Positions 1-64,000 of a DNA stretch of 64,000 nucleotides are shown piece by piece. Numbering within the stretch: the stretch's first letter is position 1; every line of letters starts with the position of its first letter. This stretch comes from Pelagibacterium sp. 26DY04. Its GTDB lineage: Bacteria > Pseudomonadota > Alphaproteobacteria > Rhizobiales > Devosiaceae. Under the pieces are notes generated by a model. It made no database searches. It was not told where the DNA came from and was given only the letters and a program-made list of their open reading frames with translations. The position numbers and the translations under genes were made by a program. Location of the stretch: the NCBI RefSeq assembly GCF_031202305.1, contig NZ_CP101731.1, forward strand, positions 1,674,001 to 1,738,000. The letters run 5' to 3'.

Positions 1-510
1 GGCCTTGGCGCGTCCGAAGCGCAGGAACACATCCTCGCCGGGCAGGACGCCGACATAGGCCAGCACTCCGACCACCGATGTGATCAGCGCTATGGCGATA
101 TAGGCCTTGGCGATCAGCCGCATATGCGCGAAGGGCGATTGCGCGACGAAATTGGCGGCGAAATAGCTGGTGATCAGAAGAAAGATGGTGACGAGGTTGA
201 AAATAAGTCCATCGAGCACCGGCTGGTAGCGCATGAAAAACGTCGAGATCAGCGCGAAGGGCGTAAAGGCCAGGACGATGAACAGCAGGGGCAGGGTATC
301 GCGGTGGAGCTTGAGCCCGCCCATCAGCGCAACGGCGAAGGCGATGATGAACATCACCTCATAGGGTGAGGGCTCGAAGATCACGAACCCGCCCGAGAAG
401 ATCCACAAGGCGACGATCAGGCCCAACGCCTTGCGCGCCGTCTCGCCTGCCCATGCCTGGCCCAGTGGCCGGCGGTCCAGCCCTATCTGGCCGGGCAGCG
501 CCGCCGTCAA
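1..510 (-). CDS. O-antigen polymerase/ligase-like membrane protein (partial)
   Basis: The minus strand is open from the left window edge to a TTG at 510, giving 170 codons with no stop, so the C-terminus lies outside the window. The translation holds several hydrophobic segments (for example around residues 30-45, 52-67 and 75-95) separated by short loops, as in ExoQ/Wzy/WaaL-type polysaccharide polymerases or ligases. The TTG overlaps the TGA of the upstream sugar-transferase gene (TTGA), which supports both the start and translational coupling. Role as polymerase or ligase of the exopolysaccharide repeat unit is inferred from topology and the neighbouring genes; no diagnostic motif is visible in this fragment. 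Confidence 0.7.
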   Translation of the reverse strand, partial: MTAALPGQIGLDRRPLGQAWAGETARKALGLIVALWIFSGGFVIFEPSPYEVMFIIAFAVALMGGLKLHRDTLPLLFIVLAFTPFALISTFFMRYQPVLDGLIFNLVTIFLLITSYFAANFVAQSPFAHMRLIAKAYIAIALITSVVGVLAYVGVLPGEDVFLRFGRAKA

Positions 511-2021
511 AACGCGTTCTCGCTCTTGGTGAACAGCGAGACAGGGGTCATGACGAGGATATAGAGGTCGAGCAAGATCGACCAGTTTTCGATGTAGTAG
601 AGATCATGGTCCACACGGGCCATGAGCTTTTCGACAGTGTCGGTTTCGCCGCGCCAGCCATTAATCTGCGCCCAGCCGGTGATGCCCGGACGCACCTTGT
701 GGCGGGCGAAATAGCCATCGACGGCATCGTGGTATAGCCGATTGGCGGCCTTGGCCTCGAGCGCATGCGGCCGGGGGCCGACAATCGAGAGCTGGCCTTT
801 GAGCACGTTGAAGAGCTGCGGCAACTCGTCGATCGATGTCTTGCGGATGAACCGCCCCACGGGGGTGACGCGCGGGTCGTCGCGGGTCACGAGCTTGGAC
901 GCCTTGGCGTCGCCCATATCGGTATACATCGAGCGGAACTTATAGACCTCGATCAGCTCGTTGTTGAACCCGTGGCGCTTCTGGCGGAACAGGACCGGGC
1001 CCTTGCTCGTGGCCTTTACGGCGATGGCGGTCGCCAGCATCACGGGGGAGAGCAGGACGATGGCGGTCGTGGCGACGAGCTTGTCGAAAATCCATTTAAA
1101 GACCAGGTTCCAGTCGGAAATCGGCCGGTCGGCGATGTCGAAGACGGGCAGGTCACCGATATAGGAATAGGTTTTGTCGGTGAAACGCAGCTTGCTCATA
1201 TGGGCGCTGAGCCGGATATCCACCGGCAGCACCCAGAGCTGCTTGAGCATTTCGAGAACGCGCGTTTCCGCCGAAAGCGGCATGGAAACGATGACCAGTT
1301 CGATCTGGGCGCGACGGGCGAATTCGACCAGGTCGGCGACGCGGCCCAGCTTCGTGAGGCCAGCCACATTGCGCGGGGAGCGTTCGTCGTCGCGGTCGTC
1401 GAAAAGGCCGATCAGCTCGATGTCGCTGGCCGCGGCCTGCCGGATCGCCGCGACGAGCGTCTCAACGACCGGCCCGCCGCCAACGATCACCGTGCGTCGC
1501 CGCAGGCGCCCCTTTGCGGACCAATCGAGAACCACCGATCTCAGTATCAGCCGGAAGGCGACGAGCAACAGCGCGCCGGATGCGAGCCAGCTTCCGAGCC
1601 ACACGCGCGAGACCAGTTCGCCTGCCTTGAAGATGAAGAGACCGGCCACCACGAGCAGGAACACGCTGGCCCAACCGGCCAGAACGTGCAGCACTTGCTT
1701 GATGCCGGTCCGGTAGGCGGCGATACGGTGGGTACGGGCGATGTTGAAGGCGACGTTTGCCGCAATGACGATGCCGAGCGAGAGGGGCACATAGATCGCC
1801 GCATCGACGCCCCCGAGATAGGCGAAATAGATGCCCAGCCCCAGCACAAGCAACAGCCCGGTTTCGATCAATTGGGCAAAGCCGGTGACCACCTTGTGCG
1901 AGAGACCGGGCACGATAGGTGCGCGCGCCAGCGCCTCGGCGTCGGGGCCGAGCACGCCGGCAGCGGCTTCCGCAGTGGAGATGTGGCCGAGCACCGCTTG
2001 CTTGGGGTCGACACGGAACAT
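507..2021 (-). CDS. Undecaprenyl-phosphate hexose-1-phosphate transferase (WcaJ/ExoY family)
   Basis: Initiating enzyme of exopolysaccharide repeat-unit assembly: transfers a sugar-1-phosphate from a nucleotide sugar to undecaprenyl phosphate at the inner membrane. About 504 aa with four predicted N-terminal membrane segments (roughly 45-165), a Rossmann-like middle region beginning at VIVGGGP (about 180) and a C-terminal bacterial sugar-transferase domain with KFRSM, TSIDELPQLFNVL, SIVGPRP and the WAQINGWRG motif. The open frame extends upstream to 2225, but a GGGAGG 7 nt before the ATG at 2021 fits best; an ATG at 2027 is the alternative. The substrate sugar (glucose or galactose) cannot be told from sequence. 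Confidence 0.92.
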   Translation of the reverse strand: MFRVDPKQAVLGHISTAEAAAGVLGPDAEALARAPIVPGLSHKVVTGFAQLIETGLLLVLGLGIYFAYLGGVDAAIYVPLSLGIVIAANVAFNIARTHRIAAYRTGIKQVLHVLAGWASVFLLVVAGLFIFKAGELVSRVWLGSWLASGALLLVAFRLILRSVVLDWSAKGRLRRRTVIVGGGPVVETLVAAIRQAAASDIELIGLFDDRDDERSPRNVAGLTKLGRVADLVEFARRAQIELVIVSMPLSAETRVLEMLKQLWVLPVDIRLSAHMSKLRFTDKTYSYIGDLPVFDIADRPISDWNLVFKWIFDKLVATTAIVLLSPVMLATAIAVKATSKGPVLFRQKRHGFNNELIEVYKFRSMYTDMGDAKASKLVTRDDPRVTPVGRFIRKTSIDELPQLFNVLKGQLSIVGPRPHALEAKAANRLYHDAVDGYFARHKVRPGITGWAQINGWRGETDTVEKLMARVDHDLYYIENWSILLDLYILVMTPVSLFTKSENAF

Positions 2022-2103
2022 GGGCATGCCTCCCGCTGATCCTTGGGAAATTTGACGGTGCACTATGGGCGGGAGAAGTGAAGACTCGGTGAAAAGCCTA
2101 GGG

Positions 2104-3231
2104 TCAGCTTGAGAGATCGCGATAAAGCGCCTCGATACCGTCGACCATGCGAGACAGCGAGAAACGGGACCGGACGAAGGCACGGCGTTCCTGCGCTTCT
2201 GATGCGGCGCCTGAGGGATTCGCAAGAAAGGCCGTCATGGCTTGCCGCAAGGCATCGGCGCTGTCCGCGGCAATCAGCCGGCCGGAGGTGGGGCCGAAAA
2301 TCTCGGCGATGCCGCCAACATTGGTGGCGATGATCGGCCGGCCGGCGGCTGCCGCTTCCATCACGATATAGGGGAGGGACTCCGCCCGCGACGGAACGAG
2401 GACGCATCGGCCGCGCGTGAACATTGTCCGTGCAGGCTGCACCCCGGCGAGCGTCACCCGCTGCTCCAGGCCGAGCGAGCCGATCTTGGCGCGCAGCATC
2501 TCGGCGTCGGGTCCATCCCCGGCCATGATGATGGTTGCCGGAGTGCCGTCGAGGCGCTTGAGGGGTGCCAGCGCATCTACGATGAGATCGATCCCCTTGA
2601 GCAGCCGCAACTCGCCCACGAACACGAAATCGGCGGCATCGCGCGCAGGTTCGATGGTTTCGAACTCGACGTCGGCCAGCCCGTTATGGATGACGTCCTG
2701 CCGGCAGCGGGGGTGGGCGACATGGCTGGCGAATGTGCGTTGGGCATAGGCGCTTTCGAAGATCAGCGCGTCGGTTGTCCCGAGCAGCACGCGCTCGATG
2801 GCCATGAAGGTGCCGCCCGATAGCGTACGCGGGTCGAAATGCAGCGCGCCGCCATGCGGAGTATAGACGGTGGCAGGGCGCCGTCCGCCAATTCGCGCGA
2901 GGCGGGCGCCGAATCCACCCTTTGCCCCGTGGCCATGAAGGATATCGACATCGAGCGAGCGGGCGAGCGATCTGATTTTCAGTGGCGTCGTGAAATCGTG
3001 CGCGCCCAAAAGACGCGGAATGGGAAAGCGATGGATGCCCAGCGCGGCAACGGGCTCGAGTGCGGCGAGCTTGGCATCGGTCTGTCCATCACCTGCTTCG
3101 CTGTCGGCAATCAGGCCCACCATGTGCCCGCGTTCCGCCAGCGCGCGCGTAAGGTCGGCGACGTGCCGGAACAGCCCGCCTACCGGCGAGCGCATGACCT
3201 GGAGGATGCGCAGGCGCTTCACGTCCGTCAC
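2104..3231 (-). CDS. Glycosyltransferase family 4
   Basis: Predicted cytoplasmic glycosyltransferase of the GT-B fold, 375 aa, probably adding one sugar to the lipid-linked repeat unit. The N-terminal half begins with the LRILQVMRSPVGGLFRHV segment typical of GT4 acceptor domains, and the C-terminal half carries the EX7E motif in VPSRAESLPYIVMEA followed by GRPIIATNVGGIAE. The GTG start at 3231 overlaps the TGA of the upstream export-lipoprotein gene (GTGA), so the two are translationally coupled. It is followed after 82 bp by the sugar-transferase gene. Donor and acceptor are unknown. Confidence 0.88.
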   Translation of the reverse strand: MTDVKRLRILQVMRSPVGGLFRHVADLTRALAERGHMVGLIADSEAGDGQTDAKLAALEPVAALGIHRFPIPRLLGAHDFTTPLKIRSLARSLDVDILHGHGAKGGFGARLARIGGRRPATVYTPHGGALHFDPRTLSGGTFMAIERVLLGTTDALIFESAYAQRTFASHVAHPRCRQDVIHNGLADVEFETIEPARDAADFVFVGELRLLKGIDLIVDALAPLKRLDGTPATIIMAGDGPDAEMLRAKIGSLGLEQRVTLAGVQPARTMFTRGRCVLVPSRAESLPYIVMEAAAAGRPIIATNVGGIAEIFGPTSGRLIAADSADALRQAMTAFLANPSGAASEAQERRAFVRSRFSLSRMVDGIEALYRDLSS

Positions 3232-3782
3232 AGCCAGCGTTCGGAGATTACGATGGTGTCCCCGGGCTGAATGGGGAAATCGAGTTCGACATTGCCCTTG
3301 ACCATCTCATCGTTCTGCCGGCGATAGATCGTCGACGTATCGCGGCTGGCGGTATCGGAAAAGCCACCGGCGGCGCTGATCGCGGCCCGTACGGTCATGC
3401 CATAGACGTACGGATATTGCCCGGAAGTTCCGACGGCGCCTTGGATGAAAAAGGGACGGTATTCGGCGACTTCCACGGCGACATTGGGGTTGCGCATGAA
3501 CCCGGCCGCGAGCGCGGAGGCGACGCGTTGGGACAGGGCGGTCGTCGTTATGCCGCGCGCCGGTACGGCACCGACCAGCGGCATGGCGATGGCCCCGGAA
3601 TCATCGACGCGATAGGTGTTGGTGAGGCTGGGATCGCCATAAACGCTGACCCGCAGCACATCGCCGCTGTCCAAGAGATAGGGTCCGGTCTGCTCCACGA
3701 GATAGGTGGATGGCGCGCCACTATGCGCGCAGGCTGCCAGCAACAGCGGCAACAGAATCAGTGAAATGCGCAGCCGACGCAT
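3228..3782 (-). CDS. Polysaccharide export lipoprotein, short Wza/GumB/ExoF type
   Basis: 184-aa exported lipoprotein. The start at 3782 gives MRRLRI, a hydrophobic core and a lipobox LLAAC at about residue 17, while the longer frame to 3821 would bury the signal. The Poly_export region follows (YLLDSGDVLRVSVYGDPSLTNTY), then an SLBB-like part (FIQGAVGTSGQYPYVYGMTVRAAI). It is much shorter than E. coli Wza and resembles GumB/ExoF-class outer-membrane or periplasmic secretin partners. First gene of the minus-strand EPS operon and divergent from the chain-length gene, its expected partner in the envelope-spanning export complex. Confidence 0.9.
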   Translation of the reverse strand: MRRLRISLILLPLLLAACAHSGAPSTYLVEQTGPYLLDSGDVLRVSVYGDPSLTNTYRVDDSGAIAMPLVGAVPARGITTTALSQRVASALAAGFMRNPNVAVEVAEYRPFFIQGAVGTSGQYPYVYGMTVRAAISAAGGFSDTASRDTSTIYRRQNDEMVKGNVELDFPIQPGDTIVISERWL

Positions 3783-3838
3783 GCAAGTGCCCCCGAGCCA
3801 TCCTGACGTTAGCTCTCCCACGTCATGGTTAATAACCT

Positions 3839-3899
3839 CTTATCGCCACCTCTCCGGACGAAATCCTTAACCGAATGCTTACCATGTGGGGGCGATAAG
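3839..3899. promoter_or_regulatory. Inverted 9-bp repeats in the divergent EPS promoter region
   Basis: CTTATCGCC at 3839-3847 is repeated as its exact reverse complement at 3891-3899, extending to 11 of 12 matching positions. The pair sits between the divergent export-lipoprotein and chain-length genes. A separate 11-bp palindrome, GGTTAATAACC, lies at 3827-3837. The arrangement suggests paired operators; no regulator is assigned. Confidence 0.4.
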
Positions 3900-3922
3900 C
3901 CGACAAAGCTGGGGGACGACCT

Positions 3923-5923
3923 ATGAGCGATTCTGCACCCACGGTGGCGCGGCCGGAAGCGAGCATCGACGCGAGTGTGATCCTGCGTGCTCTGTTGGGC
4001 AAGCTGGTGCGGATAGGATTCATTACCATCCTGCTGCTGGCGGTGGCCTATGCCGTCCTGCTTTTCGTGCCGCGGCTATACGAATCGCGCGCCGAGCTGC
4101 TGGTCGAGCCGCGCAGTACCGTTTTCACCAGCGCTGCCAGCAACCAGAATGCTGAATCCTATTTCATCGATGCCGCCGCCGTTTCGAGCCAGATCGAGCT
4201 GATCAAGTCGCGCGATACGATCCTTGCCACGATCGAGGCGATCGATCTGAGGCAGGAGCCGGCCTTTGAAGGGTGGAGCGATGAAGACATCGTCGGTGAG
4301 ATCAGCGACAGCCTTATCGTTACCCAGGAGCGTTCGTCGCGGTTGATCTCCGTCGCCTACCGCGCCACCGATCCCGAGCTTGCGGCGCGGATCGCCAACG
4401 GGCTGGCGCGCACTCATGTGCAGCGCCGCGCCGGCCAGCAGATCGCCGATACCATCGAGGCGACGGGCTGGCTTGAAGACGAGATCAACCGTCTGCGCCA
4501 GAACGTGGCCGAGGCCGAGCGCGCCATCGCCGATTTCCGCGTCGAGAACGACCTGTTCACTGGTTCCAACAATGAGAGCCTGACCAACCAGCAGCTCTCG
4601 AACTTCGCCACCCAGATCGCCGCTGCCGCCGAGCGGCGCAGCGCCGCTCAGTCTCGCGCCCAGCTCATCCGCAGCCTGCTCGAATCCGGGCAGCCGGTGG
4701 TTGGGGTTTCGGACGTCCAGGCCTCCGCCGTCGTCCAGCAATTGAGCCAGGAACTGGCCCGGCTGCAAGGGGAGAGGGCACAGCAATCGGCAACCCTGCT
4801 GCCCAATCACCCCACGATCCGCGCGCTCGATGCGCAGATTGCCGCGATCAACGAACAGATTTCCAATGAAGGGCAGAGGGTGGCGCAGGCTCTTGAAGCG
4901 CAGGCGCAGATCGAGGCCGCTCTCGAGCAATCCCTGCAAGCCGAACTCGACAGGCTCAAGGTGACCGCCGGATCCGACACCGTCGAGGGTGTGACCTTGG
5001 CCGAACTCGAACGCGAGGCCGCCGCCGAACGCGATCTGCTCAATGCCTATCTCCTGCGCTTCACCGAGGCGACGGCACGGTCCGATATCGGTTCGTCGCT
5101 GCCCGACGTCCGGTTCGTCAGCGAGGCGGCGCCTTCGAGCTCGCCGGCATCGCCGCAGACCACGCTCATCCTCATGGCGGTGGGTATCGCCTCGATCCTC
5201 CTGCAGGTGGGCGGCGTCATCTTCTCCGAATTGCTGTCAGGACGGGCGCTTGTCGAACACGGGCCCTCATCCGAGCCGCCGCTGGCGCCGGTGGAGAAGG
5301 GCTCCGACAACGGACTGATTGCCGCCAATTCCGACACCTCGTCCGAGCCTCTGGCCATATCCGGCATTCACGCGCCGCTCGGTGCGCTGGAAACCGAGAT
5401 CCAAGCTCAAGCTGCCCGGGCGCTGGCCGGCCTTGACCGGCTGATCGTTATTGCCTCCGACAAGGGGTGGGACGAGAGCATGAATTTTGCCGAGCGCCTC
5501 ACCGCCGCGATCGTCGGTAACGGGCAGAGCGTTGCGGAGATTGATGCTGCCAGCAGTCAGCAGGGGATCGAGCTGGGCCTCACCGATCTGTGCTCGGGAG
5601 ACGCCGATTTCGGTGAAGTGGTTCATCGGGGCATCGAGGAGCGCTTCGGTTTCGTGCCCTGGGGACAGGGTGAACGCCTCAGCCCAAATCCGGACCGCAT
5701 CCTCACGCTCATTGACGCTCTCGGCGATATCTATGAGGTCGTGATCGTGGTGACGGGCAGGGTGGGCACGGGATCGAACCTCCCGCTTTTTGCGGACGCG
5801 GGCGCCAAGTGCCTGCTGCTCGCTCGCGATGAAACTGGCGAGACGCGCCGCGAGGTCGCCATGCTGGGGTTTAGCGAATTGCGCGTGATCCCGACGCACG
5901 AACGCCAGTCCGAAGTCGCCTGA
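3923..5923 (+). CDS. GumC/Wzc-like chain-length determinant with degenerate BY-kinase domain
   Basis: Inner-membrane polysaccharide co-polymerase, 666 aa. A first membrane segment lies at about residues 30-50, then a Wzz domain, a long periplasmic coiled coil (Glu/Gln/Ala-rich, about 190-390), and a second membrane segment at about 415-435 preceded by a Pro/Ser stretch. The C-terminal cytoplasmic part (about 500-660) aligns in layout with bacterial tyrosine kinases (ExoP, Wzc), but the region equivalent to Walker A reads IASDKGWDESMNF with no GxxxxGK[ST]. The C-terminal tyrosine cluster is also absent. Kinase activity is therefore unlikely. The start follows a GGGGGA ribosome site; the deacetylase gene starts 3 nt after the stop. 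Confidence 0.88.
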   Translation: MSDSAPTVARPEASIDASVILRALLGKLVRIGFITILLLAVAYAVLLFVPRLYESRAELLVEPRSTVFTSAASNQNAESYFIDAAAVSSQIELIKSRDTILATIEAIDLRQEPAFEGWSDEDIVGEISDSLIVTQERSSRLISVAYRATDPELAARIANGLARTHVQRRAGQQIADTIEATGWLEDEINRLRQNVAEAERAIADFRVENDLFTGSNNESLTNQQLSNFATQIAAAAERRSAAQSRAQLIRSLLESGQPVVGVSDVQASAVVQQLSQELARLQGERAQQSATLLPNHPTIRALDAQIAAINEQISNEGQRVAQALEAQAQIEAALEQSLQAELDRLKVTAGSDTVEGVTLAELEREAAAERDLLNAYLLRFTEATARSDIGSSLPDVRFVSEAAPSSSPASPQTTLILMAVGIASILLQVGGVIFSELLSGRALVEHGPSSEPPLAPVEKGSDNGLIAANSDTSSEPLAISGIHAPLGALETEIQAQAARALAGLDRLIVIASDKGWDESMNFAERLTAAIVGNGQSVAEIDAASSQQGIELGLTDLCSGDADFGEVVHRGIEERFGFVPWGQGERLSPNPDRILTLIDALGDIYEVVIVVTGRVGTGSNLPLFADAGAKCLLLARDETGETRREVAMLGFSELRVIPTHERQSEVA

Positions 5924-5926
5924 GCG

Positions 5927-6973
5927 ATGCCGCGCTACGGTCTTTACAGGGCAGCGTTCGAAGCTTTCGCGCTGCCCGGCCTCATGCCCGCGCTGCGGCG
6001 CTTTTCGAAGGCGCGTGGCGTCCTCTTCACGCTGCATCGCGTCCTTCCCGAACCCCCCGCCGCCTTTGCGCCCAATGGCATCCTCCAGGTTACCCCGCAT
6101 TTTCTGGAAGCGGTGATCGTGCGTGCGCGCAAGGCAGGCTTCGAGATCGTCGATCTCGATGAGGCCGTCAGGCGGCTGGGATCGCCGGAAGCCAAACCCT
6201 TCGTCGTCCTCACATTCGATGATGGCTACCGCGACAACCTCATCCATGCCCTGCCGGTGCTGAAAAAGCATCAGGCGCCGTTTGCGCTCTATATCCCGAC
6301 GGCGCTGATCGACGGCGTCGGCGTCGTCTGGTGGCAAGCACTCGAAGACGTGATCGCGGCCAATGAGGTCGTGGTCGTCGACCTGCCCGAGGGTCCCCAC
6401 TATGGCGATGCGGCAACGCTCGAGCAAAAGCGCGCGACCTTTGCCTATGTCTATGAACGTTACCGCAAGATGCCCGAACCTGACCGTGAAGCCTCGGTGC
6501 AGGCGCTGGCGGAGCGCTATGGTTTAGACCTGGCGCGTCATTGCCGGGAACTCATCATGGATTGGGCCGAGCTCAAGACCTTTGCCGACGATCCGCTCTG
6601 CACCATCGGCGCGCATACCGTGCACCATTTCGAACTGTCGAAATTGCCCGAACAGCAGATGCGGGCGGAGATCGAGCAATCGGCCAAAGTCCTGGCCGCC
6701 CAATTCGGCAAGCAGCCTAGGCACCTTTCATATCCGATCGGCGGAGTGGCAGCGGCGGGACCGCGAGAATTCGCTGCGGCCCGCGAACTGGGCTTTGCAA
6801 CCGCCGTCACCACCCGCCCCGGTGGGCTATACGGTGATCACGCGGAACATCTCACCGCGCTGCCGCGCATCTCCCTCAACGGTCTGTTTCAGGAAAAGCG
6901 GTTCATCGACGTTCTGCTGACCGCCGAGGTCTTCACGCTCATGCGGCGTGGGCGGCGCCTCGATGTCAGCTAA
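5927..6973 (+). CDS. Polysaccharide deacetylase family protein (NodB homology)
   Basis: 348-aa carbohydrate esterase 4-like enzyme. The NodB motif 1 reads LTFDDGYRDN (about residue 100) and motif 2 reads GAHTVHHFELSKL (about residue 225), supplying the Asp and two His metal ligands of the family; LSYPIGG follows as a motif-3 equivalent. No signal peptide is evident, so it may act on the cytoplasmic side on a lipid-linked intermediate, or on an unrelated N-acyl sugar. Co-transcribed with the chain-length gene 3 nt upstream. Its stop overlaps the convergent DUF2842 gene by 4 bp. Confidence 0.88.
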   Translation: MPRYGLYRAAFEAFALPGLMPALRRFSKARGVLFTLHRVLPEPPAAFAPNGILQVTPHFLEAVIVRARKAGFEIVDLDEAVRRLGSPEAKPFVVLTFDDGYRDNLIHALPVLKKHQAPFALYIPTALIDGVGVVWWQALEDVIAANEVVVVDLPEGPHYGDAATLEQKRATFAYVYERYRKMPEPDREASVQALAERYGLDLARHCRELIMDWAELKTFADDPLCTIGAHTVHHFELSKLPEQQMRAEIEQSAKVLAAQFGKQPRHLSYPIGGVAAAGPREFAAARELGFATAVTTRPGGLYGDHAEHLTALPRISLNGLFQEKRFIDVLLTAEVFTLMRRGRRLDVS

Positions 6974-7173
6974 TCCGGCCTGAGCATCCAGCGGATGACG
7001 ACCATGGCCGGAAACACCCAGCCGAGGCCGAACAGGACGAAAAAGACGAGGTGCACCAGATTGTGTGCACCCACCAGCCAGGTTTCATAGATCCACATTC
7101 CCAGAGCCGCCCACACGATGAGGGTGAGCAGGGTAAGCACGATGCCGACGGCCTTGCGTTGGCGCTGGGTCAT
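6970..7173 (-). CDS. DUF2842 family small membrane protein
   Basis: 67-aa protein with two membrane segments (about residues 8-28 and 37-60) and the ending WVFPAMVVIRWMLRP typical of the alphaproteobacterial DUF2842 family. The function of this family is unknown. The ATG at 7173 is chosen because GGAGG lies 5 nt upstream; the open frame runs on to 7251 without a ribosome site. It is divergent from heme A synthase, a neighbour that may hint at a membrane or respiratory role. Confidence 0.8.
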   Translation of the reverse strand: MTQRQRKAVGIVLTLLTLIVWAALGMWIYETWLVGAHNLVHLVFFVLFGLGWVFPAMVVIRWMLRPD

Positions 7174-7266
7174 GATGGCCTCCGAACTGCGGCGAATGTG
7201 GTCATTGCCATTTGTGCGCCACCCCATTAGCAGTTCGGTCAAGTTTGACAACTCCGGTACAGTTTC

Positions 7267-8331
7267 GTGTCTGCCATCGCCTCATCCGGCTCAATGCCGC
7301 TCGACCACGCCCGCCTCAAGCCCGTTCGCATCTGGCTCTATTGCCTTGCGGCTTTCGTCCTGGTGATGGTCCTGGTCGGTGGGGCGACGCGTTTGACCGA
7401 GTCGGGGCTTTCGATCACGAGCTGGAAGCCGATCTCGGGCATCATCCCGCCGTTGTCCGATGCGGACTGGCAGGCCGAGTTCGAGGCCTATCAGCAGATC
7501 CCGCAATACGAAGAAAACTTCGCCGGCTGGATGGGCGTGGATGAATTCAAGCTCATCTTCTGGTGGGAATGGATTCACCGCTTCCTGGGCCGCATGCTCG
7601 GCTTTGCCTTCGCCATTCCCTTCGTGATCTTCGTTGCCCAGCGCCGTATTCCGAAATCCATGATCTGGCCGCTGGTCGGGCTGTTCGTGCTGGGCGGCTT
7701 CCAGGGCTTTCTGGGCTGGTGGATGGTCTCGTCGGGCCTTTCGGAACTAACGTCCGTATCTCAGTATCGTCTCGCCACCCATTTGTGCGCCGCGTGCCTC
7801 TTGATGCTCGCGCTGATCTGGGTGGCACGTTCGCTCGAGCCTCCCGCGGTCGGGAACAAGCCCAATCGTGGCTGGGTAGCGGCGACATGGGTGCTCCTGG
7901 GACTGCTGTTCATTCAGGTCGGGGCAGGGGGGCTTGTCGCGGGCCTGGATGCGGGCCGGGTCTACAATACCTGGCCGCTGATGAATGGCGCTTTGATTCC
8001 CGAGGGGCTGTTTGCCATCGATCCGGCCTGGCGAAGCGCCTTCGAGCATGTTCTGACGGTTCAGTTCAATCACCGCATGCTCGCCTATTTCATCACCTTC
8101 TATGTTGCCGTGATGTGGTTCTTCGGCCGTGCCAATCCGGGATATGAAGGCGTTCACATCTGGATGCCTGCGATCGGGATGACGGTTCTGCTGCAGGTTT
8201 TCCTCGGCGTCGTGACCATCCTTTCGGTGGTCAATCTGCCCGTGGCACTGGGGCATCAGGTTGTCGCCTTCCTGCTCATCGGAATCGTGGTGGCCTATCT
8301 TGCTGATATGCATAGACTTTCTGTGCGGTAA
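7267..8331 (+). CDS. ctaA: Heme A synthase (COX15/CtaA family)
   Basis: Converts heme O to heme A for cytochrome aa3-type oxidases. 354 aa with about eight membrane helices. The alphaproteobacterial type-2 hallmark GGATRLTESGLSIT sits near residues 38-51. Conserved His residues in WIHRFLGR, LATHLCA, FNHRMLAYF and LGHQVVAF are the expected heme ligands. A GTG at 7267 gives the longest protein and an ATG at 7294 is equally possible; neither has a clear ribosome site. A GTCAAGTTTGAC palindrome at 7238-7249 precedes it. Confidence 0.95.
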   Translation: MSAIASSGSMPLDHARLKPVRIWLYCLAAFVLVMVLVGGATRLTESGLSITSWKPISGIIPPLSDADWQAEFEAYQQIPQYEENFAGWMGVDEFKLIFWWEWIHRFLGRMLGFAFAIPFVIFVAQRRIPKSMIWPLVGLFVLGGFQGFLGWWMVSSGLSELTSVSQYRLATHLCAACLLMLALIWVARSLEPPAVGNKPNRGWVAATWVLLGLLFIQVGAGGLVAGLDAGRVYNTWPLMNGALIPEGLFAIDPAWRSAFEHVLTVQFNHRMLAYFITFYVAVMWFFGRANPGYEGVHIWMPAIGMTVLLQVFLGVVTILSVVNLPVALGHQVVAFLLIGIVVAYLADMHRLSVR

Positions 8332-8382
8332 AATAATACCGCGAAAGCAAGCCGTTGTTTATAAACGAAAAATAGATTGCGC

Positions 8383-8411
8383 TTGACGGCTGTTGCCGCC
8401 ACCTGTATGAC
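8383..8411 (+). promoter_or_regulatory. Sigma-70-type promoter of rplM-rpsI
   Basis: TTGACG at 8383-8388 and TATGAC at 8406-8411 are separated by exactly 17 bp, with TG just before the -10. Predicted transcription starts near 8418, leaving an untranslated leader of about 88 nt before rplM. Confidence 0.75.
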
Positions 8412-8450
8412 GCGCTTCGAAATGGCCGTCTGCAAGGGCGGTTGAGAACC

Positions 8451-8470
8451 GGCCGCCGGATTCGGCGGCC
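8451..8470 (+). promoter_or_regulatory. Leader hairpin upstream of rplM
   Basis: GGCCGCCG (8451-8458) and CGGCGGCC (8463-8470) form a perfect 8-bp stem with a GATT loop, followed by TTTCT. It lies in the leader between promoter and ribosome site. It could be an attenuator or a ribosomal-protein binding site; the U run is short, so complete termination is unlikely. Confidence 0.55.
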
Positions 8471-8505
8471 TTTCTCGCAAGAGATATCCAATAAGGAACC
8501 CGACA

Positions 8506-8970
8506 ATGAAAACCTACTCGGCCAAGGCTGGCGAGATCGAGAAGAAGTGGGTTTTGATCGACGCGGAAGGTCTCGTCGTTGGCCGTCTGGCCGCGATCAT
8601 CGCGACCCGTCTGCGCGGCAAGCACCTGCCGACCTTCACCCCCAACCAGGACATGGGCGACAACGTCATCGTCATCAATGCCGACAAGGTGAAGTTCACC
8701 GGCAAGAAGCTCGATGACAAGCGCTTCTACTGGCACACCGGCTATCCCGGCGGCATCAAGGACCGCACCATGCGCGAACTGCTCGAGGGACGCTTTCCCG
8801 AGCGCGTCGTCGAGAATGCCGTGCGCCGCATGATGCCCGGTGGTCCGCTGACCCGTGCCCAGCTCAAGAACCTGCGCGTTTACGCCGGCACCGAGCATCC
8901 CCATACCGCCCAGCAGCCCGAAGCCCTCGATGTTGCCGCGCTCAACACCAAGAATGTGAGGGTGAAGTAA
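8506..8970 (+). CDS. rplM: 50S ribosomal protein L13
   Basis: Large-subunit ribosomal protein, 154 aa, the full length expected for alphaproteobacterial L13. Recognised from [17 protein letters not shown] at the N-terminus, [21 protein letters not shown] and the [13 protein letters not shown] segment. ATG follows AAGGAA with about 7 nt spacing. The stop is 2 nt from the rpsI start, the universal rplM-rpsI pair transcribed from the promoter at 8383. Confidence 0.98.
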
Positions 8971-8972
8971 TC

Positions 8973-9452
8973 ATGTCCGAGACCATCAATTCCCTCGAAG
9001 ACCTGGGCACCGCAACCGGCACTGCCGTCAATGACGCGCCGGTCTACACCCAGCAGGTCGACGCCCAGGGCCGCGCCTATGCCACCGGCAAGCGCAAGGA
9101 CGCCGTTGCCCGCGTGTGGGTCAAGCCCGGTTCGGGCAAGATCACCGTCAATGGCAAGGAGTTCACGGACTATTTCGCGCGCCCGGTTCTCCAGATGATC
9201 CTGCAGCAGCCGATCGTGGCCGCTGAGCGCGTGGACCAGTTCGATATTGTTGCGACCGTTGCCGGCGGCGGCCTTTCCGGCCAGGCCGGTGCCATCCGTC
9301 ACGGTATCTCGCTGGCGTTGACCCGCTACGAGCCGGCCCTGCGCGCGGTGCTCAAGCCCGGTGGGTTCCTCACTCGAGACAGCCGTGTGGTCGAGCGTAA
9401 GAAGTACGGCCGGGCCAAGGCTCGCCGCTCCTTCCAGTTCTCCAAGCGCTAA
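8973..9452 (+). CDS. rpsI: 30S ribosomal protein S9
   Basis: Small-subunit ribosomal protein, 159 aa. The core begins at [15 protein letters not shown] and ends in the basic C-terminal tail [17 protein letters not shown] that reaches into the ribosomal P site. The N-terminal extension of about 30 residues ([10 protein letters not shown] and onward) is common in alphaproteobacterial S9. It ends the operon before a strong terminator. Confidence 0.98.
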
Positions 9453-9475
9453 GGCGTTTCGGACCGTTTTTCGAG

Positions 9476-9500
9476 AAAGCCCGCTTCGGCGGGCTTTTTT
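9476..9500 (+). terminator. Rho-independent terminator after rpsI
   Basis: AAAGCCCGC and GCGGGCTTT form a 9-bp stem closed by a TTCG tetraloop and followed by a T run (9495-9500). It ends the rplM-rpsI transcript. Confidence 0.92.
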
Positions 9501-9566
9501 GTTTCCAAGGGGTAGTCTTTGCGAAATCGCTCCCTACATTGACGGCTCTAGCCGGAGGGCGATTCC

Positions 9567-10514
9567 ATGAACATGCAATCTGTGACTGCCAAGCCGGCCG
9601 TCGCGATTTCGGGTCTCAACAAGACCTATGACACGGGCTTTACCGCCCTCAAGGACGTCAATCTCGACATCAAATCAGGCGAAATCTTCGCGCTGCTCGG
9701 TCCGAACGGCGCTGGAAAGACCACGCTGATCGGCACGATCTGCGGTCTTGTGCGGCCGACATCGGGCCAGATCCTGGTCGGCGGCCATGACGTGGTCACC
9801 GAGTTCCGCAAGACCCGCGCCATGATCGGTCTCGTGCCCCAGGAGTTGACGGGCGACCGTTTCGAGACGGTCTGGGCGACGGTGAGCTTCACGCGCGGCC
9901 TGTTCGGCAAGCCGCGCAACGACGCGGTGATCGAAAAAATCCTCCGCGATCTTTCGCTCTGGGAAAAGCGCAACGACAAGCTCATTACCCTTTCCGGCGG
10001 CATGAAGCGCCGGGTGTTGATCGCCAAGGCGCTCAGTCACGAGCCCAAGGTGCTGTTCCTCGACGAGCCCACCGCCGGCGTCGACGTGGAACTGCGCCGC
10101 GACATGTGGAACGTGGTTCGCGATCTGCGCGAAAAAGGCGTGACCATAATCCTGACCACCCATTACATCGAAGAAGCCGAGGAGATGGCCGACCGCATCG
10201 GCGTGATCTCCAAGGGAGAGATCATCCTGGTGGAGGAAAAGTCCGAGCTCATGGCCAAGCTCGGCAAGAAGGATCTTTCGATCCAGCTCCAGGAGCCGCT
10301 TGAAACCCTTCCTGCCGCATTGGCCGGAACCGGGCTAACCCTGGCTGAAAACGGCGAAGAGCTGATCTACAGCTATGACAGCCAAGCCGACCGCACCGGC
10401 ATCGCCAGCCTGATTGCCGCCGTCAATGAGCAGGGGATCAGGATCAAGGACCTTTCGACCCGTCAGTCCTCGCTCGAGGATATCTTTATCGGCCTTCTGA
10501 GGGACCGGACATGA
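9567..10514 (+). CDS. ABC-2 type exporter, ATP-binding protein (YadG-like)
   Basis: Nucleotide-binding subunit of an ABC-2 exporter, 315 aa. Walker [10 protein letters not shown] at about residue 52, ABC signature LSGGM at about 148, Walker B VLFLDEPT at about 165 and a switch His in [15 protein letters not shown]. Closest in style to E. coli YadG and CcmA/NodI-type ATPases. It starts with GGAGGG about 7 nt upstream and overlaps the permease gene by 4 bp (ATGA). The exported substrate is unknown. Confidence 0.92.
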
Positions 10515-11272
10515 ACTACTACGCGATCAAGGCCATCTACCATTTCGAAATGGCCCGGTGGTGGCGGACCGTTACCCAGTCGATCATTTCGCCGGTGCTC
10601 TCGACATCGCTCTATTTCGTGGTGTTCGGCGCCGCGATCGGCTCACGCATCGAGTCGGTGGAAGGCGTCTCTTATGCCGCCTTCATCGTGCCGGGGCTGA
10701 TCATGCTTTCGCTGTTGCAGCAATCGCTTTCGAACGCCTCGTTCGGCATCTACTTTCCCAAATTCGCGGGCACCGTCTATGAAATCCTCTCGGCGCCCAT
10801 CTCGCATGTGGAAACCGTCATCGCCTTTGTGGGTGCCGCGGCGACCAAATCAATCATCCTGGCACTGATCATCCTCGCGACCGCGACCTTATTCGTTGAT
10901 GTTTCCATCCAGCATCCGGTGTGGATGGTCGTCTTCATGGTGCTGACCGCGGTTACCTTCTCGCTGATTGGCTTCATCATCGGCATCTGGGCCGACGGAT
11001 TTGAAAAGCTTCAGCTTATTCCGCTGCTGATCGTCACCCCCCTGGCGTTCCTCGGGGGCACTTTCTATTCCATCACCATGCTGCCCGAGGCCTGGCAGAC
11101 CATCGCTCTGTTCAATCCGGTGGTCTATCTGGTGAGCGGTTTCCGCTGGAGTTTTTATGGCGTAGCCGACGTCAATGTCGGCATCAGCCTGGCCATGACG
11201 TTGGTTTTCATGGCGATCGCGCTGGGCATCATCGCCTGGATTTTCCGCACCGGATATCGCCTGCGCGCCTGA
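10511..11272 (+). CDS. ABC-2 type exporter, permease (YadH-like)
   Basis: 253-aa inner-membrane permease with about six helices. The N-terminus reads [20 protein letters not shown], and [17 protein letters not shown] with [13 protein letters not shown] gives the ABC-2 signature region. Translationally coupled to the ATPase gene by the ATGA overlap, so the two presumably assemble as a 2+2 exporter. The operon closes with the terminator at 11303. Confidence 0.92.
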
Positions 11273-11302
11273 GTAGTCGGCGTGTCATATCGAGGGGCTA
11301 AG

Positions 11303-11334
11303 AAGGGGGCGTCACCTAGGTGGCGCCCCCTTTT
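11303..11334 (+). terminator. Terminator after the ABC-2 exporter operon
   Basis: GGGGGCG (11305-11311) pairs with CGCCCCC (11324-11330), continuing as CACC/GGTG toward a short loop, and is followed by TTTT. The next gene starts only 17 nt later. Confidence 0.88.
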
Positions 11335-11350
11335 CCATAGGAGATCTGTT

Positions 11351-12280
11351 TTGCGGCCGCTCTCGATTGCTCTCACCGCTGCGCTGGCCCTTGCCGCCAG
11401 CCCCGCGATTTCCAACGACCTTTCGGACGCGATTAAAGGCCTGACGCGTTCGACCACCTGGACGCTGGTGGATGAAGTGCCTTTGAACTTCAACACCCAC
11501 CATCCCCAGGGCATGTACCGGATCGGTGACGATTTCATCGTCTCGACCGTCGAAATCATCACCCGCACCCAGCGCTACGATACGCCTCAGGACGGTTATG
11601 ACCGCGATGCCGGCGAGGGCAGGGGATGGCTCTACCGGTTCAGCGCAGAAGGCGAATTGCTCGACGAGGTTGAACTGGGCGAAGGGGACATCTACCACCC
11701 TGGCGGCATCGATTTCGATGGCGAAGCCATCTGGGTGCCGGTGGCCGAATACCGCCCCGACAGCGCTTCGATCGTCTACCGCGTCGACCCCGAAACCTTT
11801 GAAGCCGAAGAAGTTTTCCGCTTCCGTGACCATTTGGGTGGCATCGTCCACAACCTTGAATCCGGCAGCCTGCATGCGGTGAGCTGGGGTTCGCGCCGCT
11901 TTTATGATTTCGATCTGGCTTCGATCGATGAGGTCGAGATGACCGATGCCGTGCCGCTGGACGAGGCGACGATGAACAGCGCGTTCTATGTGGATTATCA
12001 GGACTGCCACTATCTGGCCGGCCAGGAAATGATCTGTTCGGGTGTCAGCTCATTCACGCCCCCCAACGATGCGCCGAGCTTTGGCCTGGGTGGGCTGGAG
12101 ATCGTCAATCTGGAAGATGACCGCCCGGTGCATCAGGTGCCGGTCGCATTGTGGAGCCCGGCGGGCCGCCCAATGAGCCAGAACCCGTTTTTCCTCGAAA
12201 CCACCGAGAACGGGATTCGCGCCTATTTCATCCCCGACGACGAAGATTCGGTGATGTTCGTTTATGAGGCAGAACTTTAG
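11351..12280 (+). CDS. Secreted protein of unknown function (possibly DUF6454)
   Basis: 309-aa exported protein. The TTG at 11351 is preferred: GGAG sits 8 nt upstream and it yields a signal peptide MRPLSIALTAALALAASPAIS; the longer frame begins inside the previous terminator. The mature part has repeated strand-turn patterns (FNTHHPQGMYRIGDDFIVST, YHPGGIDFDGEAIWVPVAEY) that suggest a beta-propeller-like fold reading out a ligand or surface. It resembles an uncharacterised bacterial/fungal family I believe is DUF6454, not verified here. No catalytic motif is recognisable and neighbours give no functional clue. Confidence 0.75.
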   Translation: MRPLSIALTAALALAASPAISNDLSDAIKGLTRSTTWTLVDEVPLNFNTHHPQGMYRIGDDFIVSTVEIITRTQRYDTPQDGYDRDAGEGRGWLYRFSAEGELLDEVELGEGDIYHPGGIDFDGEAIWVPVAEYRPDSASIVYRVDPETFEAEEVFRFRDHLGGIVHNLESGSLHAVSWGSRRFYDFDLASIDEVEMTDAVPLDEATMNSAFYVDYQDCHYLAGQEMICSGVSSFTPPNDAPSFGLGGLEIVNLEDDRPVHQVPVALWSPAGRPMSQNPFFLETTENGIRAYFIPDDEDSVMFVYEAEL

Positions 12281-12301
12281 AGCTCTCGCCTAGCGCATTG
12301 G

Positions 12302-12326
12302 CGGGCCTGAGCTTCAGGCCCGTTTT
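12302..12326 (+). terminator. Terminator between convergent genes
   Basis: CGGGCCTGA (12302-12310) and TCAGGCCCG (12314-12322) form a 9-bp stem with a 3-nt loop, followed by TTTT. It terminates the secreted-protein gene and overlaps the stop codon of the opposing glycosyltransferase gene. Confidence 0.85.
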
Positions 12327-13600
12327 CGTTCGCTGCGCGGCTGATAATTGGCCATCACGCGTTCGATGACCTTGATCGCCTTGCCGGCGCCGTCCTCGGC
12401 GCGAAGCTGCTCGCCGATCCGTTCGGCGTTGCGGGCGTAGTTTTCGTTGGTGTCGAGCTGGGTGAGTGCATCGGCGAGGGCTTCTGCGGTGAGCTTGCGG
12501 CGGCGCACCGGCTTGGGACCGCAACCCAGTTCGTGCACGCGGCCGCCCCAATAGGGCTGGTCGACCATCTGCGGCACGATGAAGGTCGGACGGCCCAGAT
12601 GCAGGCCGGCAGCCGTGGTGCCGGCGCCCCCGTGATGGACCACGGCCTTGACGTGCTTGAAGAGCTGGTCGTGGGGGGCGCGGTCGATCACGTACACCCG
12701 ATCCGAGGGGAGATCGTCGGGCTTGATGCCGCCCCAGCCTCGGCCCACCACAACGCGGCCATTCCACATGGTGAGCGCTTCGCGCAGGATATCGGTGTTG
12801 CGGTCGGCGCCGAACGGCATGGACCCGAAGCCCACATAGATGGGCGGCGGACCGTTTTCGAGGAAGGTCTTGAACTCCTCGCTCGGCTGCCAGCCGCTGT
12901 TGTCGGGCAGCATCCAGTAGCCGGTGACGATGGAGGTCTTCGGCCAGTCGCGCGGACGCGGGGAAACGATCTCGGAATAGGCGTTGAGGGTCCAGAGCGG
13001 GGTGCCGTCGGTATCCTTGAAGAACCCGCCATTCCGGCGCGGCCCCAGGTTCATGAGCTCGCGCCTGAGCTTGTTGCGCGGCAGATTGTAGTAGATCTGC
13101 TGCACGGTCATCGTCGAATAGGTAAGACGGTTTATGGTCTTGCCGAAGGAGGGGCCGTAATAGATGCAGAGCGGGAATTCACTCGTCGAATTGAGCGGCT
13201 GCAGCGCGGCAACGATGGCCGGGATATCGAGCGCTTCGGCGATGTCGATCGAAAAGCTCGTATTCATGTTGAGGATGATGCAGTCGGCGCCCTGGGCCAT
13301 GTCCCAGGCCGAACGCGCGGCGCGATCGACGATCTTCTGGCCCTGGCGCAGCAGGGAGGGCGCGTTGACCAGCAGGTTCTGGTTCATGGCGCGCTCGAAC
13401 TGGCTCTGCTTGACGAATTCCTGCATCGAGGGGCCGAGGCTCCAGAACTCGAGGCCATAGCTCGAGATCATCGGCTCGAAATCGTCGGTCGCCCCCAGAA
13501 CCACCGAATAGCCTTGAGCCTTCATCGCTCTTGCCAGGGCCACGTAAGGCTGAATGTCACCTTGCGTGCCCAAAGTGGCCATCGCAATGCGCTTTGTCAT
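12314..13600 (-). CDS. Glycosyltransferase family 1 (UDP-glycosyltransferase, sterol/macrolide-type)
   Basis: 428-aa GT-B enzyme of the family that glucosylates lipids, sterols or small hydrophobic molecules. The N-terminus IAMATLGTQGDIQPYVALARA and the nucleotide-sugar binding motif VVHHGGAGTTAAGLHLGRP followed by VPQMVDQPYWG are characteristic. ATG at 13600 has GAGG 5 nt upstream; a GTG at 13606 is the alternative. It stands alone, convergent with the preceding gene and divergent from argC, so the acceptor is not predicted by context. Confidence 0.88.
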   Translation of the reverse strand: MTKRIAMATLGTQGDIQPYVALARAMKAQGYSVVLGATDDFEPMISSYGLEFWSLGPSMQEFVKQSQFERAMNQNLLVNAPSLLRQGQKIVDRAARSAWDMAQGADCIILNMNTSFSIDIAEALDIPAIVAALQPLNSTSEFPLCIYYGPSFGKTINRLTYSTMTVQQIYYNLPRNKLRRELMNLGPRRNGGFFKDTDGTPLWTLNAYSEIVSPRPRDWPKTSIVTGYWMLPDNSGWQPSEEFKTFLENGPPPIYVGFGSMPFGADRNTDILREALTMWNGRVVVGRGWGGIKPDDLPSDRVYVIDRAPHDQLFKHVKAVVHHGGAGTTAAGLHLGRPTFIVPQMVDQPYWGGRVHELGCGPKPVRRRKLTAEALADALTQLDTNENYARNAERIGEQLRAEDGAGKAIKVIERVMANYQPRSERKRA

Positions 13601-13741
13601 CTTCACCTCGATACCTTGCCGCGGCCCGCGCGCGCCATGGTGCGCCGGAAGGCAACGGGGTCATTTACTTTGCCGCTACAGGGCATTATGAGGACCCCTC
13701 GCGTGTTTCATTTACACAATCGCACAACGAGGGCAAGTCAG

Positions 13742-14794
13742 ATGCAGCCGCCCAAGACAGCCGCACTTCTTGGTGCTTCCGGATACACCGGAGCCGATCT
13801 GCTGCGACTTGGCGTGCGCCATCCCGGCCTCAAATTCGTGGCGCTGACCGCAAATACCCATGCCGGCAAACCCATGTCCTCGGTTTATCCTCACCTGGCG
13901 GGGGCGGGGCTTCCCGACCTTGTCGCCAATGAGGATGTGGATTTTTCCGGCGTCGACGTCGTCTTCTGCGGGCTCCCCCACGGGGCGAGCCAGAAGCTTG
14001 TGGCCGACATTGCCGAGCGCAACCCGTCCTTGCGTGTCATCGATATGGGAGCGGACTTCCGCTTTCGCAATGCCGCCGATTACGGACCGGTCTACGGCGC
14101 CGACCATGTCGCGCCGCAATTGCAGGAACAGGCGGCCTATGGGCTGACCGAGCACAATCGCGACGCGATCCGCGATGCCCGGATCATCGCCTGCCCCGGC
14201 TGCTATCCCACGGCGACGCTGTTGGCGCTCCTGCCGCTGGTCAAGGCCGGCGCGATCTCGACCGACGATCTGATCATCGACGCCAAGTCCGGCGTTTCCG
14301 GGGCAGGGCGGGCGCCCAAGCAGAACACGCTTATGGCCGAGGCCGGCGAGAGCGTGACGCCTTACGGCGTCGGCGTTCACCGCCACGCGCCGGAAATCGA
14401 GCAGGAGATCGGGCTCGTCGCCGGCAAGAAGGTGGCCGTCAACTTCACCCCGCATCTGATTCCCATGAGCCGTGGCGAGCTGGTCACCGCCCATGTGAAG
14501 CTCGACAAGTGCAAGAACGCCGATGAAGTGCGGCAGGTGCTGCGCGACGCTTATGCCGACGAGCAGTTCATCCGCATCGGCGAAAAGGGCGAGACGCCTT
14601 CGACCGGGCATGTGCGCGGCTCGAACTATTGCGTCATCAACGTCTTCGACGACCGTATCCCCGGGCGCGTGATCGTGATCGCGGCCATCGACAATCTCGT
14701 CAAGGGCAGCGCGGGGCAGGCGATCCAGAACTTCAACGTGGCCTTCGGCTTTCCCGAGGCAACCGCTATCGAGGCTCTGCCGCTGTTCCCTTGA
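13742..14794 (+). CDS. argC: N-acetyl-gamma-glutamyl-phosphate reductase
   Basis: NADPH-dependent third step of arginine biosynthesis, 350 aa. The N-terminal Rossmann motif is LLGASGYTGADLLRL, the catalytic Cys lies in ACPGCYPTATLLAL (about residue 150), and KSGVSGAGRAPK plus YGVGVHRHAPEIEQ complete the type-1 signature. The open frame extends more than 1 kb upstream as a shadow of the glycosyltransferase gene; the true start is the ATG at 13742, with GAGGG 8 nt upstream. No other arginine genes are adjacent. Confidence 0.96.
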   Translation: MQPPKTAALLGASGYTGADLLRLGVRHPGLKFVALTANTHAGKPMSSVYPHLAGAGLPDLVANEDVDFSGVDVVFCGLPHGASQKLVADIAERNPSLRVIDMGADFRFRNAADYGPVYGADHVAPQLQEQAAYGLTEHNRDAIRDARIIACPGCYPTATLLALLPLVKAGAISTDDLIIDAKSGVSGAGRAPKQNTLMAEAGESVTPYGVGVHRHAPEIEQEIGLVAGKKVAVNFTPHLIPMSRGELVTAHVKLDKCKNADEVRQVLRDAYADEQFIRIGEKGETPSTGHVRGSNYCVINVFDDRIPGRVIVIAAIDNLVKGSAGQAIQNFNVAFGFPEATAIEALPLFP

Positions 14795-14811
14795 GCAGCG
14801 ACAGGGCCGGT

Positions 14812-14839
14812 AAAGACCACGGCGAGCGGCCGGTCTTTT
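14812..14839 (+). terminator. Probable terminator after argC
   Basis: AAAGACC (14812-14818) pairs with GGTCTTT (14832-14838) around an inner GGC/GCC-rich region and ends in TTTT. The helix is interrupted, so this is a moderate call. Confidence 0.5.
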
Positions 14840-14975
14840 CATTTCGAAGCGGACGCCCCGTTCACACTTTAGACACCATGATATCGGGATAATCATTTCC
14901 CCGTGCGCCGCGCCCTAGATGCGCCCGAGCGCCGGGTTAACTGGGATCGTTGAGCGATTCCTTGACGAGGCTAAC

Positions 14976-16190
14976 ATGACTGAAGAATTCCACCGCATAC
15001 GCCGCTTGCCACCTTATGTGTTCGAGCACATCAATCCCATCAAGGCCAAGGCACGCGCCGAGGGCGTGGACATCATCGATCTGGGAATGGGCAATCCGGA
15101 CCTGCCGACCCCCCAGCACATCGTTGATAAGCTTAAGGAAACCGTCAAGGATCCGCGCACGCACCGCTATTCCACGTCGCGCGGAATCCCCGGTCTGCGC
15201 AAGGCTCAGGCCTCCTATTACGGCCGGCGATTCGGGGTGAAGCTCGATCCCAACACCCAGGTTGTGGCCACTTTGGGCTCCAAGGAGGGGTTCGCCAACA
15301 TGGCGCAGGCGATCACGGCGCCGGGCGACGTGGTGCTGGTGCCCAATCCGACCTATCCGATCCATTCGTTTGGCTTTATCATGTCGGGCGGCGTTGTTCG
15401 CTCGATGCCGGCCGACCCCAATGAAGATTTCCTGCGCTCGCTGGACCGCGCGGTGCGCCATTCGATCCCCAAGCCGATTGCGCTGATCCTCAATTATCCC
15501 GCCAATCCAACCGCTTACGTCGCCTCGCTCGATTTCTACCGCGAGGTCGTCGACTACTGCCGCAGGAATGAAATCTTCATCCTCTCGGACCTTGCCTATT
15601 CCGAAATCTATTTCGACGACGAACCGCCCCATTCGGTGCTGGAAATTCCGGGTGCGATGGATGTGGCGGTCGAGTTCACCTCGATGTCCAAAACCTTCTC
15701 CATGCCCGGCTGGCGCATGGGATTTGCCGTGGGAAATGAACGGCTTATCGCCGCTCTGGCGCGGGTCAAATCCTATCTCGACTATGGCGCGTTCACGCCC
15801 ATCCAGGTGGCCGCGGCTGCCGCGCTCAACGGCGATGATTCCTGCATCGAAGAGGTTCGCGCGATCTACAAGCACCGCCGCGACGTTATGGTGGAAAGCT
15901 TCGGCCGGGCGGGGTGGCACATTCCGGTTCCTGCCGCCACGATGTTCGCCTGGGCGCCGATCCCGGACCAGTTCGCGGACCTGGGAAGCCTTGAATTTGC
16001 TAAGCTTTTGATCAAGGAGACCGGCGTTGCCGTGGCGCCTGGTGTGGGCTTTGGCGAATATGGCGACCAGTATGTGCGCCTTGCATTCGTTGAAAACGAG
16101 CAGCGCATCCGCCAGGCGGCGCGGGCCATCAAGAAGTTTCTTGGCGGCACGGCGACCGGCGGCAATGTGGTGAAGCTGGCGCAATCATAG
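14976..16190 (+). CDS. Class I/II aminotransferase (AlaC/LL-diaminopimelate aminotransferase-like)
   Basis: Fold-type I PLP enzyme, 404 aa. It contains DLGMGNPDLPTP near residue 32, the NYPANPTA substrate-contact region and the PLP lysine in TSMSKTFSMPGWRMGF at about residue 235. Alpha-proteobacterial orthologues are usually annotated as alanine transaminase AlaC or LL-DAP aminotransferase; specificity cannot be fixed here. ATG at 14976 has GAGG 6 nt upstream. It precedes homoserine dehydrogenase, an arrangement common in Rhizobiales, which links it to aspartate-family metabolism. Confidence 0.92.
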   Translation: MTEEFHRIRRLPPYVFEHINPIKAKARAEGVDIIDLGMGNPDLPTPQHIVDKLKETVKDPRTHRYSTSRGIPGLRKAQASYYGRRFGVKLDPNTQVVATLGSKEGFANMAQAITAPGDVVLVPNPTYPIHSFGFIMSGGVVRSMPADPNEDFLRSLDRAVRHSIPKPIALILNYPANPTAYVASLDFYREVVDYCRRNEIFILSDLAYSEIYFDDEPPHSVLEIPGAMDVAVEFTSMSKTFSMPGWRMGFAVGNERLIAALARVKSYLDYGAFTPIQVAAAAALNGDDSCIEEVRAIYKHRRDVMVESFGRAGWHIPVPAATMFAWAPIPDQFADLGSLEFAKLLIKETGVAVAPGVGFGEYGDQYVRLAFVENEQRIRQAARAIKKFLGGTATGGNVVKLAQS

Positions 16191-16349
16191 GATTTGCGCC
16201 GGTTCGGCCCGCATATTTGTCGATATATGGGTTGAGATCGGCGATTGTGCCGGTGATCGACAAGGCTATCCGGCCTTTGCCGCCACCGTGCTCTTGACGC
16301 GTAGGCGATTTCCTATTCATGTGCGCGCGCAACTATAGGCGTGCGTACA

Positions 16350-17864
16350 ATGAGTGACATCGAGAGCTTCAAATCATCGGTTGAAACCTTCATCTCGGAA
16401 CGGAGCTGGACCCCGACCCGGTTCGGACGCGAGATCGCCGGCGATCCTCTTTTCGTCTTCGACCTTCGCGAAGGCCGCGAGCCGCGCAGCGAGACGCGGC
16501 AGCGGATCGTCCGTGCCATGCAAAGCTTTGCCAGCGGCGAGGGCGAGGACTTGCGCCCGCTGCGGGTGGGCATTGCCGGGCTGGGAACGGTGGGCGCCGC
16601 GCTGATCCGGATCTTGACCGAGGATGGCGATGCCATCGCGCGCAAGCTGGGGCGGCGGATTGTCGTCTCGGCGGTTTCCGCGCGCTCGCGGTCGCGTGAT
16701 CGCGGGGTGGATATTTCCGGCTTCAAATGGTTCGACGATCCCGTCGCGCTGGCGCGGTCGGGCGAAATCGATCTCTATGTCGAGCTGATCGGCGGTGAGG
16801 ATGGGCCGGCACTGGCGTCGGTGACCGCAGCGCTGGAGAATGGCTGCCCGGTGGTGACGGCCAACAAGGCGCTGCTGGCCCGGCACGGCGTGGCCCTGGC
16901 GCGGGCGGCGGAGAACGCCCATGCCCAACTCGGGTTCGAGGCGGCAGTGGCCGGGGGCATTCCCGTGATCAAGACGCTGCGCGAGGGGTTGGGCTCGGCC
17001 GCAATCACGCGCGTCTATGGCATCATGAACGGGACGTGCAATTACATCCTCACCCGCATGGGCAATGAGGGAATCTCGTTCGAGGAATGCTTGAAGGACG
17101 CCCAGGCGCTCGGCTATGCGGAGGCTGATCCGACCTTCGACGTCGAAGGGTTCGATACGGCCCATAAGCTCGCGATCCTTGCCAGCCTTTGCTTTGAGAC
17201 GGAGATTTCCGCCGATCAGGTGTTCGTCGAAGGCATTTGGCGCATCACCCAGGCCGACATAAAAGTGGCGGCCGATCTGGGATACAAGATCAAGCTCCTG
17301 GGCATGGCCCGCAAGGTGGAAACGGGAATCGAGCAGCGCGTGCATCCAACGCTTGTCCGGAAATCGAGCGCCATTGCCGGGGTGGACGGCGTGCTCAACG
17401 CCGTGGCGCTGGAAACCAATCACGTCCAGGAATTGCTGCTGGCCGGGCCCGGCGCGGGTGGGGAGGCAACGGCGGCTTCGGTGCTTTCCGATATTCTCGA
17501 CATCGCGCGCGGCACGCAGGTGCCCCCGCTCGGGGTGCCGTCTTCGGAACTGGCGCCCTGCGCGCGCGCGCCGATGCGCATTCATGAAGGTGGCTATTAT
17601 ATAAGGCTCAACGCAAGGGATGTGCCTGGCGCGCTGGCGGCGATCGCCACCCGCATGGGCGAAGGCAACATCTCGCTCGAAAGCGTGATCCAGCGGCCCG
17701 ACCTGCGCGCCTCCGAGCCCGGCGTCGAGGAGGAGACCTCGCGCACGGTGGTGCTGATTACCCACGAAACCATCGAAAGCGCGGTGCGCGAAGCGCTGGC
17801 ACGGATCGCGAGCGACGGGTTCATTGTTGGTCAGCCACAACTGATAAGAATCGAGGAGTTCTAG
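16350..17864 (+). CDS. hom: Homoserine dehydrogenase with N-terminal HTH-like extension
   Basis: NAD(P)H-dependent reduction of aspartate semialdehyde to homoserine (threonine/methionine pathway). The catalytic part starts at LRVGIAGLGTVGAALIR (about residue 68), has VTANKALLA, the NGTCNYILTRM motif and YAEADPTFDVEGFDTAHKL, and ends in an ACT domain (YYIRLNARDVPGALAAIA). The first 67 residues are not part of normal homoserine dehydrogenases: they read like a small stand-alone Rhizobiales HTH-type protein (TPTRFGREIAGDPLFVFDLREGREP). A TTG at 16551 with GAGGG 7 nt upstream could start an unfused enzyme. ATG 16350 starts the fusion; GTG 16341 is also in frame. Confidence 0.92.
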   Translation: MSDIESFKSSVETFISERSWTPTRFGREIAGDPLFVFDLREGREPRSETRQRIVRAMQSFASGEGEDLRPLRVGIAGLGTVGAALIRILTEDGDAIARKLGRRIVVSAVSARSRSRDRGVDISGFKWFDDPVALARSGEIDLYVELIGGEDGPALASVTAALENGCPVVTANKALLARHGVALARAAENAHAQLGFEAAVAGGIPVIKTLREGLGSAAITRVYGIMNGTCNYILTRMGNEGISFEECLKDAQALGYAEADPTFDVEGFDTAHKLAILASLCFETEISADQVFVEGIWRITQADIKVAADLGYKIKLLGMARKVETGIEQRVHPTLVRKSSAIAGVDGVLNAVALETNHVQELLLAGPGAGGEATAASVLSDILDIARGTQVPPLGVPSSELAPCARAPMRIHEGGYYIRLNARDVPGALAAIATRMGEGNISLESVIQRPDLRASEPGVEEETSRTVVLITHETIESAVREALARIASDGFIVGQPQLIRIEEF

Positions 17865-18824
17865 TTGGACCAATCTCAGGAGACTGCCGTCGGCCGCAAT
17901 CTTACGCTCGAGATCGCCCGGATCACCGAGCGGGCGGCCATAGCGGCGGCGGGCTGGCGCGGCAAGGGTGACGAGATGGAGGCCGACCAGGCCGCCGTCA
18001 TCGCCATGCACAACGCGCTCAACGACATCGAGATCGAAGGCCAGGTGGTGATCGGCGAGGGCAGGGGGGCTCCGCTGCTGGCGCTGGGCGAAGGGGTCGG
18101 CAAGGGTCATGGGCCGCAGATCGATGTCGCCGTCGATCCGCTGGAAGGGGTTACGGGCTGCGCCAAGAACCTCGCCGATTCCCTTTCGGTCATGGCGTTT
18201 TCCGAACGCGGCGGGCTGCTGCGCGTGCCGGACGCCTATATGGAAAAGATCGCCATCGGGCCGGGCTATCCGCATGGCATCGTCGACCTCGACAAGTCGC
18301 CGGCGGAAAACATCACCGCCCTGGCCGAGGCCAAGGGCGTAGCGGTGTCCGATATCGTGGCGTGCCTGCTCGACCGGCCGCGTCACGCGGGGCTCATCGC
18401 CCAATTGCGTGAACTCGGGGTGGCGGTGAAGCTGCTGCCCGATGGGGACATCGCCGCCGTGATCCATGCGGCCAACAGTGACGATACCGGCATCGACATC
18501 TACCTGGGATCAGGCGGGGCGCCCGAGGGCGTGCTGGCGGCGGCGGCGATCCGCTGCATGGGCGGGCAGATGCAGGGACGGCTGATCCTCGATACGGCCG
18601 ACAAGAAGGCGGCGGCCCGCGAACTGGGGATCGGTGACGCCAAACTTTGCGCCGAGGACATGGTCCGCGGCAACGTGCTATTCGCTGCAACGGGGGTTAC
18701 CGACGGGAGTCTGTTGCGTGGCGTAAAGCTTTTGCCGCGCCGGGTCGTCACCTCGAGCGTGGTGATGCGCTCCTGGAGCCACACGATACGCTGGATTACC
18801 GCCGAGCATCGGCGGGAGAGTTAG
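17865..18824 (+). CDS. glpX: Class II fructose-1,6-bisphosphatase
   Basis: Gluconeogenic phosphatase converting fructose-1,6-bisphosphate to fructose-6-phosphate, 319 aa. Metal-site motifs are GKGDEMEADQAAV, VVIGEGRG and VAVDPLEGVTGCAKN, with GSGGAPEGVLAAAAI near the C-terminus, all typical of GlpX. The start is a TTG directly after the hom stop codon, with GAGGAG 7 nt upstream, so the two genes are translationally linked. The stop overlaps the convergent HPP gene by 4 bp. Confidence 0.95.
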   Translation: MDQSQETAVGRNLTLEIARITERAAIAAAGWRGKGDEMEADQAAVIAMHNALNDIEIEGQVVIGEGRGAPLLALGEGVGKGHGPQIDVAVDPLEGVTGCAKNLADSLSVMAFSERGGLLRVPDAYMEKIAIGPGYPHGIVDLDKSPAENITALAEAKGVAVSDIVACLLDRPRHAGLIAQLRELGVAVKLLPDGDIAAVIHAANSDDTGIDIYLGSGGAPEGVLAAAAIRCMGGQMQGRLILDTADKKAAARELGIGDAKLCAEDMVRGNVLFAATGVTDGSLLRGVKLLPRRVVTSSVVMRSWSHTIRWITAEHRRES

Positions 18825-19339
18825 CGTGAGGTCTGGTCGCTAAGCGGCAGAGGGTAGCGCTGGCGCGGCGGCAGGCGGTGCAGAACGACGCCCAGGCCCA
18901 CCAGCAGCGTGCAGGCGAAAAACAGCACTGCGAAAAGCGTGAGCGGATCGACCGGCGTGGCGTGAACCAGCAGCGGCACCGCCACCGCCGGCGGATGCGT
19001 CACCCGCAGCACGAGCATGACCAGCATCGCAAAGCCGACCCCGAGCGTCGCCAGCCACCACGAATCGGGCAGGATCCAAACGACAAGCACCGCAAAGATC
19101 GTGCCGATCAGATAGCCGGCGAAAATATTGATCGGCTGGGCGCCCGCCGAGGCCGGCTGGCCGAAGATCAGCATCGCGGTCGGCCCGAGCGGCGCCAGCA
19201 GCAGCGGCAGGCCGGTCTTGACCGACAGCCAGCCGATCAGCATCACCGCCAGCCCCGCGGCGAGGGCGGAGCGGAAATGAACGCGCCAATCCTTGCGCGG
19301 CTCGTGGCGGGCGATGTAGCGGGCAAAATGGGAACGCAT
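18821..19339 (-). CDS. HPP family integral membrane protein
   Basis: 172-aa membrane protein with four to five hydrophobic segments. It carries the family signature in RVTHPPAVAVPLL and the preceding LAPLGPTAMLIFGQPASAGAQPIN motif. HPP proteins are widespread; some cyanobacterial and plant members have been linked to nitrite transport, but the role here is unknown. The ATG at 19339 was chosen by homology-like topology; no good ribosome site is visible and the frame is open further upstream. First gene of the block that separates glpX from recJ. Confidence 0.82.
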   Translation of the reverse strand: MRSHFARYIARHEPRKDWRVHFRSALAAGLAVMLIGWLSVKTGLPLLLAPLGPTAMLIFGQPASAGAQPINIFAGYLIGTIFAVLVVWILPDSWWLATLGVGFAMLVMLVLRVTHPPAVAVPLLVHATPVDPLTLFAVLFFACTLLVGLGVVLHRLPPRQRYPLPLSDQTSR

Positions 19340-19462
19340 GCGTCGGCTTCTGAACGGAACGCCGGCGGTTTGCAGTGATTCGCCCCCGAGTGTAAGCATT
19401 TGTTGTGGGGGCGAACACATTGGCGCGCGAGCGTGGATTCTGGGTCGCGGTGGGGGAGGTCC

Positions 19463-20008
19463 ATGGACTCGAGCGTGGTGACATTGCGAGACGCTTCTGT
19501 TGCCGATGTCGGCGGCATTGCCGCCGTGCACGTCGCAGCGTGGAAAGAGACCTATACGGGGCTGGTGCCCGAGGGGATTCTGGCGGCTCTTTCTGTTGCG
19601 GATCGGGAGGCACGATGGAGGCGGATACTCGCAGATCCGCACGCGGGTGGAACCTCGGTTTGCGTCGCATGTGACGGCGAGCGCATCGTCGGCTTCGCAT
19701 CGTGCGGCGGCCAGCGCGACGCCGGTTTGAGGACTCTGGGCTTTGATGCCGAGATCAGCGCTCTCTACCTGCTGCAATCCCATCAGCGCCAGGGCATCGG
19801 CACGGCGATGATGCGGCACATGGCGGCCGAACTTGCCGGGCGGGACCATGCGGCGGCAGCCCTATGGGTGCTGCGCGAAAACCGCGCCGCACGAGCGTTT
19901 TACGCGCGGCTGGGCGGGGAGGTTGTGGGAGAGAGGGAGGAGGTTCGGCCAGAAGCCCGATTGATGGAATTGGCCTATGGGTGGCGGCGGCTCGGACACA
20001 TGGAATAG
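19463..20008 (+). CDS. GNAT family N-acetyltransferase
   Basis: 181-aa acetyl-CoA dependent acetyltransferase. The core shows VHVAAWKETYTGLVP near the N-terminus, EISALYLLQSHQRQGIGTAMM (the Q/RxxGxG/A acetyl-CoA loop at about residue 112) and ALWVLRENRAARAFYARLGG. Resembles the RimI-like/YjcF class of small-molecule or protein acetyltransferases. Start ATG at 19463 follows GGGGAGG with short spacing. The substrate is unknown; it is divergent from the HPP gene. Confidence 0.85.
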   Translation: MDSSVVTLRDASVADVGGIAAVHVAAWKETYTGLVPEGILAALSVADREARWRRILADPHAGGTSVCVACDGERIVGFASCGGQRDAGLRTLGFDAEISALYLLQSHQRQGIGTAMMRHMAAELAGRDHAAAALWVLRENRAARAFYARLGGEVVGEREEVRPEARLMELAYGWRRLGHME

Positions 20009-20074
20009 CCGAAGAGCAGGTCTTGGGTAGAGCACCTAAACGGCTCAAGCGGACGTTGCTCCTGCAAAGGTAAA

Positions 20075-20096
20075 GGAGGGTCGAGGGCGACCCTCC
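20075..20096. terminator. Hairpin between GNAT gene and small hydrophilic protein gene
   Basis: GGAGGGTCG and CGACCCTCC form a perfect 9-bp stem around AGGG. Read on the minus strand it follows the small-protein gene and is trailed by CCTTTACC, a weak U tract; on the plus strand there is none. It probably serves both convergent genes. Confidence 0.5.
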
Positions 20097-20110
20097 AAGG
20101 ACGCAGTTGA

Positions 20111-20266
20111 TCAGCGGCGCTGACCCCCTTTGTTGTCCTGCATTCCATCGCGGCCTTTGTTATCGTCGTCACGACCGCGGCCCTGCTGGGTTTCTTTGTC
20201 CTTCTGGCCTTGCTGGCCAGACCGACCGTTTTGTTCGTGGCTTCCACGCTTGTCCTGGTTGGCCAT
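20111..20266 (-). CDS. Small, highly hydrophilic protein (51 aa), probable stress protein
   Basis: 51-residue protein composed almost entirely of Gln, Gly, Asp, Lys, Arg and Asn, with no hydrophobic core (MANQDKRGSHEQNGR, then QGQKDKETQQGRGR). The composition is like intrinsically disordered, hydrophilin- or KGG-type stress proteins, although no KGG repeat is present. AAAGGAA lies 5 nt before the ATG. An EcfG-like promoter (GGAAC-N16-GGTT) starts about 45 nt upstream, and a hairpin follows the stop, so this is very likely a real gene despite its size. Confidence 0.72.
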   Translation of the reverse strand: MANQDKRGSHEQNGRSGQQGQKDKETQQGRGRDDDNKGRDGMQDNKGGQRR

Positions 20267-20316
20267 GTGCGTTCCTTTCAAGAACAATGCTGCCTATTTC
20301 GTGGGCAGCATAAATC

Positions 20317-20341
20317 AACCACGGTTCATCATCTTCGTTCC
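20317..20341 (-). promoter_or_regulatory. EcfG-like promoter of the small hydrophilic protein gene
   Basis: On the minus strand GGAAC (20341-20337) is followed after 16 bp by GGTT (20320-20317); the general-stress sigma factor consensus is GGAAC-N16/17-CGTT. One mismatch in the -10. Predicted leader is about 45 nt. Confidence 0.6.
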
Positions 20342-20420
20342 TTCAGGAAATCGCGAATAGACCTATGCTATACGGTATGTCTGTAAGCCGACCTATTTGT
20401 GCGGGTAGTGGGGTTTTCCA

Positions 20421-20452
20421 ATAAAAATGGCCGCCAGAGCTCGGGCGGCCAT
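20421..20452 (-). terminator. Terminator of the Ala/Gly-rich secreted protein gene
   Basis: ATGGCCGCC and GGCGGCCAT (20427-20435 and 20444-20452) form a 9-bp stem; on the minus strand it is followed by TTTTTAT. It lies about 30 nt past the stop at 20481. Confidence 0.88.
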
Positions 20453-20480
20453 CCCTCTCTGCTTGTGCTGGTTTTTCGCC

Positions 20481-20957
20481 TTATTCAACCAAGCCAGCGG
20501 CTTGGCAGTCTTCGAGGGTGATTGCCTCAAGATCGATCGAGGCTGCTGCATCTCCGGCGGCTGCGGCATCGCCGCCCGCGGCGGCTCCGTCAGCGGCCAT
20601 GTCATCACCCGCCGCGGCGTCCGCGGCCGTCTCGCCGACTGCTCCGGCGCCCGCCGCGGCATCGACTCCGCCAGCCGCCGCGCCTGCGTCTGCTCCTGCA
20701 TCGGCTCCAGCCTCGCCACCGGCTTCCGCTCCGGCGCCACCGGCAGCACCACCGTCGGCTCCAGCAGCAGCGTCGGCTTCGGCACCAGCGGCCGCGCCTT
20801 CTTCAGCGAGCATCGTGCAATGCTCGGTCACCACCGGCAGGTCTTCGTCACTGACCTGCTGATCGCCTACCATGGTCTGGGCAAAGGATGCGGAACTCAG
20901 GGCCAGAGTGGCGGCTGCCGCAAGTGCGATAGGTGAGACAAGAGATTTGATGGTCAT
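20481..20957 (-). CDS. Secreted Ala/Gly/Asp-rich low-complexity protein
   Basis: 158-aa exported protein. A signal peptide (MTIKSLVSPIALAAAATLALSSASFAQ) is followed by a short ordered segment with one Cys (VVTEHCTMLAEEG), about 85 residues of imperfect Ala/Gly/Asp/Glu repeats, and a C-terminal segment with a second Cys (LEDCQAAGLVE). The two Cys could form a disulfide closing the flexible loop. ATG at 20957 has GAGGAGG upstream. An EcfG-like promoter (21005-21029) and a strong terminator flank it. No known function; composition suggests a disordered envelope protein made in stress. Confidence 0.78.
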   Translation of the reverse strand: MTIKSLVSPIALAAAATLALSSASFAQTMVGDQQVSDEDLPVVTEHCTMLAEEGAAAGAEADAAAGADGGAAGGAGAEAGGEAGADAGADAGAAAGGVDAAAGAGAVGETAADAAAGDDMAADGAAAGGDAAAAGDAAASIDLEAITLEDCQAAGLVE

Positions 20958-21004
20958 GTCGTTCCTCCTCGAACGGTTTGCCATGAGCTTTGCGCTCGAC
21001 CATT

Positions 21005-21029
21005 AACTTTTCGGCAGGAATGACGTTCC
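21005..21029 (-). promoter_or_regulatory. EcfG-like promoter of the Ala/Gly-rich protein gene
   Basis: Minus strand GGAAC (21029-21025), 16 bp, then AGTT (21008-21005): one mismatch to the -10 CGTT of the general-stress consensus. It lies about 50 nt before the ATG at 20957. Confidence 0.55.
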
Positions 21030-21154
21030 GGCAGGACCCGAGGCCGCTAACACGCGATAGGACGCGAGGGGCCGGTGCCCGGCGACGGCGGGCAGGAGCG
21101 CCGGCACTGGCGGTGATGCCGATGATCTTCGGGGTAGCTTCGCCCTGCGCGAAC

Positions 21155-21700
21155 CTATGGCGTTTGCACTCCCAGCACTTCCCGCGCCCGCTCTTCGGCG
21201 TTGTCGCCGGCGGCGGTGATTTCGGCTTCGGATTGGCCCAGGGCGCGGGCGGCCTGTTCGGCGGCGTTGCGGACGTTGGCGACGATTTCGAGCTTTTGGG
21301 ATTTGGTCATGTTCTCGTCGCGCAGCTCGGCGGCGCTGGCGACCAGGGCGTCGATCTGGACTTCGAGCGCATTGGTGGTGGAGGTGATGCCTTCGCTCAG
21401 CGCATTCATGGCGTCGTCGCCGAGCTGCATGAGGTTATCGCCCGCCTGCTCAGTGTCTTCCATGATGGTTTCGAAGGTCTGCTGCGCGTCCTGCTCGATC
21501 TCTTCGCGGCGCTGCTGGAGTTCTGCGGGCGACATGACCTCCTCGCTCGTGGGCTCCTCGTTTTCCTCGGCCGGTTCGGCAAAGGCTTCCGGATCGCCGG
21601 CATCGGGATTGGGAACGTCGGGCGCGCCGGCGCGCTCCTCGCAGGCGGCAAGGGCAAGGGCCGAAATCAGGGCAAAGGGCAAAAGCAGTTTAGCGGTCAT
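21155..21700 (-). CDS. Acidic lipoprotein with helical C-terminal region
   Basis: 181-aa exported lipoprotein. Signal sequence MTAKLLLPFALISALALAAC with lipobox LAAC at about residue 20, an acidic Pro/Glu-rich linker (about 21-60), then a long Glu/Gln/Ala-rich region likely to be helical or coiled coil (LQQRREEIEQDAQQTFE and NVRNAAEQAARALG). The ATG at 21700 has GAGGG 8 nt upstream. A perfect EcfG promoter lies 48-72 nt upstream. The function is unknown; it resembles periplasmic helical stress or apolipoprotein-like proteins in composition only. Confidence 0.82.
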   Translation of the reverse strand: MTAKLLLPFALISALALAACEERAGAPDVPNPDAGDPEAFAEPAEENEEPTSEEVMSPAELQQRREEIEQDAQQTFETIMEDTEQAGDNLMQLGDDAMNALSEGITSTTNALEVQIDALVASAAELRDENMTKSQKLEIVANVRNAAEQAARALGQSEAEITAAGDNAEERAREVLGVQTP

Positions 21701-21747
21701 GGTCAATCCCTCGAACAATAAACGGGCGGTCTTGTGCCCTTGATAGA

Positions 21748-21772
21748 AACGGTCAGCCCGGATCGATGTTCC
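21748..21772 (-). promoter_or_regulatory. EcfG-type general stress promoter (perfect consensus)
   Basis: Minus strand GGAAC (21772-21768), exactly 16 bp, then CGTT (21751-21748). This matches the alphaproteobacterial general-stress sigma consensus fully. Predicted start near 21740 gives a leader of about 40 nt to the lipoprotein ATG at 21700. Confidence 0.82.
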
Positions 21773-21889
21773 GAGCCTGGAGCAAGGTGTCGGGTGGACG
21801 GATGAAATGCGGGAAAGGCGCGTAAATGACGTGCAAATCGGCGCGGGCGGACTATCGATCCGCCGCGCGCAGCGTCTATAGGTAGGGCC

Positions 21890-23680
21890 ATGATGCCCAC
21901 GATCCCAGCCTTTCTCAACGTTGAAAGATCGGTCTGCGGCCGGCGATGGCTCGACAGGCTCGACCCCGCCGCCGCCCGCATGGCGGGCGCCATCAGCCAG
22001 CAGACGGGGTTATCGGAAATCCTGGCGCGGATCGTGGCCGGACGCGGCGTGGCGGTGGAGGCGGCGGAAGACTTCATCACCCCCACCATACGCGCGCTGA
22101 TGCCCGACCCTTCAACGCTGGCCGACATGGACGCGCTGGCCGCAAGGCTGGCCGACGCCATCGAGAGGCGGGAGACGGTCGGGCTGTTCGGGGACTATGA
22201 TGTCGATGGCGCCTGTTCCGTCGCGCTGATGGTGCGCTATCTGCGCCATTTCGGGCTCAACCCGCCCACCCATATCCCGGACCGCATATTCGAGGGTTAC
22301 GGGCCCAACAATGCAGCGATCGACGGGCTGATCGAGCAGGGCGCCACCCTGGTGATGACGCTCGACTGTGGCACGGCCAGCCACGGTCCGATCGCCCATG
22401 CGCGAGGGCGCGGGGTGGACGTGCTGATCGTCGACCATCACCTGGCGCCCGACGAGTTGCCCAACGCAAACGCGCTGGTCAATCCCAACCGCCGCGACGA
22501 CATATCCGGGCTCGGCTATCTGTGCGCGACGGGCGTGGCGTTCATGGTGCTGGTCGCCACCAGCCGCATCCTGCGCGAGCGCGGGCAGGGCGGCCTCCCC
22601 GACCTGATGAAATGGCTGGACCTCGTGGCATTGGCGACGGTGTGCGACGTGGTGCCCCTAAAGGGGCTCAACCGGGCCTTCGTGGTGCGCGGCATAGAAG
22701 TGATGCGGGCCGGCGGCAATGTGGGGCTTTCGAGCCTTGCCATCGCGGCGCGGGTTTCGGGGCCGGTCAATGCCTACCATCTCGGTTTCCTGCTCGGGCC
22801 GCGGATCAATGCCGGCGGGCGGATCGGGGATGCGGGACTGGGCGCGCGGCTCCTGGCCGGCGACGATGAATATGAGGCGCTGGCGATCGCCCAGCGGCTC
22901 GACGAACTCAACGCCGAACGGCAGCGGATAGAAGTTGCGGCGGTGGAACAGGCCGTGGCTGCGGCCGAACTCGAGATCGGCGAAGGGCCGGGGCCCTCGG
23001 TGCTGGTGACCGCATCCTCGGAATGGCACCAGGGAATTGTGGGGCTCGTTGCTGCCCGGCTCAAGGAACGGTTCGACCGGCCCGCCTTTGCCATTGCGCT
23101 CGGCCCCGATGGCGGTGGGACGGGATCGGGGCGCTCGGTGCCGCGGGTGGATTTGGGTGCGGCGGTGGTCGATGCGGTGCGCGGCGGGATCATCACCAAG
23201 GGTGGCGGGCATGCCATGGCGGCGGGCGTGACCCTCGGGCCGGGGCAGTTGGGGCCGTTTCGGGCCTATCTCAACGACACGCTGGCCGACGATGTGATGG
23301 CAGCCAAGGCCGGGGATGGGATCAAGATCGACGCGGCGCTGACGGCGCGGGGTGCCCATCCCGATTTCGTGCATGAGTTCGAGCGCGCCGGGCCATTCGG
23401 GGCGGGCAATCCCACGCCGGTCTTTGCCTTTCCCGCCCACCAGATCCGCTTCGCCGACGTGGTGGGAGCGGGCGGACATGTGCGCTGCACGGTGAGTTCG
23501 GGGGATGGGGCCAATCTGAAGGCCATCGCCTTCCGCGCGGCGGGGAGCCCGCTGGGCGATGCGCTGCTCAAGGCGCGGGACGGGCAGCGGCTGCATGTCG
23601 CCGGCACGCTCAATATCGACCACTGGCAGGGACGCGAAACCGTGCAACTGCGGATCATCGACGCGGCGGTGCCGGGATAG
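21890..23680 (+). CDS. recJ: Single-stranded-DNA-specific exonuclease RecJ
   Basis: 5'-3' exonuclease acting in recombination and mismatch repair, 596 aa. DHH-superfamily motifs are visible in order: GDYDVDGACSVALM (motif I, about residue 100), TLDCG (motif II), VDHHLAP (motif III, DHH, about 182), and the DHHA1-type GGRIGDAG and GGHAMAAG glycine loops. Two adjacent ATGs (21890, 21893) are possible starts. In many Rhizobiales recJ directly follows hom-glpX; here about 3 kb of accessory genes intervene. Confidence 0.95.
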   Translation: MMPTIPAFLNVERSVCGRRWLDRLDPAAARMAGAISQQTGLSEILARIVAGRGVAVEAAEDFITPTIRALMPDPSTLADMDALAARLADAIERRETVGLFGDYDVDGACSVALMVRYLRHFGLNPPTHIPDRIFEGYGPNNAAIDGLIEQGATLVMTLDCGTASHGPIAHARGRGVDVLIVDHHLAPDELPNANALVNPNRRDDISGLGYLCATGVAFMVLVATSRILRERGQGGLPDLMKWLDLVALATVCDVVPLKGLNRAFVVRGIEVMRAGGNVGLSSLAIAARVSGPVNAYHLGFLLGPRINAGGRIGDAGLGARLLAGDDEYEALAIAQRLDELNAERQRIEVAAVEQAVAAAELEIGEGPGPSVLVTASSEWHQGIVGLVAARLKERFDRPAFAIALGPDGGGTGSGRSVPRVDLGAAVVDAVRGGIITKGGGHAMAAGVTLGPGQLGPFRAYLNDTLADDVMAAKAGDGIKIDAALTARGAHPDFVHEFERAGPFGAGNPTPVFAFPAHQIRFADVVGAGGHVRCTVSSGDGANLKAIAFRAAGSPLGDALLKARDGQRLHVAGTLNIDHWQGRETVQLRIIDAAVPG

Positions 23681-23711
23681 GATCGGCCATTCGTCGTTGA
23701 ATGGCCGATCC
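23680..23711. terminator. Convergent hairpin between recJ and omp gene
   Basis: GGATCGGCCATTC (23680-23692) and GAATGGCCGATCC (23699-23711) form a perfect 13-bp stem with a 6-nt loop, starting in the recJ stop codon. No U tract follows on either strand, so it may act as a shared 3'-end stabiliser rather than an intrinsic terminator. Confidence 0.6.
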
Positions 23712-23718
23712 GGTTCGA

Positions 23719-24372
23719 TCAGAAGTGGAAGTTGACGCCAACGCGGGTGGTGTGGGCGTTTGCATCCACCGTGTCGCCGCCAAGATCGTATTCGCCAAAG
23801 CCGACATAAAGATACTCGGCCTTGAGCGAGAGGTTGCCGGCCGTCATGGCTTCGATGCCCGCGCCGGCGGCAATGCCCCAGCCATATTCGGATTCCGAGA
23901 CGGTTTGGCCGGCCGCGTTCTCATACTGGTAGCCGATGTCGCCGAAGGCGACGCCGCCTGTGGCATAGGGCATGATGCCGCCGATATCGATGCCGGCGCG
24001 GCCGCGCACCGTGCCGTAGTGGTTGAGGCCGGCGTTGTAGTTATCACCGACAGGGCGGGTTTCATCGAATTTTACGTCCGAAAGCTGGTAATCGCCCTCG
24101 ACGCCGACGACCAGACCGCCGAGATCGGCGTTAAAGCCGGCCTGCGCGCCGCCCATAAAACCGCCGATCTCGGTATCGCCGGTTCTATCCGAGTACTCGC
24201 CCCGGCCATATCCGACATTGCCGCCGGCATAAAAGCCGCCGAAACCGCCCTGGCTCATGCCTGTGGGCCCATAGGGCCCGTAGGGCGCGGTCGTCCCCAG
24301 CGCGTCGGCCGCGCTGGCCTGGCCTACGGAAATGGCCGCCAAAACGGCCGCAGCGAACATGGTCTTACGCAT
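23719..24372 (-). CDS. Outer-membrane beta-barrel protein (Omp25/Omp31-like)
   Basis: 217-aa porin-like protein. A cleavable signal ends at QASAAD, then a short Gly/Pro/Tyr-rich segment, then eight-stranded-barrel features: FYAGGNVGYGRG, GGFMGGAQAGFNADLGG, VVGVEGDYQ, GTVRGRAGIDIGGIMPYATGGVAFG, AGIEAMTAGNLSLKAEYLYVGFGEY and a terminal aromatic FHF anchoring the barrel. This is the Rhizobiales Omp25/31 family of major surface proteins. The ATG at 24372 follows GGAG with 6 nt spacing. Divergent from the iron-siderophore importer, so iron-linked expression is possible but unproven. Confidence 0.88.
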   Translation of the reverse strand: MRKTMFAAAVLAAISVGQASAADALGTTAPYGPYGPTGMSQGGFGGFYAGGNVGYGRGEYSDRTGDTEIGGFMGGAQAGFNADLGGLVVGVEGDYQLSDVKFDETRPVGDNYNAGLNHYGTVRGRAGIDIGGIMPYATGGVAFGDIGYQYENAAGQTVSESEYGWGIAAGAGIEAMTAGNLSLKAEYLYVGFGEYDLGGDTVDANAHTTRVGVNFHF

Positions 24373-24576
24373 TACAAACTCCAGAACTCGCCCTTTGGCC
24401 TCAAGCTTTTCTCGCCAAACAGTTTCCGGATGATTGATGAAAATCCAAAAAATGGAACAAAGCCGCGCGGCGCGATCAACAGAGTGTGAGGTGCTTGGGC
24501 CATGGGGCGCCGCTGCGCTGCCGCACGCCGCTGCGCTTTTTTGCGGGCTGCAAGAGAGATCGAAGCTGGCAGTAAC

Positions 24577-24605
24577 TTGACTGACCAAATCATAAAATAT
24601 AGCTA
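24577..24605 (+). promoter_or_regulatory. Candidate promoter with IRO-type iron box upstream of the siderophore operon
   Basis: TTGACT (24577-24582) and TAGCTA (24600-24605) are 17 bp apart. Overlapping the -35 is TGA-N9-TCA (24578-24592), the form of the RirA-bound iron-responsive operator described in Rhizobium. The match is short, so this is suggestive only. The remaining interval back to 24373 shows no gene. Confidence 0.42.
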
Positions 24606-24650
24606 GGATCATCCGCCAATCCGTGAGCCTCGTGCCGGAGACAAGGCCCT

Positions 24651-25700
24651 GTGACCGCCATCGCCGAACAAGCACAAGCCGCGCGCCGGCCCGGAGTCGC
24701 CGCGACCAATGCGCGCCGGCTCAGCGGGCTGTTGCTGGCGATTGGCGTTCTGGCGCTGGTGGCGCTCTTGTCGGTCGCGGTCGGCTCGCGCGATATCCCG
24801 CTGCCAACGGTTATCGACGCGCTGTTTGCCTATGACGACAGCAACGATCACGCCATCATCCAGTCGCTGCGCCTGCCGCGCACCGTGCTGGGGCTGCTGG
24901 TCGGCGCGGCGCTGGGCATCGCCGGGGCGCTGATCCAGGCGCTGACGCGCAATCCCTTGGCCGATCCGGGCATTCTGGGGGTCAATGCGGGGGCGAGTTT
25001 CTTCGTTCTGATCGCGGTTGGGTATCTGGGGTTCACCTCGCTCGACGCCTACATCTGGTTTGCGTTCCTTGGAGCGATCGTAACGACAATCGTGGTCTAT
25101 ATCGTCGGCTCGGCGGGGCGGGGCGGCGCGACGCCGATCTCGCTGACGCTGGCGGGCGTCGCGATCGGGGCGATTCTCGGTGGCGTTTCCACGGCGCTCA
25201 CGCTGCTCAATCCCAGCGCCTTCGACCGCATGCGCCATTGGGAAGCCGGTGCCCTGAGCGGGGGCAGCTATGATGCAGTGATCACCGTGGCGCCCTTCGT
25301 GATCGTCGGGCTGGTGCTGGCGGGCATCGTGGCGCGGCCGCTCAATGCCGTGGCGCTGGGGGACGATCTGGCCAAGTCGCTGGGCGCCAATATCCTGCGC
25401 GTGCGGGTCGTCGTGGTCGTCGCGGTGACGCTATTGGCCGGCGGCGCGACGGCGGCGGCGGGGCCGATCGGGTTCGTCGGGCTGATGGTACCCCATGTGG
25501 CCCGCTGGATCGTGGGACCGGACCAGCGCTGGATTTTTGCCTATACCGTGGTGCTGGCGCCGGTGCTGCTGCTGGTCTCCGATATCGTCGGGCGCATCAT
25601 CATGCGGCCGGGGGAAATCCAGGTGGCGATCGTCACCGCTTTCGTGGGGGCGCCGGTGCTGATCCTTCTGGCGCGGCGGCGCAAGGTGAGCGGGCTATGA
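24651..25700 (+). CDS. Iron-siderophore ABC transporter permease (FecCD family), first subunit
   Basis: 349-aa inner-membrane permease with about nine to ten helices. FecCD family landmarks: PLPTVIDALF near the N-terminus, LRLPRTVLGLLVGAALGIAGALIQALTRNPLADPGILGVNAGA (about residues 75-117) and GPIGFVGLMVPHVARWIVGPD (about 270-290). A GTG at 24651 is the likely start. It overlaps the second permease by 4 bp. The transported chelate is probably a ferric siderophore or a related metal complex, inferred from the whole operon. Confidence 0.92.
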   Translation: MTAIAEQAQAARRPGVAATNARRLSGLLLAIGVLALVALLSVAVGSRDIPLPTVIDALFAYDDSNDHAIIQSLRLPRTVLGLLVGAALGIAGALIQALTRNPLADPGILGVNAGASFFVLIAVGYLGFTSLDAYIWFAFLGAIVTTIVVYIVGSAGRGGATPISLTLAGVAIGAILGGVSTALTLLNPSAFDRMRHWEAGALSGGSYDAVITVAPFVIVGLVLAGIVARPLNAVALGDDLAKSLGANILRVRVVVVVAVTLLAGGATAAAGPIGFVGLMVPHVARWIVGPDQRWIFAYTVVLAPVLLLVSDIVGRIIMRPGEIQVAIVTAFVGAPVLILLARRRKVSGL

Positions 25701-26749
25701 GCGCCATCGATTTCGGACGTCCCACCCGGGTCCTGCGCCTGCTCGACGGCAGGCTGACGATCAGGCTCGATACGCGGGTCATCTTTCTCGTTTCGATCAT
25801 GGTTGCCCTGGCGATCCTCGTGACGCTGATCGCGCTTTCGAGCGGGGAATATCCCGTGCCGGTGACCGACGTGTTTTCCGCGCTGATCGGGCAGGCCGAG
25901 GCGCGGGTGCATATGGTGGTGGTCGAATGGCGGCTGCCGCGCTCGGTGCTGGCGCTGCTGCTCGGCGCGGCGCTGGGATTGAGCGGGGCGATCTTCCAAT
26001 CGCTGACCCGCAACCCGCTGGGCAGCCCCGATGTGATCGGATTCAATTCGGGCGCATATACCGGCGCGCTGATCGTCATCATCGGGTTTTCGGGCAATTA
26101 CTACCAGATTGCCGGGGGCGCGCTGCTCGGCGGCGTGGTGACGGCGCTGGCGGTCTATCTGCTCGCCTGGCGGCGCGGCGTCGAGGGCTTCCGGCTGATC
26201 ATCGTCGGTATTGGGATGAGTGCCATGCTCTCCTCGCTCAACACATGGCTGATGCTGCGCGCCGATCTCGAAGTCGCCATGGCGGCGGCGGTGTGGGGCG
26301 CCGGTTCGCTCAATGGGCTGGGCCTCGACAAGCTTTGGCCGACCTTGCTGGTTCTGGGGATCTTCATCCCCGCCGCCTTTATTCTCGGCCGGCCGATGAA
26401 ACAGCTCGAAATGGGGGACGATGCGGCGCGCGCATTGGGGGTGATGGTCGAACCGGTGCGGCTGACGCTGCTGCTGCTCGGGGTGGCGCTGACCGCGACG
26501 GCCACCGCCGTAGCCGGGCCGATCGCTTTCGTGGCGCTGGCCGCGCCCCAGATCGCGAGGCGGGTGACCGGGGCGGCGGGCGTTGCCATGCTGCCATCGG
26601 CGGCCATGGGAGCATTGCTGCTGGCCGTCGCCGATCTTCTGGCGCAGCGCATGTTCGCGCCCACGCAACTGCCCGTCGGCGTGGTCACCGTCTCGATCGG
26701 GGGGCTTTATTTCGTCTGGCTGCTGGTGCGGGAAGCCCGGCGGCAATGA
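25697..26749 (+). CDS. Iron-siderophore ABC transporter permease (FecCD family), second subunit
   Basis: 350-aa paralogue of the preceding permease, forming the expected heterodimer. It shares WRLPRSVLALLLGAALGLSGAIFQSLTRNPLGSPDVIGFNSGA and AGPIAFVALAAPQIARRVTG. The start overlaps the upstream stop (ATGA) and its own stop overlaps the ATPase ATG at 26746. About nine membrane helices are predicted. Confidence 0.92.
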   Translation: MSAIDFGRPTRVLRLLDGRLTIRLDTRVIFLVSIMVALAILVTLIALSSGEYPVPVTDVFSALIGQAEARVHMVVVEWRLPRSVLALLLGAALGLSGAIFQSLTRNPLGSPDVIGFNSGAYTGALIVIIGFSGNYYQIAGGALLGGVVTALAVYLLAWRRGVEGFRLIIVGIGMSAMLSSLNTWLMLRADLEVAMAAAVWGAGSLNGLGLDKLWPTLLVLGIFIPAAFILGRPMKQLEMGDDAARALGVMVEPVRLTLLLLGVALTATATAVAGPIAFVALAAPQIARRVTGAAGVAMLPSAAMGALLLAVADLLAQRMFAPTQLPVGVVTVSIGGLYFVWLLVREARRQ

Positions 26750-27606
26750 CAGGGGATGCCAAGATGAACCAGCATTTCGATCCCGCCATCGTAACCGCGC
26801 CCACGCGTCTTGCGGCACAGAAGGCGACGATCGGCTACGACCAGCGGGTGATCTCGACCGACCTGTCAGTGGAAATCCCCGACAAGGGGTTCACGGTGAT
26901 CGTGGGCGCCAATGCCTGCGGGAAATCGACCCTGCTGCGTGCTCTCTCGCGGCTGATCCGCCCCTCGGCGGGCGAAGTGATGCTCGACGGCAAGGCCATC
27001 TCGCAATATCCGGCCAAGGAAGTGGCCCGGCGGCTGGGGCTGTTGCCGCAGACCTCCATCGCGCCAGAGGGGATCACGGTGGCCGATCTCGTGGCGCGGG
27101 GCCGTTACCCGCACCAGAAGTTCATCCGCCAATGGTCGGTGGAAGACGAGAAGGCGGTGATGGACGCCATGGAAGCGACCAGGATCACCCCGCTTTCGCA
27201 CCGGCTGGTGGACGAGCTTTCCGGCGGGCAGCGCCAGCGGGTTTGGGTGGCCATGGTGCTGGCCCAGCAGACGCCCATGCTGCTGCTGGACGAACCCACC
27301 ACCTATCTCGATATCGCCCACCAGATCGAGCTGCTCGAATTGCTGCGGGTGCTCAACCAGCGCGAGGGACATACGGTGGTGGCGGTGCTGCACGACCTCA
27401 ACCACGCCTGCCGCTATGCCAGCCACATCATCGCGATGCGCGACGGGCAGATCGTGGCCGAGGGCGCGCCGGCGGACATCATCACCGCCGAACTGGTCGA
27501 GGAGGTCTTCGGGCTGCCCTGCATCATCATCGATGACCCGTTGGCGAAAACGCCCATGGTCATTCCGCGCGGCTCGATCCCGCACCCCGCCCCCGACACA
27601 CCGTAG
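26746..27606 (+). CDS. Iron-siderophore ABC transporter ATP-binding protein (FepC/FecE-like)
   Basis: 286-aa ATPase driving the FecCD permeases. Walker A VGANACGKSTLLRAL (about residue 52; a Cys replaces the usual Gly/Ser), Q-loop LLPQTSIAPEGITV, signature [13 protein letters not shown], Walker B MLLLDEPTTYLDIAHQ and H-loop AVLHDLNHACRYA. The start at 26746 overlaps the permease stop; a second ATG at 26764 has AGGGG about 9 nt upstream and may be the real one. The C-terminal VFGLPCIIIDDP region is normal for the subfamily. Confidence 0.93.
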   Translation: MTGDAKMNQHFDPAIVTAPTRLAAQKATIGYDQRVISTDLSVEIPDKGFTVIVGANACGKSTLLRALSRLIRPSAGEVMLDGKAISQYPAKEVARRLGLLPQTSIAPEGITVADLVARGRYPHQKFIRQWSVEDEKAVMDAMEATRITPLSHRLVDELSGGQRQRVWVAMVLAQQTPMLLLDEPTTYLDIAHQIELLELLRVLNQREGHTVVAVLHDLNHACRYASHIIAMRDGQIVAEGAPADIITAELVEEVFGLPCIIIDDPLAKTPMVIPRGSIPHPAPDTP

Positions 27607-27625
27607 AACGAAGAGGACCATCCCG

Positions 27626-28603
27626 ATGTGGAGGAGTTTTGCAGGCGCCCTTGCGGCAACTGCCCTGGCCCTGGCGCCCGCATGGGCAGAGGACAGCTAT
27701 CCGGTTACCGTCGAACACGCCTTTGGCGAGACGGTGATCGAAGAGTTTCCCGAACGCATCGTGACGTTGAGCTGGATGAGCCAGGAGGCGATCATCGCTC
27801 TTGGCGAAAGCCCTGTCGCCATCCAGCACCAGATCTGGGGCGGCGACGAGAACGGCTACCTGCCCTGGATCAAGGACGCTTACGCCGAACGTGGCGAAGA
27901 CTTGCCGCCCACCATCAACACGACCGATGGCGTGCCTTTCGAGGAGTTGCTGACCTACGCGCCCGATCTGATCTTCGTGCCCTATAGCGGCTATAGCCAG
28001 GAGGAATACGAGCGGCTGTCGGCGATTGCGCCCACCGTGCCTTTCAAGGATATTCCCTGGAGGGGCGATTGGCAGGAGATCATCGAAACCGCCGGCACGG
28101 TGCTGGGGCGCGAAGACGCGGCCCAGGCTCTGATCGCCGATATGCGGGATTTGCTCCAGGGCTATGCCGAGCAATATCCGATAATCGAGGGCAAAACCTT
28201 CGCGTTCGGCGGCGGGCTCGGCGTCGACGGAGCGGGTATGAACGTCTACCTGCCGCACGATCCGCGCGTGCTTTTGCTATCCGATTTGGGATTGGTGCCA
28301 GCCGAAGCGCTCCATGAGCTGCCGGCTGACAGCTACACGACCAAGATCAGCTACGAAAACCTCGACAGCATCGACGCCGATGTGTTTATCGCCTGGTACA
28401 ACGACCGGGAAACGGTGGATACGCTTCTGGCCAATCCGCTGTTTGCCCGCTGGCGGCCCGTGGCCGAGGGGCATTACGTGCCGCTGATCGATCTCTCCTA
28501 TGCCATGGCGTTGTCCGCGCCCTCGGCCCTCTCGCTTCCCTGGGTAATGGACCGCTTCGTGCCACGCCTTGCCGAAACGCTCGAACAGGAAACCGCACAA
28601 TGA
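27626..28603 (+). CDS. Periplasmic iron-siderophore binding protein, first copy
   Basis: 325-aa substrate-binding protein of the FecB/FepB-like helical-backbone class. Signal peptide MWRSFAGALAATALALAPAWA, then TVEHAFGETVIEEFPERIVTLSWMSQEAIIALGESPVAI and the APDLIFVPYSGYSQEEYERLSAIAPTVPF segment typical of this family. GAGG lies about 10 nt upstream of the ATG. It ends in an ATGA overlap with a second, divergent binding protein, so both are made from one mRNA. Confidence 0.9.
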   Translation: MWRSFAGALAATALALAPAWAEDSYPVTVEHAFGETVIEEFPERIVTLSWMSQEAIIALGESPVAIQHQIWGGDENGYLPWIKDAYAERGEDLPPTINTTDGVPFEELLTYAPDLIFVPYSGYSQEEYERLSAIAPTVPFKDIPWRGDWQEIIETAGTVLGREDAAQALIADMRDLLQGYAEQYPIIEGKTFAFGGGLGVDGAGMNVYLPHDPRVLLLSDLGLVPAEALHELPADSYTTKISYENLDSIDADVFIAWYNDRETVDTLLANPLFARWRPVAEGHYVPLIDLSYAMALSAPSALSLPWVMDRFVPRLAETLEQETAQ

Positions 28604-29550
28604 ATCGTTTTGCGAAGTTTTCGGCCTTAGTAGTTGCGGGTCTTTCTTTTTCCGGCGCGGCAATGGCGCAGGAGTGGACCTTCACGGACGGCGCAGGGAG
28701 CACGATTACCCTGCCTAACCCACCCGAGCGGATCGTGGCGTTCTCGTCCTCGGCGGCCGGACTGATGCAGTTCGGAATCGAGCCGGTCGGCATTTTCACT
28801 GACGAGAGCACTTCGGAAAAGAGCTATGCCGAATTCGATCTCGAAGGGATCGAGGTGATCCGCACGCCCTACAACCAATTGCAGCCCGAAGCGCTTCTGG
28901 CGCTCGATCCGGACCTGATCGTCACCGAATATTGGCCGCGCACGGGCGATTACAGCGGCGGGGAGGAAATGCATCCCGAGGGTAGGTTTGCCGCTGTCGC
29001 CCCCATCGTCGGCGTTCTGCAGGGCGATTCCGCGATTGGGCTTATCGAAGATTACGGCACGCTGGCCGAGGCGTTGGGAGCCGATCTGGACGCACCCGAA
29101 ATCGAAGCGCAGCGCGACGCGTTCGAAATCGCGCGCGCCGCGCTTGCTGCAGCGGCGGAAGCCAAGCCTGGGCTCAAGGTCATGGCCGCTTCGATCGATG
29201 CGGACAATCTTTATGTCGCCGCTCCCGCTGGCGGCGCGGAATTGCAGGACTTCCAGCGCTGGGGCGTCAACATGGTGGAGCCCGAGGCGCCCGAAGGCGA
29301 ATATTGGGGCGTCTTGAGCTGGGAGAACGCCGACACCTATCCCGCGGACGTGCTGCTCCTCGACGACCGCCGTGGGTCCTCGATACGTGAGGCGGTGGAA
29401 GCCCAGCCGCTCGCCGATCTGATCGCCGGCGTCGGGGCCGGGCAGGTAGGCGATTGGCCAGCGTGGTGGATCAGGACCTATGCCGCCTATACCGCCGAAC
29501 TCGAGGAATTGACGGCGCTAATCGAACGCTCCGAGGTGGTCACCGATTGA
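28600..29550 (+). CDS. Periplasmic iron-siderophore binding protein, second copy
   Basis: 316-aa binding protein with signal peptide MNRFAKFSALVVAGLSFSGAAMAQ and the core pattern TFTDGAGSTITLPNPPERIVAFSSSAAGLMQFGIEPVGIF, then ALLALDPDLIVTEYWPR. It differs clearly from the first copy in length and sequence, so it is not a recent duplication. Having two binding proteins for one FecCD2-ATPase set suggests uptake of two chelates or of different ligand states. Ends the operon before the 29555 hairpin. Confidence 0.9.
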   Translation: MNRFAKFSALVVAGLSFSGAAMAQEWTFTDGAGSTITLPNPPERIVAFSSSAAGLMQFGIEPVGIFTDESTSEKSYAEFDLEGIEVIRTPYNQLQPEALLALDPDLIVTEYWPRTGDYSGGEEMHPEGRFAAVAPIVGVLQGDSAIGLIEDYGTLAEALGADLDAPEIEAQRDAFEIARAALAAAAEAKPGLKVMAASIDADNLYVAAPAGGAELQDFQRWGVNMVEPEAPEGEYWGVLSWENADTYPADVLLLDDRRGSSIREAVEAQPLADLIAGVGAGQVGDWPAWWIRTYAAYTAELEELTALIERSEVVTD

Positions 29551-29554
29551 AAAC

Positions 29555-29574
29555 GGGCGGCAGAGATGCCGCCC
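29555..29574. terminator. Bidirectional hairpin between siderophore operon and SRPBCC gene
   Basis: GGGCGGCA and TGCCGCCC form an 8-bp stem with a GAGA tetraloop between convergent operons. On the minus strand GTTTTC follows, a modest U tract; on the plus strand CATTCG follows. Confidence 0.65.
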
Positions 29575-29580
29575 CATTCG

Positions 29581-30048
29581 CTAGGTCTCTACAGCCTGTG
29601 CCAGGGCGATGAACATGAGGTTCCAGCCATATTCGCTGGTCTCCTCGGGCTTGGCCGGCAGATTAGCCAATTCCTCGGCGATGCCGACGCCTGATTGGGT
29701 GAAGACCATCACCGTTTCATTGTCGTCCTGGGAGAGCTCGACGGTGATGGTGTCGAAATCGGGTGAGAACTGCATCATGCCGAAGGTGAAGACGATGCGG
29801 TGGGGAGGATCGAGTTCGAGATACTCGCCCTCGGCGGTGTAGGAGACGCCTTCGCGCACATCGGTCACCGTCCACTTGCCACCGACATGGGCGTGAATCC
29901 GGGTTTCGTTGGAGTCGCTGGCTGGCGAGGTGAACAGCCATTTCCGAGTGACGTTGGGATCGAGCCAGGCCTGATAGACGCGCTCGATGGGTGCCTTGAA
30001 GCGGCGGGTCATGCGCAGGAAGCGGTCGGGGAGATCGGACATGGGCAT
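29581..30048 (-). CDS. SRPBCC (AHSA1-type) domain protein
   Basis: 155-aa START-like/AHSA1-fold protein with a hydrophobic ligand cavity. It opens with DRFLRMTRRFKAPIERVYQAWLDPNVTRKWLFTSPAS and carries GGKWTVTDVREGVSYTAEGEYLELDPPHRIVFTF, the usual AHSA1 pattern. Its ATG overlaps the VOC-protein stop (TGATG); GTG 30051 and ATG 30042 are alternatives. In many bacteria such proteins are co-operonic with an ArsR regulator and a PhnB-like VOC protein, exactly as here; the ligand is unknown. Confidence 0.88.
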   Translation of the reverse strand: MPMSDLPDRFLRMTRRFKAPIERVYQAWLDPNVTRKWLFTSPASDSNETRIHAHVGGKWTVTDVREGVSYTAEGEYLELDPPHRIVFTFGMMQFSPDFDTITVELSQDDNETVMVFTQSGVGIAEELANLPAKPEETSEYGWNLMFIALAQAVET

Positions 30049-30443
30049 CACGCGAGGTTGAGCTGCCAGGTGACGCCGAAGCGGTCGCCGACCCAGCCGA
30101 AGCGGGTGGAAAAGCCGTAATGGTCGAGCGGCATATAGACCTGACCGCCTTTACCGAGTTCGTCGAAGAGCCGTTCGAGCTCGGCCTCGTCATTGCATTC
30201 GACCCAGAACGAGATCGAAGGGGTGAAGGTGAAGGCGTGCTGGACGTGGCTGTCGGACACCATCACTTGCTGGCCGACCAGGGTAACGATGGCGTGCATG
30301 ATGGTGCCCTCCGGGCCGGGCCCTTCGGGACCGTATTTCTGCATTGAGACGACCTCGGAATTGGGCAGGACGCGCATATAGAGATCCAGCGCCTCCTGGG
30401 CCTTGCCCTCGAACATGAGGAACGGCGTAACGGACTTGGCCAT
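30048..30443 (-). CDS. VOC family protein (PhnB-like)
   Basis: 131-aa vicinal-oxygen-chelate fold protein. VTPFLMFEGKAQEALDLYMRVLPNSEVVSM at the N-terminus and DHYGFSTRFGWVGDRFGVTWQLNL at the C-terminus match the PhnB-like/3-demethylubiquinone methyltransferase-like group. An ATG at 30443 is preferred because AAGGAG is 7 nt upstream; an ATG at 30449 overlaps the arsR stop. Middle gene of the ArsR - VOC - SRPBCC operon. Enzymatic activity is unknown. Confidence 0.88.
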   Translation of the reverse strand: MAKSVTPFLMFEGKAQEALDLYMRVLPNSEVVSMQKYGPEGPGPEGTIMHAIVTLVGQQVMVSDSHVQHAFTFTPSISFWVECNDEAELERLFDELGKGGQVYMPLDHYGFSTRFGWVGDRFGVTWQLNLA

Positions 30444-30445
30444 GG

Positions 30446-30784
30446 TCATTCTCCTTTGAGTTCGGCCGTAAAGATCGCATCGAGCGCGTCGAACTTCTCG
30501 CTCCAATAGGTCTGGTAAAAGCTCAGCCAATCAGTGGCGGCGGCGAGCGGCTTGGCCTCGAGCGAGCAGATATGCGTGCGCCCCTCGACCCGGCGGCGGA
30601 CCAGCCCGGCCTGCTCGAGAACGCGCACATGTTTCGACGCCGCCGGAAAGCTCATGGCAAAGGGCGCGGCGAGTTCGGAAAGGCTCTGCTCGCGCGCCGT
30701 GAGGCTGCGCAGCATGGCGCGGCGCGTCGGGTCGGACAGCGCGTGGAAGACGGTATCAAGCTGGGCATCGGAAAGCAAAACCAT
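30446..30784 (-). CDS. ArsR family transcriptional regulator, probably leaderless
   Basis: 112-aa winged-helix repressor. HALSDPTRRAMLRSLTAREQSLSELAAPFAMSFPAASKHVRVLEQAGLVRRRVEGR is the classic ArsR/SmtB DNA-binding core; no metal-binding Cys motif is present, so it belongs to the non-metal clade that controls SRPBCC genes. The longer frame starts at 30799, but the promoter read from sequence puts transcription start at or within 1 nt of the ATG at 30784, with no ribosome site before it. It probably represses its own operon. Confidence 0.88.
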   Translation of the reverse strand: MVLLSDAQLDTVFHALSDPTRRAMLRSLTAREQSLSELAAPFAMSFPAASKHVRVLEQAGLVRRRVEGRTHICSLEAKPLAAATDWLSFYQTYWSEKFDALDAIFTAELKGE

Positions 30785-30786
30785 AT

Positions 30787-30821
30787 GGTTTGATATCATC
30801 GCGGCGCGTTGATGTCAAACC
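30787..30821 (-). promoter_or_regulatory. Promoter and overlapping palindromic operator of the arsR operon
   Basis: On the minus strand TTGACA (30818-30813), 17 bp, TATCAA (30795-30790), and 5 nt later the ATG at 30784. Half-sites GGTTTGATATCA (30787-30798) and TGATGTCAAACC (30810-30821) form an 11-of-12 inverted repeat that covers both the -10 and the -35, as expected of an autorepressor operator. Confidence 0.72.
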
Positions 30822-30828
30822 GAGTGGT

Positions 30829-31581
30829 TTAGCTTTTGCCGCGTGGCAGGAGGCGCTTCATGATGGCGAAGAACAGCGGGTAGGGAAGCATGGCGATCAA
30901 CTTGAGCGGATAGACCATGCGGCGCGGGAAGGCGATCTCGAACCTTTTCGAATTGAGCAGCCCATCGGCGATCCGGCGGCCGGCCTCCTCGGCATCCATG
31001 AGAAACGGCATTGGAAAATCGTTGGGTGCGGTGAAGTCGGTTTTGACGAACCCCGGCGAGATGAGGCGCACCGCGATGTTGTCGCGTTCGAGTTCGGTTC
31101 GCATGGTTTCGGCGAGCGCGATCATCGCCGCCTTGCCCGAGGAATAGGCAGCGGAGCGGGGCAGGCCGAAATAGCCCGCGACCGACGCGACCAGCGCGAT
31201 CTCGCCGCCACCTTGGCGCCGCATCTGGGTAACGACCGGATCGATGACCCGCATGGCGCCGAGCAGATTGGTGTCGATGACGCTGGCATAGCTCTCATAG
31301 CCGTATTGCCCGGTCTTGGTGGTCTGCTTGGTGGCCACCGAAAAGATCATCAGGTCGATCCGGCCCAGATCCTCGACGATGCGGGGGACGGTGGCGCGGA
31401 CGGCATCAAGGTCGGTGACGTCGAGCGGGTAGGGGCGCGCGCCATGGCTGACGGCAAGGGCGGCGAGCGGCTGTTCGCGCCGGCCCGAGACGGCGACGGT
31501 CCAGCCGCGCCCGGAAAGCGCCTTTGCGGTTTCCGCCCCGATGCCCGATCCGCCGCCGAGTATCCACGCCACCTTGGCCAT
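30829..31581 (-). CDS. Short-chain dehydrogenase/reductase
   Basis: 250-aa classical SDR. Cofactor motif GGGSGIGAE (about residue 9), catalytic Ser in ASVAGYF (about 135-142) and Tyr/Lys in YSSGK (about 150). The C-terminal tail is hydrophobic (LKLIAMLPYPLFFAIMKRLLPRG), suggesting membrane association as in some lipid-active SDRs. It is upstream of the arsR operon on the same strand but that operon has its own promoter. Substrate unknown. Confidence 0.87.
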   Translation of the reverse strand: MAKVAWILGGGSGIGAETAKALSGRGWTVAVSGRREQPLAALAVSHGARPYPLDVTDLDAVRATVPRIVEDLGRIDLMIFSVATKQTTKTGQYGYESYASVIDTNLLGAMRVIDPVVTQMRRQGGGEIALVASVAGYFGLPRSAAYSSGKAAMIALAETMRTELERDNIAVRLISPGFVKTDFTAPNDFPMPFLMDAEEAGRRIADGLLNSKRFEIAFPRRMVYPLKLIAMLPYPLFFAIMKRLLPRGKS

Positions 31582-31680
31582 GCTGATCCTTATTTCCTTC
31601 TCTCTTTAGGCCGGCGCAACCGGTTTGGAAGGCAACGCGTTGGGCGACCGGGAGGTTCGAATCTCAGAGGAGAGACGAGA

Positions 31681-32070
31681 ATGCTGGAATTTTCACAAGT
31701 GCGGGGCAATGTGGCGCTCGTCAAGGCGAGCGGACAAATCACCGGCGACGATATCGACCGGATCGTCGCCGACACCGAAAGCCTGCTGTCCGAATACGAA
31801 GAAATCGGCCTGATCGCCGACATGACCGGCCTCGAAAGCATGACGGCGGAAGCCATCGCCAAGGACTTCGCCTCCCAGTTCAAATTCCTGGGCGATTGGA
31901 AACGCTTTCCCAAAGCCGCCGTGATCGCGGAGCCGGGCTGGTTCGAGGGGCTGGCCAGGACCATGGGGGCCATTCTGCCCCAGATCGAAGTCCGAACCTT
32001 TGCGCCCGAAGAGCGCGAACAAGCGCTGGAATTTGCCTCGGGCGTAAAAGCGGATCGGATCAAGGGGTGA
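31681..32070 (+). CDS. SpoIIAA-like (STAS/SEC14-type) domain protein
   Basis: 129-aa soluble protein with the SpoIIAA-like pattern: VRGNVALVKASGQITGDDIDRIVADTESLL, IGLIADMTGLESMTAEAIAKDFASQFKFLGDWKRFPKAAVIAEPGWFE. Members of this family bind lipophilic molecules or regulate partners, but the function is generally unknown. The start ATG follows GGAG at about 9 nt. The longer frame upstream is a shadow of the SDR gene. It is a single gene between two minus-strand genes. Confidence 0.8.
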   Translation: MLEFSQVRGNVALVKASGQITGDDIDRIVADTESLLSEYEEIGLIADMTGLESMTAEAIAKDFASQFKFLGDWKRFPKAAVIAEPGWFEGLARTMGAILPQIEVRTFAPEEREQALEFASGVKADRIKG

Positions 32071-32076
32071 GGGGCA

Positions 32077-32265
32077 TCATTCCGGGCGGAGGTCGATCGA
32101 CCGCCAGAAGGGCCGCCGCGCTTCCCGGGCGACACGGGCGCAAGTGAGACCCATATCCCTGAGCGTGTGGGCATCGAGGCTGCCCAGATGGCGGCGGTCG
32201 CGGATACGCCGGCGCCAGAGTCCGATTTGATTTATGAGGTGAGCTAAGGCAAAATGCTGGGGCAT
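32077..32265 (-). CDS. DUF1127 domain protein
   Basis: 62-aa basic protein ending in the DUF1127 motif (LWRRRIRDRRHLGSLDAHTLRDMGLT). Small DUF1127 proteins in Agrobacterium and Rhodobacter affect phosphate/carbon metabolism and RNA maturation; the longer C-terminal tail here makes a direct transfer of function uncertain. ATG at 32265 has GGAGG 5 nt upstream, which rules against the ATG at 32277. Divergent from a GcvA-like LysR regulator, a pairing seen often in Rhizobiales, so it may be that regulator's target. Confidence 0.82.
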   Translation of the reverse strand: MPQHFALAHLINQIGLWRRRIRDRRHLGSLDAHTLRDMGLTCARVAREARRPFWRSIDLRPE

Positions 32266-32358
32266 GGCTACCTCCATTGACTGGAATAGCCGTAGATTAA
32301 CCTCGCGAATGATGTGCCCACAAATGCATAGTTTTCGCAGTTCAGATTAGCTTTACTC

Positions 32359-33276
32359 ATGAATAGAACCGAACGTCTGCCGCCCCTTTCGGCGCTGCGC
32401 GCCTTTGAGGCGGCGGGGCGGCGGCTCTCGTTTACGGCGGCGGCCGAGGATGTGTTCGTCACCCAGGCCGCGATCAGCCACCAGATCCGGGCCTTGGAAG
32501 AGTTTCTGGGGCTGGAGCTGTTTATCCGGCACAATCGGCGGCTGACGCTGACCGATGCGGGGCGCCGATATTTCGAGGAGATCGAGACGGCCTTCGATTC
32601 CGTACGGCGGGCCACCCGGCGCGCAATGGAGACCTCGGGCGAGCAGAACTTGCGGATTTCGGCGCTGTCGTCCTTCACCACCAAATGGCTCATTCCCCGT
32701 CTGCATCGGTTCCAGACGCGTCATCCCGATATCGAGCCGATGATCGGCACGACCCAACGGGCTGTCGATCTGCGCCGCGAAGGCGTCGATGTAGCGATAA
32801 GGGTGGGGGGCGGCGTCTATGAGGGGCTTTTGTCCACGAAACTCATGGACGATGCCGCATTCCCCGTCTGCGCGCCGAGCCTGGTGCATGGTCCCAAACC
32901 GCTTGCGACGCCACAGGATCTGCGCGCGCACGTCTTGATCCACGATTCCTCGATCGTGGCGGCGAGCGAAGGACCGGACTGGCCGGCCTGGTTCAAGGCG
33001 GCAGGTCTGGACCCGACCGTGGCGACAAGCGGTCCGGCCTATAACGACACCGGATTGACGATACAGGCCGCGATCGCCGCCCAGGGCGTCGCGCTGGCGC
33101 GACGCGTTCTGGTTTCCGACGATCTGGCGCACGGCCATCTCGTCCGCCCTTTCGGGCCGGACGTACCGGCCCAATCGAGCTGGTATTTCGTGACCACGCC
33201 CGACGCGGGCGAACGTCCGGCCGTAAAGGCGTTATTGGCCTGGCTCCTCGAGGAGATCGCGACGGCCGGACTCTGA
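32359..33276 (+). CDS. LysR family transcriptional regulator (GcvA-like)
   Basis: 305-aa LysR-type regulator. The N-terminal HTH LPPLSALRAFEAAGRRLSFTAAAEDVFVTQAAISHQIRALEEFLG and the C-terminal effector domain beginning at LRISALSSFTTKWLIPRLHRF are the GcvA subgroup pattern, with YNDTGLTIQAAIAAQGVALARR near the end. Ligand unknown. Shares a 93-bp divergent promoter region with the DUF1127 gene. Convergent with the M20 peptidase. Confidence 0.9.
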   Translation: MNRTERLPPLSALRAFEAAGRRLSFTAAAEDVFVTQAAISHQIRALEEFLGLELFIRHNRRLTLTDAGRRYFEEIETAFDSVRRATRRAMETSGEQNLRISALSSFTTKWLIPRLHRFQTRHPDIEPMIGTTQRAVDLRREGVDVAIRVGGGVYEGLLSTKLMDDAAFPVCAPSLVHGPKPLATPQDLRAHVLIHDSSIVAASEGPDWPAWFKAAGLDPTVATSGPAYNDTGLTIQAAIAAQGVALARRVLVSDDLAHGHLVRPFGPDVPAQSSWYFVTTPDAGERPAVKALLAWLLEEIATAGL

Positions 33277-33277
33277 G

Positions 33278-34666
33278 TTACCGCGACAGCGCGTCCAGCA
33301 CCCGCACCCAGGAGCGGATGCCGCGATGGTAGCTTTCGAGATTGTATTTCTCGTTGGGCGAATGGATGCGGTCGCCGGTCTGGGCGTAGCCGATCAGCAG
33401 CGAATCCATGCCCAGCTTGCGCTTGAAATCGCCAACGATGGGGATCGAGCCGCCCGAACCGGCCACGGCGGCCTCGCGGCCCCATTCCTGCGTGAGAGCG
33501 CCAAGAGCCTTTTGCAGCATGGGGCCGTCAGCGGGAACCACCGATGCGGGGCTGCCGCCATGTTCGTGGAAGGTGACGGTACAATCGGCCGGCACGCGGG
33601 CGCGGACATGGGCGCGGAATGCTTCGCGGATCTTCTTGGGATCCTGATTGCCGACGAGGCGGAAGGAGATCTTGGCCCAGGCTTTCGCCGGGATCACCGT
33701 CTTGAAGCCTTCGCCGGTATAGCCGCCCCACATGCCGTTGATCTCGCAGGTGGGACGCGAGGTGATCTGTTCGAGGACCGAGCGGTTCTTTTCGCCGGCG
33801 GGTTCGGACAGGCCGACCTCGCCGAGATACCCCTTGTCGTCGAAGGGCAGGCGCTTCCACTGCTCGGCAACGGCCTCGGGCAGTTCGGGAACATCATCGT
33901 AGAAGCCTTCGATGGCGACCGACCCGTCGGGATTGCGCAGCGAGGCGATGATTTCGGCCAGCACCTGATTGGGATTGCGCGCCGCATTGCCATACATGCC
34001 CGAATGCAGGTCGCGGCTGGCGGCCTGGATCTCCACCTGATCGGCCACCAGCCCGCGCAGCATGGTGATGATCGAGGGGGTTTCCTCGTCCCACATGTCC
34101 GTGTCGCAAACCAGCGCGATATCGGCCTTGAGCTCTTCGGCATTGGCCGCAAGGAAGGCGTCCAGCGATGGGGAGCCTGATTCCTCCTCGCCCTCGAGAA
34201 GCACGGTGACGCCGAGCGGCAGCGAACCGCGCACGGCCTTATAGGAGCGGCAGGCCTCAATGAAGGTCATGAGCTGGCCCTTATCGTCGGAAGCACCGCG
34301 AGCGAGGATGACCTTGCGGCCGTTCTCTTCGCCGATTTTCGGCTCGAACGGATCATTGGTCCAGAGTTCGATGGGATCGACAGGCTGCACATCGTAGTGA
34401 CCGTAGAACAGGACGCTCGGACCCTCGCCGCGCTGATGGCCGACCACCATGGGGTGGCCAGTGGTGGGGCGCACCGAGGCATCGAAATCGAGCCCCTTGA
34501 GTTCATTGGCCAACCAGTCGGCGGCGGCGTTGACCTCGCCCGCAAAGGCCGGATCGGTGGAAATCGATTTGATCCGCAAAAGCGTGAACAGCCGCTCAAG
34601 GCTCTGGTCGAGATTGGCATCGACATGGGACAGCACGGCATCGAGCGAGGCGTTGGCAGAAGGCAT
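33278..34666 (-). CDS. M20 family metallopeptidase (dipeptidase-like)
   Basis: 462-aa cytosolic di-zinc peptidase of the M20/M25/M40 clan. Metal and catalytic motifs in order: VLFYGHYDVQPVDP (His ligand, Asp), RGASDDKGQLMTFIEA (bridging Asp), LLEGEEESGSPSL (Glu base and ligand), ALVCDTDMW, and a C-terminal RIHSPNEKYNLESYHRG His ligand. Length and motifs fit carnosinase/CNDP-type dipeptidases rather than acetylornithine deacetylase. Monocistronic; substrate not determined. Confidence 0.93.
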   Translation of the reverse strand: MPSANASLDAVLSHVDANLDQSLERLFTLLRIKSISTDPAFAGEVNAAADWLANELKGLDFDASVRPTTGHPMVVGHQRGEGPSVLFYGHYDVQPVDPIELWTNDPFEPKIGEENGRKVILARGASDDKGQLMTFIEACRSYKAVRGSLPLGVTVLLEGEEESGSPSLDAFLAANAEELKADIALVCDTDMWDEETPSIITMLRGLVADQVEIQAASRDLHSGMYGNAARNPNQVLAEIIASLRNPDGSVAIEGFYDDVPELPEAVAEQWKRLPFDDKGYLGEVGLSEPAGEKNRSVLEQITSRPTCEINGMWGGYTGEGFKTVIPAKAWAKISFRLVGNQDPKKIREAFRAHVRARVPADCTVTFHEHGGSPASVVPADGPMLQKALGALTQEWGREAAVAGSGGSIPIVGDFKRKLGMDSLLIGYAQTGDRIHSPNEKYNLESYHRGIRSWVRVLDALSR

Positions 34667-34828
34667 TGCGGGAAGATCCGTCTCTAGATTTTGGAAGGTG
34701 GCCCGAGATTAGCAGCGGGACCGGCGAGGTAAAGGCATTTTGCTGGTGCAGGGCACTGGTGCGCTATTGGTACTTTCCGCCTGCCGGCTTCGGGCGCTAC
34801 GGTTCAAGGCCATTCAAAGGAGGGCGGG

Positions 34829-35569
34829 ATGCGGGACGTGGTGCTGGTGACAGGCGGCGGTCGGGGAATCGGGGCGGCAATCGCGAAAGGGGCGGCGGCC
34901 AGGTTCGATGGCGTGGCGATAACCTATGCCAGCAACGGGGAGGCTGCCGAGGCGACGCGCAAGGCCGTGGAGGCGGCAGGGGCGGCCTGTTGCGCGATCT
35001 CGAACCTCGCCAGCGAGCCGGGCGAGGTTGAAGCTCTGTTCGATGAGGTGGAAGCCCGGTTGGGGCCGGTGACGGCGCTGGTCAACAATGCCGGCATCAC
35101 CGGCAGGATCGGCGCGTTCACCGACGTTGCGTTCGAAACGATGCGGGACGTGGTGGCGGTGAATCTCATCTCGCCCATGCTGCTCAGCCAGGCGGCGATC
35201 AGGCGCTGGCAGAAAAGCGGGATCAAGGGGCGGATCGTCAATGTCTCGTCGGTGGCCGCAAAGCTCGGCGCGCCGGGGGAATACATCCCCTACGCCGCCG
35301 CCAAGGCGGGGATCGAGACCTTCACCCACGGGCTGGCCAAGGAGGTGGCTGGGCAGGACATCAGGGTCAACGCCGTGGCACCGGGAACGACGATGACCGA
35401 CATTCACGCAGCGGCGGGCGAGCCGGGGCGGCCGGCACGGGTGGCACAGAAGATTCCGATGGGGCGGGTGGCCGAGCCTGGGGAGATTGCCAACGCCGTG
35501 CTTTGGCTGCTCTCGGAGGAGGCAAGTTTCGTAACCGGCGAGACGATCGCCGTCACCGGCGGATTGTGA
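34829..35569 (+). CDS. Short-chain dehydrogenase/reductase (FabG-like)
   Basis: 246-aa classical SDR. TGGGRGIGAAIA cofactor loop at residues 8-19, NNAG at about 88, Ser in VNVSSVAAKLGAP and the YAAAK active-site pair at about 152-156; the C-terminus ends in VTGETIAVTGGL as in the FabG/glucose dehydrogenase group. A strong GGAGGG ribosome site precedes the ATG. Monocistronic, ending in the 35565 hairpin. Substrate unknown. Confidence 0.9.
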   Translation: MRDVVLVTGGGRGIGAAIAKGAAARFDGVAITYASNGEAAEATRKAVEAAGAACCAISNLASEPGEVEALFDEVEARLGPVTALVNNAGITGRIGAFTDVAFETMRDVVAVNLISPMLLSQAAIRRWQKSGIKGRIVNVSSVAAKLGAPGEYIPYAAAKAGIETFTHGLAKEVAGQDIRVNAVAPGTTMTDIHAAAGEPGRPARVAQKIPMGRVAEPGEIANAVLWLLSEEASFVTGETIAVTGGL

Positions 35570-35598
35570 TGGGCTCGCTCATAGGCGAGCCCATCACA
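35565..35598. terminator. Convergent hairpin between SDR and lipoprotein genes
   Basis: A perfect 14-bp stem (35565-35578 with 35585-35598) and a 6-nt loop, starting inside the SDR stop codon. No U tract on either strand, the same design as the hairpin at 23680. Confidence 0.6.
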
Positions 35599-35608
35599 CC
35601 GATCGGGA

Positions 35609-36106
35609 TTATTCGAGGCCGAACATCTGGCGTGCGGTGGCTTCGGCCTGATCGCCCACCTGGGTCACCATCTCGTCGGCCAGGCCCTGCTGACGGGCTG
35701 CCTCTTCGGCGGTGGTGCGGGCCTGTTCGACAGCCTGCTCTTTCTGCTCGTCGGTCATCGAATCGATCTGGGTCTGAAGCTGTTCCTGGGCCTCGGGCGT
35801 GAGCATCTGCATGGCCTGGTTGGCCATGGAATCAGCGCTGGGCGCAGCAGCGGCCGGAGTGGTGGTCTCTTCGGCAGCAGGCTCGGCGTCAGCCTCAGGC
35901 TCGGCATCGGCCGGAGCCGGATCTTCGGTCGTCTCGGTTTCGGCCGGTGCAGGTGTTTCGGCCGGCTCGGCGGGGGCGGATTCGGCGGGAGCCTCCACGG
36001 CTGCCGGTTCGGTGGTTTCGGCGGCGGCATCACTGCCTTCGTTGCTGCAGCCGGCCAAAGCAATCAAGGACGCAATGGCAATAGGAGCAAAGTAAGATTT
36101 CATCAT
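35609..36106 (-). CDS. Acidic Ala/Glu/Pro-rich lipoprotein
   Basis: 165-aa lipoprotein. Signal MMKSYFAPIAIASLIALAGC with lipobox LAGC at residue 20, a low-complexity linker of Glu/Ala/Pro/Thr (about 25-90) and a helical C-terminal region (MTDEQKEQAVEQARTTAEEAARQQG). The architecture parallels the lipoprotein at 21155-21700, with lipid anchor, acidic spacer and amphipathic helix, though no EcfG promoter is seen here. ATG at 36106 has GAGGG 6 nt upstream. Function unknown. Confidence 0.8.
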   Translation of the reverse strand: MMKSYFAPIAIASLIALAGCSNEGSDAAAETTEPAAVEAPAESAPAEPAETPAPAETETTEDPAPADAEPEADAEPAAEETTTPAAAAPSADSMANQAMQMLTPEAQEQLQTQIDSMTDEQKEQAVEQARTTAEEAARQQGLADEMVTQVGDQAEATARQMFGLE

Positions 36107-36202
36107 TTCAAACCCTCAAGCTGATCACGGAGGCGTGATCCAGGGTCCAATTTGAGCAAGAGTGGGGCCAACTTGTGGCAGATCGGATATGCCGGCCGTT
36201 GG

Positions 36203-36739
36203 TCAGCGTTTGGCGCTCGATTGTTCGAGGCGGTCGAGGACCGTCTCGGGCGAGACATCGCGCTTGAGTTCTTCAACTTCATCGTCGGCCATGGTCTCCA
36301 CGCCCAACTGACGGGCAATGGCATCGACTAGAGTGATGAGCTTGGTGGTTTCGTGCTCGTTGAGTAGGTTGATCTGCAGATCGAGTTCGGCGCGCTCGGC
36401 ATCGGCGGCGGCCATGCGATTCTGGTTGATGAGCACGAAGGTCGAAAGAAAGATCGCTTCGACCGAGGCCACCATGGCCAGAACGACCAGGGAAGGATCC
36501 CAGGCGCGGATGACGGGCAGCAGGCCCACATTGATCAAGATCCAGCCGCCGAACAGGAGGATATGGATATAAACGAAGATCATGCTGCCGGCGAAGTCGC
36601 TGATCCGCGCCGCCAGCCGATCCTGCAGCGAAGCCTTGGCCGCCATGCGCCGCCGGCGTTCGAGCAGCGAACTGATGTTCCGCTCGAGCGAAGCGTTAAG
36701 CTGGGGAGATGAGTGGTGGCTGGGACTGTTTCTCGACAT
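36203..36739 (-). CDS. DUF1003 family membrane protein
   Basis: 178-aa protein with a soluble N-terminus, two adjacent membrane helices (MIFVYIHILLFGGWILINV at about residues 53-71 and VVLAMVASVEAIFLSTFVLI at about 84-103) and a C-terminal helical part containing INQNRMAAADAERAELDLQINLLNEHE, the DUF1003 signature. The family is widespread and uncharacterised. ATG at 36739 has GGAG 7 nt upstream; the longer frame to 36871 lacks such a site. Confidence 0.85.
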   Translation of the reverse strand: MSRNSPSHHSSPQLNASLERNISSLLERRRRMAAKASLQDRLAARISDFAGSMIFVYIHILLFGGWILINVGLLPVIRAWDPSLVVLAMVASVEAIFLSTFVLINQNRMAAADAERAELDLQINLLNEHETTKLITLVDAIARQLGVETMADDEVEELKRDVSPETVLDRLEQSSAKR

Positions 36740-36889
36740 TTGCGGCTCCGGTGAGCCTTGCCACAACGCGCCGGTGTGACGGGCGATCCCCTCGATAAGC
36801 AATGTTAATTGCATCACGGCGCATCGACGCCGGATAGCTGAAAATCCTTGGGGCGGCGACTGCCGCAGCATTGGTGGAGAGAGAAGAAA

Positions 36890-36964
36890 TGGCGCGCCCT
36901 ACGGGACTCGAACCCGTGTTACCGCCGTGAGAGGGCGGCGTCCTGACCGCTAGACGAAGGGCGC
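36890..36964 (-). tRNA. tRNA-Glu (anticodon CTC)
   Basis: Full cloverleaf on the minus strand: acceptor GCGCCCT/AGGGCGC, anticodon stem CCGCC/GGCGG enclosing loop CTCTCAC, T arm with GGTTCGAGTCC and an encoded 3' CCA after discriminator G. It differs from the neighbouring tRNA-Glu mainly in the anticodon and one D-loop base. Confidence 0.95.
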
Positions 36965-37065
36965 TAGCAAAGTGACCCGTTGTCGGACCGTTTGTCGGCG
37001 GCATTGATAACGGCAAGCGCTGACAATGGCAATGGAAAACTGGCCGCCTTCCCGGAGGGGAAGAG

Positions 37066-37141
37066 TGGCGCGCCCTACGGGACTCGAACCCGTGTTTCCG
37101 CCGTGAAAGGGCGGCGTCCTAGACCGCTAGACGAAGGGCGC
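37066..37141 (-). tRNA. tRNA-Glu (anticodon TTC)
   Basis: Cloverleaf on the minus strand with the same acceptor GCGCCCT/AGGGCGC, anticodon loop CTTTCAC (TTC), T arm GGTTCGAACCC and encoded CCA. It lies about 100 bp upstream of the CTC isoacceptor, possibly on one precursor transcript. Confidence 0.96.
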
Positions 37142-37236
37142 GCAAGGCTGTTTCGGAGAACCGTTCCAGCCGGTGAGCGGGTGTATAGGGGGGGCATTGC
37201 GAATGCGCAATACCCAAAATCGAATTTATTTTGATT

Positions 37237-37701
37237 TCAACAGCCGCTGAAGGTGACCGGGCCGCGATAGCCGCGCGGACGGTCGCGGACGTCGACGTGA
37301 ACGAAGTTGCGTCCCGGATAGCAGCCGAGCCCGCCGACCAGGCCGTTGTTGCGCGCATAGGCGATGATGCGGGACTTCTCGACGCCGGGAATATAGAAAT
37401 CGGCAGCCATGCATTTGGTGTGCATCGACGATTCCGCGCCCCCCACGGCAGCATTGTGCCAGGGCGTGCGGTAGCCCGAATTCATCACCACCTTTTTCCC
37501 GAAATGACCTTCGATGTCCCAGATCAGCAGCCGCAGCTTGGGAGAGAGGCAAAAGGCGTTGACGTTGGAGTGGGAGACATAGGTGCCCCAATCGGTCCGC
37601 AGGCCCTGATAGCCCGCGCCGCTTCCCGAGGCGAACATGGCCATCGGAGCGCAGGCGCCGAGCAGGCACACCATGACGATCAGACTGGAGATGGTACGCA
37701 T
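37237..37701 (-). CDS. Peptidase M15-type (YcbK/DUF882-like) lipoprotein
   Basis: 154-aa exported protein. Signal with lipobox LLGAC at about residue 17. The zinc-peptidase core has GYRTPWHNAAVGGAESSMHTKCMAADFYI, giving the HxxxxxxD metal pair, and HVDV with the second His. This fold cleaves or binds D-Ala containing peptidoglycan cross-links or lipid-linked precursors; YcbK-type members are common cell-envelope accessory enzymes. Monocistronic, upstream of the tRNA-Glu pair. Confidence 0.88.
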   Translation of the reverse strand: MRTISSLIVMVCLLGACAPMAMFASGSGAGYQGLRTDWGTYVSHSNVNAFCLSPKLRLLIWDIEGHFGKKVVMNSGYRTPWHNAAVGGAESSMHTKCMAADFYIPGVEKSRIIAYARNNGLVGGLGCYPGRNFVHVDVRDRPRGYRGPVTFSGC

Positions 37702-37744
37702 AAAAACAACTTCCGTGCCGGGGGTGTTGTACCCAAACCACGGA

Positions 37745-37776
37745 ATGAAAATACCGGCGGTTGCCTAACCGCCGGT
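37745..37776 (-). terminator. Terminator after gloA
   Basis: ACCGGCGGTT (37753-37762) and AACCGCCGGT (37767-37776) form a 10-bp stem with a GCCT loop; on the minus strand ATTTTCAT follows. It lies just past the gloA stop. Confidence 0.8.
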
Positions 37777-37807
37777 CAATAGGCGTAGTTAACGTTGCGT
37801 TACGCGT

Positions 37808-38224
37808 TTACCATGTGCCGGTATTGGGCATGGAAGCCCAGGGTTCGGCCGGCTCGAGATGGCCGTCCTGGATCAACTCGACCGAAATCCCGTCGGGGGA
37901 TTTGACGAAGGCCATGTGGCCATCGCGCGGCGGGCGGTTGATGGTGTAGCCCATGTCGGAAAGATGCTGGCAGAGGGCGTAGATGTCTTCCACCCGATAG
38001 GCCAGATGACCGAAATTGCGGCCGCCCGAATATTCCTCGGGATCCCAGTTGAAGGTGAGCTCCACCTGGGCGTCTTCCTGTCCCGGAGCGTTGAGGAAGA
38101 TGAGCGTATAGCGACCTTTTTCGTTTTCAGTGCGGCGCGATTCGACCAGACCGAGACCTTCGCAATAAAAGCGCAGGCTGTCCTCGATCGAGGAAACGCG
38201 GACCATTGTGTGGAGATATTTCAC
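37808..38224 (-). CDS. gloA: Lactoylglutathione lyase (glyoxalase I)
   Basis: Isomerises the methylglyoxal-glutathione hemithioacetal to lactoylglutathione in detoxification. 138 aa. MVRVSSIEDSLRFYCEGLGL, VELTFNW (Glu ligand), FGHLAYRVEDIYALCQHL (His ligand) and VKSPDGISVELIQ (second Glu) give the metal and glutathione site. GTG at 38224 has GGAG 8 nt upstream; a TTG two codons earlier is also in frame. Monocistronic with its own terminator. Confidence 0.94.
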   Translation of the reverse strand: MKYLHTMVRVSSIEDSLRFYCEGLGLVESRRTENEKGRYTLIFLNAPGQEDAQVELTFNWDPEEYSGGRNFGHLAYRVEDIYALCQHLSDMGYTINRPPRDGHMAFVKSPDGISVELIQDGHLEPAEPWASMPNTGTW

Positions 38225-38323
38225 GGGCAAGGCTCCGGTTTGTCAGAAGGCCCGGCAGGGCCGGGAGGCGGACGTTAGCAGAAGGGTTGAGATAAGGCCA
38301 AGAAGGGCCGGCCAGCATTATGG

Positions 38324-38341
38324 TTAATTGGTGGCAATTAA
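38324..38341. promoter_or_regulatory. Palindrome in the AT-rich region upstream of the cold-shock gene
   Basis: TTAATTG-GTGG-CAATTAA is a perfect 7-bp inverted repeat about 100 bp before the double cold-shock gene. It may be an operator or lie in a structured cold-shock leader; it does not match the CtrA TTAA-N7-TTAA pattern. Confidence 0.35.
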
Positions 38342-38442
38342 ATTATGAATGGTTCTTAACTTTTGGTTCTGAATCGGCCACACTGCCTCAAGTTGTAAGA
38401 GTACCTGCATTTGCGGGGCCGTGTGTGGAAAAGGCGTTGAGC

Positions 38443-39069
38443 ATGGGGGCGAAGGACACTTCCGGCACCGGACCGAACACTGGGGACGAGGCGCGGCGAG
38501 ACGCGCGCAGCCCCGGTGCCGACGGAGGGTTTCAGAACACTGGAACCGATTTCGATGTCATCGAACTCGCCGGAACCATCAAATGGTTCGACGCGGGCAA
38601 GGGCTTCGGATTCATCGTGCCCGACGGTGGCGGGGCGGACGTGCTGCTGCACGTGACCTGCCTGCGCCGCGACGGCTATCAAACCGCCTATGAAGGCGCC
38701 CGCATCGTTGTCGAGGCGCTCAACCGCCCCGGCGGGCTGCAGGCCTTCCGCATCCTCTCCATGGACGAATCCACGGCCCGGCATCCGGCGCAAATGCCGG
38801 CGGCGCGCACCCATGTGCAGGTGGAACCCACCTCCAAGCTGGAGCGGCTTGAGGTGAAGTGGTTCAACAGGGTGCGCGGCTTCGGATTCCTTTCGGCGGG
38901 TGAGGGGCATCCTGACATTTTCATCCATATGGAAACGCTGCGGCGCTTCGGGTTGACCGAATTGCGGCCCGGCCAATTCGTTCTGGCACGCTATGGCGAC
39001 GGACCGAAGGGGCTGATGGTTGCCGAAATCCGTCCCGATGGCTGGGGCGACGCACCATCGTCGCATTGA
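38443..39069 (+). CDS. Double cold-shock domain protein
   Basis: 208-aa protein with two CspA-type OB folds. The first domain carries GTIKWFDAGKGFGFIVPDGG (RNP1-like) and LLHVTCL, the second carries VKWFNRVRGFGFLSAGEGHPDIFIHMETL. They are joined by a His/Pro/Ala linker, and a disordered N-terminus of about 40 residues precedes domain 1. Binds single-stranded RNA or DNA. Duplicated-CSD proteins followed by a DUF192 gene are a known alphaproteobacterial arrangement. The start at 38443 is an estimate; the frame is open to 38320. Confidence 0.9.
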   Translation: MGAKDTSGTGPNTGDEARRDARSPGADGGFQNTGTDFDVIELAGTIKWFDAGKGFGFIVPDGGGADVLLHVTCLRRDGYQTAYEGARIVVEALNRPGGLQAFRILSMDESTARHPAQMPAARTHVQVEPTSKLERLEVKWFNRVRGFGFLSAGEGHPDIFIHMETLRRFGLTELRPGQFVLARYGDGPKGLMVAEIRPDGWGDAPSSH

Positions 39070-39114
39070 GGCCGTAGCGTTGGCAGCGACGTCCTGGCCT
39101 GAACTGGTGAGTTG

Positions 39115-39603
39115 ATGATGATGGCTTCCGCGCGCCGCGTGTTTTCCCTTCTCCTTGCGGCGTTGACGCTGATAGGGCCCGCCATGGCGCAGGACCAGGG
39201 GAGTGAAGCGGCTGACGAAACCGTCGCGGTGATCCATGCGGGCGACGAAAGCCACCGGTTCACTGTCGAAATCGCCGATGACGATGCCGAACGCTCGCGC
39301 GGCCTGATGTTCCGCGAGGAGCTGGCGCCGGACGCCGGGATGCTGTTCGACTTCTTCAACGAGCGGCCGGTGGCCTTCTGGATGCAGAACACGCTGATCC
39401 CGCTCGACATGATCTTCATCAAGGCCGATGGCACCATCGCGCGCGTGCATGCACAGGCCGTGCCCATGGACCGCACCTCGATCCCGTCCGGCGAGCCGGT
39501 GCGCTTCGTCTTGGAAATCCCCGGCGGCCGCGCGGCGGAACTGGGCATCGAGGCCGGTGACACGCTCGAGCATCCGCGCGTCGGGAGCGAGCCGGAGCAG
39601 TAG
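39115..39603 (+). CDS. DUF192 family exported protein
   Basis: 162-aa protein with a signal peptide ending at GPAMAQ and the DUF192 barrel: FTVEIADDDAERSRGLMFREELAPDAGMLFDF, PVAFWMQNTLIPLDMIFI, IARVHAQAVPMD and FVLEIPGGRAAELGI. The family's function is not established. Three consecutive ATGs follow a possible TTG, so the exact start is uncertain. It lies 45 nt after the cold-shock gene and is probably co-transcribed. Confidence 0.88.
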   Translation: MMMASARRVFSLLLAALTLIGPAMAQDQGSEAADETVAVIHAGDESHRFTVEIADDDAERSRGLMFREELAPDAGMLFDFFNERPVAFWMQNTLIPLDMIFIKADGTIARVHAQAVPMDRTSIPSGEPVRFVLEIPGGRAAELGIEAGDTLEHPRVGSEPEQ

Positions 39604-39687
39604 CGGCCAGACATCAAAGGCTCGTGGGGGCCGGGCAAAGTGAGCATCTGAGAGATCCGGCATAGTGCCTGGAGGAGGAGATAAAAG

Positions 39688-40446
39688 ATGGCGACTTCGC
39701 TCAAGACATTGATGCTGGGCGCAGCCCTGGCGACGACGATAGGCCCGGCCGCGATGGCTGAGACCCAGACCGAGAACGTGGTGGCCGAGGCCCGGACCTA
39801 TGTCTATCTGACCGTGCCGGAGGACGTCGTGCAGTCGGTTCTGCCCGAGGGGTGGGCATCCACGCCCACGGCATCCGGCCCTGCCACGGGAGCAAACGTG
39901 ATTCTGTTGCTGGTCGATCGTCGCCTGGCGCTCGATCCCGAGGGAGCGCCGCTCGGTGGCGGTACCAACCAGCTCGCCGTCTTCGCCGTTCCGGCCAGCA
40001 GCGCAAATGACGATGAAGGCCTGGTGATCGTGGGTGGCTATGCCGCGGCGGGTGCGCCGGCCGCCTATGGCAATTACGAACCGGCCAGCGTCACGCTCAC
40101 GCGATCGTCCCACACAGAGGACATGGTCACCAACAGCGAGGAAGAGTGGACGATCAGCGCAGAGGATGGCGACACGCTCTCCCTTTCGCTGAGCTACGAG
40201 GAGGCCACCCCGACCTTGTCGAGCTTCGACCAGACGGTGTTTTCGGGCGCGACGCCGGATTTCTACCGCATGTATCGTGGCAGCCAGGTCGTTGACGTGC
40301 TGGAGAGCGCCACGGAGGGCGTTGATCGCGTCGACCAGTTCGATCTCAGTGCCAGCGGCGGGATTGCCGGTACGCTCATCGAGAGTGCCGAGGTGGTCGC
40401 GGTGTCCCGCTTCGCGCACTACACCCGCAGCACGTTCGTGCCCTGA
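39688..40446 (+). CDS. Secreted protein of unknown function
   Basis: 252-aa exported protein with a clear signal peptide (cleavage after PAAMA) and a strong GGAGGAG ribosome site. The mature part starts AEARTYVYLTVPEDVVQSVLPEGWAS and is rich in Ser, Thr and Ala, with no Cys. The segment VPEDVVQSVLPEGW recalls the N-terminal strand-helix of acetoacetate-decarboxylase-like folds, but the catalytic Lys context was not found, so no function is assigned. It follows the cold-shock/DUF192 pair with an 84-bp gap and may be monocistronic. Confidence 0.7.
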   Translation: MATSLKTLMLGAALATTIGPAAMAETQTENVVAEARTYVYLTVPEDVVQSVLPEGWASTPTASGPATGANVILLLVDRRLALDPEGAPLGGGTNQLAVFAVPASSANDDEGLVIVGGYAAAGAPAAYGNYEPASVTLTRSSHTEDMVTNSEEEWTISAEDGDTLSLSLSYEEATPTLSSFDQTVFSGATPDFYRMYRGSQVVDVLESATEGVDRVDQFDLSASGGIAGTLIESAEVVAVSRFAHYTRSTFVP

Positions 40447-40538
40447 GCGCGATCGGCATCCGCCAGAGCCCCGCGTCTTGACGTCCACTCATGAAACATC
40501 GATAGTTACGTGTGTTTCGTCATAACGTGAGCCTCCCG

Positions 40539-41213
40539 ATGCAAACGAACTATTTCGCTGGGCCAGCTGCTAGGGCCTACGCCGAGCGCCCGCCGCGCCA
40601 GGTGCCGGGCTTTGCGAGCCTGCACCGCATGGCCATGCTGCTGATGAACGAGCGGGTGCCCGCCGACGGCCGCGTCCTGGTGCTCGGCGCCGGCGGTGGG
40701 CTCGAACTCAAGGCGTTTGCCGAGGCGCAACCCGGCTGGACGTTTGATGGCGTGGACCCGTCGGCCGATATGATCCGCCTGGCCGAACACATGACCGAAC
40801 CCCATGCGGAGCGGATTCGCCTGCACGAAGGCTATATCGGAGTTGCCCCGGAAGGCCCGTTCGACGCCGCCGTGTGCCTGCTCACGCTGCATTTCGTGCC
40901 GCGCGAGGAGCGGCTCGAAACGCTGCGGCAGGTTCGGCGCCGGCTGCGCCCGGATGCGCCCTTCATAGTCGCCCATATCAGCTTCCCGCAGACTGAGCCG
41001 GAGCGATCCCTGTGGATCGCCCGGCATGTTGCCTACGGCGCTGCCGAGGGGATGGATGCGGCCAGCCGCGAAAGCGCGCGTCAGGCGATCGCCACGCGGC
41101 TGACCATATTGGACCCGCAGGAGGAAGAGGCGATGCTGCGCGAGGCGGGATTTTCCGGCGTGAGCCTGTTCTATGCCGGGCTGAGCTTCCGCGGCTGGGT
41201 TGCCTATGCCTGA
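40539..41213 (+). CDS. Class I SAM-dependent methyltransferase
   Basis: 224-aa Rossmann-fold methyltransferase. Motif I VLVLGAGGGLELKAFAE (about residue 46), motif II GVDPSADMIRLAEHM, motif III region FDAAVCLLTLHFVPREERLETLRQVRRRLRPDAPF. The methyl acceptor is unknown. The ATG at 40539 is chosen over a GTG at 40512; ribosome sites are weak for both. Its stop lies 2 nt from the convergent usp stop. Confidence 0.85.
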   Translation: MQTNYFAGPAARAYAERPPRQVPGFASLHRMAMLLMNERVPADGRVLVLGAGGGLELKAFAEAQPGWTFDGVDPSADMIRLAEHMTEPHAERIRLHEGYIGVAPEGPFDAAVCLLTLHFVPREERLETLRQVRRRLRPDAPFIVAHISFPQTEPERSLWIARHVAYGAAEGMDAASRESARQAIATRLTILDPQEEEAMLREAGFSGVSLFYAGLSFRGWVAYA

Positions 41214-41215
41214 CG

Positions 41216-41650
41216 CTACCGCACCACGAGCACCGGAACCGTGCTGGTGGTGAGAACCTCGGTAGTCTGGCTGCCCAGCAGCATCTTTCGGAACCCGCGC
41301 CGGCCATGGGAGGCCATGACGATGAGATCGGCGCCGATCTCCTGGGCCGTCTCGACGATGGCATCGGCCGCGTAGCGGTTGGGGATGTGCAGCGTTTCGT
41401 GCGGAACCCCGCTCTGGGTTGCGAAGCGCTCCGCTTCGGCTAGGATGTCCTTAACCGCGTCGCGCATGGACTCCTCGTACTCGGCAATTGTGGCCGGACC
41501 GGCAGCGGCAAGCGCGCCGGATGCCCACATGTCGGTGACCGTCACGATGGTCACCCTGGCGCCGAGCTGCTTGGCGAGTTCGAGACCATGATCGAGGCCC
41601 TTGGTGGAGAGTTCCGAGCCGTCGGTTGCGATGAGGAGGTGTTTGTACAT
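41216..41650 (-). CDS. Universal stress protein (UspA family)
   Basis: 144-aa single-domain Usp. LLIATDGSELSTKGLDHGLELAK at the N-terminus and the ATP-binding signature GADLIVMASHGRRGFRKMLLGSQTTEVL at the C-terminus (G-2x-G-9x-G-S type), so probably ATP-binding. The ATG at 41650 has GGGAG 8 nt upstream. A perfect FNR/FixK box is centred 61 bp before the start codon, suggesting induction when oxygen is limiting. Confidence 0.92.
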   Translation of the reverse strand: MYKHLLIATDGSELSTKGLDHGLELAKQLGARVTIVTVTDMWASGALAAAGPATIAEYEESMRDAVKDILAEAERFATQSGVPHETLHIPNRYAADAIVETAQEIGADLIVMASHGRRGFRKMLLGSQTTEVLTTSTVPVLVVR

Positions 41651-41704
41651 TCCGCAGTCTCCCTGTTTGCGCGACAACGATAATTCCGGCCGCCAGGTTC
41701 GGAA

Positions 41705-41718
41705 TTGATCTCGATCAA
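41705..41718 (-). promoter_or_regulatory. FNR/FixK box upstream of usp
   Basis: TTGATCTCGATCAA is a perfect TTGAT-N4-ATCAA palindrome. Its centre at 41711.5 would be at -41.5 if transcription starts near 41670, giving a 20-nt leader, the standard class II activation geometry. Confidence 0.75.
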
Positions 41719-41733
41719 TCCTCGATCGACTGG

Positions 41734-42087
41734 CTACGCGACTGCGGCGAGCTGGGCATGCAGCGTGGCCACGATGCCTTCCTGATCGGCCGGCTTTTTG
41801 AGGATCGGCACCTGATGCAGGGATGCGGCGAGATCGGTATTTTCGATGTCATGGCCGGTGTAGATGACCATGGGGATCTGGGAGTTGGCGAGACGATCCG
41901 CCAGCGCGCGGCTGTCGCCGTCGCGCAGCTTGAGGTCGATGATGGCCGCCGAGGGGGTGTTGTCGTCCAGCCAGGCATAGGCGGCCTGATTGGAGGAAAG
42001 GGCCGTCACGCTGTGGCCGGCGGCCTCCAGGGCATATTGCAGATCAAGCGCGATGAGGGTCTCGTCCTCGAGCAGGAGGATCGTCAT
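41734..42087 (-). CDS. Single-domain response regulator
   Basis: 117-aa receiver-only protein. Acidic pocket LLLEDETLIAL, phospho-acceptor Asp in AAIIDLKLRDGDS (about residue 52), Thr in MVIYTGH and Lys in PILKKPAD complete the CheY-like site. No output domain. ATG at 42087 follows GAGG with 5 nt spacing. Divergent from the HWE histidine kinase, and therefore a plausible phosphorylation partner or phosphate sink. Confidence 0.9.
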   Translation of the reverse strand: MTILLLEDETLIALDLQYALEAAGHSVTALSSNQAAYAWLDDNTPSAAIIDLKLRDGDSRALADRLANSQIPMVIYTGHDIENTDLAASLHQVPILKKPADQEGIVATLHAQLAAVA

Positions 42088-42241
42088 GATGGCCTCGCCT
42101 GTTTGCCGCCTCAGTGCCGGGGCCTTCCGGCAAGAAATTGTTAACACGATTGGTCGCCGTTGGCGAATCGGAACTTTCTCAAAATTGCGCGAGAAAATTC
42201 CATGTCAATCGAACTCCGGGGGTTGAAAACAGTTATCTGCA

Positions 42242-42267
42242 GGAACAAAACGGCTCGCGTCGACGTT
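42242..42267 (+). promoter_or_regulatory. EcfG-type general stress promoter (perfect consensus) of the HWE kinase gene
   Basis: GGAAC (42242-42246), 17 bp, CGTT (42264-42267). It matches the alphaproteobacterial general-stress consensus completely and points at the histidine kinase gene, leaving a leader of about 125 nt. Confidence 0.8.
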
Positions 42268-42401
42268 GCGGGAAACGAACCGGGTTCGGGGAGCGTGGGA
42301 AAAGCGCCCCGTGGATCAGCAATTTGCAACGTGCACGGGCAGGGTCCCGTTCGGCGCGGGTATTGGCGTACCAAGCAGGGATCGGGGCAGGGGAAAGACC
42401 A

Positions 42402-43409
42402 ATGGCAGTGCTCGCTCAAGAGCCTTATATCGAGACCGAAATCGAGCTGGCGCGGCTTGCCGCGATCGTTGCGTCATCCAATGATGCGATCGTGAGCAAG
42501 AACCTCAATGGTATCATCAACTCCTGGAATGCGGCGGCCGAGCGGATCTTCGGCTATACGGCCGAGGAGATCATCGGCCGTTCCATCACCACGATCATCC
42601 CGCAGGAACTGCAGAGCGAAGAAGTCGAGATCATCGGCAAGATCAGGCGCGGCGAGCGCGTGGAGCATTTCGATACCGTCCGGGTGAGAAAGGATGGGCG
42701 GCGAATCCATGTGTCGATCACCGTTTCTCCATTGCGCAACAGCCGCGGCGAGATCGTGGGGGCGTCCAAGATCGCCCGCGATATTACCGAGCGCAAGCGC
42801 GAGGAGGAGCTCAGGGAAGTTTTGGTCAACGAACTCAACCATCGCACCAAGAACCTTTTGGCGACCGTGCAGGCCATCGCCTCTCAGACTTTCGATTCCC
42901 TGCCCGATGCCGACGATCAGCTCACGCTGTTCCGTCAGCGCATCGGGGCGTTGATCGTCAGCCAGGACCTGCTGACCCGGAATGGCTGGCGCGGCGCACC
43001 CTTGAACACCATGCTCGAAGCTGTCCTCGGTCCGTTTCGGGGCGATGCGGCCCGGATCGAAATGGCGCAGGGTCCCCAACTCGAGTTGACGCTGCGTCAG
43101 ACCAATGCACTGGCCATGGCGTTGCACGAACTGGCGACCAATGCCGCCAAATACGGGGCGCTATCGGGAACCGGAGGCAGCGTCAGGGTCAGTTGGGCGG
43201 TGATGGGAGATCAGGTCGAACTCCGATGGGAAGAAAATGGCGGGCCGGCCGTTACCATTCCAAAACGCGAGGGATTTGGAACCCACATGATCCGAAATGC
43301 ACTCCGGCATGAGCTGAACGCCGACGTCGTGCTCGACTATGCCTCGCATGGGCTGCGCTTCGCCGCGCGATTCCCTCTTGCCGCAACGTCAGGCGAAACA
43401 GCGGTTTGA
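42402..43409 (+). CDS. PAS-domain HWE-family sensor histidine kinase
   Basis: 335-aa soluble kinase. A PAS domain (about residues 15-135: NDAIVSKNLNGIINSWNAAAERIFGYTAEEIIGRS and the PAC segment GEIVGASKIARDITERKR) is followed by the HWE kinase core: H-box VNELNHRTKNLLATVQAIA (phospho-His at about 147), N-box ALHELATNAAKYGALS and the WxE motif in LRWEENGGP. No membrane helix, so it senses a cytoplasmic cue. HWE/HisKA_2 kinases typically feed PhyR in the general stress response, which fits its EcfG promoter. Overlaps or abuts the receiver gene downstream. Confidence 0.93.
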   Translation: MAVLAQEPYIETEIELARLAAIVASSNDAIVSKNLNGIINSWNAAAERIFGYTAEEIIGRSITTIIPQELQSEEVEIIGKIRRGERVEHFDTVRVRKDGRRIHVSITVSPLRNSRGEIVGASKIARDITERKREEELREVLVNELNHRTKNLLATVQAIASQTFDSLPDADDQLTLFRQRIGALIVSQDLLTRNGWRGAPLNTMLEAVLGPFRGDAARIEMAQGPQLELTLRQTNALAMALHELATNAAKYGALSGTGGSVRVSWAVMGDQVELRWEENGGPAVTIPKREGFGTHMIRNALRHELNADVVLDYASHGLRFAARFPLAATSGETAV

Positions 43410-43414
43410 CCTTT

Positions 43415-43780
43415 ATGAATGTTCACTACCTGCCAGCCGATGCCCCCATCCTGATCATCGACGACGAATTTCTCGTCCTCTGGATGCTGCAGGATGAGTT
43501 GCAGCGGCTTGGCTTCCATTCGATCCATACGGCCTCCAACGTCGATTCCAGCCTGGCGCTGGTCAACGACCGGGAATTCAGCTTCGCCTTTCTCGACGTG
43601 AACCTGGGCGAACAGAAGAGCTTTCCCATTGCCAAGGTGCTCCAGGAGCGCGGCATTCCCTTCGCTTTCGTCACCGGCTATGGACGCGCGGGGCTGGAGG
43701 GCAAGTTCGAGGAGACGGCGGTACTTCATAAGCCGGTCAGCCGGGCGGCGATCGATGAGGTGGTCGCCATTGCGCATTAA
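43415..43780 (+). CDS. Single-domain response regulator, partner of the HWE kinase
   Basis: 121-aa receiver. ILIIDDEFLVLWMLQDELQRLG holds the acidic pocket, FAFLDVNLGEQKSFPIAKVLQERG the phospho-Asp (about residue 57), FAFVTGYG the Thr and VLHKPVSRAAI the Lys. ATG at 43415 is listed; a TTG at 43406 overlapping the kinase stop (TTGA) is equally possible and would couple translation. Same operon as the kinase, hence its likely direct target. Confidence 0.88.
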   Translation: MNVHYLPADAPILIIDDEFLVLWMLQDELQRLGFHSIHTASNVDSSLALVNDREFSFAFLDVNLGEQKSFPIAKVLQERGIPFAFVTGYGRAGLEGKFEETAVLHKPVSRAAIDEVVAIAH

Positions 43781-43788
43781 GTGACGGC

Positions 43789-44523
43789 TCAGCCGCAGAG
43801 GCGGTTCGCCAGTTTTGCCATTTCGTCCGGCGTCAGCCCGATAGCCTTGAGATAGGCGCCGATGCCGCCATGAGCATCCTCTAGATGGGTGAGCATGGCC
43901 CGCATGGTTCCGGCATCGCTGGCGAGCACGCGCTCGATGTGTTCGGGTTCCCCTCCGCTGGCAAGCGCGCGTTCGCGCAAATGGTCGATGAGGCCATGCG
44001 CGGCAGCGGTGAGGGCGTAATCGGCGATGACGTCGGATTGGCCGACGCCGCATGCCGACAGCACCAGGGCCGCGACGATGCCTGTCCGGTCCTTGCCGGC
44101 CGTGCAATGGAACAGCACCATGCCGGGAGGGGCGTCGATGATGGCTCGCAGCACCTCGGCAAAGCGCGGGCCGCAGCGGTCCAGCGCGTTGCAATAGCGC
44201 TGCGCCATGTCGAAGGGTGTTTCGGCAAGGGTGATGCGGGGCAGAGCCTCGAACAGGGCGATATTGCGATAGGCGACGCGCGGATGGGACGAGAATGGGT
44301 GCCGCGCCAGCCCGGTTTCGTGCGGGCCGCGAAGATCGACCACCAGCGCCAGGTCGTTGGAGGCCAACTTGTCGATGGCTTCGGCGTCGAGATAGTGCAG
44401 GGATTCCCCGCGCAGGATGCGGCGCCATTGGGTGGTCCCACCCTTGGCCGTGCTATAGCCGCCGAGATCTCGAATATTGTGCGCGCCGGGAAGGGCCCAG
44501 TGACGCGCCGGCGCCAGGGACAT
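43789..44523 (-). CDS. Tyrosine-protein phosphatase-like enzyme (DSP3/PTPlike)
   Basis: 244-aa cysteine phosphatase. The P-loop is FHCTAGKDRTGIVAALVL (CX5R with GKDR, about residue 147), the N-terminus has NIRDLGGYSTAKGG as in bacterial Tyr/Ser phosphatases of the DSP3 group, and VVDLRGPHE precedes the general-acid region. Lys and Asp in the P-loop resemble enzymes that also hydrolyse phosphoinositides. ATG at 44523 has GGAG 6 nt upstream. Last gene of the TetR - phosphoesterase - binding protein operon, so a role in phosphate-ester use is possible. Confidence 0.87.
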   Translation of the reverse strand: MSLAPARHWALPGAHNIRDLGGYSTAKGGTTQWRRILRGESLHYLDAEAIDKLASNDLALVVDLRGPHETGLARHPFSSHPRVAYRNIALFEALPRITLAETPFDMAQRYCNALDRCGPRFAEVLRAIIDAPPGMVLFHCTAGKDRTGIVAALVLSACGVGQSDVIADYALTAAAHGLIDHLRERALASGGEPEHIERVLASDAGTMRAMLTHLEDAHGGIGAYLKAIGLTPDEMAKLANRLCG

Positions 44524-44588
44524 GGCAGTCTCCAATCGGTTGGGAAAGGGAGGGGGCGCGGGGGCAGGGCCACCCGCGCCGGTGGGCC

Positions 44589-45887
44589 TTACGGCATCAG
44601 GGTCTGGGCGATATCCTGGGCGGATGTGAGCACTTCGGCCACATCGCCGGTGCCGAGCACGGCTTCGGTCACCGCGTCCTTCATCATCGACTCGGCCTGC
44701 CGGTAGTTCTGGCCGGGGAAGGCCACATTGGGGGTGAGCCGCTCGAGCTGTTCGAGATTGGGACGGATCAGCGGATTTTCAGCGGTCCAGGGGCCGAGGA
44801 ATTCCGGATCGTCGACGATATCGAGGCGCAGCGGCAGATAGCCGATCTTGCTGGTGATGATCGTATAGCCATAGTCGGAGGTGAGGAACTTCATCAGCTC
44901 GTAGGAGGCGCGCTGCTTGATCGGGTCCTGCGAGAAGGTGAAGAGCGCGCTGCCCGAATTGGTCGGGGCGGTCGGCTTGTCGCCAAAGGCCGGCATGGCG
45001 GCCACGCGCAGCTCCCAATTGCCCTCGGCGGAAGCCGAAAGGCTGTTCTGCAGCGCACTGGTGTAAAGGAACATGCCCAACTCTCCGGCGGCCATGGCCT
45101 CGCTGGGGGTCGCGGGGTCGATGCGGGCATGGGCGCCGCTATCGACCATGTCGCGCAGCATCTGAACCGCCTCGATGCCTTCCTGGTTGGCGAAGGTGAG
45201 CGTATTGTCCTCGCGCACCATGCCGCCATTGGACATCAGGATCGCCTGATAGACGAAGGTGCCGTCGGCGGGGCCGTAGGCGCCGGGAAAGAACCCCTCG
45301 GCATCGGTGTTGGCGACGATCGCTTCGGCCGCTTCCTTGACCTCTTCCCAGGTCTGGGGCGGTTGGTCGGGATCGAGGCCCGCTTCGCGGAACAGGTCGG
45401 CGTTGTAGTAAAGGATCGGGGTGGAGAAGGTGTAGGCCAACCCATAGGTCTTGCCGTCGACCTTGCCCAGTTCCAGCCCCTGCGGGATCATGCCTTCGGT
45501 GAGCTCGGCATAGCCCTCGGGACCGGCCATGTCCTCGAGCGGATTGGCGCCGAGATCGGTGGAAAGATAGATGAGGTCGCGGAAGACGAGCTGGGCGACG
45601 TCGGGCTGACGACCGGCGGCCATGTCGGCCTGGATGCGCGTGATGATCTCGTTGGAAGGAACCGCGATGGTCTCGACGGTGATAAGTGGATTTTCTTCCT
45701 CGAAGCGGGCGATCAGCTCGCGCGTGGCGTCAGCGCCGGCGCTCGCTGAGGCCAAATTGTAGTTGTAGAAGGTGATGGTCACCGGTTCGGTGATTTCGTC
45801 GGCCATCTGGGCGAAGGCCGTGCCGGTAAGAGCAGTGGCCGCAAGTCCGGCGGCGGCCATCAGCTTGAGAAAAGTGCGCTTGATCAT
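44589..45887 (-). CDS. Extracellular solute-binding protein family 1 (UgpB/MalE-like), no linked permease
   Basis: 432-aa periplasmic binding protein. Signal peptide ending TGTAFAQ, then ITFYNYNLASASAGADATRELIARFEEENP, PSNEIITRIQADMAAGRQPDVAQL, LAYTFSTPILYYNADLFREAGLDPDQPPQTWEEV, the family-1 signature. The GAYGPADGTF and MLRDMVDSGA parts fit sugar or glycerol-phosphate binders. Its operon contains two phosphatases and a TetR regulator but no permease or ATPase, so it must use a transporter encoded elsewhere or act as a sensor. The open frame extends to 46112 as a shadow. Confidence 0.88.
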   Translation of the reverse strand: MIKRTFLKLMAAAGLAATALTGTAFAQMADEITEPVTITFYNYNLASASAGADATRELIARFEEENPLITVETIAVPSNEIITRIQADMAAGRQPDVAQLVFRDLIYLSTDLGANPLEDMAGPEGYAELTEGMIPQGLELGKVDGKTYGLAYTFSTPILYYNADLFREAGLDPDQPPQTWEEVKEAAEAIVANTDAEGFFPGAYGPADGTFVYQAILMSNGGMVREDNTLTFANQEGIEAVQMLRDMVDSGAHARIDPATPSEAMAAGELGMFLYTSALQNSLSASAEGNWELRVAAMPAFGDKPTAPTNSGSALFTFSQDPIKQRASYELMKFLTSDYGYTIITSKIGYLPLRLDIVDDPEFLGPWTAENPLIRPNLEQLERLTPNVAFPGQNYRQAESMMKDAVTEAVLGTGDVAEVLTSAQDIAQTLMP

Positions 45888-45915
45888 TGGTTGAGGATCC
45901 TTGTGGTGGGGAGGA

Positions 45916-46767
45916 TTATTTTGCCGCTTCGGCCAAAGCCGCTTCCTGCTTGGCGCGCAGGGCGGAGAGGTCGTAACGGTTGAGTTCGGTGCGGGTCTGG
46001 GGCAGGGGCACAAGCGCCATGGTGAGGCCGGACGACCGGATCGTGCCGATGCCGAACGAGCCGCCATCGACCATGCGCAGCACATCGAGGGTGAGGATGT
46101 CGGTGGCCGCATGCTGGCCCATGCCCACGATCACCGGAATGCCATGCCAGACCGAGAAGCGGTCGTGGTGGATGTGGCCGGAGAGAATGCCCAGGATGTT
46201 GCGGTCTTTCAAAAGCTGCGCCAGCTTCTGGGACTGGTCGAAATCGATGGTGCGCCAATGGTCCCAGGGCGGGGTATCGCCAAGCGCGGGCGCGTGGTGG
46301 GCTACGATCAGCTTTGGGAGCTCGGGATGGGCGTCGAGCTTTCCGGCCAGCCAATCGAATTGTTCGGGGGTGAGGCTGCCGCCGATCTGGCCGGGCGTGG
46401 TGGTATCGAGCGTGATGATATGGACGCCAGCGATGACCTGGTCATGGTCGTAGGGCGCGTCGAGATCGGTGCTCTGCTCGAGCATGCCGCGATAGAAACC
46501 CTCGCGGGTGTCGTGATTGCCGAGCGCGTAGATGACGGGAAGATCGGTGGCCGCCATGATCGCCTTGAGTTGATAGTAGCTCTCGACATCGCCGCGATTG
46601 GTGAGATCGCCGCTGGCGATGATGAACCGAGGCGTCTGGTCCATGGTGCCGATCATCTCGAGCACGCGGGCCAGCGTTGCCGAGGTATCGGAGAACAGAT
46701 GGTCGTCGGGGACGGCAGGGTTGCCGATATGGAGATCGGTGATGTGGATGAAAGTGGTTTCGCCCAT
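45916..46767 (-). CDS. Metallophosphoesterase (class III phosphodiesterase, CpdA/GpdQ-like)
   Basis: 283-aa cytoplasmic di-metal phosphodiesterase. All five motifs are present: DLHIG, GDLTNRGDVESY, GNHDTREGFY, VAHHAP and GHIHHDRF. The family hydrolyses cyclic nucleotides, glycerophosphodiesters or similar substrates. No signal peptide. It lies between the TetR regulator (45 nt) and the solute-binding protein (28 nt), suggesting that an imported phosphodiester is its substrate; this is inference. Confidence 0.92.
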   Translation of the reverse strand: MGETTFIHITDLHIGNPAVPDDHLFSDTSATLARVLEMIGTMDQTPRFIIASGDLTNRGDVESYYQLKAIMAATDLPVIYALGNHDTREGFYRGMLEQSTDLDAPYDHDQVIAGVHIITLDTTTPGQIGGSLTPEQFDWLAGKLDAHPELPKLIVAHHAPALGDTPPWDHWRTIDFDQSQKLAQLLKDRNILGILSGHIHHDRFSVWHGIPVIVGMGQHAATDILTLDVLRMVDGGSFGIGTIRSSGLTMALVPLPQTRTELNRYDLSALRAKQEAALAEAAK

Positions 46768-46812
46768 GCGTCGTGCTCCTTGTTGTCGAGCACGACCTAC
46801 GCCGAACCGGTC

Positions 46813-47484
46813 TCAGTGGCGTGACGAGTTTGGAACAGCGTTTGAATGTTTGCCCGGACGGGCCGTGAACATGGGCGCGGTGGCGGCGATGACCTGGGCG
46901 ATGACGATTTCGGGATCGGCAAGATCGAGCGCGTGGCCGGTGAGTTCGTCGGTCCGCTCTCGGCTGCGCGTCATCTGCGAGCGGACGCCCAGCAGGCAGG
47001 AGATGCGAAAGCCGATCTCGACATCGCTCAGCCAGGGCGCGATCTTGCGGAAATGGGGAATGAACAGGCGGTGGTGATCGATATCCTCGATCATCGGCTT
47101 GAAAACTTCCGGGTGGCCGCTCGATTGCGCCAGGGTGGTCATGTGCCGCAGTACGCCATAGCTCGAATCGCGATCGAGGCTCCAGCGGATCGAGGGGCCG
47201 ATCAGCGCTTCGATCAGATCCTCGACCGCTGCCGGGCCGGGATGGGCGCGCTGCTGGGCCGCATGGAGCAGCGTTAGCCGCTCGGCATTGAGGCGGCGAT
47301 AAACCCGCTCGGCGACGGTGACGATCAGGTGATCGACATTGCCGAAATGATAGTTGATGGCCCCGATATTGGTGCCGGCGCGCTCGGCAATGCCGCGCAC
47401 GGTCACCTCCTCGGGTCGACTGGCGGCCCTGAGCAGCTCCTCGCAGGCGGTCCGAAGCCTTTCCGGTGTCGTGCTCTTGGTCAT
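46813..47484 (-). CDS. TetR family transcriptional regulator
   Basis: 223-aa regulator. The HTH reads RAASRPEEVTVRGIAERAGTNIGAINYHFGNVDHLI (about residues 20-53); the ligand-binding part is longer than in simple repressors. First gene of a minus-strand operon with the phosphoesterase, binding protein and phosphatase, which it probably controls. Direct repeats GTGAC at 47521 and 47532 upstream are possible but weak operator candidates. Confidence 0.9.
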   Translation of the reverse strand: MTKSTTPERLRTACEELLRAASRPEEVTVRGIAERAGTNIGAINYHFGNVDHLIVTVAERVYRRLNAERLTLLHAAQQRAHPGPAAVEDLIEALIGPSIRWSLDRDSSYGVLRHMTTLAQSSGHPEVFKPMIEDIDHHRLFIPHFRKIAPWLSDVEIGFRISCLLGVRSQMTRSRERTDELTGHALDLADPEIVIAQVIAATAPMFTARPGKHSNAVPNSSRH

Positions 47485-47539
47485 GTCTCACCGCCGAAAG
47501 GCGCTATATCACACCGGTGGGTGACAGCGATGTGACCGC

Positions 47540-48700
47540 TCAAGCCGGCTGCGGCTGGGCGTCCCGGGGCCGGAACCGCCCGGCGACCGGCGCCATGAGG
47601 AAACTGAGGACCAGAAGGGGAATGAGCCCGGCAAACACCGCCGCGAGCCCCACATATTCGGCGACGTAGCCAAAGCCCGCCGGCACCCCGAAAGTAGCGA
47701 TCAGCATGGCCAGTGACATCGCCGCCATGTTCTGCGACGGCGACCGCCCCGGCAGCCGCGAGATGACGGTGACCCCCAGCGGCGCATTGAGCGCCACGCC
47801 CGCCCCCAACATGAACAACCCCAGCCCGGCGACGATCGGACCCTCGGCCAGCAGCAGCGTCGTCATGCCGGCGATGCAGACCAGCGCGCTCCCGCGAACC
47901 AGAACCATTCCCGAAAACCGCGCCCGCAGCATATCCCCAACCATCCGCGTCCCGCCCATGCCCACGGTAAAGGCGGCGAAAACCACCCCCGCCGTCGCCA
48001 CGTCGATCCCCACCACCTCCTGAAGATAGAACACCGACCAATCGTAAACCGTGCCCTCGGTGAGCGAAATCCCGATCACCATGGCGCAGACCAGCAGCAC
48101 GGGAATGGTCGGCACGGCAAACAACGGCCCGCGCTCCGCTCCCGGCAGCCGCGACAGCGGAACCGAACGCGGCGCGATGGCGAGGAACCCGGCCATCAAC
48201 ACCAGCACCAACCCGCTGATGATCGCCTGGTGCAGCGCCGGAACCGTCCCGACCCCCGCGATCGCCCCCGCCAGCAGCGAGCCCACCAGCAGCCCCACCG
48301 ACCAAAACCCGTGACTGCGCGAAAGCACCGACTTCCCCGTCCGGTGCTCGATCCCGATCGCCACCATGTTCTGGGCCACCTCGAGGATCGAGCGGATGAA
48401 GGTATAGACCGCAAACATAACCGGAATCGCCCAGCCCGGCACCAGCGCGAACAGCGGCATCATCGCCGCGTTGGCGCATAGCATGGAGGCGGCCGCCACG
48501 CGCGGCGTCAGCCGGTCGGTCACCGTGCCGGCGATGGGCAGCGCCAGCAGCGTGCCGACCGTGCCTGCCAGCATGGCGAGCCCCAGTTCGGCCTTGTCCA
48601 GCCCGGCGCCGGTGGCAATCTCCGGCAGGCGGATGAACAGCGTGATGTGCATGAGCGCGTTGGACAAAAACAACAGCGCCGGAGCGACGAGCGGATGCAT
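47540..48700 (-). CDS. MFS transporter
   Basis: 386-aa permease with about twelve membrane helices. Loop 2-3 has the MFS-type GTVTDRLTPRVAAASM, and loop 8-9 carries TVGMGGTRMVGDMLRARF. Resembles YbjJ/fucose-permease-like MFS proteins. The ATG at 48700 is 23 nt past the stop of the double ATPase gene, and the gene could be a distal member of that operon. No substrate can be inferred. Confidence 0.85.
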   Translation of the reverse strand: MHPLVAPALLFLSNALMHITLFIRLPEIATGAGLDKAELGLAMLAGTVGTLLALPIAGTVTDRLTPRVAAASMLCANAAMMPLFALVPGWAIPVMFAVYTFIRSILEVAQNMVAIGIEHRTGKSVLSRSHGFWSVGLLVGSLLAGAIAGVGTVPALHQAIISGLVLVLMAGFLAIAPRSVPLSRLPGAERGPLFAVPTIPVLLVCAMVIGISLTEGTVYDWSVFYLQEVVGIDVATAGVVFAAFTVGMGGTRMVGDMLRARFSGMVLVRGSALVCIAGMTTLLLAEGPIVAGLGLFMLGAGVALNAPLGVTVISRLPGRSPSQNMAAMSLAMLIATFGVPAGFGYVAEYVGLAAVFAGLIPLLVLSFLMAPVAGRFRPRDAQPQPA

Positions 48701-48722
48701 TCGGAGGACTCTGAAACGGGGG

Positions 48723-50795
48723 TTACGCCGCGCGCACGGGCGAGGAAAGATCGAGCTCGGCCGCCCGGTGACACGCCACGTTCTGCCCGGGCACCGACTG
48801 CGCCAGCGCCGGAACGCTCGCCCGGCACGCCGGTTGAGCGTAGGGGCAGCGGCTGGCAAAGGCGCAGCCCTGTTCGCTCGCCCCGTCGGCGGGCGCATGA
48901 CCCTCGATGCGTTTGTCCGCCACCCCGCGCCGCGACCGTCCCGGAATGGCCGCAAGCAGCGCTTCGGTATAGGGATGCTGCGGGCGGTAGAAGATGTCCT
49001 CGGTCCGCCCGATCTCGACGATCCGCCCCGCATACATCACCGCCACGCGGTCCGAGATGTTGGCGATCACCCCCAAGTCGTGGGAGACGAAAAGGTAGGT
49101 GAGCCCATGCTGGCGCTGCAGCCGCTTCATCAGATTGATGATCTGGGTCTGCACCGAAACGTCGAGGGCGGATACCGCCTCGTCGGCGATCACCAGCCGG
49201 GGGTCGGATGCCAGCGCCCGGGCGATGGCGACGCGCTGGCGTTGGCCGCCGGAAAAGGCGTGCGGATAGCGGCCGGCGTAGTCGGCGCTCAGCCCCACCT
49301 CGCCGAGCAGTTCCTTGACCCGCGCGTCGATCTGGCCGCGCGAGAGCGAGGTGTTGACTTCCAGAACCTCCCCGATGATGTCGCGCACCCGCAGCCTCGG
49401 GTTGAGCGAGCCGGAGGGGTCCTGGAACACCATGCGCATGTCGCTGCGCAACGCCTTGGCCACGCCGCCGCGCGCCGAGAGCACGTCGACCGGACCCTCC
49501 CGGCCGGCGAAGGTCACCTTGCCCGCATCGGCGCGGTGGATGCCGATCAGGGTCTGGGCGAGGGTCGATTTCCCGCAGCCGCTTTCCCCGACCAGCCCCA
49601 GGGTCTCGCCATGCCCGATCTCGAAGGAAATATCGCTCACCGCCCGCACATGGCCAACCGTGCGTTCGAGAAAGCCGGCCTTGATGGGGAAGAATTTCGA
49701 GAGATTCTCCACCTTGAGAAGCGGCGTATCGTCTCTGGCGTTCGCGGCGGCAGGCGTCGGCACGGCCGCGATCGCGGGCGTCGATACCGGTGCGGCGGTT
49801 TCGTCCGCCGCGTGGCAGGCGACCATGTGGCCGCTCTCCACCATTGTTGCCGCCGGCATCCGCGCATCGCAAACACCCTCGATGGCCAGCGCGCAGCGCG
49901 TATGGAACGGGCATCCCTTCGGACGGTTGGCGGGGGTGGGCACCATGCCGCGAATGGCACTGAGCGGAGCCTTGAAGTCGCCTTCGAGGCGCGGCATCGA
50001 GGCGAGAAGGCCGCGCGTATAAGGGTGCCGTGGGTTGGAGAGCACGTCGTCGACCGGTCCCTGCTCGACGATCTTGCCCAGATACATCACCGCCACTTCG
50101 TCGGCGATTTCCTCGACCACGCCAAGATCGTGGGTGATGAACAGCACGGCCATGTCCTCGGTTTCCTGCAGCCGGCGCAGCAGGTCGAGGATATTGGCTT
50201 GCGTGGTGACATCGAGCGCGGTTGTAGGCTCGTCGGCGATCAGCAGCTTCGGCTTGCTGACCAAAGCCATGGCGATCATGGCGCGCTGACGCTGCCCGCC
50301 CGAGAGCTGGAAGGTATAGCGGTCGAACTTGGCCTCAGGGTCCGGCATGCCGACTTCGCGCAGCGTCTCGATGCCGATGCGTCGGGCCTCGGCCTTGCTC
50401 ACCTTGCGGTGCAGCATCAGCCCTTCGCTGATCTGGTTGCCGATCGTATAGAGCGGGGAAAGGAAGCTCATCGGCTCCTGATGGATCAGCGCGATCTCGC
50501 CGCCCCGGATCTGGCGCAGCAGCTTGTCGTTGGGGGCGAGGGCGGCGATATCGACGGGTCCGTCTTCCCGATCCAGCGTGATCGACCCCCCGGCGATGCG
50601 GCCAGGATTTTCCACTAGGCGCAGCAGCGCCTTGGCCGTCACCGATTTGCCGCAACCGCTTTCACCGACAAGGCACAGGGTCTTGCCACGGGGAATGGTG
50701 AGCGAGACGCCGTCGACCACCGTGACGGTCTGGCGGGGCAGGTCGAAATCGACCTTGAGGTCGTCGATCCGGACGAGGGGTGAGGGTGCAGTCAT
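48723..50795 (-). CDS. Peptide/oligosaccharide ABC transporter, fused double ATPase (DppD-DppF type)
   Basis: 690-aa protein with two full ATPase domains in tandem. First: [40 protein letters not shown], ending with the oligo_HPY region [12 protein letters not shown] and a [11 protein letters not shown]ys-rich tail. Second: [55 protein letters not shown] and [10 protein letters not shown]. The four Cys of each tail are typical of Dpp/Opp ATPases. Both sites look intact. Last core gene of the importer operon. Confidence 0.94.
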
Positions 50796-50803
50796 GGTGG
50801 GCG

Positions 50804-51979
50804 TCAGTTCTGATAGGGGTCGGCCGCGTCGCGCAGGCCGTCACCGAGGAAATTGAGGGCGAGAACGGCGATGATCACCGCCGCGCCGGGCAGCATCAGC
50901 CAGGGCGCGCCGGCAATGGTGCGCACGTTCTGGGCTTCCTGCAGCAGCACGCCCCAGGAGACGATCGGCTGGCGCAGGCCTATCCCGATGTAGGAGAGGG
51001 CGGTTTCCGCCAGGATCATCGAGGGTATGGCAAGCGTCACGACGGCGATGATGTGGCTGGTGAAGCTGGGCAGCATGTGCCGGAAGAGCACGCGCAGGGT
51101 GGAGGCGCCGTCGAGCCGCGCGGCCTTGACGAAATCGTCGCCGCGCATGGAGAGGAACCGTCCGCGTACGACACGGGCCAACCCCGTCCAGCCGATCACC
51201 GAAAGAATGATGGTGATGAAGAAATAGACCTGCAAAGGTGGCGTATCGAGTGGAATGGCGGCGGCAAGACCGATCCAGAGCGGGATCGAGGGTACGGACT
51301 GGATGAACTCGATCACGCGCTGGATGACGTTGTCGGTCACCCCGCCGAAATAGCCCGAAATCCCGCCGATCAGGATACCGAAGAACAGGCTCAGCCCCAC
51401 CCCGATCAGCCCGATTGTCATCGATATGCGCGCGCCATGGATGGTGCGGGTGAGGATGTCCCGCCCCAGCCGGTCGGCACCGGCGAGATAGAAGGGCGCG
51501 CCTTCCTCGATCGTTCCGAAAAGGTGGATATCGGTGGGGATCAGGCCGAGCAGGCGGTACGGCTCGCCGGAAACGAAAAGGCCGATCTCGTGGATTTCGT
51601 CGGGGCTGGTTTCGAACACGCGCCGGCCGGAATCGTAGTCGATCACCGAATTGTAGGCTTTGACGTGGGGACGGAATTCGGTGCCGGTTTCGGTCTCGAG
51701 GAACAGGTGGATCTGCTGCGGCGGAGCATAGGTGTAGCTGGGGTGATAAACCTCCGGCCCGGTGGGCGAGAAGAACTCCGGCATCGCGGCGATGATATAG
51801 AGCACGATCACGACGACACCCCCGGCGACACCAAGCTTGTGCCGGGTGAACTTGCGCCACATGAGCGACCACTGGCCTTCATAGGCGGTGCGGTCGATCG
51901 CCGCCTCGCTGGCGTCGATCTCGGTTTCGATGGTGCGGTCGGGGAGGGCCTTGTCCTGGCCGAAGGGAATTGTGCTCAT
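50804..51979 (-). CDS. Peptide/oligosaccharide ABC transporter permease (DppC-like)
   Basis: 391-aa permease. A long N-terminal soluble extension (about 35 residues) and a first helix at about 50-70 precede a periplasmic insert of about 110 residues. The OppC core follows with LAGADRLGRDILTRTIHGARISM and the EAA loop in FVKAARLDGASTLRVLFRHMLP. The start at 51979 is chosen from the first in-frame ATG after the upstream permease. The gene lies 6 bp after the DppB-like gene and 9 bp before the ATPase. Confidence 0.9.
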   Translation of the reverse strand: MSTIPFGQDKALPDRTIETEIDASEAAIDRTAYEGQWSLMWRKFTRHKLGVAGGVVVIVLYIIAAMPEFFSPTGPEVYHPSYTYAPPQQIHLFLETETGTEFRPHVKAYNSVIDYDSGRRVFETSPDEIHEIGLFVSGEPYRLLGLIPTDIHLFGTIEEGAPFYLAGADRLGRDILTRTIHGARISMTIGLIGVGLSLFFGILIGGISGYFGGVTDNVIQRVIEFIQSVPSIPLWIGLAAAIPLDTPPLQVYFFITIILSVIGWTGLARVVRGRFLSMRGDDFVKAARLDGASTLRVLFRHMLPSFTSHIIAVVTLAIPSMILAETALSYIGIGLRQPIVSWGVLLQEAQNVRTIAGAPWLMLPGAAVIIAVLALNFLGDGLRDAADPYQN

Positions 51980-51984
51980 CGGGC

Positions 51985-52977
51985 CTATCCTTGGGCGTAG
52001 CGGATGCGAGGATCGAGCCAGGCGAGCAGCAGGTCGGAAACCAGCGTGCCGATGACGCCGAGCACCGACAGCATCAGGATGAAGCTTGCCGCCATGTGCA
52101 TGTCCTGGGTCTTGAGTGCGTCGAGCAGCAGCGGTCCGGTGGTCTGCAGCCCGAGCACGATCGAAACGATGGTCGAGCCGGAGATCAGATCGACGAAGAT
52201 GTCGTTGAGCCCCGAAACGAAGGGGTTCAGTGCCTGACGTACCGGGTATTTGACGAGCAGTCTGGTCTCGCCCATGCCCTTGGCGCGCGCGGCCGTCACA
52301 TAGGGGCGGGGTAGCTCGTCGATCAGATTGGCGCGAATGGTGCGGATGACGCTGGCCGTGCCGGCGGTGCCCAGCACCACCATGGGGATCCACAGATGCC
52401 CCAAAAGGTCGAGCACACGGGCCCAGGACCAGGGCGCCTCCACGTATTCGGGCGAGAACAGCCCGCCCACCGCCTGGCCGAAATGGGCATAGGCGACATA
52501 CATCATCACCAGCGCAAGCAGGAAGTTGGGGACGGCGACCCCGATGAAACCGAGCGTTGTGAATACATAGTCCGACAGCGAGTAGCGCTTGACGGCTGAA
52601 TAGATGCCGATGGGGATAGCGACCACCCAGATGAAGATCAGCGATGCGATCGACAGGATGGTGGTAAGGCCCAGGCGGCCCCAGATGAGGTCGGAGACCG
52701 GCTGCTGCCAGGAAAAGGAATAGCCGAAATCGCCGTAGAAAACGATGTCGGTGATCCAGCTCCAGTATTGGACGATCAGCGGTTGGTTGAGGCCGTAGAC
52801 TTCCCGCAGGGTCTCGATTTCGGCCTGGGTCATGTAGTCGCCCTTGTTGGCGGCTTCGATGGCCATCCGGTCGACGAAATCGCCGGGGGGAAGGGCGATA
52901 ACGTAGAACGAGATGAACGAGACGGCGATCAGCGTCGGTATGATGTAGATGAGACGTCGCAGGATGAAACGAAGCAT
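51985..52977 (-). CDS. Peptide/oligosaccharide ABC transporter permease (DppB-like)
   Basis: 330-aa permease with six helices. RFILRRLIYIIPTLIAVSFISF at the N-terminus, EIETLREVYGLNQPLIVQYWSWI, and the EAA loop PYVTAARAKGMGETRLLVKYPVRQALNPF. Start ATG at 52977 lies after the intercistronic hairpin that follows the binding-protein gene. Partner of the DppC-like subunit. Confidence 0.92.
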   Translation of the reverse strand: MLRFILRRLIYIIPTLIAVSFISFYVIALPPGDFVDRMAIEAANKGDYMTQAEIETLREVYGLNQPLIVQYWSWITDIVFYGDFGYSFSWQQPVSDLIWGRLGLTTILSIASLIFIWVVAIPIGIYSAVKRYSLSDYVFTTLGFIGVAVPNFLLALVMMYVAYAHFGQAVGGLFSPEYVEAPWSWARVLDLLGHLWIPMVVLGTAGTASVIRTIRANLIDELPRPYVTAARAKGMGETRLLVKYPVRQALNPFVSGLNDIFVDLISGSTIVSIVLGLQTTGPLLLDALKTQDMHMAASFILMLSVLGVIGTLVSDLLLAWLDPRIRYAQG

Positions 52978-53002
52978 GGCGCGGTCCCGGTAAAATATCG
53001 AT

Positions 53003-53028
53003 CGGAGCGGCCCCGTGGGGCCGCTCCG
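53003..53028 (-). repeat. Intercistronic hairpin after the binding-protein gene
   Basis: CGGAGCGGCCCC (53003-53014) and GGGGCCGCTCCG (53017-53028) pair over 11-12 bp. No U tract follows on the minus strand. Placed between the binding-protein and permease genes, it probably protects the upstream mRNA or reduces read-through, giving excess binding protein. Confidence 0.65.
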
Positions 53029-53048
53029 TGTAAGACAAGTGGCTCGGA

Positions 53049-55031
53049 TCAGTCTTCGCGGTAGAAGAAGGCTTCGAAATTGGCGGGCGCCGGGCCGGGG
53101 TAGTACCAGCCTTCGATCAGCTCGGGCACGTTGTGGACGTTGTTGTCCACCGAGCGATAGAAGCCGCCGGGAGAGGCGATGCCGATGGAGAGGAATTCAT
53201 CGGCCAGAAGGTCGTTGAATTCGTTCATCAACGCCACCTGCTCGTCGCCGACCGAGTTGGGGATTTCGGCGCGCAGCTCATAGAGGCGAGCGATGCTGGC
53301 CGGGGGCTCGACGGCCACCGTTCCTTCGGGAACGTCACGGGTGACGCCCAGACGTTCCTGATCCCAGGCACGCCAGCTGTCCCAGTTGGCCCATTGAGTG
53401 GTGCCGCCGTCGTTGATCATTCGCGAGGCGTTGAGCAGCGGAAGCTGGCCGCAGCCGTTTTCACCCACCCAGACCACGGCGTCACGCTCGGGGTCGTTCA
53501 CATAGGTGCCGTGCAGGTCGTTGGCACGATAGTCCATGGTGACGTCCAGGCCGGCCTCGCGCCAGGTGCGTTCGACGAGCTGGAACACATCGACCGTATC
53601 GGGCTTGAAATCGGCATTGATGCCGACGCGGAACGAGAAGGGCTCGCCATCCGGACCCAGGCGCATGCCATCGGCACCGCGTTCGGGCATGATCTTGTCG
53701 AGATATTCGTTGGCCAGCGCCATGTCGAACTCGGTGTACTGGGTAGCCAGTTGCTCGTTGTAGAACGGTGAGTTCGGCAGGGGAGCGGCCTGGAACGGCT
53801 CGCCCTGGCCCAGATAGACCACGTCGATGATCTCGGGCCGGTTGATGGCGTGGCTGAGACCGATGCGGAAGTCCTTGCTCTGGAAGACTTCAGCCTTGGT
53901 TTCGTCGGGATGGTTCATGGAGAACCAGACGATGGCGTTGTTGAAGTCGCAGCTCTGGGCCGGGATCAGGCGGTAGTCGCCCTGTTCCTGGCCGTCGACG
54001 AACACGGCGCGGTTCTGCGGGATCGATACGTTGCGGCCCGACATCGAGACTTCGCCCTGAAGCGCGGCGAGCAGATCGACTTCCACATCCTGGCTCAGCG
54101 TCCAGGTGTGGGCGTCCATGTAGGGGAGCTGCTGACAGTCGGCATCGACCTTGAAATAGTAGGGATTGCGCTCGAACGAGAAGCGCTGCTTGTCGAGATA
54201 GCTCTCGGTGGGCACCCAGGCCATGACCGAGGGGCGCTCGGGATCGTTGAACTGGGCCTGGTCGTCATAGGAGCCGACATTGGCGCGCCACCAGGCGGTA
54301 TAGTCGGTTTCCCCGTCTTCTTCCATCATCTCGGCCACGCCCTCGGGGTTGAGGTCGATGTCGAATTGGGAGACGTAATGCTCGGGGAACATCACGACGC
54401 GCTGGCCGTAGGGGGTGGCAAGGTGCTGGAGCAGCAGGCCGTAGGGCTGGGACCAGCTCATCTCGACGGTATAGTCGTCGATCACCGTCAGGGTCATGGG
54501 TTCGCCATTGACCACGAAGATATCGCGCGGGCCGCGCGGGTTGATCTTTTCGTTGGTCTCGATGTTTTCCCACCAGTAGCGGATGTCGTCGGCGGTGAAA
54601 TCCTCGCCGTCCGACCACTTCATGCCTTCACGCAGGTGAAAGGTGTATGTGGTGGCGTCTTCGGACACTTCCCAGCTTTCGGCGACACCCGGAGCGATCT
54701 CGGAGCCATCGACGCTCCAGCGCACCAGCGGCTCATAGCCATAGTGCCGCATGTCGGCGACGCGGCCGCCGCCCCAGCGATCCTGGAACTCGCCGCCATA
54801 AACGCCAGGTCCGTCAGGACCTTCGACGACCAGCGGATTGGCCGGCAGGCGGTCCGCGGCGGGCGGCAACTCACCGGCGGCGACGCGTTCGGCCAGTTGC
54901 GGCGCTTCGGCAAAGCTCGAGCACTGCGCGGCGGGCGCGTCCTGCGCCACGGCGGGCAGCGCCGGCACGCCCGAAAGGGCGGTCGCGGCCATCAGGCCGG
55001 CGAGAGCCGCCATAGTCGGTTTCTTGATCAT
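53049..55031 (-). CDS. Extracellular solute-binding protein family 5 (peptide/oligosaccharide)
   Basis: 660-aa periplasmic binding protein, longer than DppA (about 530). Signal peptide ends at PAVAQ. The SBP_bac_5 core reads GVAESWEVSEDATTYTFHLREGMKWSDGEDFTADDIRYWWENI, then ALQGEVSMSGRNVSIPQN, FQSKDFRIGLSHAINRPEIIDVVYLGQGEP. Large family-5 proteins paired with LacI regulators in Rhizobiales usually bind plant oligosaccharides rather than peptides; substrate unproven. ATG at 55031 has GAGGG 8 nt upstream. First gene of the importer operon, divergent from lacI. Confidence 0.92.
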   Translation of the reverse strand: MIKKPTMAALAGLMAATALSGVPALPAVAQDAPAAQCSSFAEAPQLAERVAAGELPPAADRLPANPLVVEGPDGPGVYGGEFQDRWGGGRVADMRHYGYEPLVRWSVDGSEIAPGVAESWEVSEDATTYTFHLREGMKWSDGEDFTADDIRYWWENIETNEKINPRGPRDIFVVNGEPMTLTVIDDYTVEMSWSQPYGLLLQHLATPYGQRVVMFPEHYVSQFDIDLNPEGVAEMMEEDGETDYTAWWRANVGSYDDQAQFNDPERPSVMAWVPTESYLDKQRFSFERNPYYFKVDADCQQLPYMDAHTWTLSQDVEVDLLAALQGEVSMSGRNVSIPQNRAVFVDGQEQGDYRLIPAQSCDFNNAIVWFSMNHPDETKAEVFQSKDFRIGLSHAINRPEIIDVVYLGQGEPFQAAPLPNSPFYNEQLATQYTEFDMALANEYLDKIMPERGADGMRLGPDGEPFSFRVGINADFKPDTVDVFQLVERTWREAGLDVTMDYRANDLHGTYVNDPERDAVVWVGENGCGQLPLLNASRMINDGGTTQWANWDSWRAWDQERLGVTRDVPEGTVAVEPPASIARLYELRAEIPNSVGDEQVALMNEFNDLLADEFLSIGIASPGGFYRSVDNNVHNVPELIEGWYYPGPAPANFEAFFYRED

Positions 55032-55159
55032 GTGTCTAACCCTCGTTTGACCAATGCTTGGTTCGGCAGGCGTCGGACGGCTGGGTGGAATCGAACCCGC
55101 GCCCGACGAAAGGCGAGGGCGGTTTATCGCCCCGACTTTGCGCAACGGTGACAGAAATC

Positions 55160-55175
55160 TTGAAAACGATTTCAA
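55160..55175. promoter_or_regulatory. LacI-type operator 1
   Basis: TTGAAAACGATTTCAA, a near-perfect 16-bp palindrome with central CG, in the intergenic region between the binding-protein gene and lacI. It is the exact reverse complement of the site at 56343. Confidence 0.8.
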
Positions 55176-55210
55176 AAACTTTTAGGGTTTGGCGGCTGAA
55201 CACGGGTGGC

Positions 55211-55265
55211 TTCAATACCGCCAACATGGGGCGAACCAGCCATTCAATACCGCCATCATGGCGGT
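55211..55265. repeat. Imperfect 22-bp direct repeats with a palindrome in the divergent lacI region
   Basis: TTCAATACCGCCA occurs at 55211-55223 and 55243-55255, with the following CATGG also shared; the repeat period is 32 bp (about three DNA turns). The second copy ends in the 17-bp palindrome ACCGCCATCATGGCGGT (55249-55265). Possible second regulator site. Confidence 0.6.
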
Positions 55266-55305
55266 TGCAGATGAACGTGTTACGACCACGAAGGGGAAGA
55301 CGAGA

Positions 55306-56346
55306 ATGATCACCATCAAGGACGTGGCGCGTCATGCCGGCGTCTCGATCGCCACGGTCTCGCGCGTTCTCAACGCCTATCCCCACGTCCGTCCACTGGT
55401 GCGCGAGCGCGTGCAGGCGGCGATCTCCGAACTCGGCTACGCCCCCAACCGCCTGGCCGCCAGCTTCCGGACGCAGCAATCCCGCGTCGTCGGCGTGTTC
55501 CTGCGCCAGCAGCGCACGCCGTTCTCGAGCGCATTGGCCTATGCCATTGAATCCGCAATGTTCGAGGAAGGTTATCGCGCCCTTTTGTGCTCGACCAATG
55601 GCGATCCCGACCGCGAGGAGACCTATGTGGACTCGATGCTGGAGCTGCGGGCCGAGGGCGTGGTGATCCGTCCCACCGGCTCGGCCGCGCGGACGGCGCG
55701 CAATGTGGCGAGGCTCAAGGAGGCCGGGATTGCCGTGGTTTTCGCGGACATGAAGCCGAAGATGAACCACGTCAGCGCCGTCATCTGCGACAATTATTCA
55801 GGCGGATACGAGGGCATGCGGCACCTGATCGGACTGGGGCACCGCAAGATCGGCATCATAGCCGGCCGGCAGGCCCAGACCTCGGGCGGCTATGGCGTCG
55901 GCAATGTCGGCAGCGAACGCATGCGTGGCATCACCCAGGCGGCAAAGGATCTTGCTGCCGACGTGGAACTCGTGTTCTCGGGCGCCTTCGACGAGGCCAC
56001 CCTCGAAGTGGGTGCCGCCGAAGCCGACGCCCTGCTCACCCGCCGGCCCGATGTCACCGCCCTGTTCGGCACCACCGACATTCTGGCCATCGGCGCCATG
56101 CAAACCGCCCACCGCCGCGGTATCGCCATCCCCCAGGACCTCTCCATCCTCGGCTATGACGGCATCATGGAATCGGGCATCACCTTCCCGACCCTCTCCA
56201 CCGTGCGCCAGCCCATCCACGAAATGGGCACCCTCGCGGCCCGCACCCTCCTCCACCACATCCGCACCCCCGAAACCCCCGTCCAACAGATCGTGCTCGA
56301 AAACGCTGTTCTCGTACGTGATTCTACGGGGTCGATACGGCATTGA
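55306..56346 (+). CDS. LacI family transcriptional regulator
   Basis: 346-aa sugar-responsive repressor. The HTH reads ITIKDVARHAGVSIATVSRVLNAYPHVRPLVRERVQAAISELGYAPN, followed by hinge RLAASFRTQQSRVVGVF and a periplasmic-binding-protein-like ligand domain (GLGHRKIGIIAGRQ, ALFGTTDILAIGAMQTAHRRGIAIPQDLSILGYDG). ATG at 55306 chosen from the HTH boundary. Identical operators lie upstream (55160) and at its stop codon (56343), so it likely controls the divergent importer, itself and the HAD fusion gene. Confidence 0.93.
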   Translation: MITIKDVARHAGVSIATVSRVLNAYPHVRPLVRERVQAAISELGYAPNRLAASFRTQQSRVVGVFLRQQRTPFSSALAYAIESAMFEEGYRALLCSTNGDPDREETYVDSMLELRAEGVVIRPTGSAARTARNVARLKEAGIAVVFADMKPKMNHVSAVICDNYSGGYEGMRHLIGLGHRKIGIIAGRQAQTSGGYGVGNVGSERMRGITQAAKDLAADVELVFSGAFDEATLEVGAAEADALLTRRPDVTALFGTTDILAIGAMQTAHRRGIAIPQDLSILGYDGIMESGITFPTLSTVRQPIHEMGTLAARTLLHHIRTPETPVQQIVLENAVLVRDSTGSIRH

Positions 56347-56358
56347 AATCGTTTTCAA
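56343..56358. promoter_or_regulatory. LacI-type operator 2
   Basis: TTGAAATCGTTTTCAA overlaps the lacI stop codon and lies 79 bp before the HAD fusion gene. It is identical to operator 1 in inverted orientation. Confidence 0.8.
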
Positions 56359-56436
56359 AAATACGTAACAAAACTGCAGCACCGCGTCCCTATTGCACTG
56401 CACGCTTCCTACGCAGTCCAGAAGAGAATCCCAAAA

Positions 56437-57726
56437 ATGGCTTATGACGCGCGCGCTGCCGTGACCGTGCTTCCCACGCAATCCGACCTCGACCTCGCGC
56501 GCCGCGTTGCGCCGGTGATCCGCTTTGCGGCCAACGAACCTTTCCTGCCCTCCAAGGTGGGCATAACGGTGCTGGACCGGCCCGGCATCTCGCCCAGCGC
56601 GCCGCTGGACATCACGTTCGAACCCGGTGTCGCCAAGGTGATCGAATATGCGATCTGGTGGGATTGGGACATTCAGCACCTTTATGAACTCGAGCATGTC
56701 TGGCTCAAGCTGGACGAGAACGATCAGGTGATCGGCGTCGATGCGAGCGCACATGGCAAGCTCTATCCCATGCGCCGGGCCGATGGCGAGCTGCCGGTCG
56801 AAGAGGGTAGGGTGACGCTCTATTCCGAGCCGGGGAAGCACGCCTTTCACCCGGCGGCCGAGCCGATCATCGAGCGCCGCGATTGGTTGACCGCATGCTG
56901 CACGTCGATGACGAGCGCTGGACACGTGCTCATCAATGCCATGTTCCGCGAGGTCTTCGCCGACATCACGACCAGTGATCATCGCGCGATCCGGCGCTAT
57001 CTGCAGAACCGCGCCTTTGTCCCGGCCTACGACTTTACCCAAGCCTTCGATACCACCGGGATCGACTACATGTCCTGGCCGGAGCTGCATGAATTCATCA
57101 GCGCGCGGGTGCCGCAGATCGTTGCCCAGGTGCGCGCCGACCAGCCGCTGATCAAGGCCGTGCTGCTCGACAGTGGCGATACTCTGGTTGACGAAGCTTC
57201 GGAAATCCGGGACCAGGACGATCATGTGATCGTTGCCGATCTGATCCCCGGTGCCAGGGAAATGGTCGAGACGCTCGCGGCCCAGGGTTACCGGATCGCG
57301 CTGGTGGCTGACGGGCGCGTCAAGAGCTTTGCCAATATCCTGGGCGGTCATGGCGTTTCCCAGCACTTTGAGGCGGAAATCATTTCCGAGGCCGAAGGAT
57401 GCGAGAAGCCGGCGGCGCGGATGTTCGAAGCGGCGCTGGCCGCTCTTGGATTGACGCGCGAGGATGCCGCTTCCGTCGTCATGGTGGGCAATCATCTGGG
57501 GCGCGATATCAAGGGCGCCAACGCCATGGGGATTGTCTCGATCTGGCAGGATTGGTCGCCGCGCCGCCACAAGGTCCCGGTCGATGCGACCGAGCAGCCC
57601 CAATATACGATCAAGTCGCCGGGCGAGTTGCCCGTTCTGCTGGCCGAAATCGAATGCGCCATGGGGCGGCGGGCGCTCAATCCGAAAATGGCTTTTATGG
57701 AGAGCGAGGCATCGGCGGCCGAATAG
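56437..57726 (+). CDS. HAD-superfamily hydrolase with an unusual N-terminal domain
   Basis: 429-aa two-part protein. Residues about 20-215 form a beta-rich domain with IEYAIWWDWDIQHLYELEHVWL and IGVDASAHGKLYP, a pattern I associate with Vps62/NPP1-like modules; function unknown. Residues about 235-400 are a HAD phosphatase: VLLDSGDTLVDE (motif I), RIALVADGRVKSF (motif II, with Ala where Ser/Thr is usual), EKPAARMFEAALAALG (motif III Lys) and VVMVGNHLGRDIKGANAMGI (motif IV). Located directly behind a LacI operator, so probably induced with the oligosaccharide importer and acting on an intermediate of that pathway. Confidence 0.8.
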   Translation: MAYDARAAVTVLPTQSDLDLARRVAPVIRFAANEPFLPSKVGITVLDRPGISPSAPLDITFEPGVAKVIEYAIWWDWDIQHLYELEHVWLKLDENDQVIGVDASAHGKLYPMRRADGELPVEEGRVTLYSEPGKHAFHPAAEPIIERRDWLTACCTSMTSAGHVLINAMFREVFADITTSDHRAIRRYLQNRAFVPAYDFTQAFDTTGIDYMSWPELHEFISARVPQIVAQVRADQPLIKAVLLDSGDTLVDEASEIRDQDDHVIVADLIPGAREMVETLAAQGYRIALVADGRVKSFANILGGHGVSQHFEAEIISEAEGCEKPAARMFEAALAALGLTREDAASVVMVGNHLGRDIKGANAMGIVSIWQDWSPRRHKVPVDATEQPQYTIKSPGELPVLLAEIECAMGRRALNPKMAFMESEASAAE

Positions 57727-57745
57727 CGGACGGGAAATTTCTCAA

Positions 57746-57769
57746 GGGGCGCCTCGGCGTCCCCGTTTT
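57746..57769 (+). terminator. Probable terminator after the HAD fusion gene
   Basis: GGGG-CGCC and GGCG-T-CCCC form an interrupted 8-bp stem followed by GTTTTA, 20 nt past the stop. Confidence 0.6.
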
Positions 57770-57848
57770 AGCGGCGGACGCATCAGGAAACCTGCCAAGG
57801 TTGGCGGCTGACAAATCGGATCGATTGCGCTACAGCACGCCTGCAAGC

Positions 57849-57925
57849 GGCCCCGTAGCTCAGCTGGATAGAGCAGTAGCCTTCTAAGCTATTGGTCGCA
57901 GGTTCGAATCCTGCCGGGGTCGCCA
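57849..57925 (+). tRNA. tRNA-Arg (anticodon TCT)
   Basis: Complete cloverleaf: acceptor GGCCCCG/CGGGGTC, D arm GCTCAGCTGGATAGAGC, anticodon loop CTTCTAA (TCT), T arm GGTTCGAATCC, discriminator G and an encoded CCA (57923-57925). The interval to the helicase start at 58256 shows no convincing gene and may hold the helicase promoter and leader. Confidence 0.96.
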
Positions 57926-58255
57926 GCTCGCTTCTCATGGCCTGAATGGGCGTTTGCGCGGGAAGGCCTTGACTTTGAAGGCGCAAGCGACGATATGCTG
58001 CTTCGTGCCGTGCGCTGCCGCGTGAGCAGCCGCGCCGCCCGGAAGGGGCGGACCATCTAGCCGGCATGAATTCTCCCACAAGTTCCCAGATCACGCGGGG
58101 TTCTGACGGGGCTGACGCTCGAGAGACAATGTGGTTTCTCCGAGTTTGGGCGGCCCTGCAACCGCTTCGGCATACGTCCGCGTTCCATCGGGGCGCACGG
58201 CGATGTGTCGCATTTTTATCCGGTATCCCGGTGGGGGTGCCGGAAAGGATATCAT

Positions 58256-59557
58256 TTGACCGACTTTCAGGCCCTCGGCCTTAATTCACATCTTCTTAAA
58301 ACCCTCGGCATTCTGGGGTTCACCGAACCGACGCCGATCCAGGCCAAGGCGATCCCTCTGGCACTGGACGGGCGCGACATCATGGGGCTGGCCCAGACAG
58401 GGACCGGCAAGACGGCAGCGTTCGGGCTGCCGCTGATCCAACACCTGGCTGCCCAGCCCGGCAAGCCGGCGCCCAAGACCTGCAAGGCACTGATCCTGGC
58501 GCCGACACGCGAACTGGTGAACCAGATCGCCACCAATCTGCGCGCCTTCGCCAAGGGTGGACCGATCAAGGTCAACGCAGTTGTCGGCGGCGTTTCGATC
58601 GGCGCCCAGATCAAGGCAATGTCGCATGGCAGCGATATCGCGGTCGCAACGCCAGGACGGCTGCTCGACCTGGTCAAACGCCAGGCGATCCGGCTCGATT
58701 CGGCAAAGCATCTCGTCCTCGACGAAGCCGATCAGATGCTCGATCTTGGCTTTATCCATGCCCTGCGTGAGATTTCGCGCCTCGTGGGGCAGCCGCGTCA
58801 GACCATGTTGTTTTCGGCAACCATGCCCAAGCAGATGAGCGAGATCGCGTCCGCCTATCTCACCGATCCGGTCCGCGTCCAAGTGACGCCTCCGGGCCGG
58901 ACAGCGGACAAAGTCGCCCAATCGGTGCACTTCGTGGATGGTGCCGGCAAGGTCGCTCTGCTCAAGGATCTGCTTTCGGCAGATCTCGACAACCTCTCGC
59001 TGGTCTTTACCCGTACCAAGCACGGTGCGGAAAAACTGACCAAGACACTCGAACAGGCAGGTTTTGCCACGGGTTCGATCCATGGCAACAAGAGTCAGGG
59101 ACAGCGTGACCGCACCCTCAAGGCGTTCCGTGCCGGCGATATTCGCGTGCTGGTGGCCACCGACGTGGCGGCGCGCGGCATCGACATCCCGGGGGTGAGC
59201 CACGTCTATAATTTCGACCTGCCGCAGGTGGCCGACAACTACGTCCACCGCATCGGCCGGACGGCACGGGCAGGGGCATCGGGCGAAGCCGTGGCGCTGT
59301 GCAGCCCTGACGATTTCGGGCTGCTGCTTGCCATCGAGAAATTGACCGGTCAGACCATCGAAACCGCAAGCGGAACGCGGCCAGAGCGTGGCATGCGCGG
59401 CAACGGGCCAAAGCGTGCTCGCGGCAAGGGCGGAAAGCCCGCCGGCGCCGGCAAGCCTTCGGGCAAGGCCGTTGTGCGGCCGTTCGACCCCATGAAGGCC
59501 GCAAGCCAGCGTAACCGCAAAAAGCAACGCGCCAAGCGAGCTCGCCAAGCGGCGTAA
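58256..59557 (+). CDS. DEAD-box RNA helicase (RhlE-like)
   Basis: 433-aa ATP-dependent RNA helicase. Q motif GFTEPTPIQAKAIP, motif I AQTGTGKT, Ia APTRELVNQ, II VLDEADQ (DEAD), III SATMP, IV LVFTRTKHGAEKL, V TDVAARGIDIPGV, VI YVHRIGRTARAGASG, then a basic Lys/Arg/Gly-rich tail that binds RNA. Start TTG at 58256 has AAAGGA at 7 nt and gives the normal RhlE N-terminus; an ATG at 58205 is the alternative. Probably aids ribosome assembly or RNA decay, often in cold. Confidence 0.94.
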   Translation: MTDFQALGLNSHLLKTLGILGFTEPTPIQAKAIPLALDGRDIMGLAQTGTGKTAAFGLPLIQHLAAQPGKPAPKTCKALILAPTRELVNQIATNLRAFAKGGPIKVNAVVGGVSIGAQIKAMSHGSDIAVATPGRLLDLVKRQAIRLDSAKHLVLDEADQMLDLGFIHALREISRLVGQPRQTMLFSATMPKQMSEIASAYLTDPVRVQVTPPGRTADKVAQSVHFVDGAGKVALLKDLLSADLDNLSLVFTRTKHGAEKLTKTLEQAGFATGSIHGNKSQGQRDRTLKAFRAGDIRVLVATDVAARGIDIPGVSHVYNFDLPQVADNYVHRIGRTARAGASGEAVALCSPDDFGLLLAIEKLTGQTIETASGTRPERGMRGNGPKRARGKGGKPAGAGKPSGKAVVRPFDPMKAASQRNRKKQRAKRARQAA

Positions 59558-59580
59558 GCTCACCGAGGTGACGGCCAATG

Positions 59581-59611
59581 CCCGCGTTCCGGAGACGGAG
59601 CGCGGGTTTTT
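59581..59611 (+). terminator. Terminator after the helicase gene
   Basis: CCCGCG-TTCC and GGAG-CGCGGG form a 10-bp stem (one G-T pair) with a 6-nt loop and a T5 tail (59607-59611). Confidence 0.9.
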
Positions 59612-59652
59612 CATGGCTGTTCACAGCTATGCGACTTTCGTCGTATTCGCTC

Positions 59653-59731
59653 TTGACATCGATTACAGAATGAAATGACTATGCTGAAATCGATTGCAAG
59701 TCGCCGTTTTATGGCGCTGTAATCGATTACA
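59653..59731 (+). promoter_or_regulatory. Promoter region with three LacI-type operator sites for the sugar importer
   Basis: A perfect -35 TTGACA lies at 59653-59658; the -10 is unclear. Three ATCGAT-centred 14-mers occur: TGACATCGATTACA (59654-59667), TGAAATCGATTGCA (59685-59698) and the perfect palindrome TGTAATCGATTACA (59718-59731). Their centres are 31 and 33 bp apart, about three helical turns. Confidence 0.72.
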
Positions 59732-59833
59732 TCTCCGTGTGGCGGAGAACCGTGTGTTGAGGAGCCGCGGTACGGTTGATGGAGGAAAAGGCCGCCTGAG
59801 GGCGGTCTTGGGAACCTTGGGAGGATCATTGAA

Positions 59834-61075
59834 ATGAAGAATTTTGCCGTGGCCGCATCCCTTGCGGCTGGCTTGATGAGCACGACTGCCGTTTCGGCGG
59901 CCAATCTTGAAGTAACGCACTGGTGGACCTCGCCCGGCGAGGCGGCCGCGGTCGCCGAATTTGCTCGCGTGTTCGAAGAGCAGGCCGGTCATACCTGGGT
60001 CGACAGCGCACTGGCAGGCTCGGGGACCGGTGCCAACCCGGTAATCATCAGCCGTATCATCGGTGGCAACCCGATGGGCGCGACACAGATGAACACCGGC
60101 CGCGATGCCGAAGAACTCATCGAAGCCGGTCTGATGCGCGATCTCACGGACATCGCCGAAGAAATGGATATCGAGAGCTTCTACGTCGATCAGTCGCTGC
60201 TCGAACCGTGCACCTATGAGGGGCGGATCTATTGCTTCCCGATCAACATCCACTCGTGGGATTGGTTGTGGCTCTCCACTGCCGCCTATGAAGAAATCGG
60301 CCAGCCCGTGCCCACCAATTGGGACGAATACGTCGCCAGTTGGCCTGCGCTCGAGGAAGCTGGCATCCTGCCCTTCGGCCTTGCTTCCGGATGGCCGATT
60401 GCCGGTATCCCTGGTCCGCTGCAGGCCGCCATCGGTGGTAGCGACCTCATCCTGGCCATCAACCGCGACAAGAACGTAGAGGCTGTCCGCAGTCCCGAAT
60501 TCCGTGCATATGCCGAAGCCTGGGACGCGATCCGTCAGGTGGTTTCGCCCGAAACCATGGTTCCCTCCTTTGCCGATGTGGGCAATCAGCTCCTGGCCGG
60601 TGAAGCTGCCGGCAACATTCACGGCGACTGGTTGCAGGGCGACCTGCAGATCGCAGGCGGTGTGCCCGGTGAGGACTATGAATGTCTGCCGGCGCTCGGT
60701 GTCGGCGATCAGCTCTCGGGTGGCGGTGACGCCTTCTACTTCCCGGTTCTGCCTGAAGGAACCGATCCCGAAGTGATCGAAGCCCAGGCGGATTTGGCCC
60801 GTGTGCTGATCTCGCCGGAGGCCCAGTTAGCCTTCAATCTCAAGAAGGGTTCGATGCCGATCCGGACCGACATCGACCTTTCGCAGGCCAATGCCTGCAT
60901 GCAGAAGGCGCTCGGCCTTATCGAGAACGGCCTTCTGCCCTCGGGTGACTTCGCGCTTTCGAGCGACACCCAGCAGCAGCTCCAGGACCTCAATATCGAG
61001 TTCCTCGACAACGACTCCATCTCCGTCGACGACTATATCGAGCGCTACGCCTCGATCATCGAAAGCGCCAACTAA
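59834..61075 (+). CDS. Extracellular sugar-binding protein family 1
   Basis: 413-aa periplasmic binding protein. Signal peptide ends at VSAAN; LEVTHWWTSPGEAAAVAEFARVFEEQAGHTWVDSALAGSG and GDWLQGDLQIAGGVPGEDYECLPALG are hallmarks of the glucose/mannose-type family-1 binders (GtsA-like). FFPVL-like pocket segments and two Cys in CTYEGRIYC (about residues 130-138) suggest a disulfide. A strong GGGAGG ribosome site and the three operators upstream fit sugar induction. First gene of the importer operon. Confidence 0.93.
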   Translation: MKNFAVAASLAAGLMSTTAVSAANLEVTHWWTSPGEAAAVAEFARVFEEQAGHTWVDSALAGSGTGANPVIISRIIGGNPMGATQMNTGRDAEELIEAGLMRDLTDIAEEMDIESFYVDQSLLEPCTYEGRIYCFPINIHSWDWLWLSTAAYEEIGQPVPTNWDEYVASWPALEEAGILPFGLASGWPIAGIPGPLQAAIGGSDLILAINRDKNVEAVRSPEFRAYAEAWDAIRQVVSPETMVPSFADVGNQLLAGEAAGNIHGDWLQGDLQIAGGVPGEDYECLPALGVGDQLSGGGDAFYFPVLPEGTDPEVIEAQADLARVLISPEAQLAFNLKKGSMPIRTDIDLSQANACMQKALGLIENGLLPSGDFALSSDTQQQLQDLNIEFLDNDSISVDDYIERYASIIESAN

Positions 61076-61096
61076 GCGCATTCGCGTCGCCTGACT

Positions 61097-61136
61097 GGAC
61101 AGCGGCCGGCTTGCCTCCTCGGGCTGGCCGCTGTCC
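61097..61136 (+). repeat. Intercistronic hairpin after the sugar-binding protein gene
   Basis: GGACAGCGGCC (61097-61107) and GGCCGCTGTCC (61126-61136) pair over 11 bp, extending to about 14 bp with weaker pairs. No U tract. Same position as the hairpin in the peptide-type importer: just after the binding-protein gene. Confidence 0.68.
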
Positions 61137-61157
61137 GCCTCAACGGAGGGATCGACC

Positions 61158-62099
61158 TTGACTGACGCTACGGCTCAAGGCGAGCGTGCCAGGGAGGAGA
61201 GCGGGATAGGGCGTGTTGTGCGCCAGATGTTCACCCGCAATCTTTCGGCCAAGATCGCCGCAACCCCAATGATCGCTACGGTGCTGGTCGTGTTCATCGG
61301 CTGCACGCTGTGGACCATCTGGTACTCGTTCACCGATTCACGTCTTTTGCCGACCGGCGACTTCGTCGGCTTCCAGCAGTATGAGCGCCTGTTCGGCACC
61401 TCGCGCTGGAACGTGTCGGTGACCAACCTCTTCTGGTACGGCATTCTCTCGCTGACCTTCACGCTCTCCATGGGTTTTCTGCTGGCCGTGCTGATGGACC
61501 AGAAAATCCGCTTCGAGAGCGCCTTCCGCACAATCATGCTTTACCCGTTCGCGCTTTCGTTCATCGTGACGGGACTCGTCTGGCAGTGGATCATGAACCC
61601 CACGCTGGGCCTGCAGGGGACGATGCGGAACCTGGGGTTCGAATGGTTCACCTTGGATTGGATCGCGCGTTCCGACCTCGTGCTCTATGGGTTGCTGATT
61701 GCCGGTCTCTGGCAGGGCACGGGCTTCATGATGGTTCTCATGCTCGCCGGGCTGCGCAGCGTCGATGAGGAAATCTGGAAGGCCGCGCGGGTCGACGGCA
61801 TACCCACCTGGCGAACCTATATCTTCATCATACTGCCCATGATGCGCGGGGTTCTGGTCACCGCCGTGGTGCTGGCCGGATCGGGCATCGTGCGGCTCTA
61901 CGACCTGGTCATCGCGCTCACCAATGGCGGGCCGGGCATCTCGTCGGAAGTGCCGGCCAAGTACGTCTACGACTACATGTTCACGGCCGGAAATATCGGG
62001 CAGGGGCTGGCCGCCTCGACCATGATGCTGGTCACCGTGCTGATCATCATCGTGCCCTGGGCCTATCTCGAATTCGGCGGACGGGGGAGGAAGTCATGA
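61158..62099 (+). CDS. Sugar ABC transporter permease (MalF-like)
   Basis: 313-aa permease with six helices. An N-terminal basic segment precedes helix 1 (MIATVLVVFIGCTLWTIWYS); the EAA loop is DEEIWKAARVDGIPTWRTYIFIILPMM, and the C-terminal helices follow LYDLVIALTNGGPGISSEVPA. Overlaps the second permease by 4 bp. Belongs to the CUT1 sugar importer class. Confidence 0.93.
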   Translation: MTDATAQGERAREESGIGRVVRQMFTRNLSAKIAATPMIATVLVVFIGCTLWTIWYSFTDSRLLPTGDFVGFQQYERLFGTSRWNVSVTNLFWYGILSLTFTLSMGFLLAVLMDQKIRFESAFRTIMLYPFALSFIVTGLVWQWIMNPTLGLQGTMRNLGFEWFTLDWIARSDLVLYGLLIAGLWQGTGFMMVLMLAGLRSVDEEIWKAARVDGIPTWRTYIFIILPMMRGVLVTAVVLAGSGIVRLYDLVIALTNGGPGISSEVPAKYVYDYMFTAGNIGQGLAASTMMLVTVLIIIVPWAYLEFGGRGRKS

Positions 62100-63040
62100 G
62101 CAATCCCGCGCAGCTTTCCACCCATGTCGCAATGGACGCGGTCAAGGGCGATCTGGCGCTCGATGGACCACATGGGCCGCGGCCCAAGCCGTTCTTCACG
62201 CCCAAGCGGATCGTGCTCTATTCGATCCTGTTCGTCGCGTGCCTTTATTACCTTTTCCCGCTCTACGTCATGGTCGTGACCTCGTTCAAGACCATGCCCG
62301 AGATCCGCTTCGGCAACATCTTTGCCCCGCCGGTGGAATTATCCGGCCAAGCATGGGTGAAAGCCTGGAGTGAGGCGTGCACGGGATTAACCTGCAACGG
62401 GCTTTCACCTGGGTTCTGGAATTCGGTGAAGATCCTCATCCCCTCGGTCATTGTTTCGACCGCGGTTGCGGCGGTCAACGGCTACGCGCTGGTCAACTGG
62501 AAGTTCAAGGGCTCGGAAATCTTCTTTGCCATCCTGATCTTCGGCTCGTTCATCCCCTATCAGGTGATGATCTATCCCTTGGTGATGATCACGCGCGAAC
62601 TCAACATCTTCGCTACCATCTGGGCGGTGATCCTGGTGCATACCATCTTCGGCATGCCGATCTTGACGCTGCTGTTCCGCAACTATTTCGCCTCGATCCC
62701 GCCCGAACTGTTCAAGGCGGCTCGCGTGGATGGGGCCGGATTCTGGCGCATCTTTTTCGAAGTGATGCTGCCCATGAGCCTGCCGATCATCGTCGTGGCG
62801 CTGATCCTGCAGGTGACGGGGATCTGGAACGACTTCCTGTTCGGTGTCGTCTTCGCCGGCACCCAGAACTATCCGATGACCGTACAGCTCAACAACATCG
62901 TCAACTCGGCGCAGGGCAGCCCCGAATACAACGTCAACATGGCAGCCACGATGCTGACCGGCCTCGTGCCGCTCGTCGTCTACTTCGTCTCCGGACGCCT
63001 TTTCGTCCGTGGCGTCGCAGCGGGTGCGGTTAAAGGGTAA
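62096..63040 (+). CDS. Sugar ABC transporter permease (MalG-like)
   Basis: 314-aa permease, partner of the MalF-like subunit. Helix 1 is YSILFVACLYYLFPLYVMVVTS, and the EAA loop is PPELFKAARVDGAGFWRIFFEVMLPMSLP; GIWNDFLFGVVFAG is the conserved CUT1 segment. An insert with CTGLTCNG (about residues 95-102) contains two Cys and may form a periplasmic disulfide. ATGA overlap with the upstream gene. Confidence 0.93.
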   Translation: MSNPAQLSTHVAMDAVKGDLALDGPHGPRPKPFFTPKRIVLYSILFVACLYYLFPLYVMVVTSFKTMPEIRFGNIFAPPVELSGQAWVKAWSEACTGLTCNGLSPGFWNSVKILIPSVIVSTAVAAVNGYALVNWKFKGSEIFFAILIFGSFIPYQVMIYPLVMITRELNIFATIWAVILVHTIFGMPILTLLFRNYFASIPPELFKAARVDGAGFWRIFFEVMLPMSLPIIVVALILQVTGIWNDFLFGVVFAGTQNYPMTVQLNNIVNSAQGSPEYNVNMAATMLTGLVPLVVYFVSGRLFVRGVAAGAVKG

Positions 63041-63046
63041 GGCATA

Positions 63047-64000
63047 ATGACAACGAACACAGAAACTTCCGTCTCGATCCGCAACCTGTCTCTCAACTTC
63101 GGAGCCGTCCAGGTTCTCCAGGAGATGAACCTCGACATCAAGCAGGGCGAATTCTTGGTGCTGCTCGGCCCGTCAGGGTGCGGGAAGTCGACGCTGCTCA
63201 ACTGCATCGCAGGACTGCTCGACGTTTCGGGTGGACAAATCTTCATCTCGGGCAAGAACGTCACCTGGGAAGAGCCCAAGAACCGGGGCATCGGCATGGT
63301 GTTCCAGTCCTATGCGCTTTATCCGCAGATGAGCGTAAAGAAGAACCTCTCGTTCGGGCTGCGGGTTGCGGGACTGCCTCGGGACGAGATCGAGAGGCGG
63401 GTCCAACGCGCTTCTGAGATGCTCCAGATCGAGCCGCTGCTCGAGCGCAAGCCTGCCAATCTTTCAGGTGGCCAGCGCCAGCGCGTGGCGATCGGGCGGG
63501 CGCTGGTGCGGGACGTGGACGTGTTCCTATTCGACGAACCACTGTCGAACCTCGACGCCAAGCTTCGTTCAGACTTGCGAGTTGAGATCAAGCGACTGCA
63601 CCAGCGGCTTGAAAACACCATGATCTACGTGACTCACGACCAGATCGAGGCGATGACGCTGGCTGATCGTATCGCGATCATGCGTGACGGTATCATCCAG
63701 CAGCTCGATACGCCGCACGAAATCTACAATCGGCCGGTCAATCTGTTCGTCGCCGGCTTTATCGGTTCACCATCGATGAATTTCATCAATGGCGAGTTGA
63801 GCGGCGGCACCGTTACCGCCGACGGCGTGACAATGCCAGTCGAGCGCTATGGCTTCGAACCGGGCAACGAGAATCTCAAGGCGAAAGTCGTCCTCGGTAT
63901 TCGGCCTGAACATGTGGTCGTCGGGGATGCGGCGGTCAGCCAGCCGGTGAGCTTTGATACCGAAATCGAGATCGTCGAGCCCATGGGCTCGGACACCATC
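63047..64000 (+). CDS. Sugar ABC transporter ATP-binding protein (UgpC/MalK/MsmK-like), partial
   Basis: The frame opens at an ATG 6 nt after the permease stop and runs past the right edge (318 codons, no stop). Walker [17 protein letters not shown] (about residue 38), Q-loop VFQSYALYPQMSV, signature [15 protein letters not shown], Walker B VFLFDEPLSNLDAKLR and H-loop YVTHDQIEAMTLADRI. The C-terminal TOBE/regulatory domain starts at NFINGELSGG and includes VLGIRPEHV. It energises the CUT1 permeases; the tail is missing. Confidence 0.95.
   Translation, partial: MTTNTETSVSIRNLSLNFGAVQVLQEMNLDIKQGEFLVLLGPSGCGKSTLLNCIAGLLDVSGGQIFISGKNVTWEEPKNRGIGMVFQSYALYPQMSVKKNLSFGLRVAGLPRDEIERRVQRASEMLQIEPLLERKPANLSGGQRQRVAIGRALVRDVDVFLFDEPLSNLDAKLRSDLRVEIKRLHQRLENTMIYVTHDQIEAMTLADRIAIMRDGIIQQLDTPHEIYNRPVNLFVAGFIGSPSMNFINGELSGGTVTADGVTMPVERYGFEPGNENLKAKVVLGIRPEHVVVGDAAVSQPVSFDTEIEIVEPMGSDTI

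Follow-up and report, generated by a model that had tools for sequence, protein, structure and literature searches.

The window, which is the whole stretch of 64,000 nucleotides analysed here, comes from the genome of Pelagibacterium sp. 26DY04 (3.89 Mb, one contig). Next to recJ it carries three adjacent minus-strand genes, encoding an acidic lipoprotein, an Ala/Gly-rich secreted protein and a very hydrophilic small protein of 181, 158 and 51 aa, respectively, as counted from the ATGs at 21700, 20957 and 20266, although longer alternative starts exist. A pattern scan of the window placed one GGAAC-N16-NGTT element before each gene on the same strand (Table 1), with the end of the element 47 nt from the ATG of the lipoprotein gene, 47 nt from that of the Ala/Gly gene and 50 nt from that of the 51-aa gene. 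A sequence-only reading of this DNA had described these three elements, with the full CGTT consensus before the lipoprotein gene and one -10 mismatch before each of the other two (GGTT and AGTT), and had seen no recognised domain in the proteins. The scan recovered the same positions and the same boxes, and none of the three proteins matched a Pfam or NCBIfam model above its curated cut-off.

Table 1. Genes, promoter elements and hairpins at the locus (window coordinates)
Feature	Coordinates	Strand	Evidence
EcfG-type promoter element of the lipoprotein gene, GGAAC-N16-CGTT	21748..21772	-	pattern scan, matrix rank 1, conservation
181-aa acidic lipoprotein, lipobox LAAC, divergent from recJ	21155..21700	-	open frame, alignment, structure model
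recJ, conserved neighbour of the lipoprotein gene	21890..23680	+	TIGR00644 over cut-off
EcfG-type promoter element of the Ala/Gly gene, GGAAC-N16-AGTT	21005..21029	-	pattern scan, matrix rank 3, family conservation
158-aa secreted protein: signal peptide, Cys47 block, Ala/Gly spacer, Cys151 block	20481..20957	-	alignment A2
Hairpin and T run 3′ of the Ala/Gly gene, likely terminator	20423..20456	-	folding, z -3.07
EcfG-type promoter element of the 51-aa gene, GGAAC-N16-GGTT	20317..20341	-	pattern scan, family conservation
51-aa very hydrophilic protein, worn member of the GGTHEQHVKAGQQSHKN repeat family	20111..20266	-	profile and sequence comparison
Hairpin 3′ of the 51-aa gene, likely terminator	20075..20096	-	terminator scan; folding, z -4.28

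The window holds 8 matches to GGAAC-N16/17-NGTT versus 2.8 expected. With the spacer restricted to N16 there are 6, where shuffling gives a mean of 1.2. Of 200 shuffled windows, none had three N16 sites on the same strand within 1.5 kb. The remaining five matches to GGAAC-N16/17-NGTT are located inside open frames of 320-736 codons on either strand. Across the genome, the full consensus GGAAC/CGTT had 81 matches versus 80 for the reversed pattern, and was thus not enriched. Since there is no such enrichment, the motif alone is little proof of a promoter, and conservation of the element before related genes is the decisive test.

In other alphaproteobacteria, the general stress response is switched on when phosphorylated PhyR, formed under stress, removes NepR from the sigma factor EcfG. 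The genes for phyR, nepR and an ECF sigma factor are clustered in the same genome near C1:2,658,000-2,660,000, with NepR scoring above its Pfam cut-off, PhyR above its NCBIfam cut-off and the sigma factor above the NF009199 cut-off; the sigma factor was called EcfG from its position behind nepR. nepR was found in 13 of 13 genomes of the genus, GGAAC-N16/17-CGTT recurs at the nepR-phyR loci across the genus, and full-consensus elements also surround the switch genes of the genome studied here. A weight matrix was built from 41 distinct sites of the nepR-phyR loci of the genus, none of which came from the three genes, and was used to rank the roughly 128,000 window positions. The lipoprotein site came 1st, the Ala/Gly site 3rd and the 51-aa site 148th, in a ranking that penalises variant boxes because the training sites had been picked by exact GGAAC and CGTT. 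The second-best site, GGAAG-N16-CATT at 63070 on the minus strand, falls within a 320-codon open frame of the opposite strand and is probably a chance match. Near the nepR-phyR locus of the same genome there is also a PRC-barrel protein (PF05239) with a long Ala-rich repeat stretch (L070, 10278-11579, minus strand), and a full-consensus element was observed about 95 nt before the start of that gene (C1:2662675, minus strand).

The lipoprotein gene was present in all 13 genomes of the genus, adjoining recJ in divergent orientation in the window as well as in all 12 relatives. Among named proteins, those most similar to the lipoprotein come from Pelagibacterium. Upstream of it, GGAAC-N16/17-CGTT was found in 9 of the 13 genomes and was absent in 4, compared to a mean of 0.03 and a maximum of 1 for shuffled upstream regions; elsewhere in the 17-19-kb stretches around the gene in the 12 relatives, GGAAC-N16/17-NGTT occurred 7 times in all. 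When G(G/C)AAC was allowed, the element was seen in 9 of 11 distinct upstream regions of the genus, two of them with the element far off, at 108 and 114 nt. More distant homologues were taken from the bacterial family, which we take to be Devosiaceae, the relatives presumably bearing the genus name Devosia. These comprised 17 loci (L093-L109), of which 15 were scanned, as no lipobox frame could be read in L103 and L105; the element was found in none of their 14 distinct upstream regions, and recJ was not found in the stretches around the 17 loci.

The 181-aa protein has a signal peptide and a lipobox cysteine, as predicted from its sequence, and lipobox residues L17, A19 and C20 are invariant in a 34-row alignment of the family. 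The structure model, with a mean pLDDT of 72.6 and a pTM of 0.42, predicts a helix at residues 58-125, C-terminal helices at 133-153 and 158-176, and a disordered acidic linker. A Foldseek search with this model returned no solved fold at E <= 0.001. A second lipoprotein of the same family is encoded in the window at 35609-36106 on the minus strand (E 4.2e-10 with profile A1), with no GGAAC element in the upstream stretch read.

Relatives of the Ala/Gly protein were searched for with a profile of shorter relatives. Of 136 genomes of the bacterial family, 93 were found to encode such a protein, and the genome carrying the window gave four matches. Among 19 aligned proteins, Cys47 and Cys151 are invariant, one in each kept block, and the Ala/Gly stretch is, as judged from this alignment, a spacer between the two cysteine blocks. 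A motif restricted to GGAAC proved too narrow for these genes, as it was found at 0 of 30 family loci and, when the genus was searched, before none of 10 other copies, and the matrix scan revealed GCAAC-N16-CGTT at a steady distance before the genes of the family. The upstream set comprised 35 loci, 30 of them being the best-scoring matches of the family; L172 had no start and L165 repeated L164, leaving 33. With the wider pattern G(G/C)AAC-N16/17-NGTT, which was adopted after the matrix scan of the same data, GCAAC being already published for EcfG-dependent promoters, the element was found in 23 of these 33 distinct upstream regions (22 of 32 without the gene in the window), at 47-60 nt with a mean of 52. 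The 23 were the gene in the window, 5 of 12 from other genomes of the genus and 17 of 19 from outside the genus, and the two misses outside the genus have GCAAC-N16-CATT instead, at 50 and 51 nt. As controls, shuffled regions gave a mean of 0.34 and a maximum of 3, the reversed pattern was found in 3 of 33 regions and the wider pattern itself in 0 of 33 stretches further upstream, while the rest of the Ala/Gly loci contained 5 sites per 188,000 strand positions. The AGTT box of the window also occurs in the genus relatives L150 and L154 (N16) and L153 (N17). Within the genome carrying the window, one of four Ala/Gly copies has the element, the other three (L195, L196 and L155) being without it.

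The 51-aa protein contains 19.6% Gly, has a GRAVY of -2.59, and 69% of its residues are D, E, K, R, Q, N or H. Hydrophilins are a class defined by composition, with high Gly content and hydrophilicity, and the protein has such a composition, which is silent on ancestry. It gave no Pfam match at E values up to 1, and a protein search with it returned no homologue. A whole-genome search identified a 59-aa homologue in another genus of the bacterial family (G129, E 5.4e-4, a single-sequence match), and that gene has GGAAC-N16-GGTT 47 nt before its ATG. The profile of these two proteins led to a family of small proteins, which we name here the GGTHEQHVKAGQQSHKN repeat family; among 397 genomes of the order, 21 encode it, and many of its members have two copies of GG(T/S)HEQHVKAGQQSHKN. 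In some members a KGG repeat stands beside one GGTHEQHVKAGQQSHKN copy, and PF10685 scored over its cut-off in 3 of 6 scanned; the members without a KGG repeat, among those scanned, matched nothing in Pfam and, in NCBIfam, nothing over the cut-off. The 51-aa protein matched the 16-row profile of the family (A4) with an E value of 5.7e-10, the window protein being itself one of the rows, and from this comparison it is a worn member of the family. The family was present in 1 of 385 genomes of a class-wide sample (the one carrying the window) and in 12 of 398 of a phylum-wide sample, and so appears patchy, with the reservation that the samples differ. A literature search on two fragments of the repeat found no paper.

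The promoter element recurs in this family as well. The set from the order consisted of 26 rows representing 22 genes, L132 and L135 being second matches in genes already counted and L124 and L136 having no readable frame. Eleven of these 22 genes had GGAAC-N16-NGTT within 130 nt, compared to a shuffle mean of 0.05 and a maximum of 1. A second, plasmid-borne set consisted of 15 of 28 matching records, near-identical ones having been dropped by eye, and GGAAC-N16/17-NGTT was found in 11 of the 15, at 46-61 nt before the ATG. In the combined set, including the gene in the window and excluding the plasmid loci L186, L187 and L191, which have no proper start but were counted among the 15, the element was present in 22 of 34 genes, with GGTT in 16, TGTT in 4 and CGTT in 2. 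Two of the genes lacking it (L115 and L116) are located immediately behind a KGG-repeat gene.

Many relatives thus retain the element about as far from the start codon, which makes the three elements look like real EcfG-type promoters, and together with the presence of the switch genes this bears out the EcfG-type promoter reading made from the sequence earlier. Being related, the genomes compared are not independent samples, and the shuffle controls therefore lend each count more weight than it deserves, an effect tempered by the plasmid-borne second set and by the different bacterial genera involved. The boxes also fit what has been described elsewhere. In the portion of a Sphingopyxis granuli study available (PMC7083833), GCAAC and GGAAC are the two -35 boxes found most often at EcfG-dependent promoters, and the frequent -10 boxes include GGTT, TGTT and CATT; likewise, GGTT and AGTT appear in a table of EcfG-dependent genes within the accessible part of a Sphingomonas melonis study (PMC6599016). 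Shared with the EcfG (ECF15) regulon are the genes for PhyR, NepR and the sigma factor, as well as GGAAC or GCAAC followed after 16-17 nt by CGTT or known -10 variants. As a difference, two of the three -10 boxes here are not CGTT. We therefore consider it likely that the three genes are separate targets of EcfG, the sigma factor of the general stress response.

The elements could instead be read by a different ECF sigma factor of this cell, as related -35 boxes are used by such factors, an example in the excerpted text of PMC8103513 being the GGAACTT box of an E. coli RpoE target. We regard this as improbable, since the matrix derived from the nepR-phyR loci picks out two of the three, those of the lipoprotein and Ala/Gly genes, among the window positions, and since the element was found in 0 of 4 members of the GGTHEQHVKAGQQSHKN family outside the class, which is a small sample. 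About equally low is the probability we assign to one or two elements, most likely those of the Ala/Gly or 51-aa gene, being non-functional relics or chance matches in this strain. This could be argued from the -10 mismatch in both boxes, given that in vitro transcription in Sphingopyxis was reduced when CGTT was changed to CATT or TGTT, according to the available portion of that work (PMC7083833), from the lack of the element before most Ala/Gly copies of the same genome, and from the worn state of the 51-aa protein compared to its family. However, AGTT recurs in the three genus relatives L150, L153 and L154, GGTT is the commonest -10 box of the GGTHEQHVKAGQQSHKN family, and the distances are kept.

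If the three genes are EcfG targets, they appear to be separate ones. The order hom - glpX - lipoprotein - recJ was observed in 10 of 12 relatives, glpX not being found in the stretch in G004 and G011. In the window, four extra genes lie between glpX and the lipoprotein gene, namely an HPP gene and a GNAT gene (both by Pfam), the 51-aa gene and the Ala/Gly gene, and none of the four was found at that position in the 12 relatives. The interval from glpX to the lipoprotein gene (18821-20957) has variable content in the genus, with other genes or no genes in the relatives, and G007 carries a different insert at this site, with an open frame that looks helicase-like by eye.

The earlier inference that the three genes form one stress unit is not supported by this comparison: neither the 51-aa gene nor the Ala/Gly gene was present in the 17-19-kb stretch around the lipoprotein gene in any of the 12 other genomes of the genus, so that the trio next to recJ was found in 0 of 12. 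The 51-aa gene occurs in 1 of 13 genomes of the genus, and the relatives of the Ala/Gly gene sit elsewhere. The three genes are thus not supported as one conserved unit and would be separate arrivals, with the lipoprotein gene alone probably old at the recJ site and the other two probably later. The Ala/Gly hairpin, which is missing from the terminator-scan list, folds at -23.7 kcal/mol over a 66-nt stretch, and with a hairpin after the Ala/Gly gene and another after the 51-aa gene, at least the 51-aa gene probably forms its own transcript. Three elements within 1.5 kb on one strand at nearly equal distances from the ATG, and an interval without clear hairpin (z 0.13) that would let transcription run from the lipoprotein gene into the Ala/Gly gene, are what one co-acting stress module inherited together would have in its favour, but the absence of two of the genes near recJ in all relatives, the single occurrence of the 51-aa gene in the genus and the likely terminator between it and the Ala/Gly gene make this the least probable of the alternatives, and a very unlikely one.

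With EcfG acting on each gene separately, RNA polymerase carrying the released sigma factor would initiate just past each element, about 40 nt before the start codons, as suggested by the element positions. From the features of the proteins, we infer different places of action and a protective function. The lipoprotein would be a lipid-anchored envelope protein, its disordered acidic linker and helices perhaps serving as a spacer or brace; the Ala/Gly protein would be secreted, with a flexible spacer bearing its two cysteine blocks; and the 51-aa protein would be small, probably disordered, cytoplasmic and allied to the KGG proteins, probably protecting against drying or salt.

A considerable share of EcfG-regulated genes in Sphingomonas melonis has no known function, as stated in the accessible part of that study (PMC6599016), and a literature search found no paper on Pelagibacterium and the general stress response. 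The kept promoter position links three gene families of unknown function to this response from sequence, and makes two of them testable. Neither the Ala/Gly family nor the 51-aa family has a Pfam or NCBIfam model of its own among the members scanned. On balance, we lean towards the view that two undescribed families, one of GGTHEQHVKAGQQSHKN repeat proteins and one of two-cysteine secreted proteins, are linked to EcfG through a near-fixed promoter distance. The former would be a counterpart, in alphaproteobacteria, of the KGG proteins under RpoS, its family-typical GGTT box setting strength or timing. The latter would act in the periplasm under stress in Pelagibacterium and its bacterial family, and would consist of two cysteine blocks on a fast-evolving spacer. 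The KGG proteins of enterobacteria (PF10685; YciG, YmdF and SEN1538) are driven by the stress sigma factor RpoS, as given in an excerpt of PMC7161692. Similar to them, the relatives of the 51-aa protein are small and hydrophilic with Gly-rich repeats, whereas the GGTHEQHVKAGQQSHKN repeat differs from KGG and the promoter here is of the EcfG type and not that of RpoS. The 51-aa family may thus form a link between the enterobacterial KGG stress proteins and the alphaproteobacterial response, with small hydrophilic proteins of one kind perhaps being under the control of stress sigma factors that are unrelated to each other. As a separate observation on the genomic neighbourhood of this family, in 3 of 4 Agrobacterium plasmid records (L182, L183 and L194) the annotation places a DUF3175 gene immediately ahead of the GGTHEQHVKAGQQSHKN family gene.
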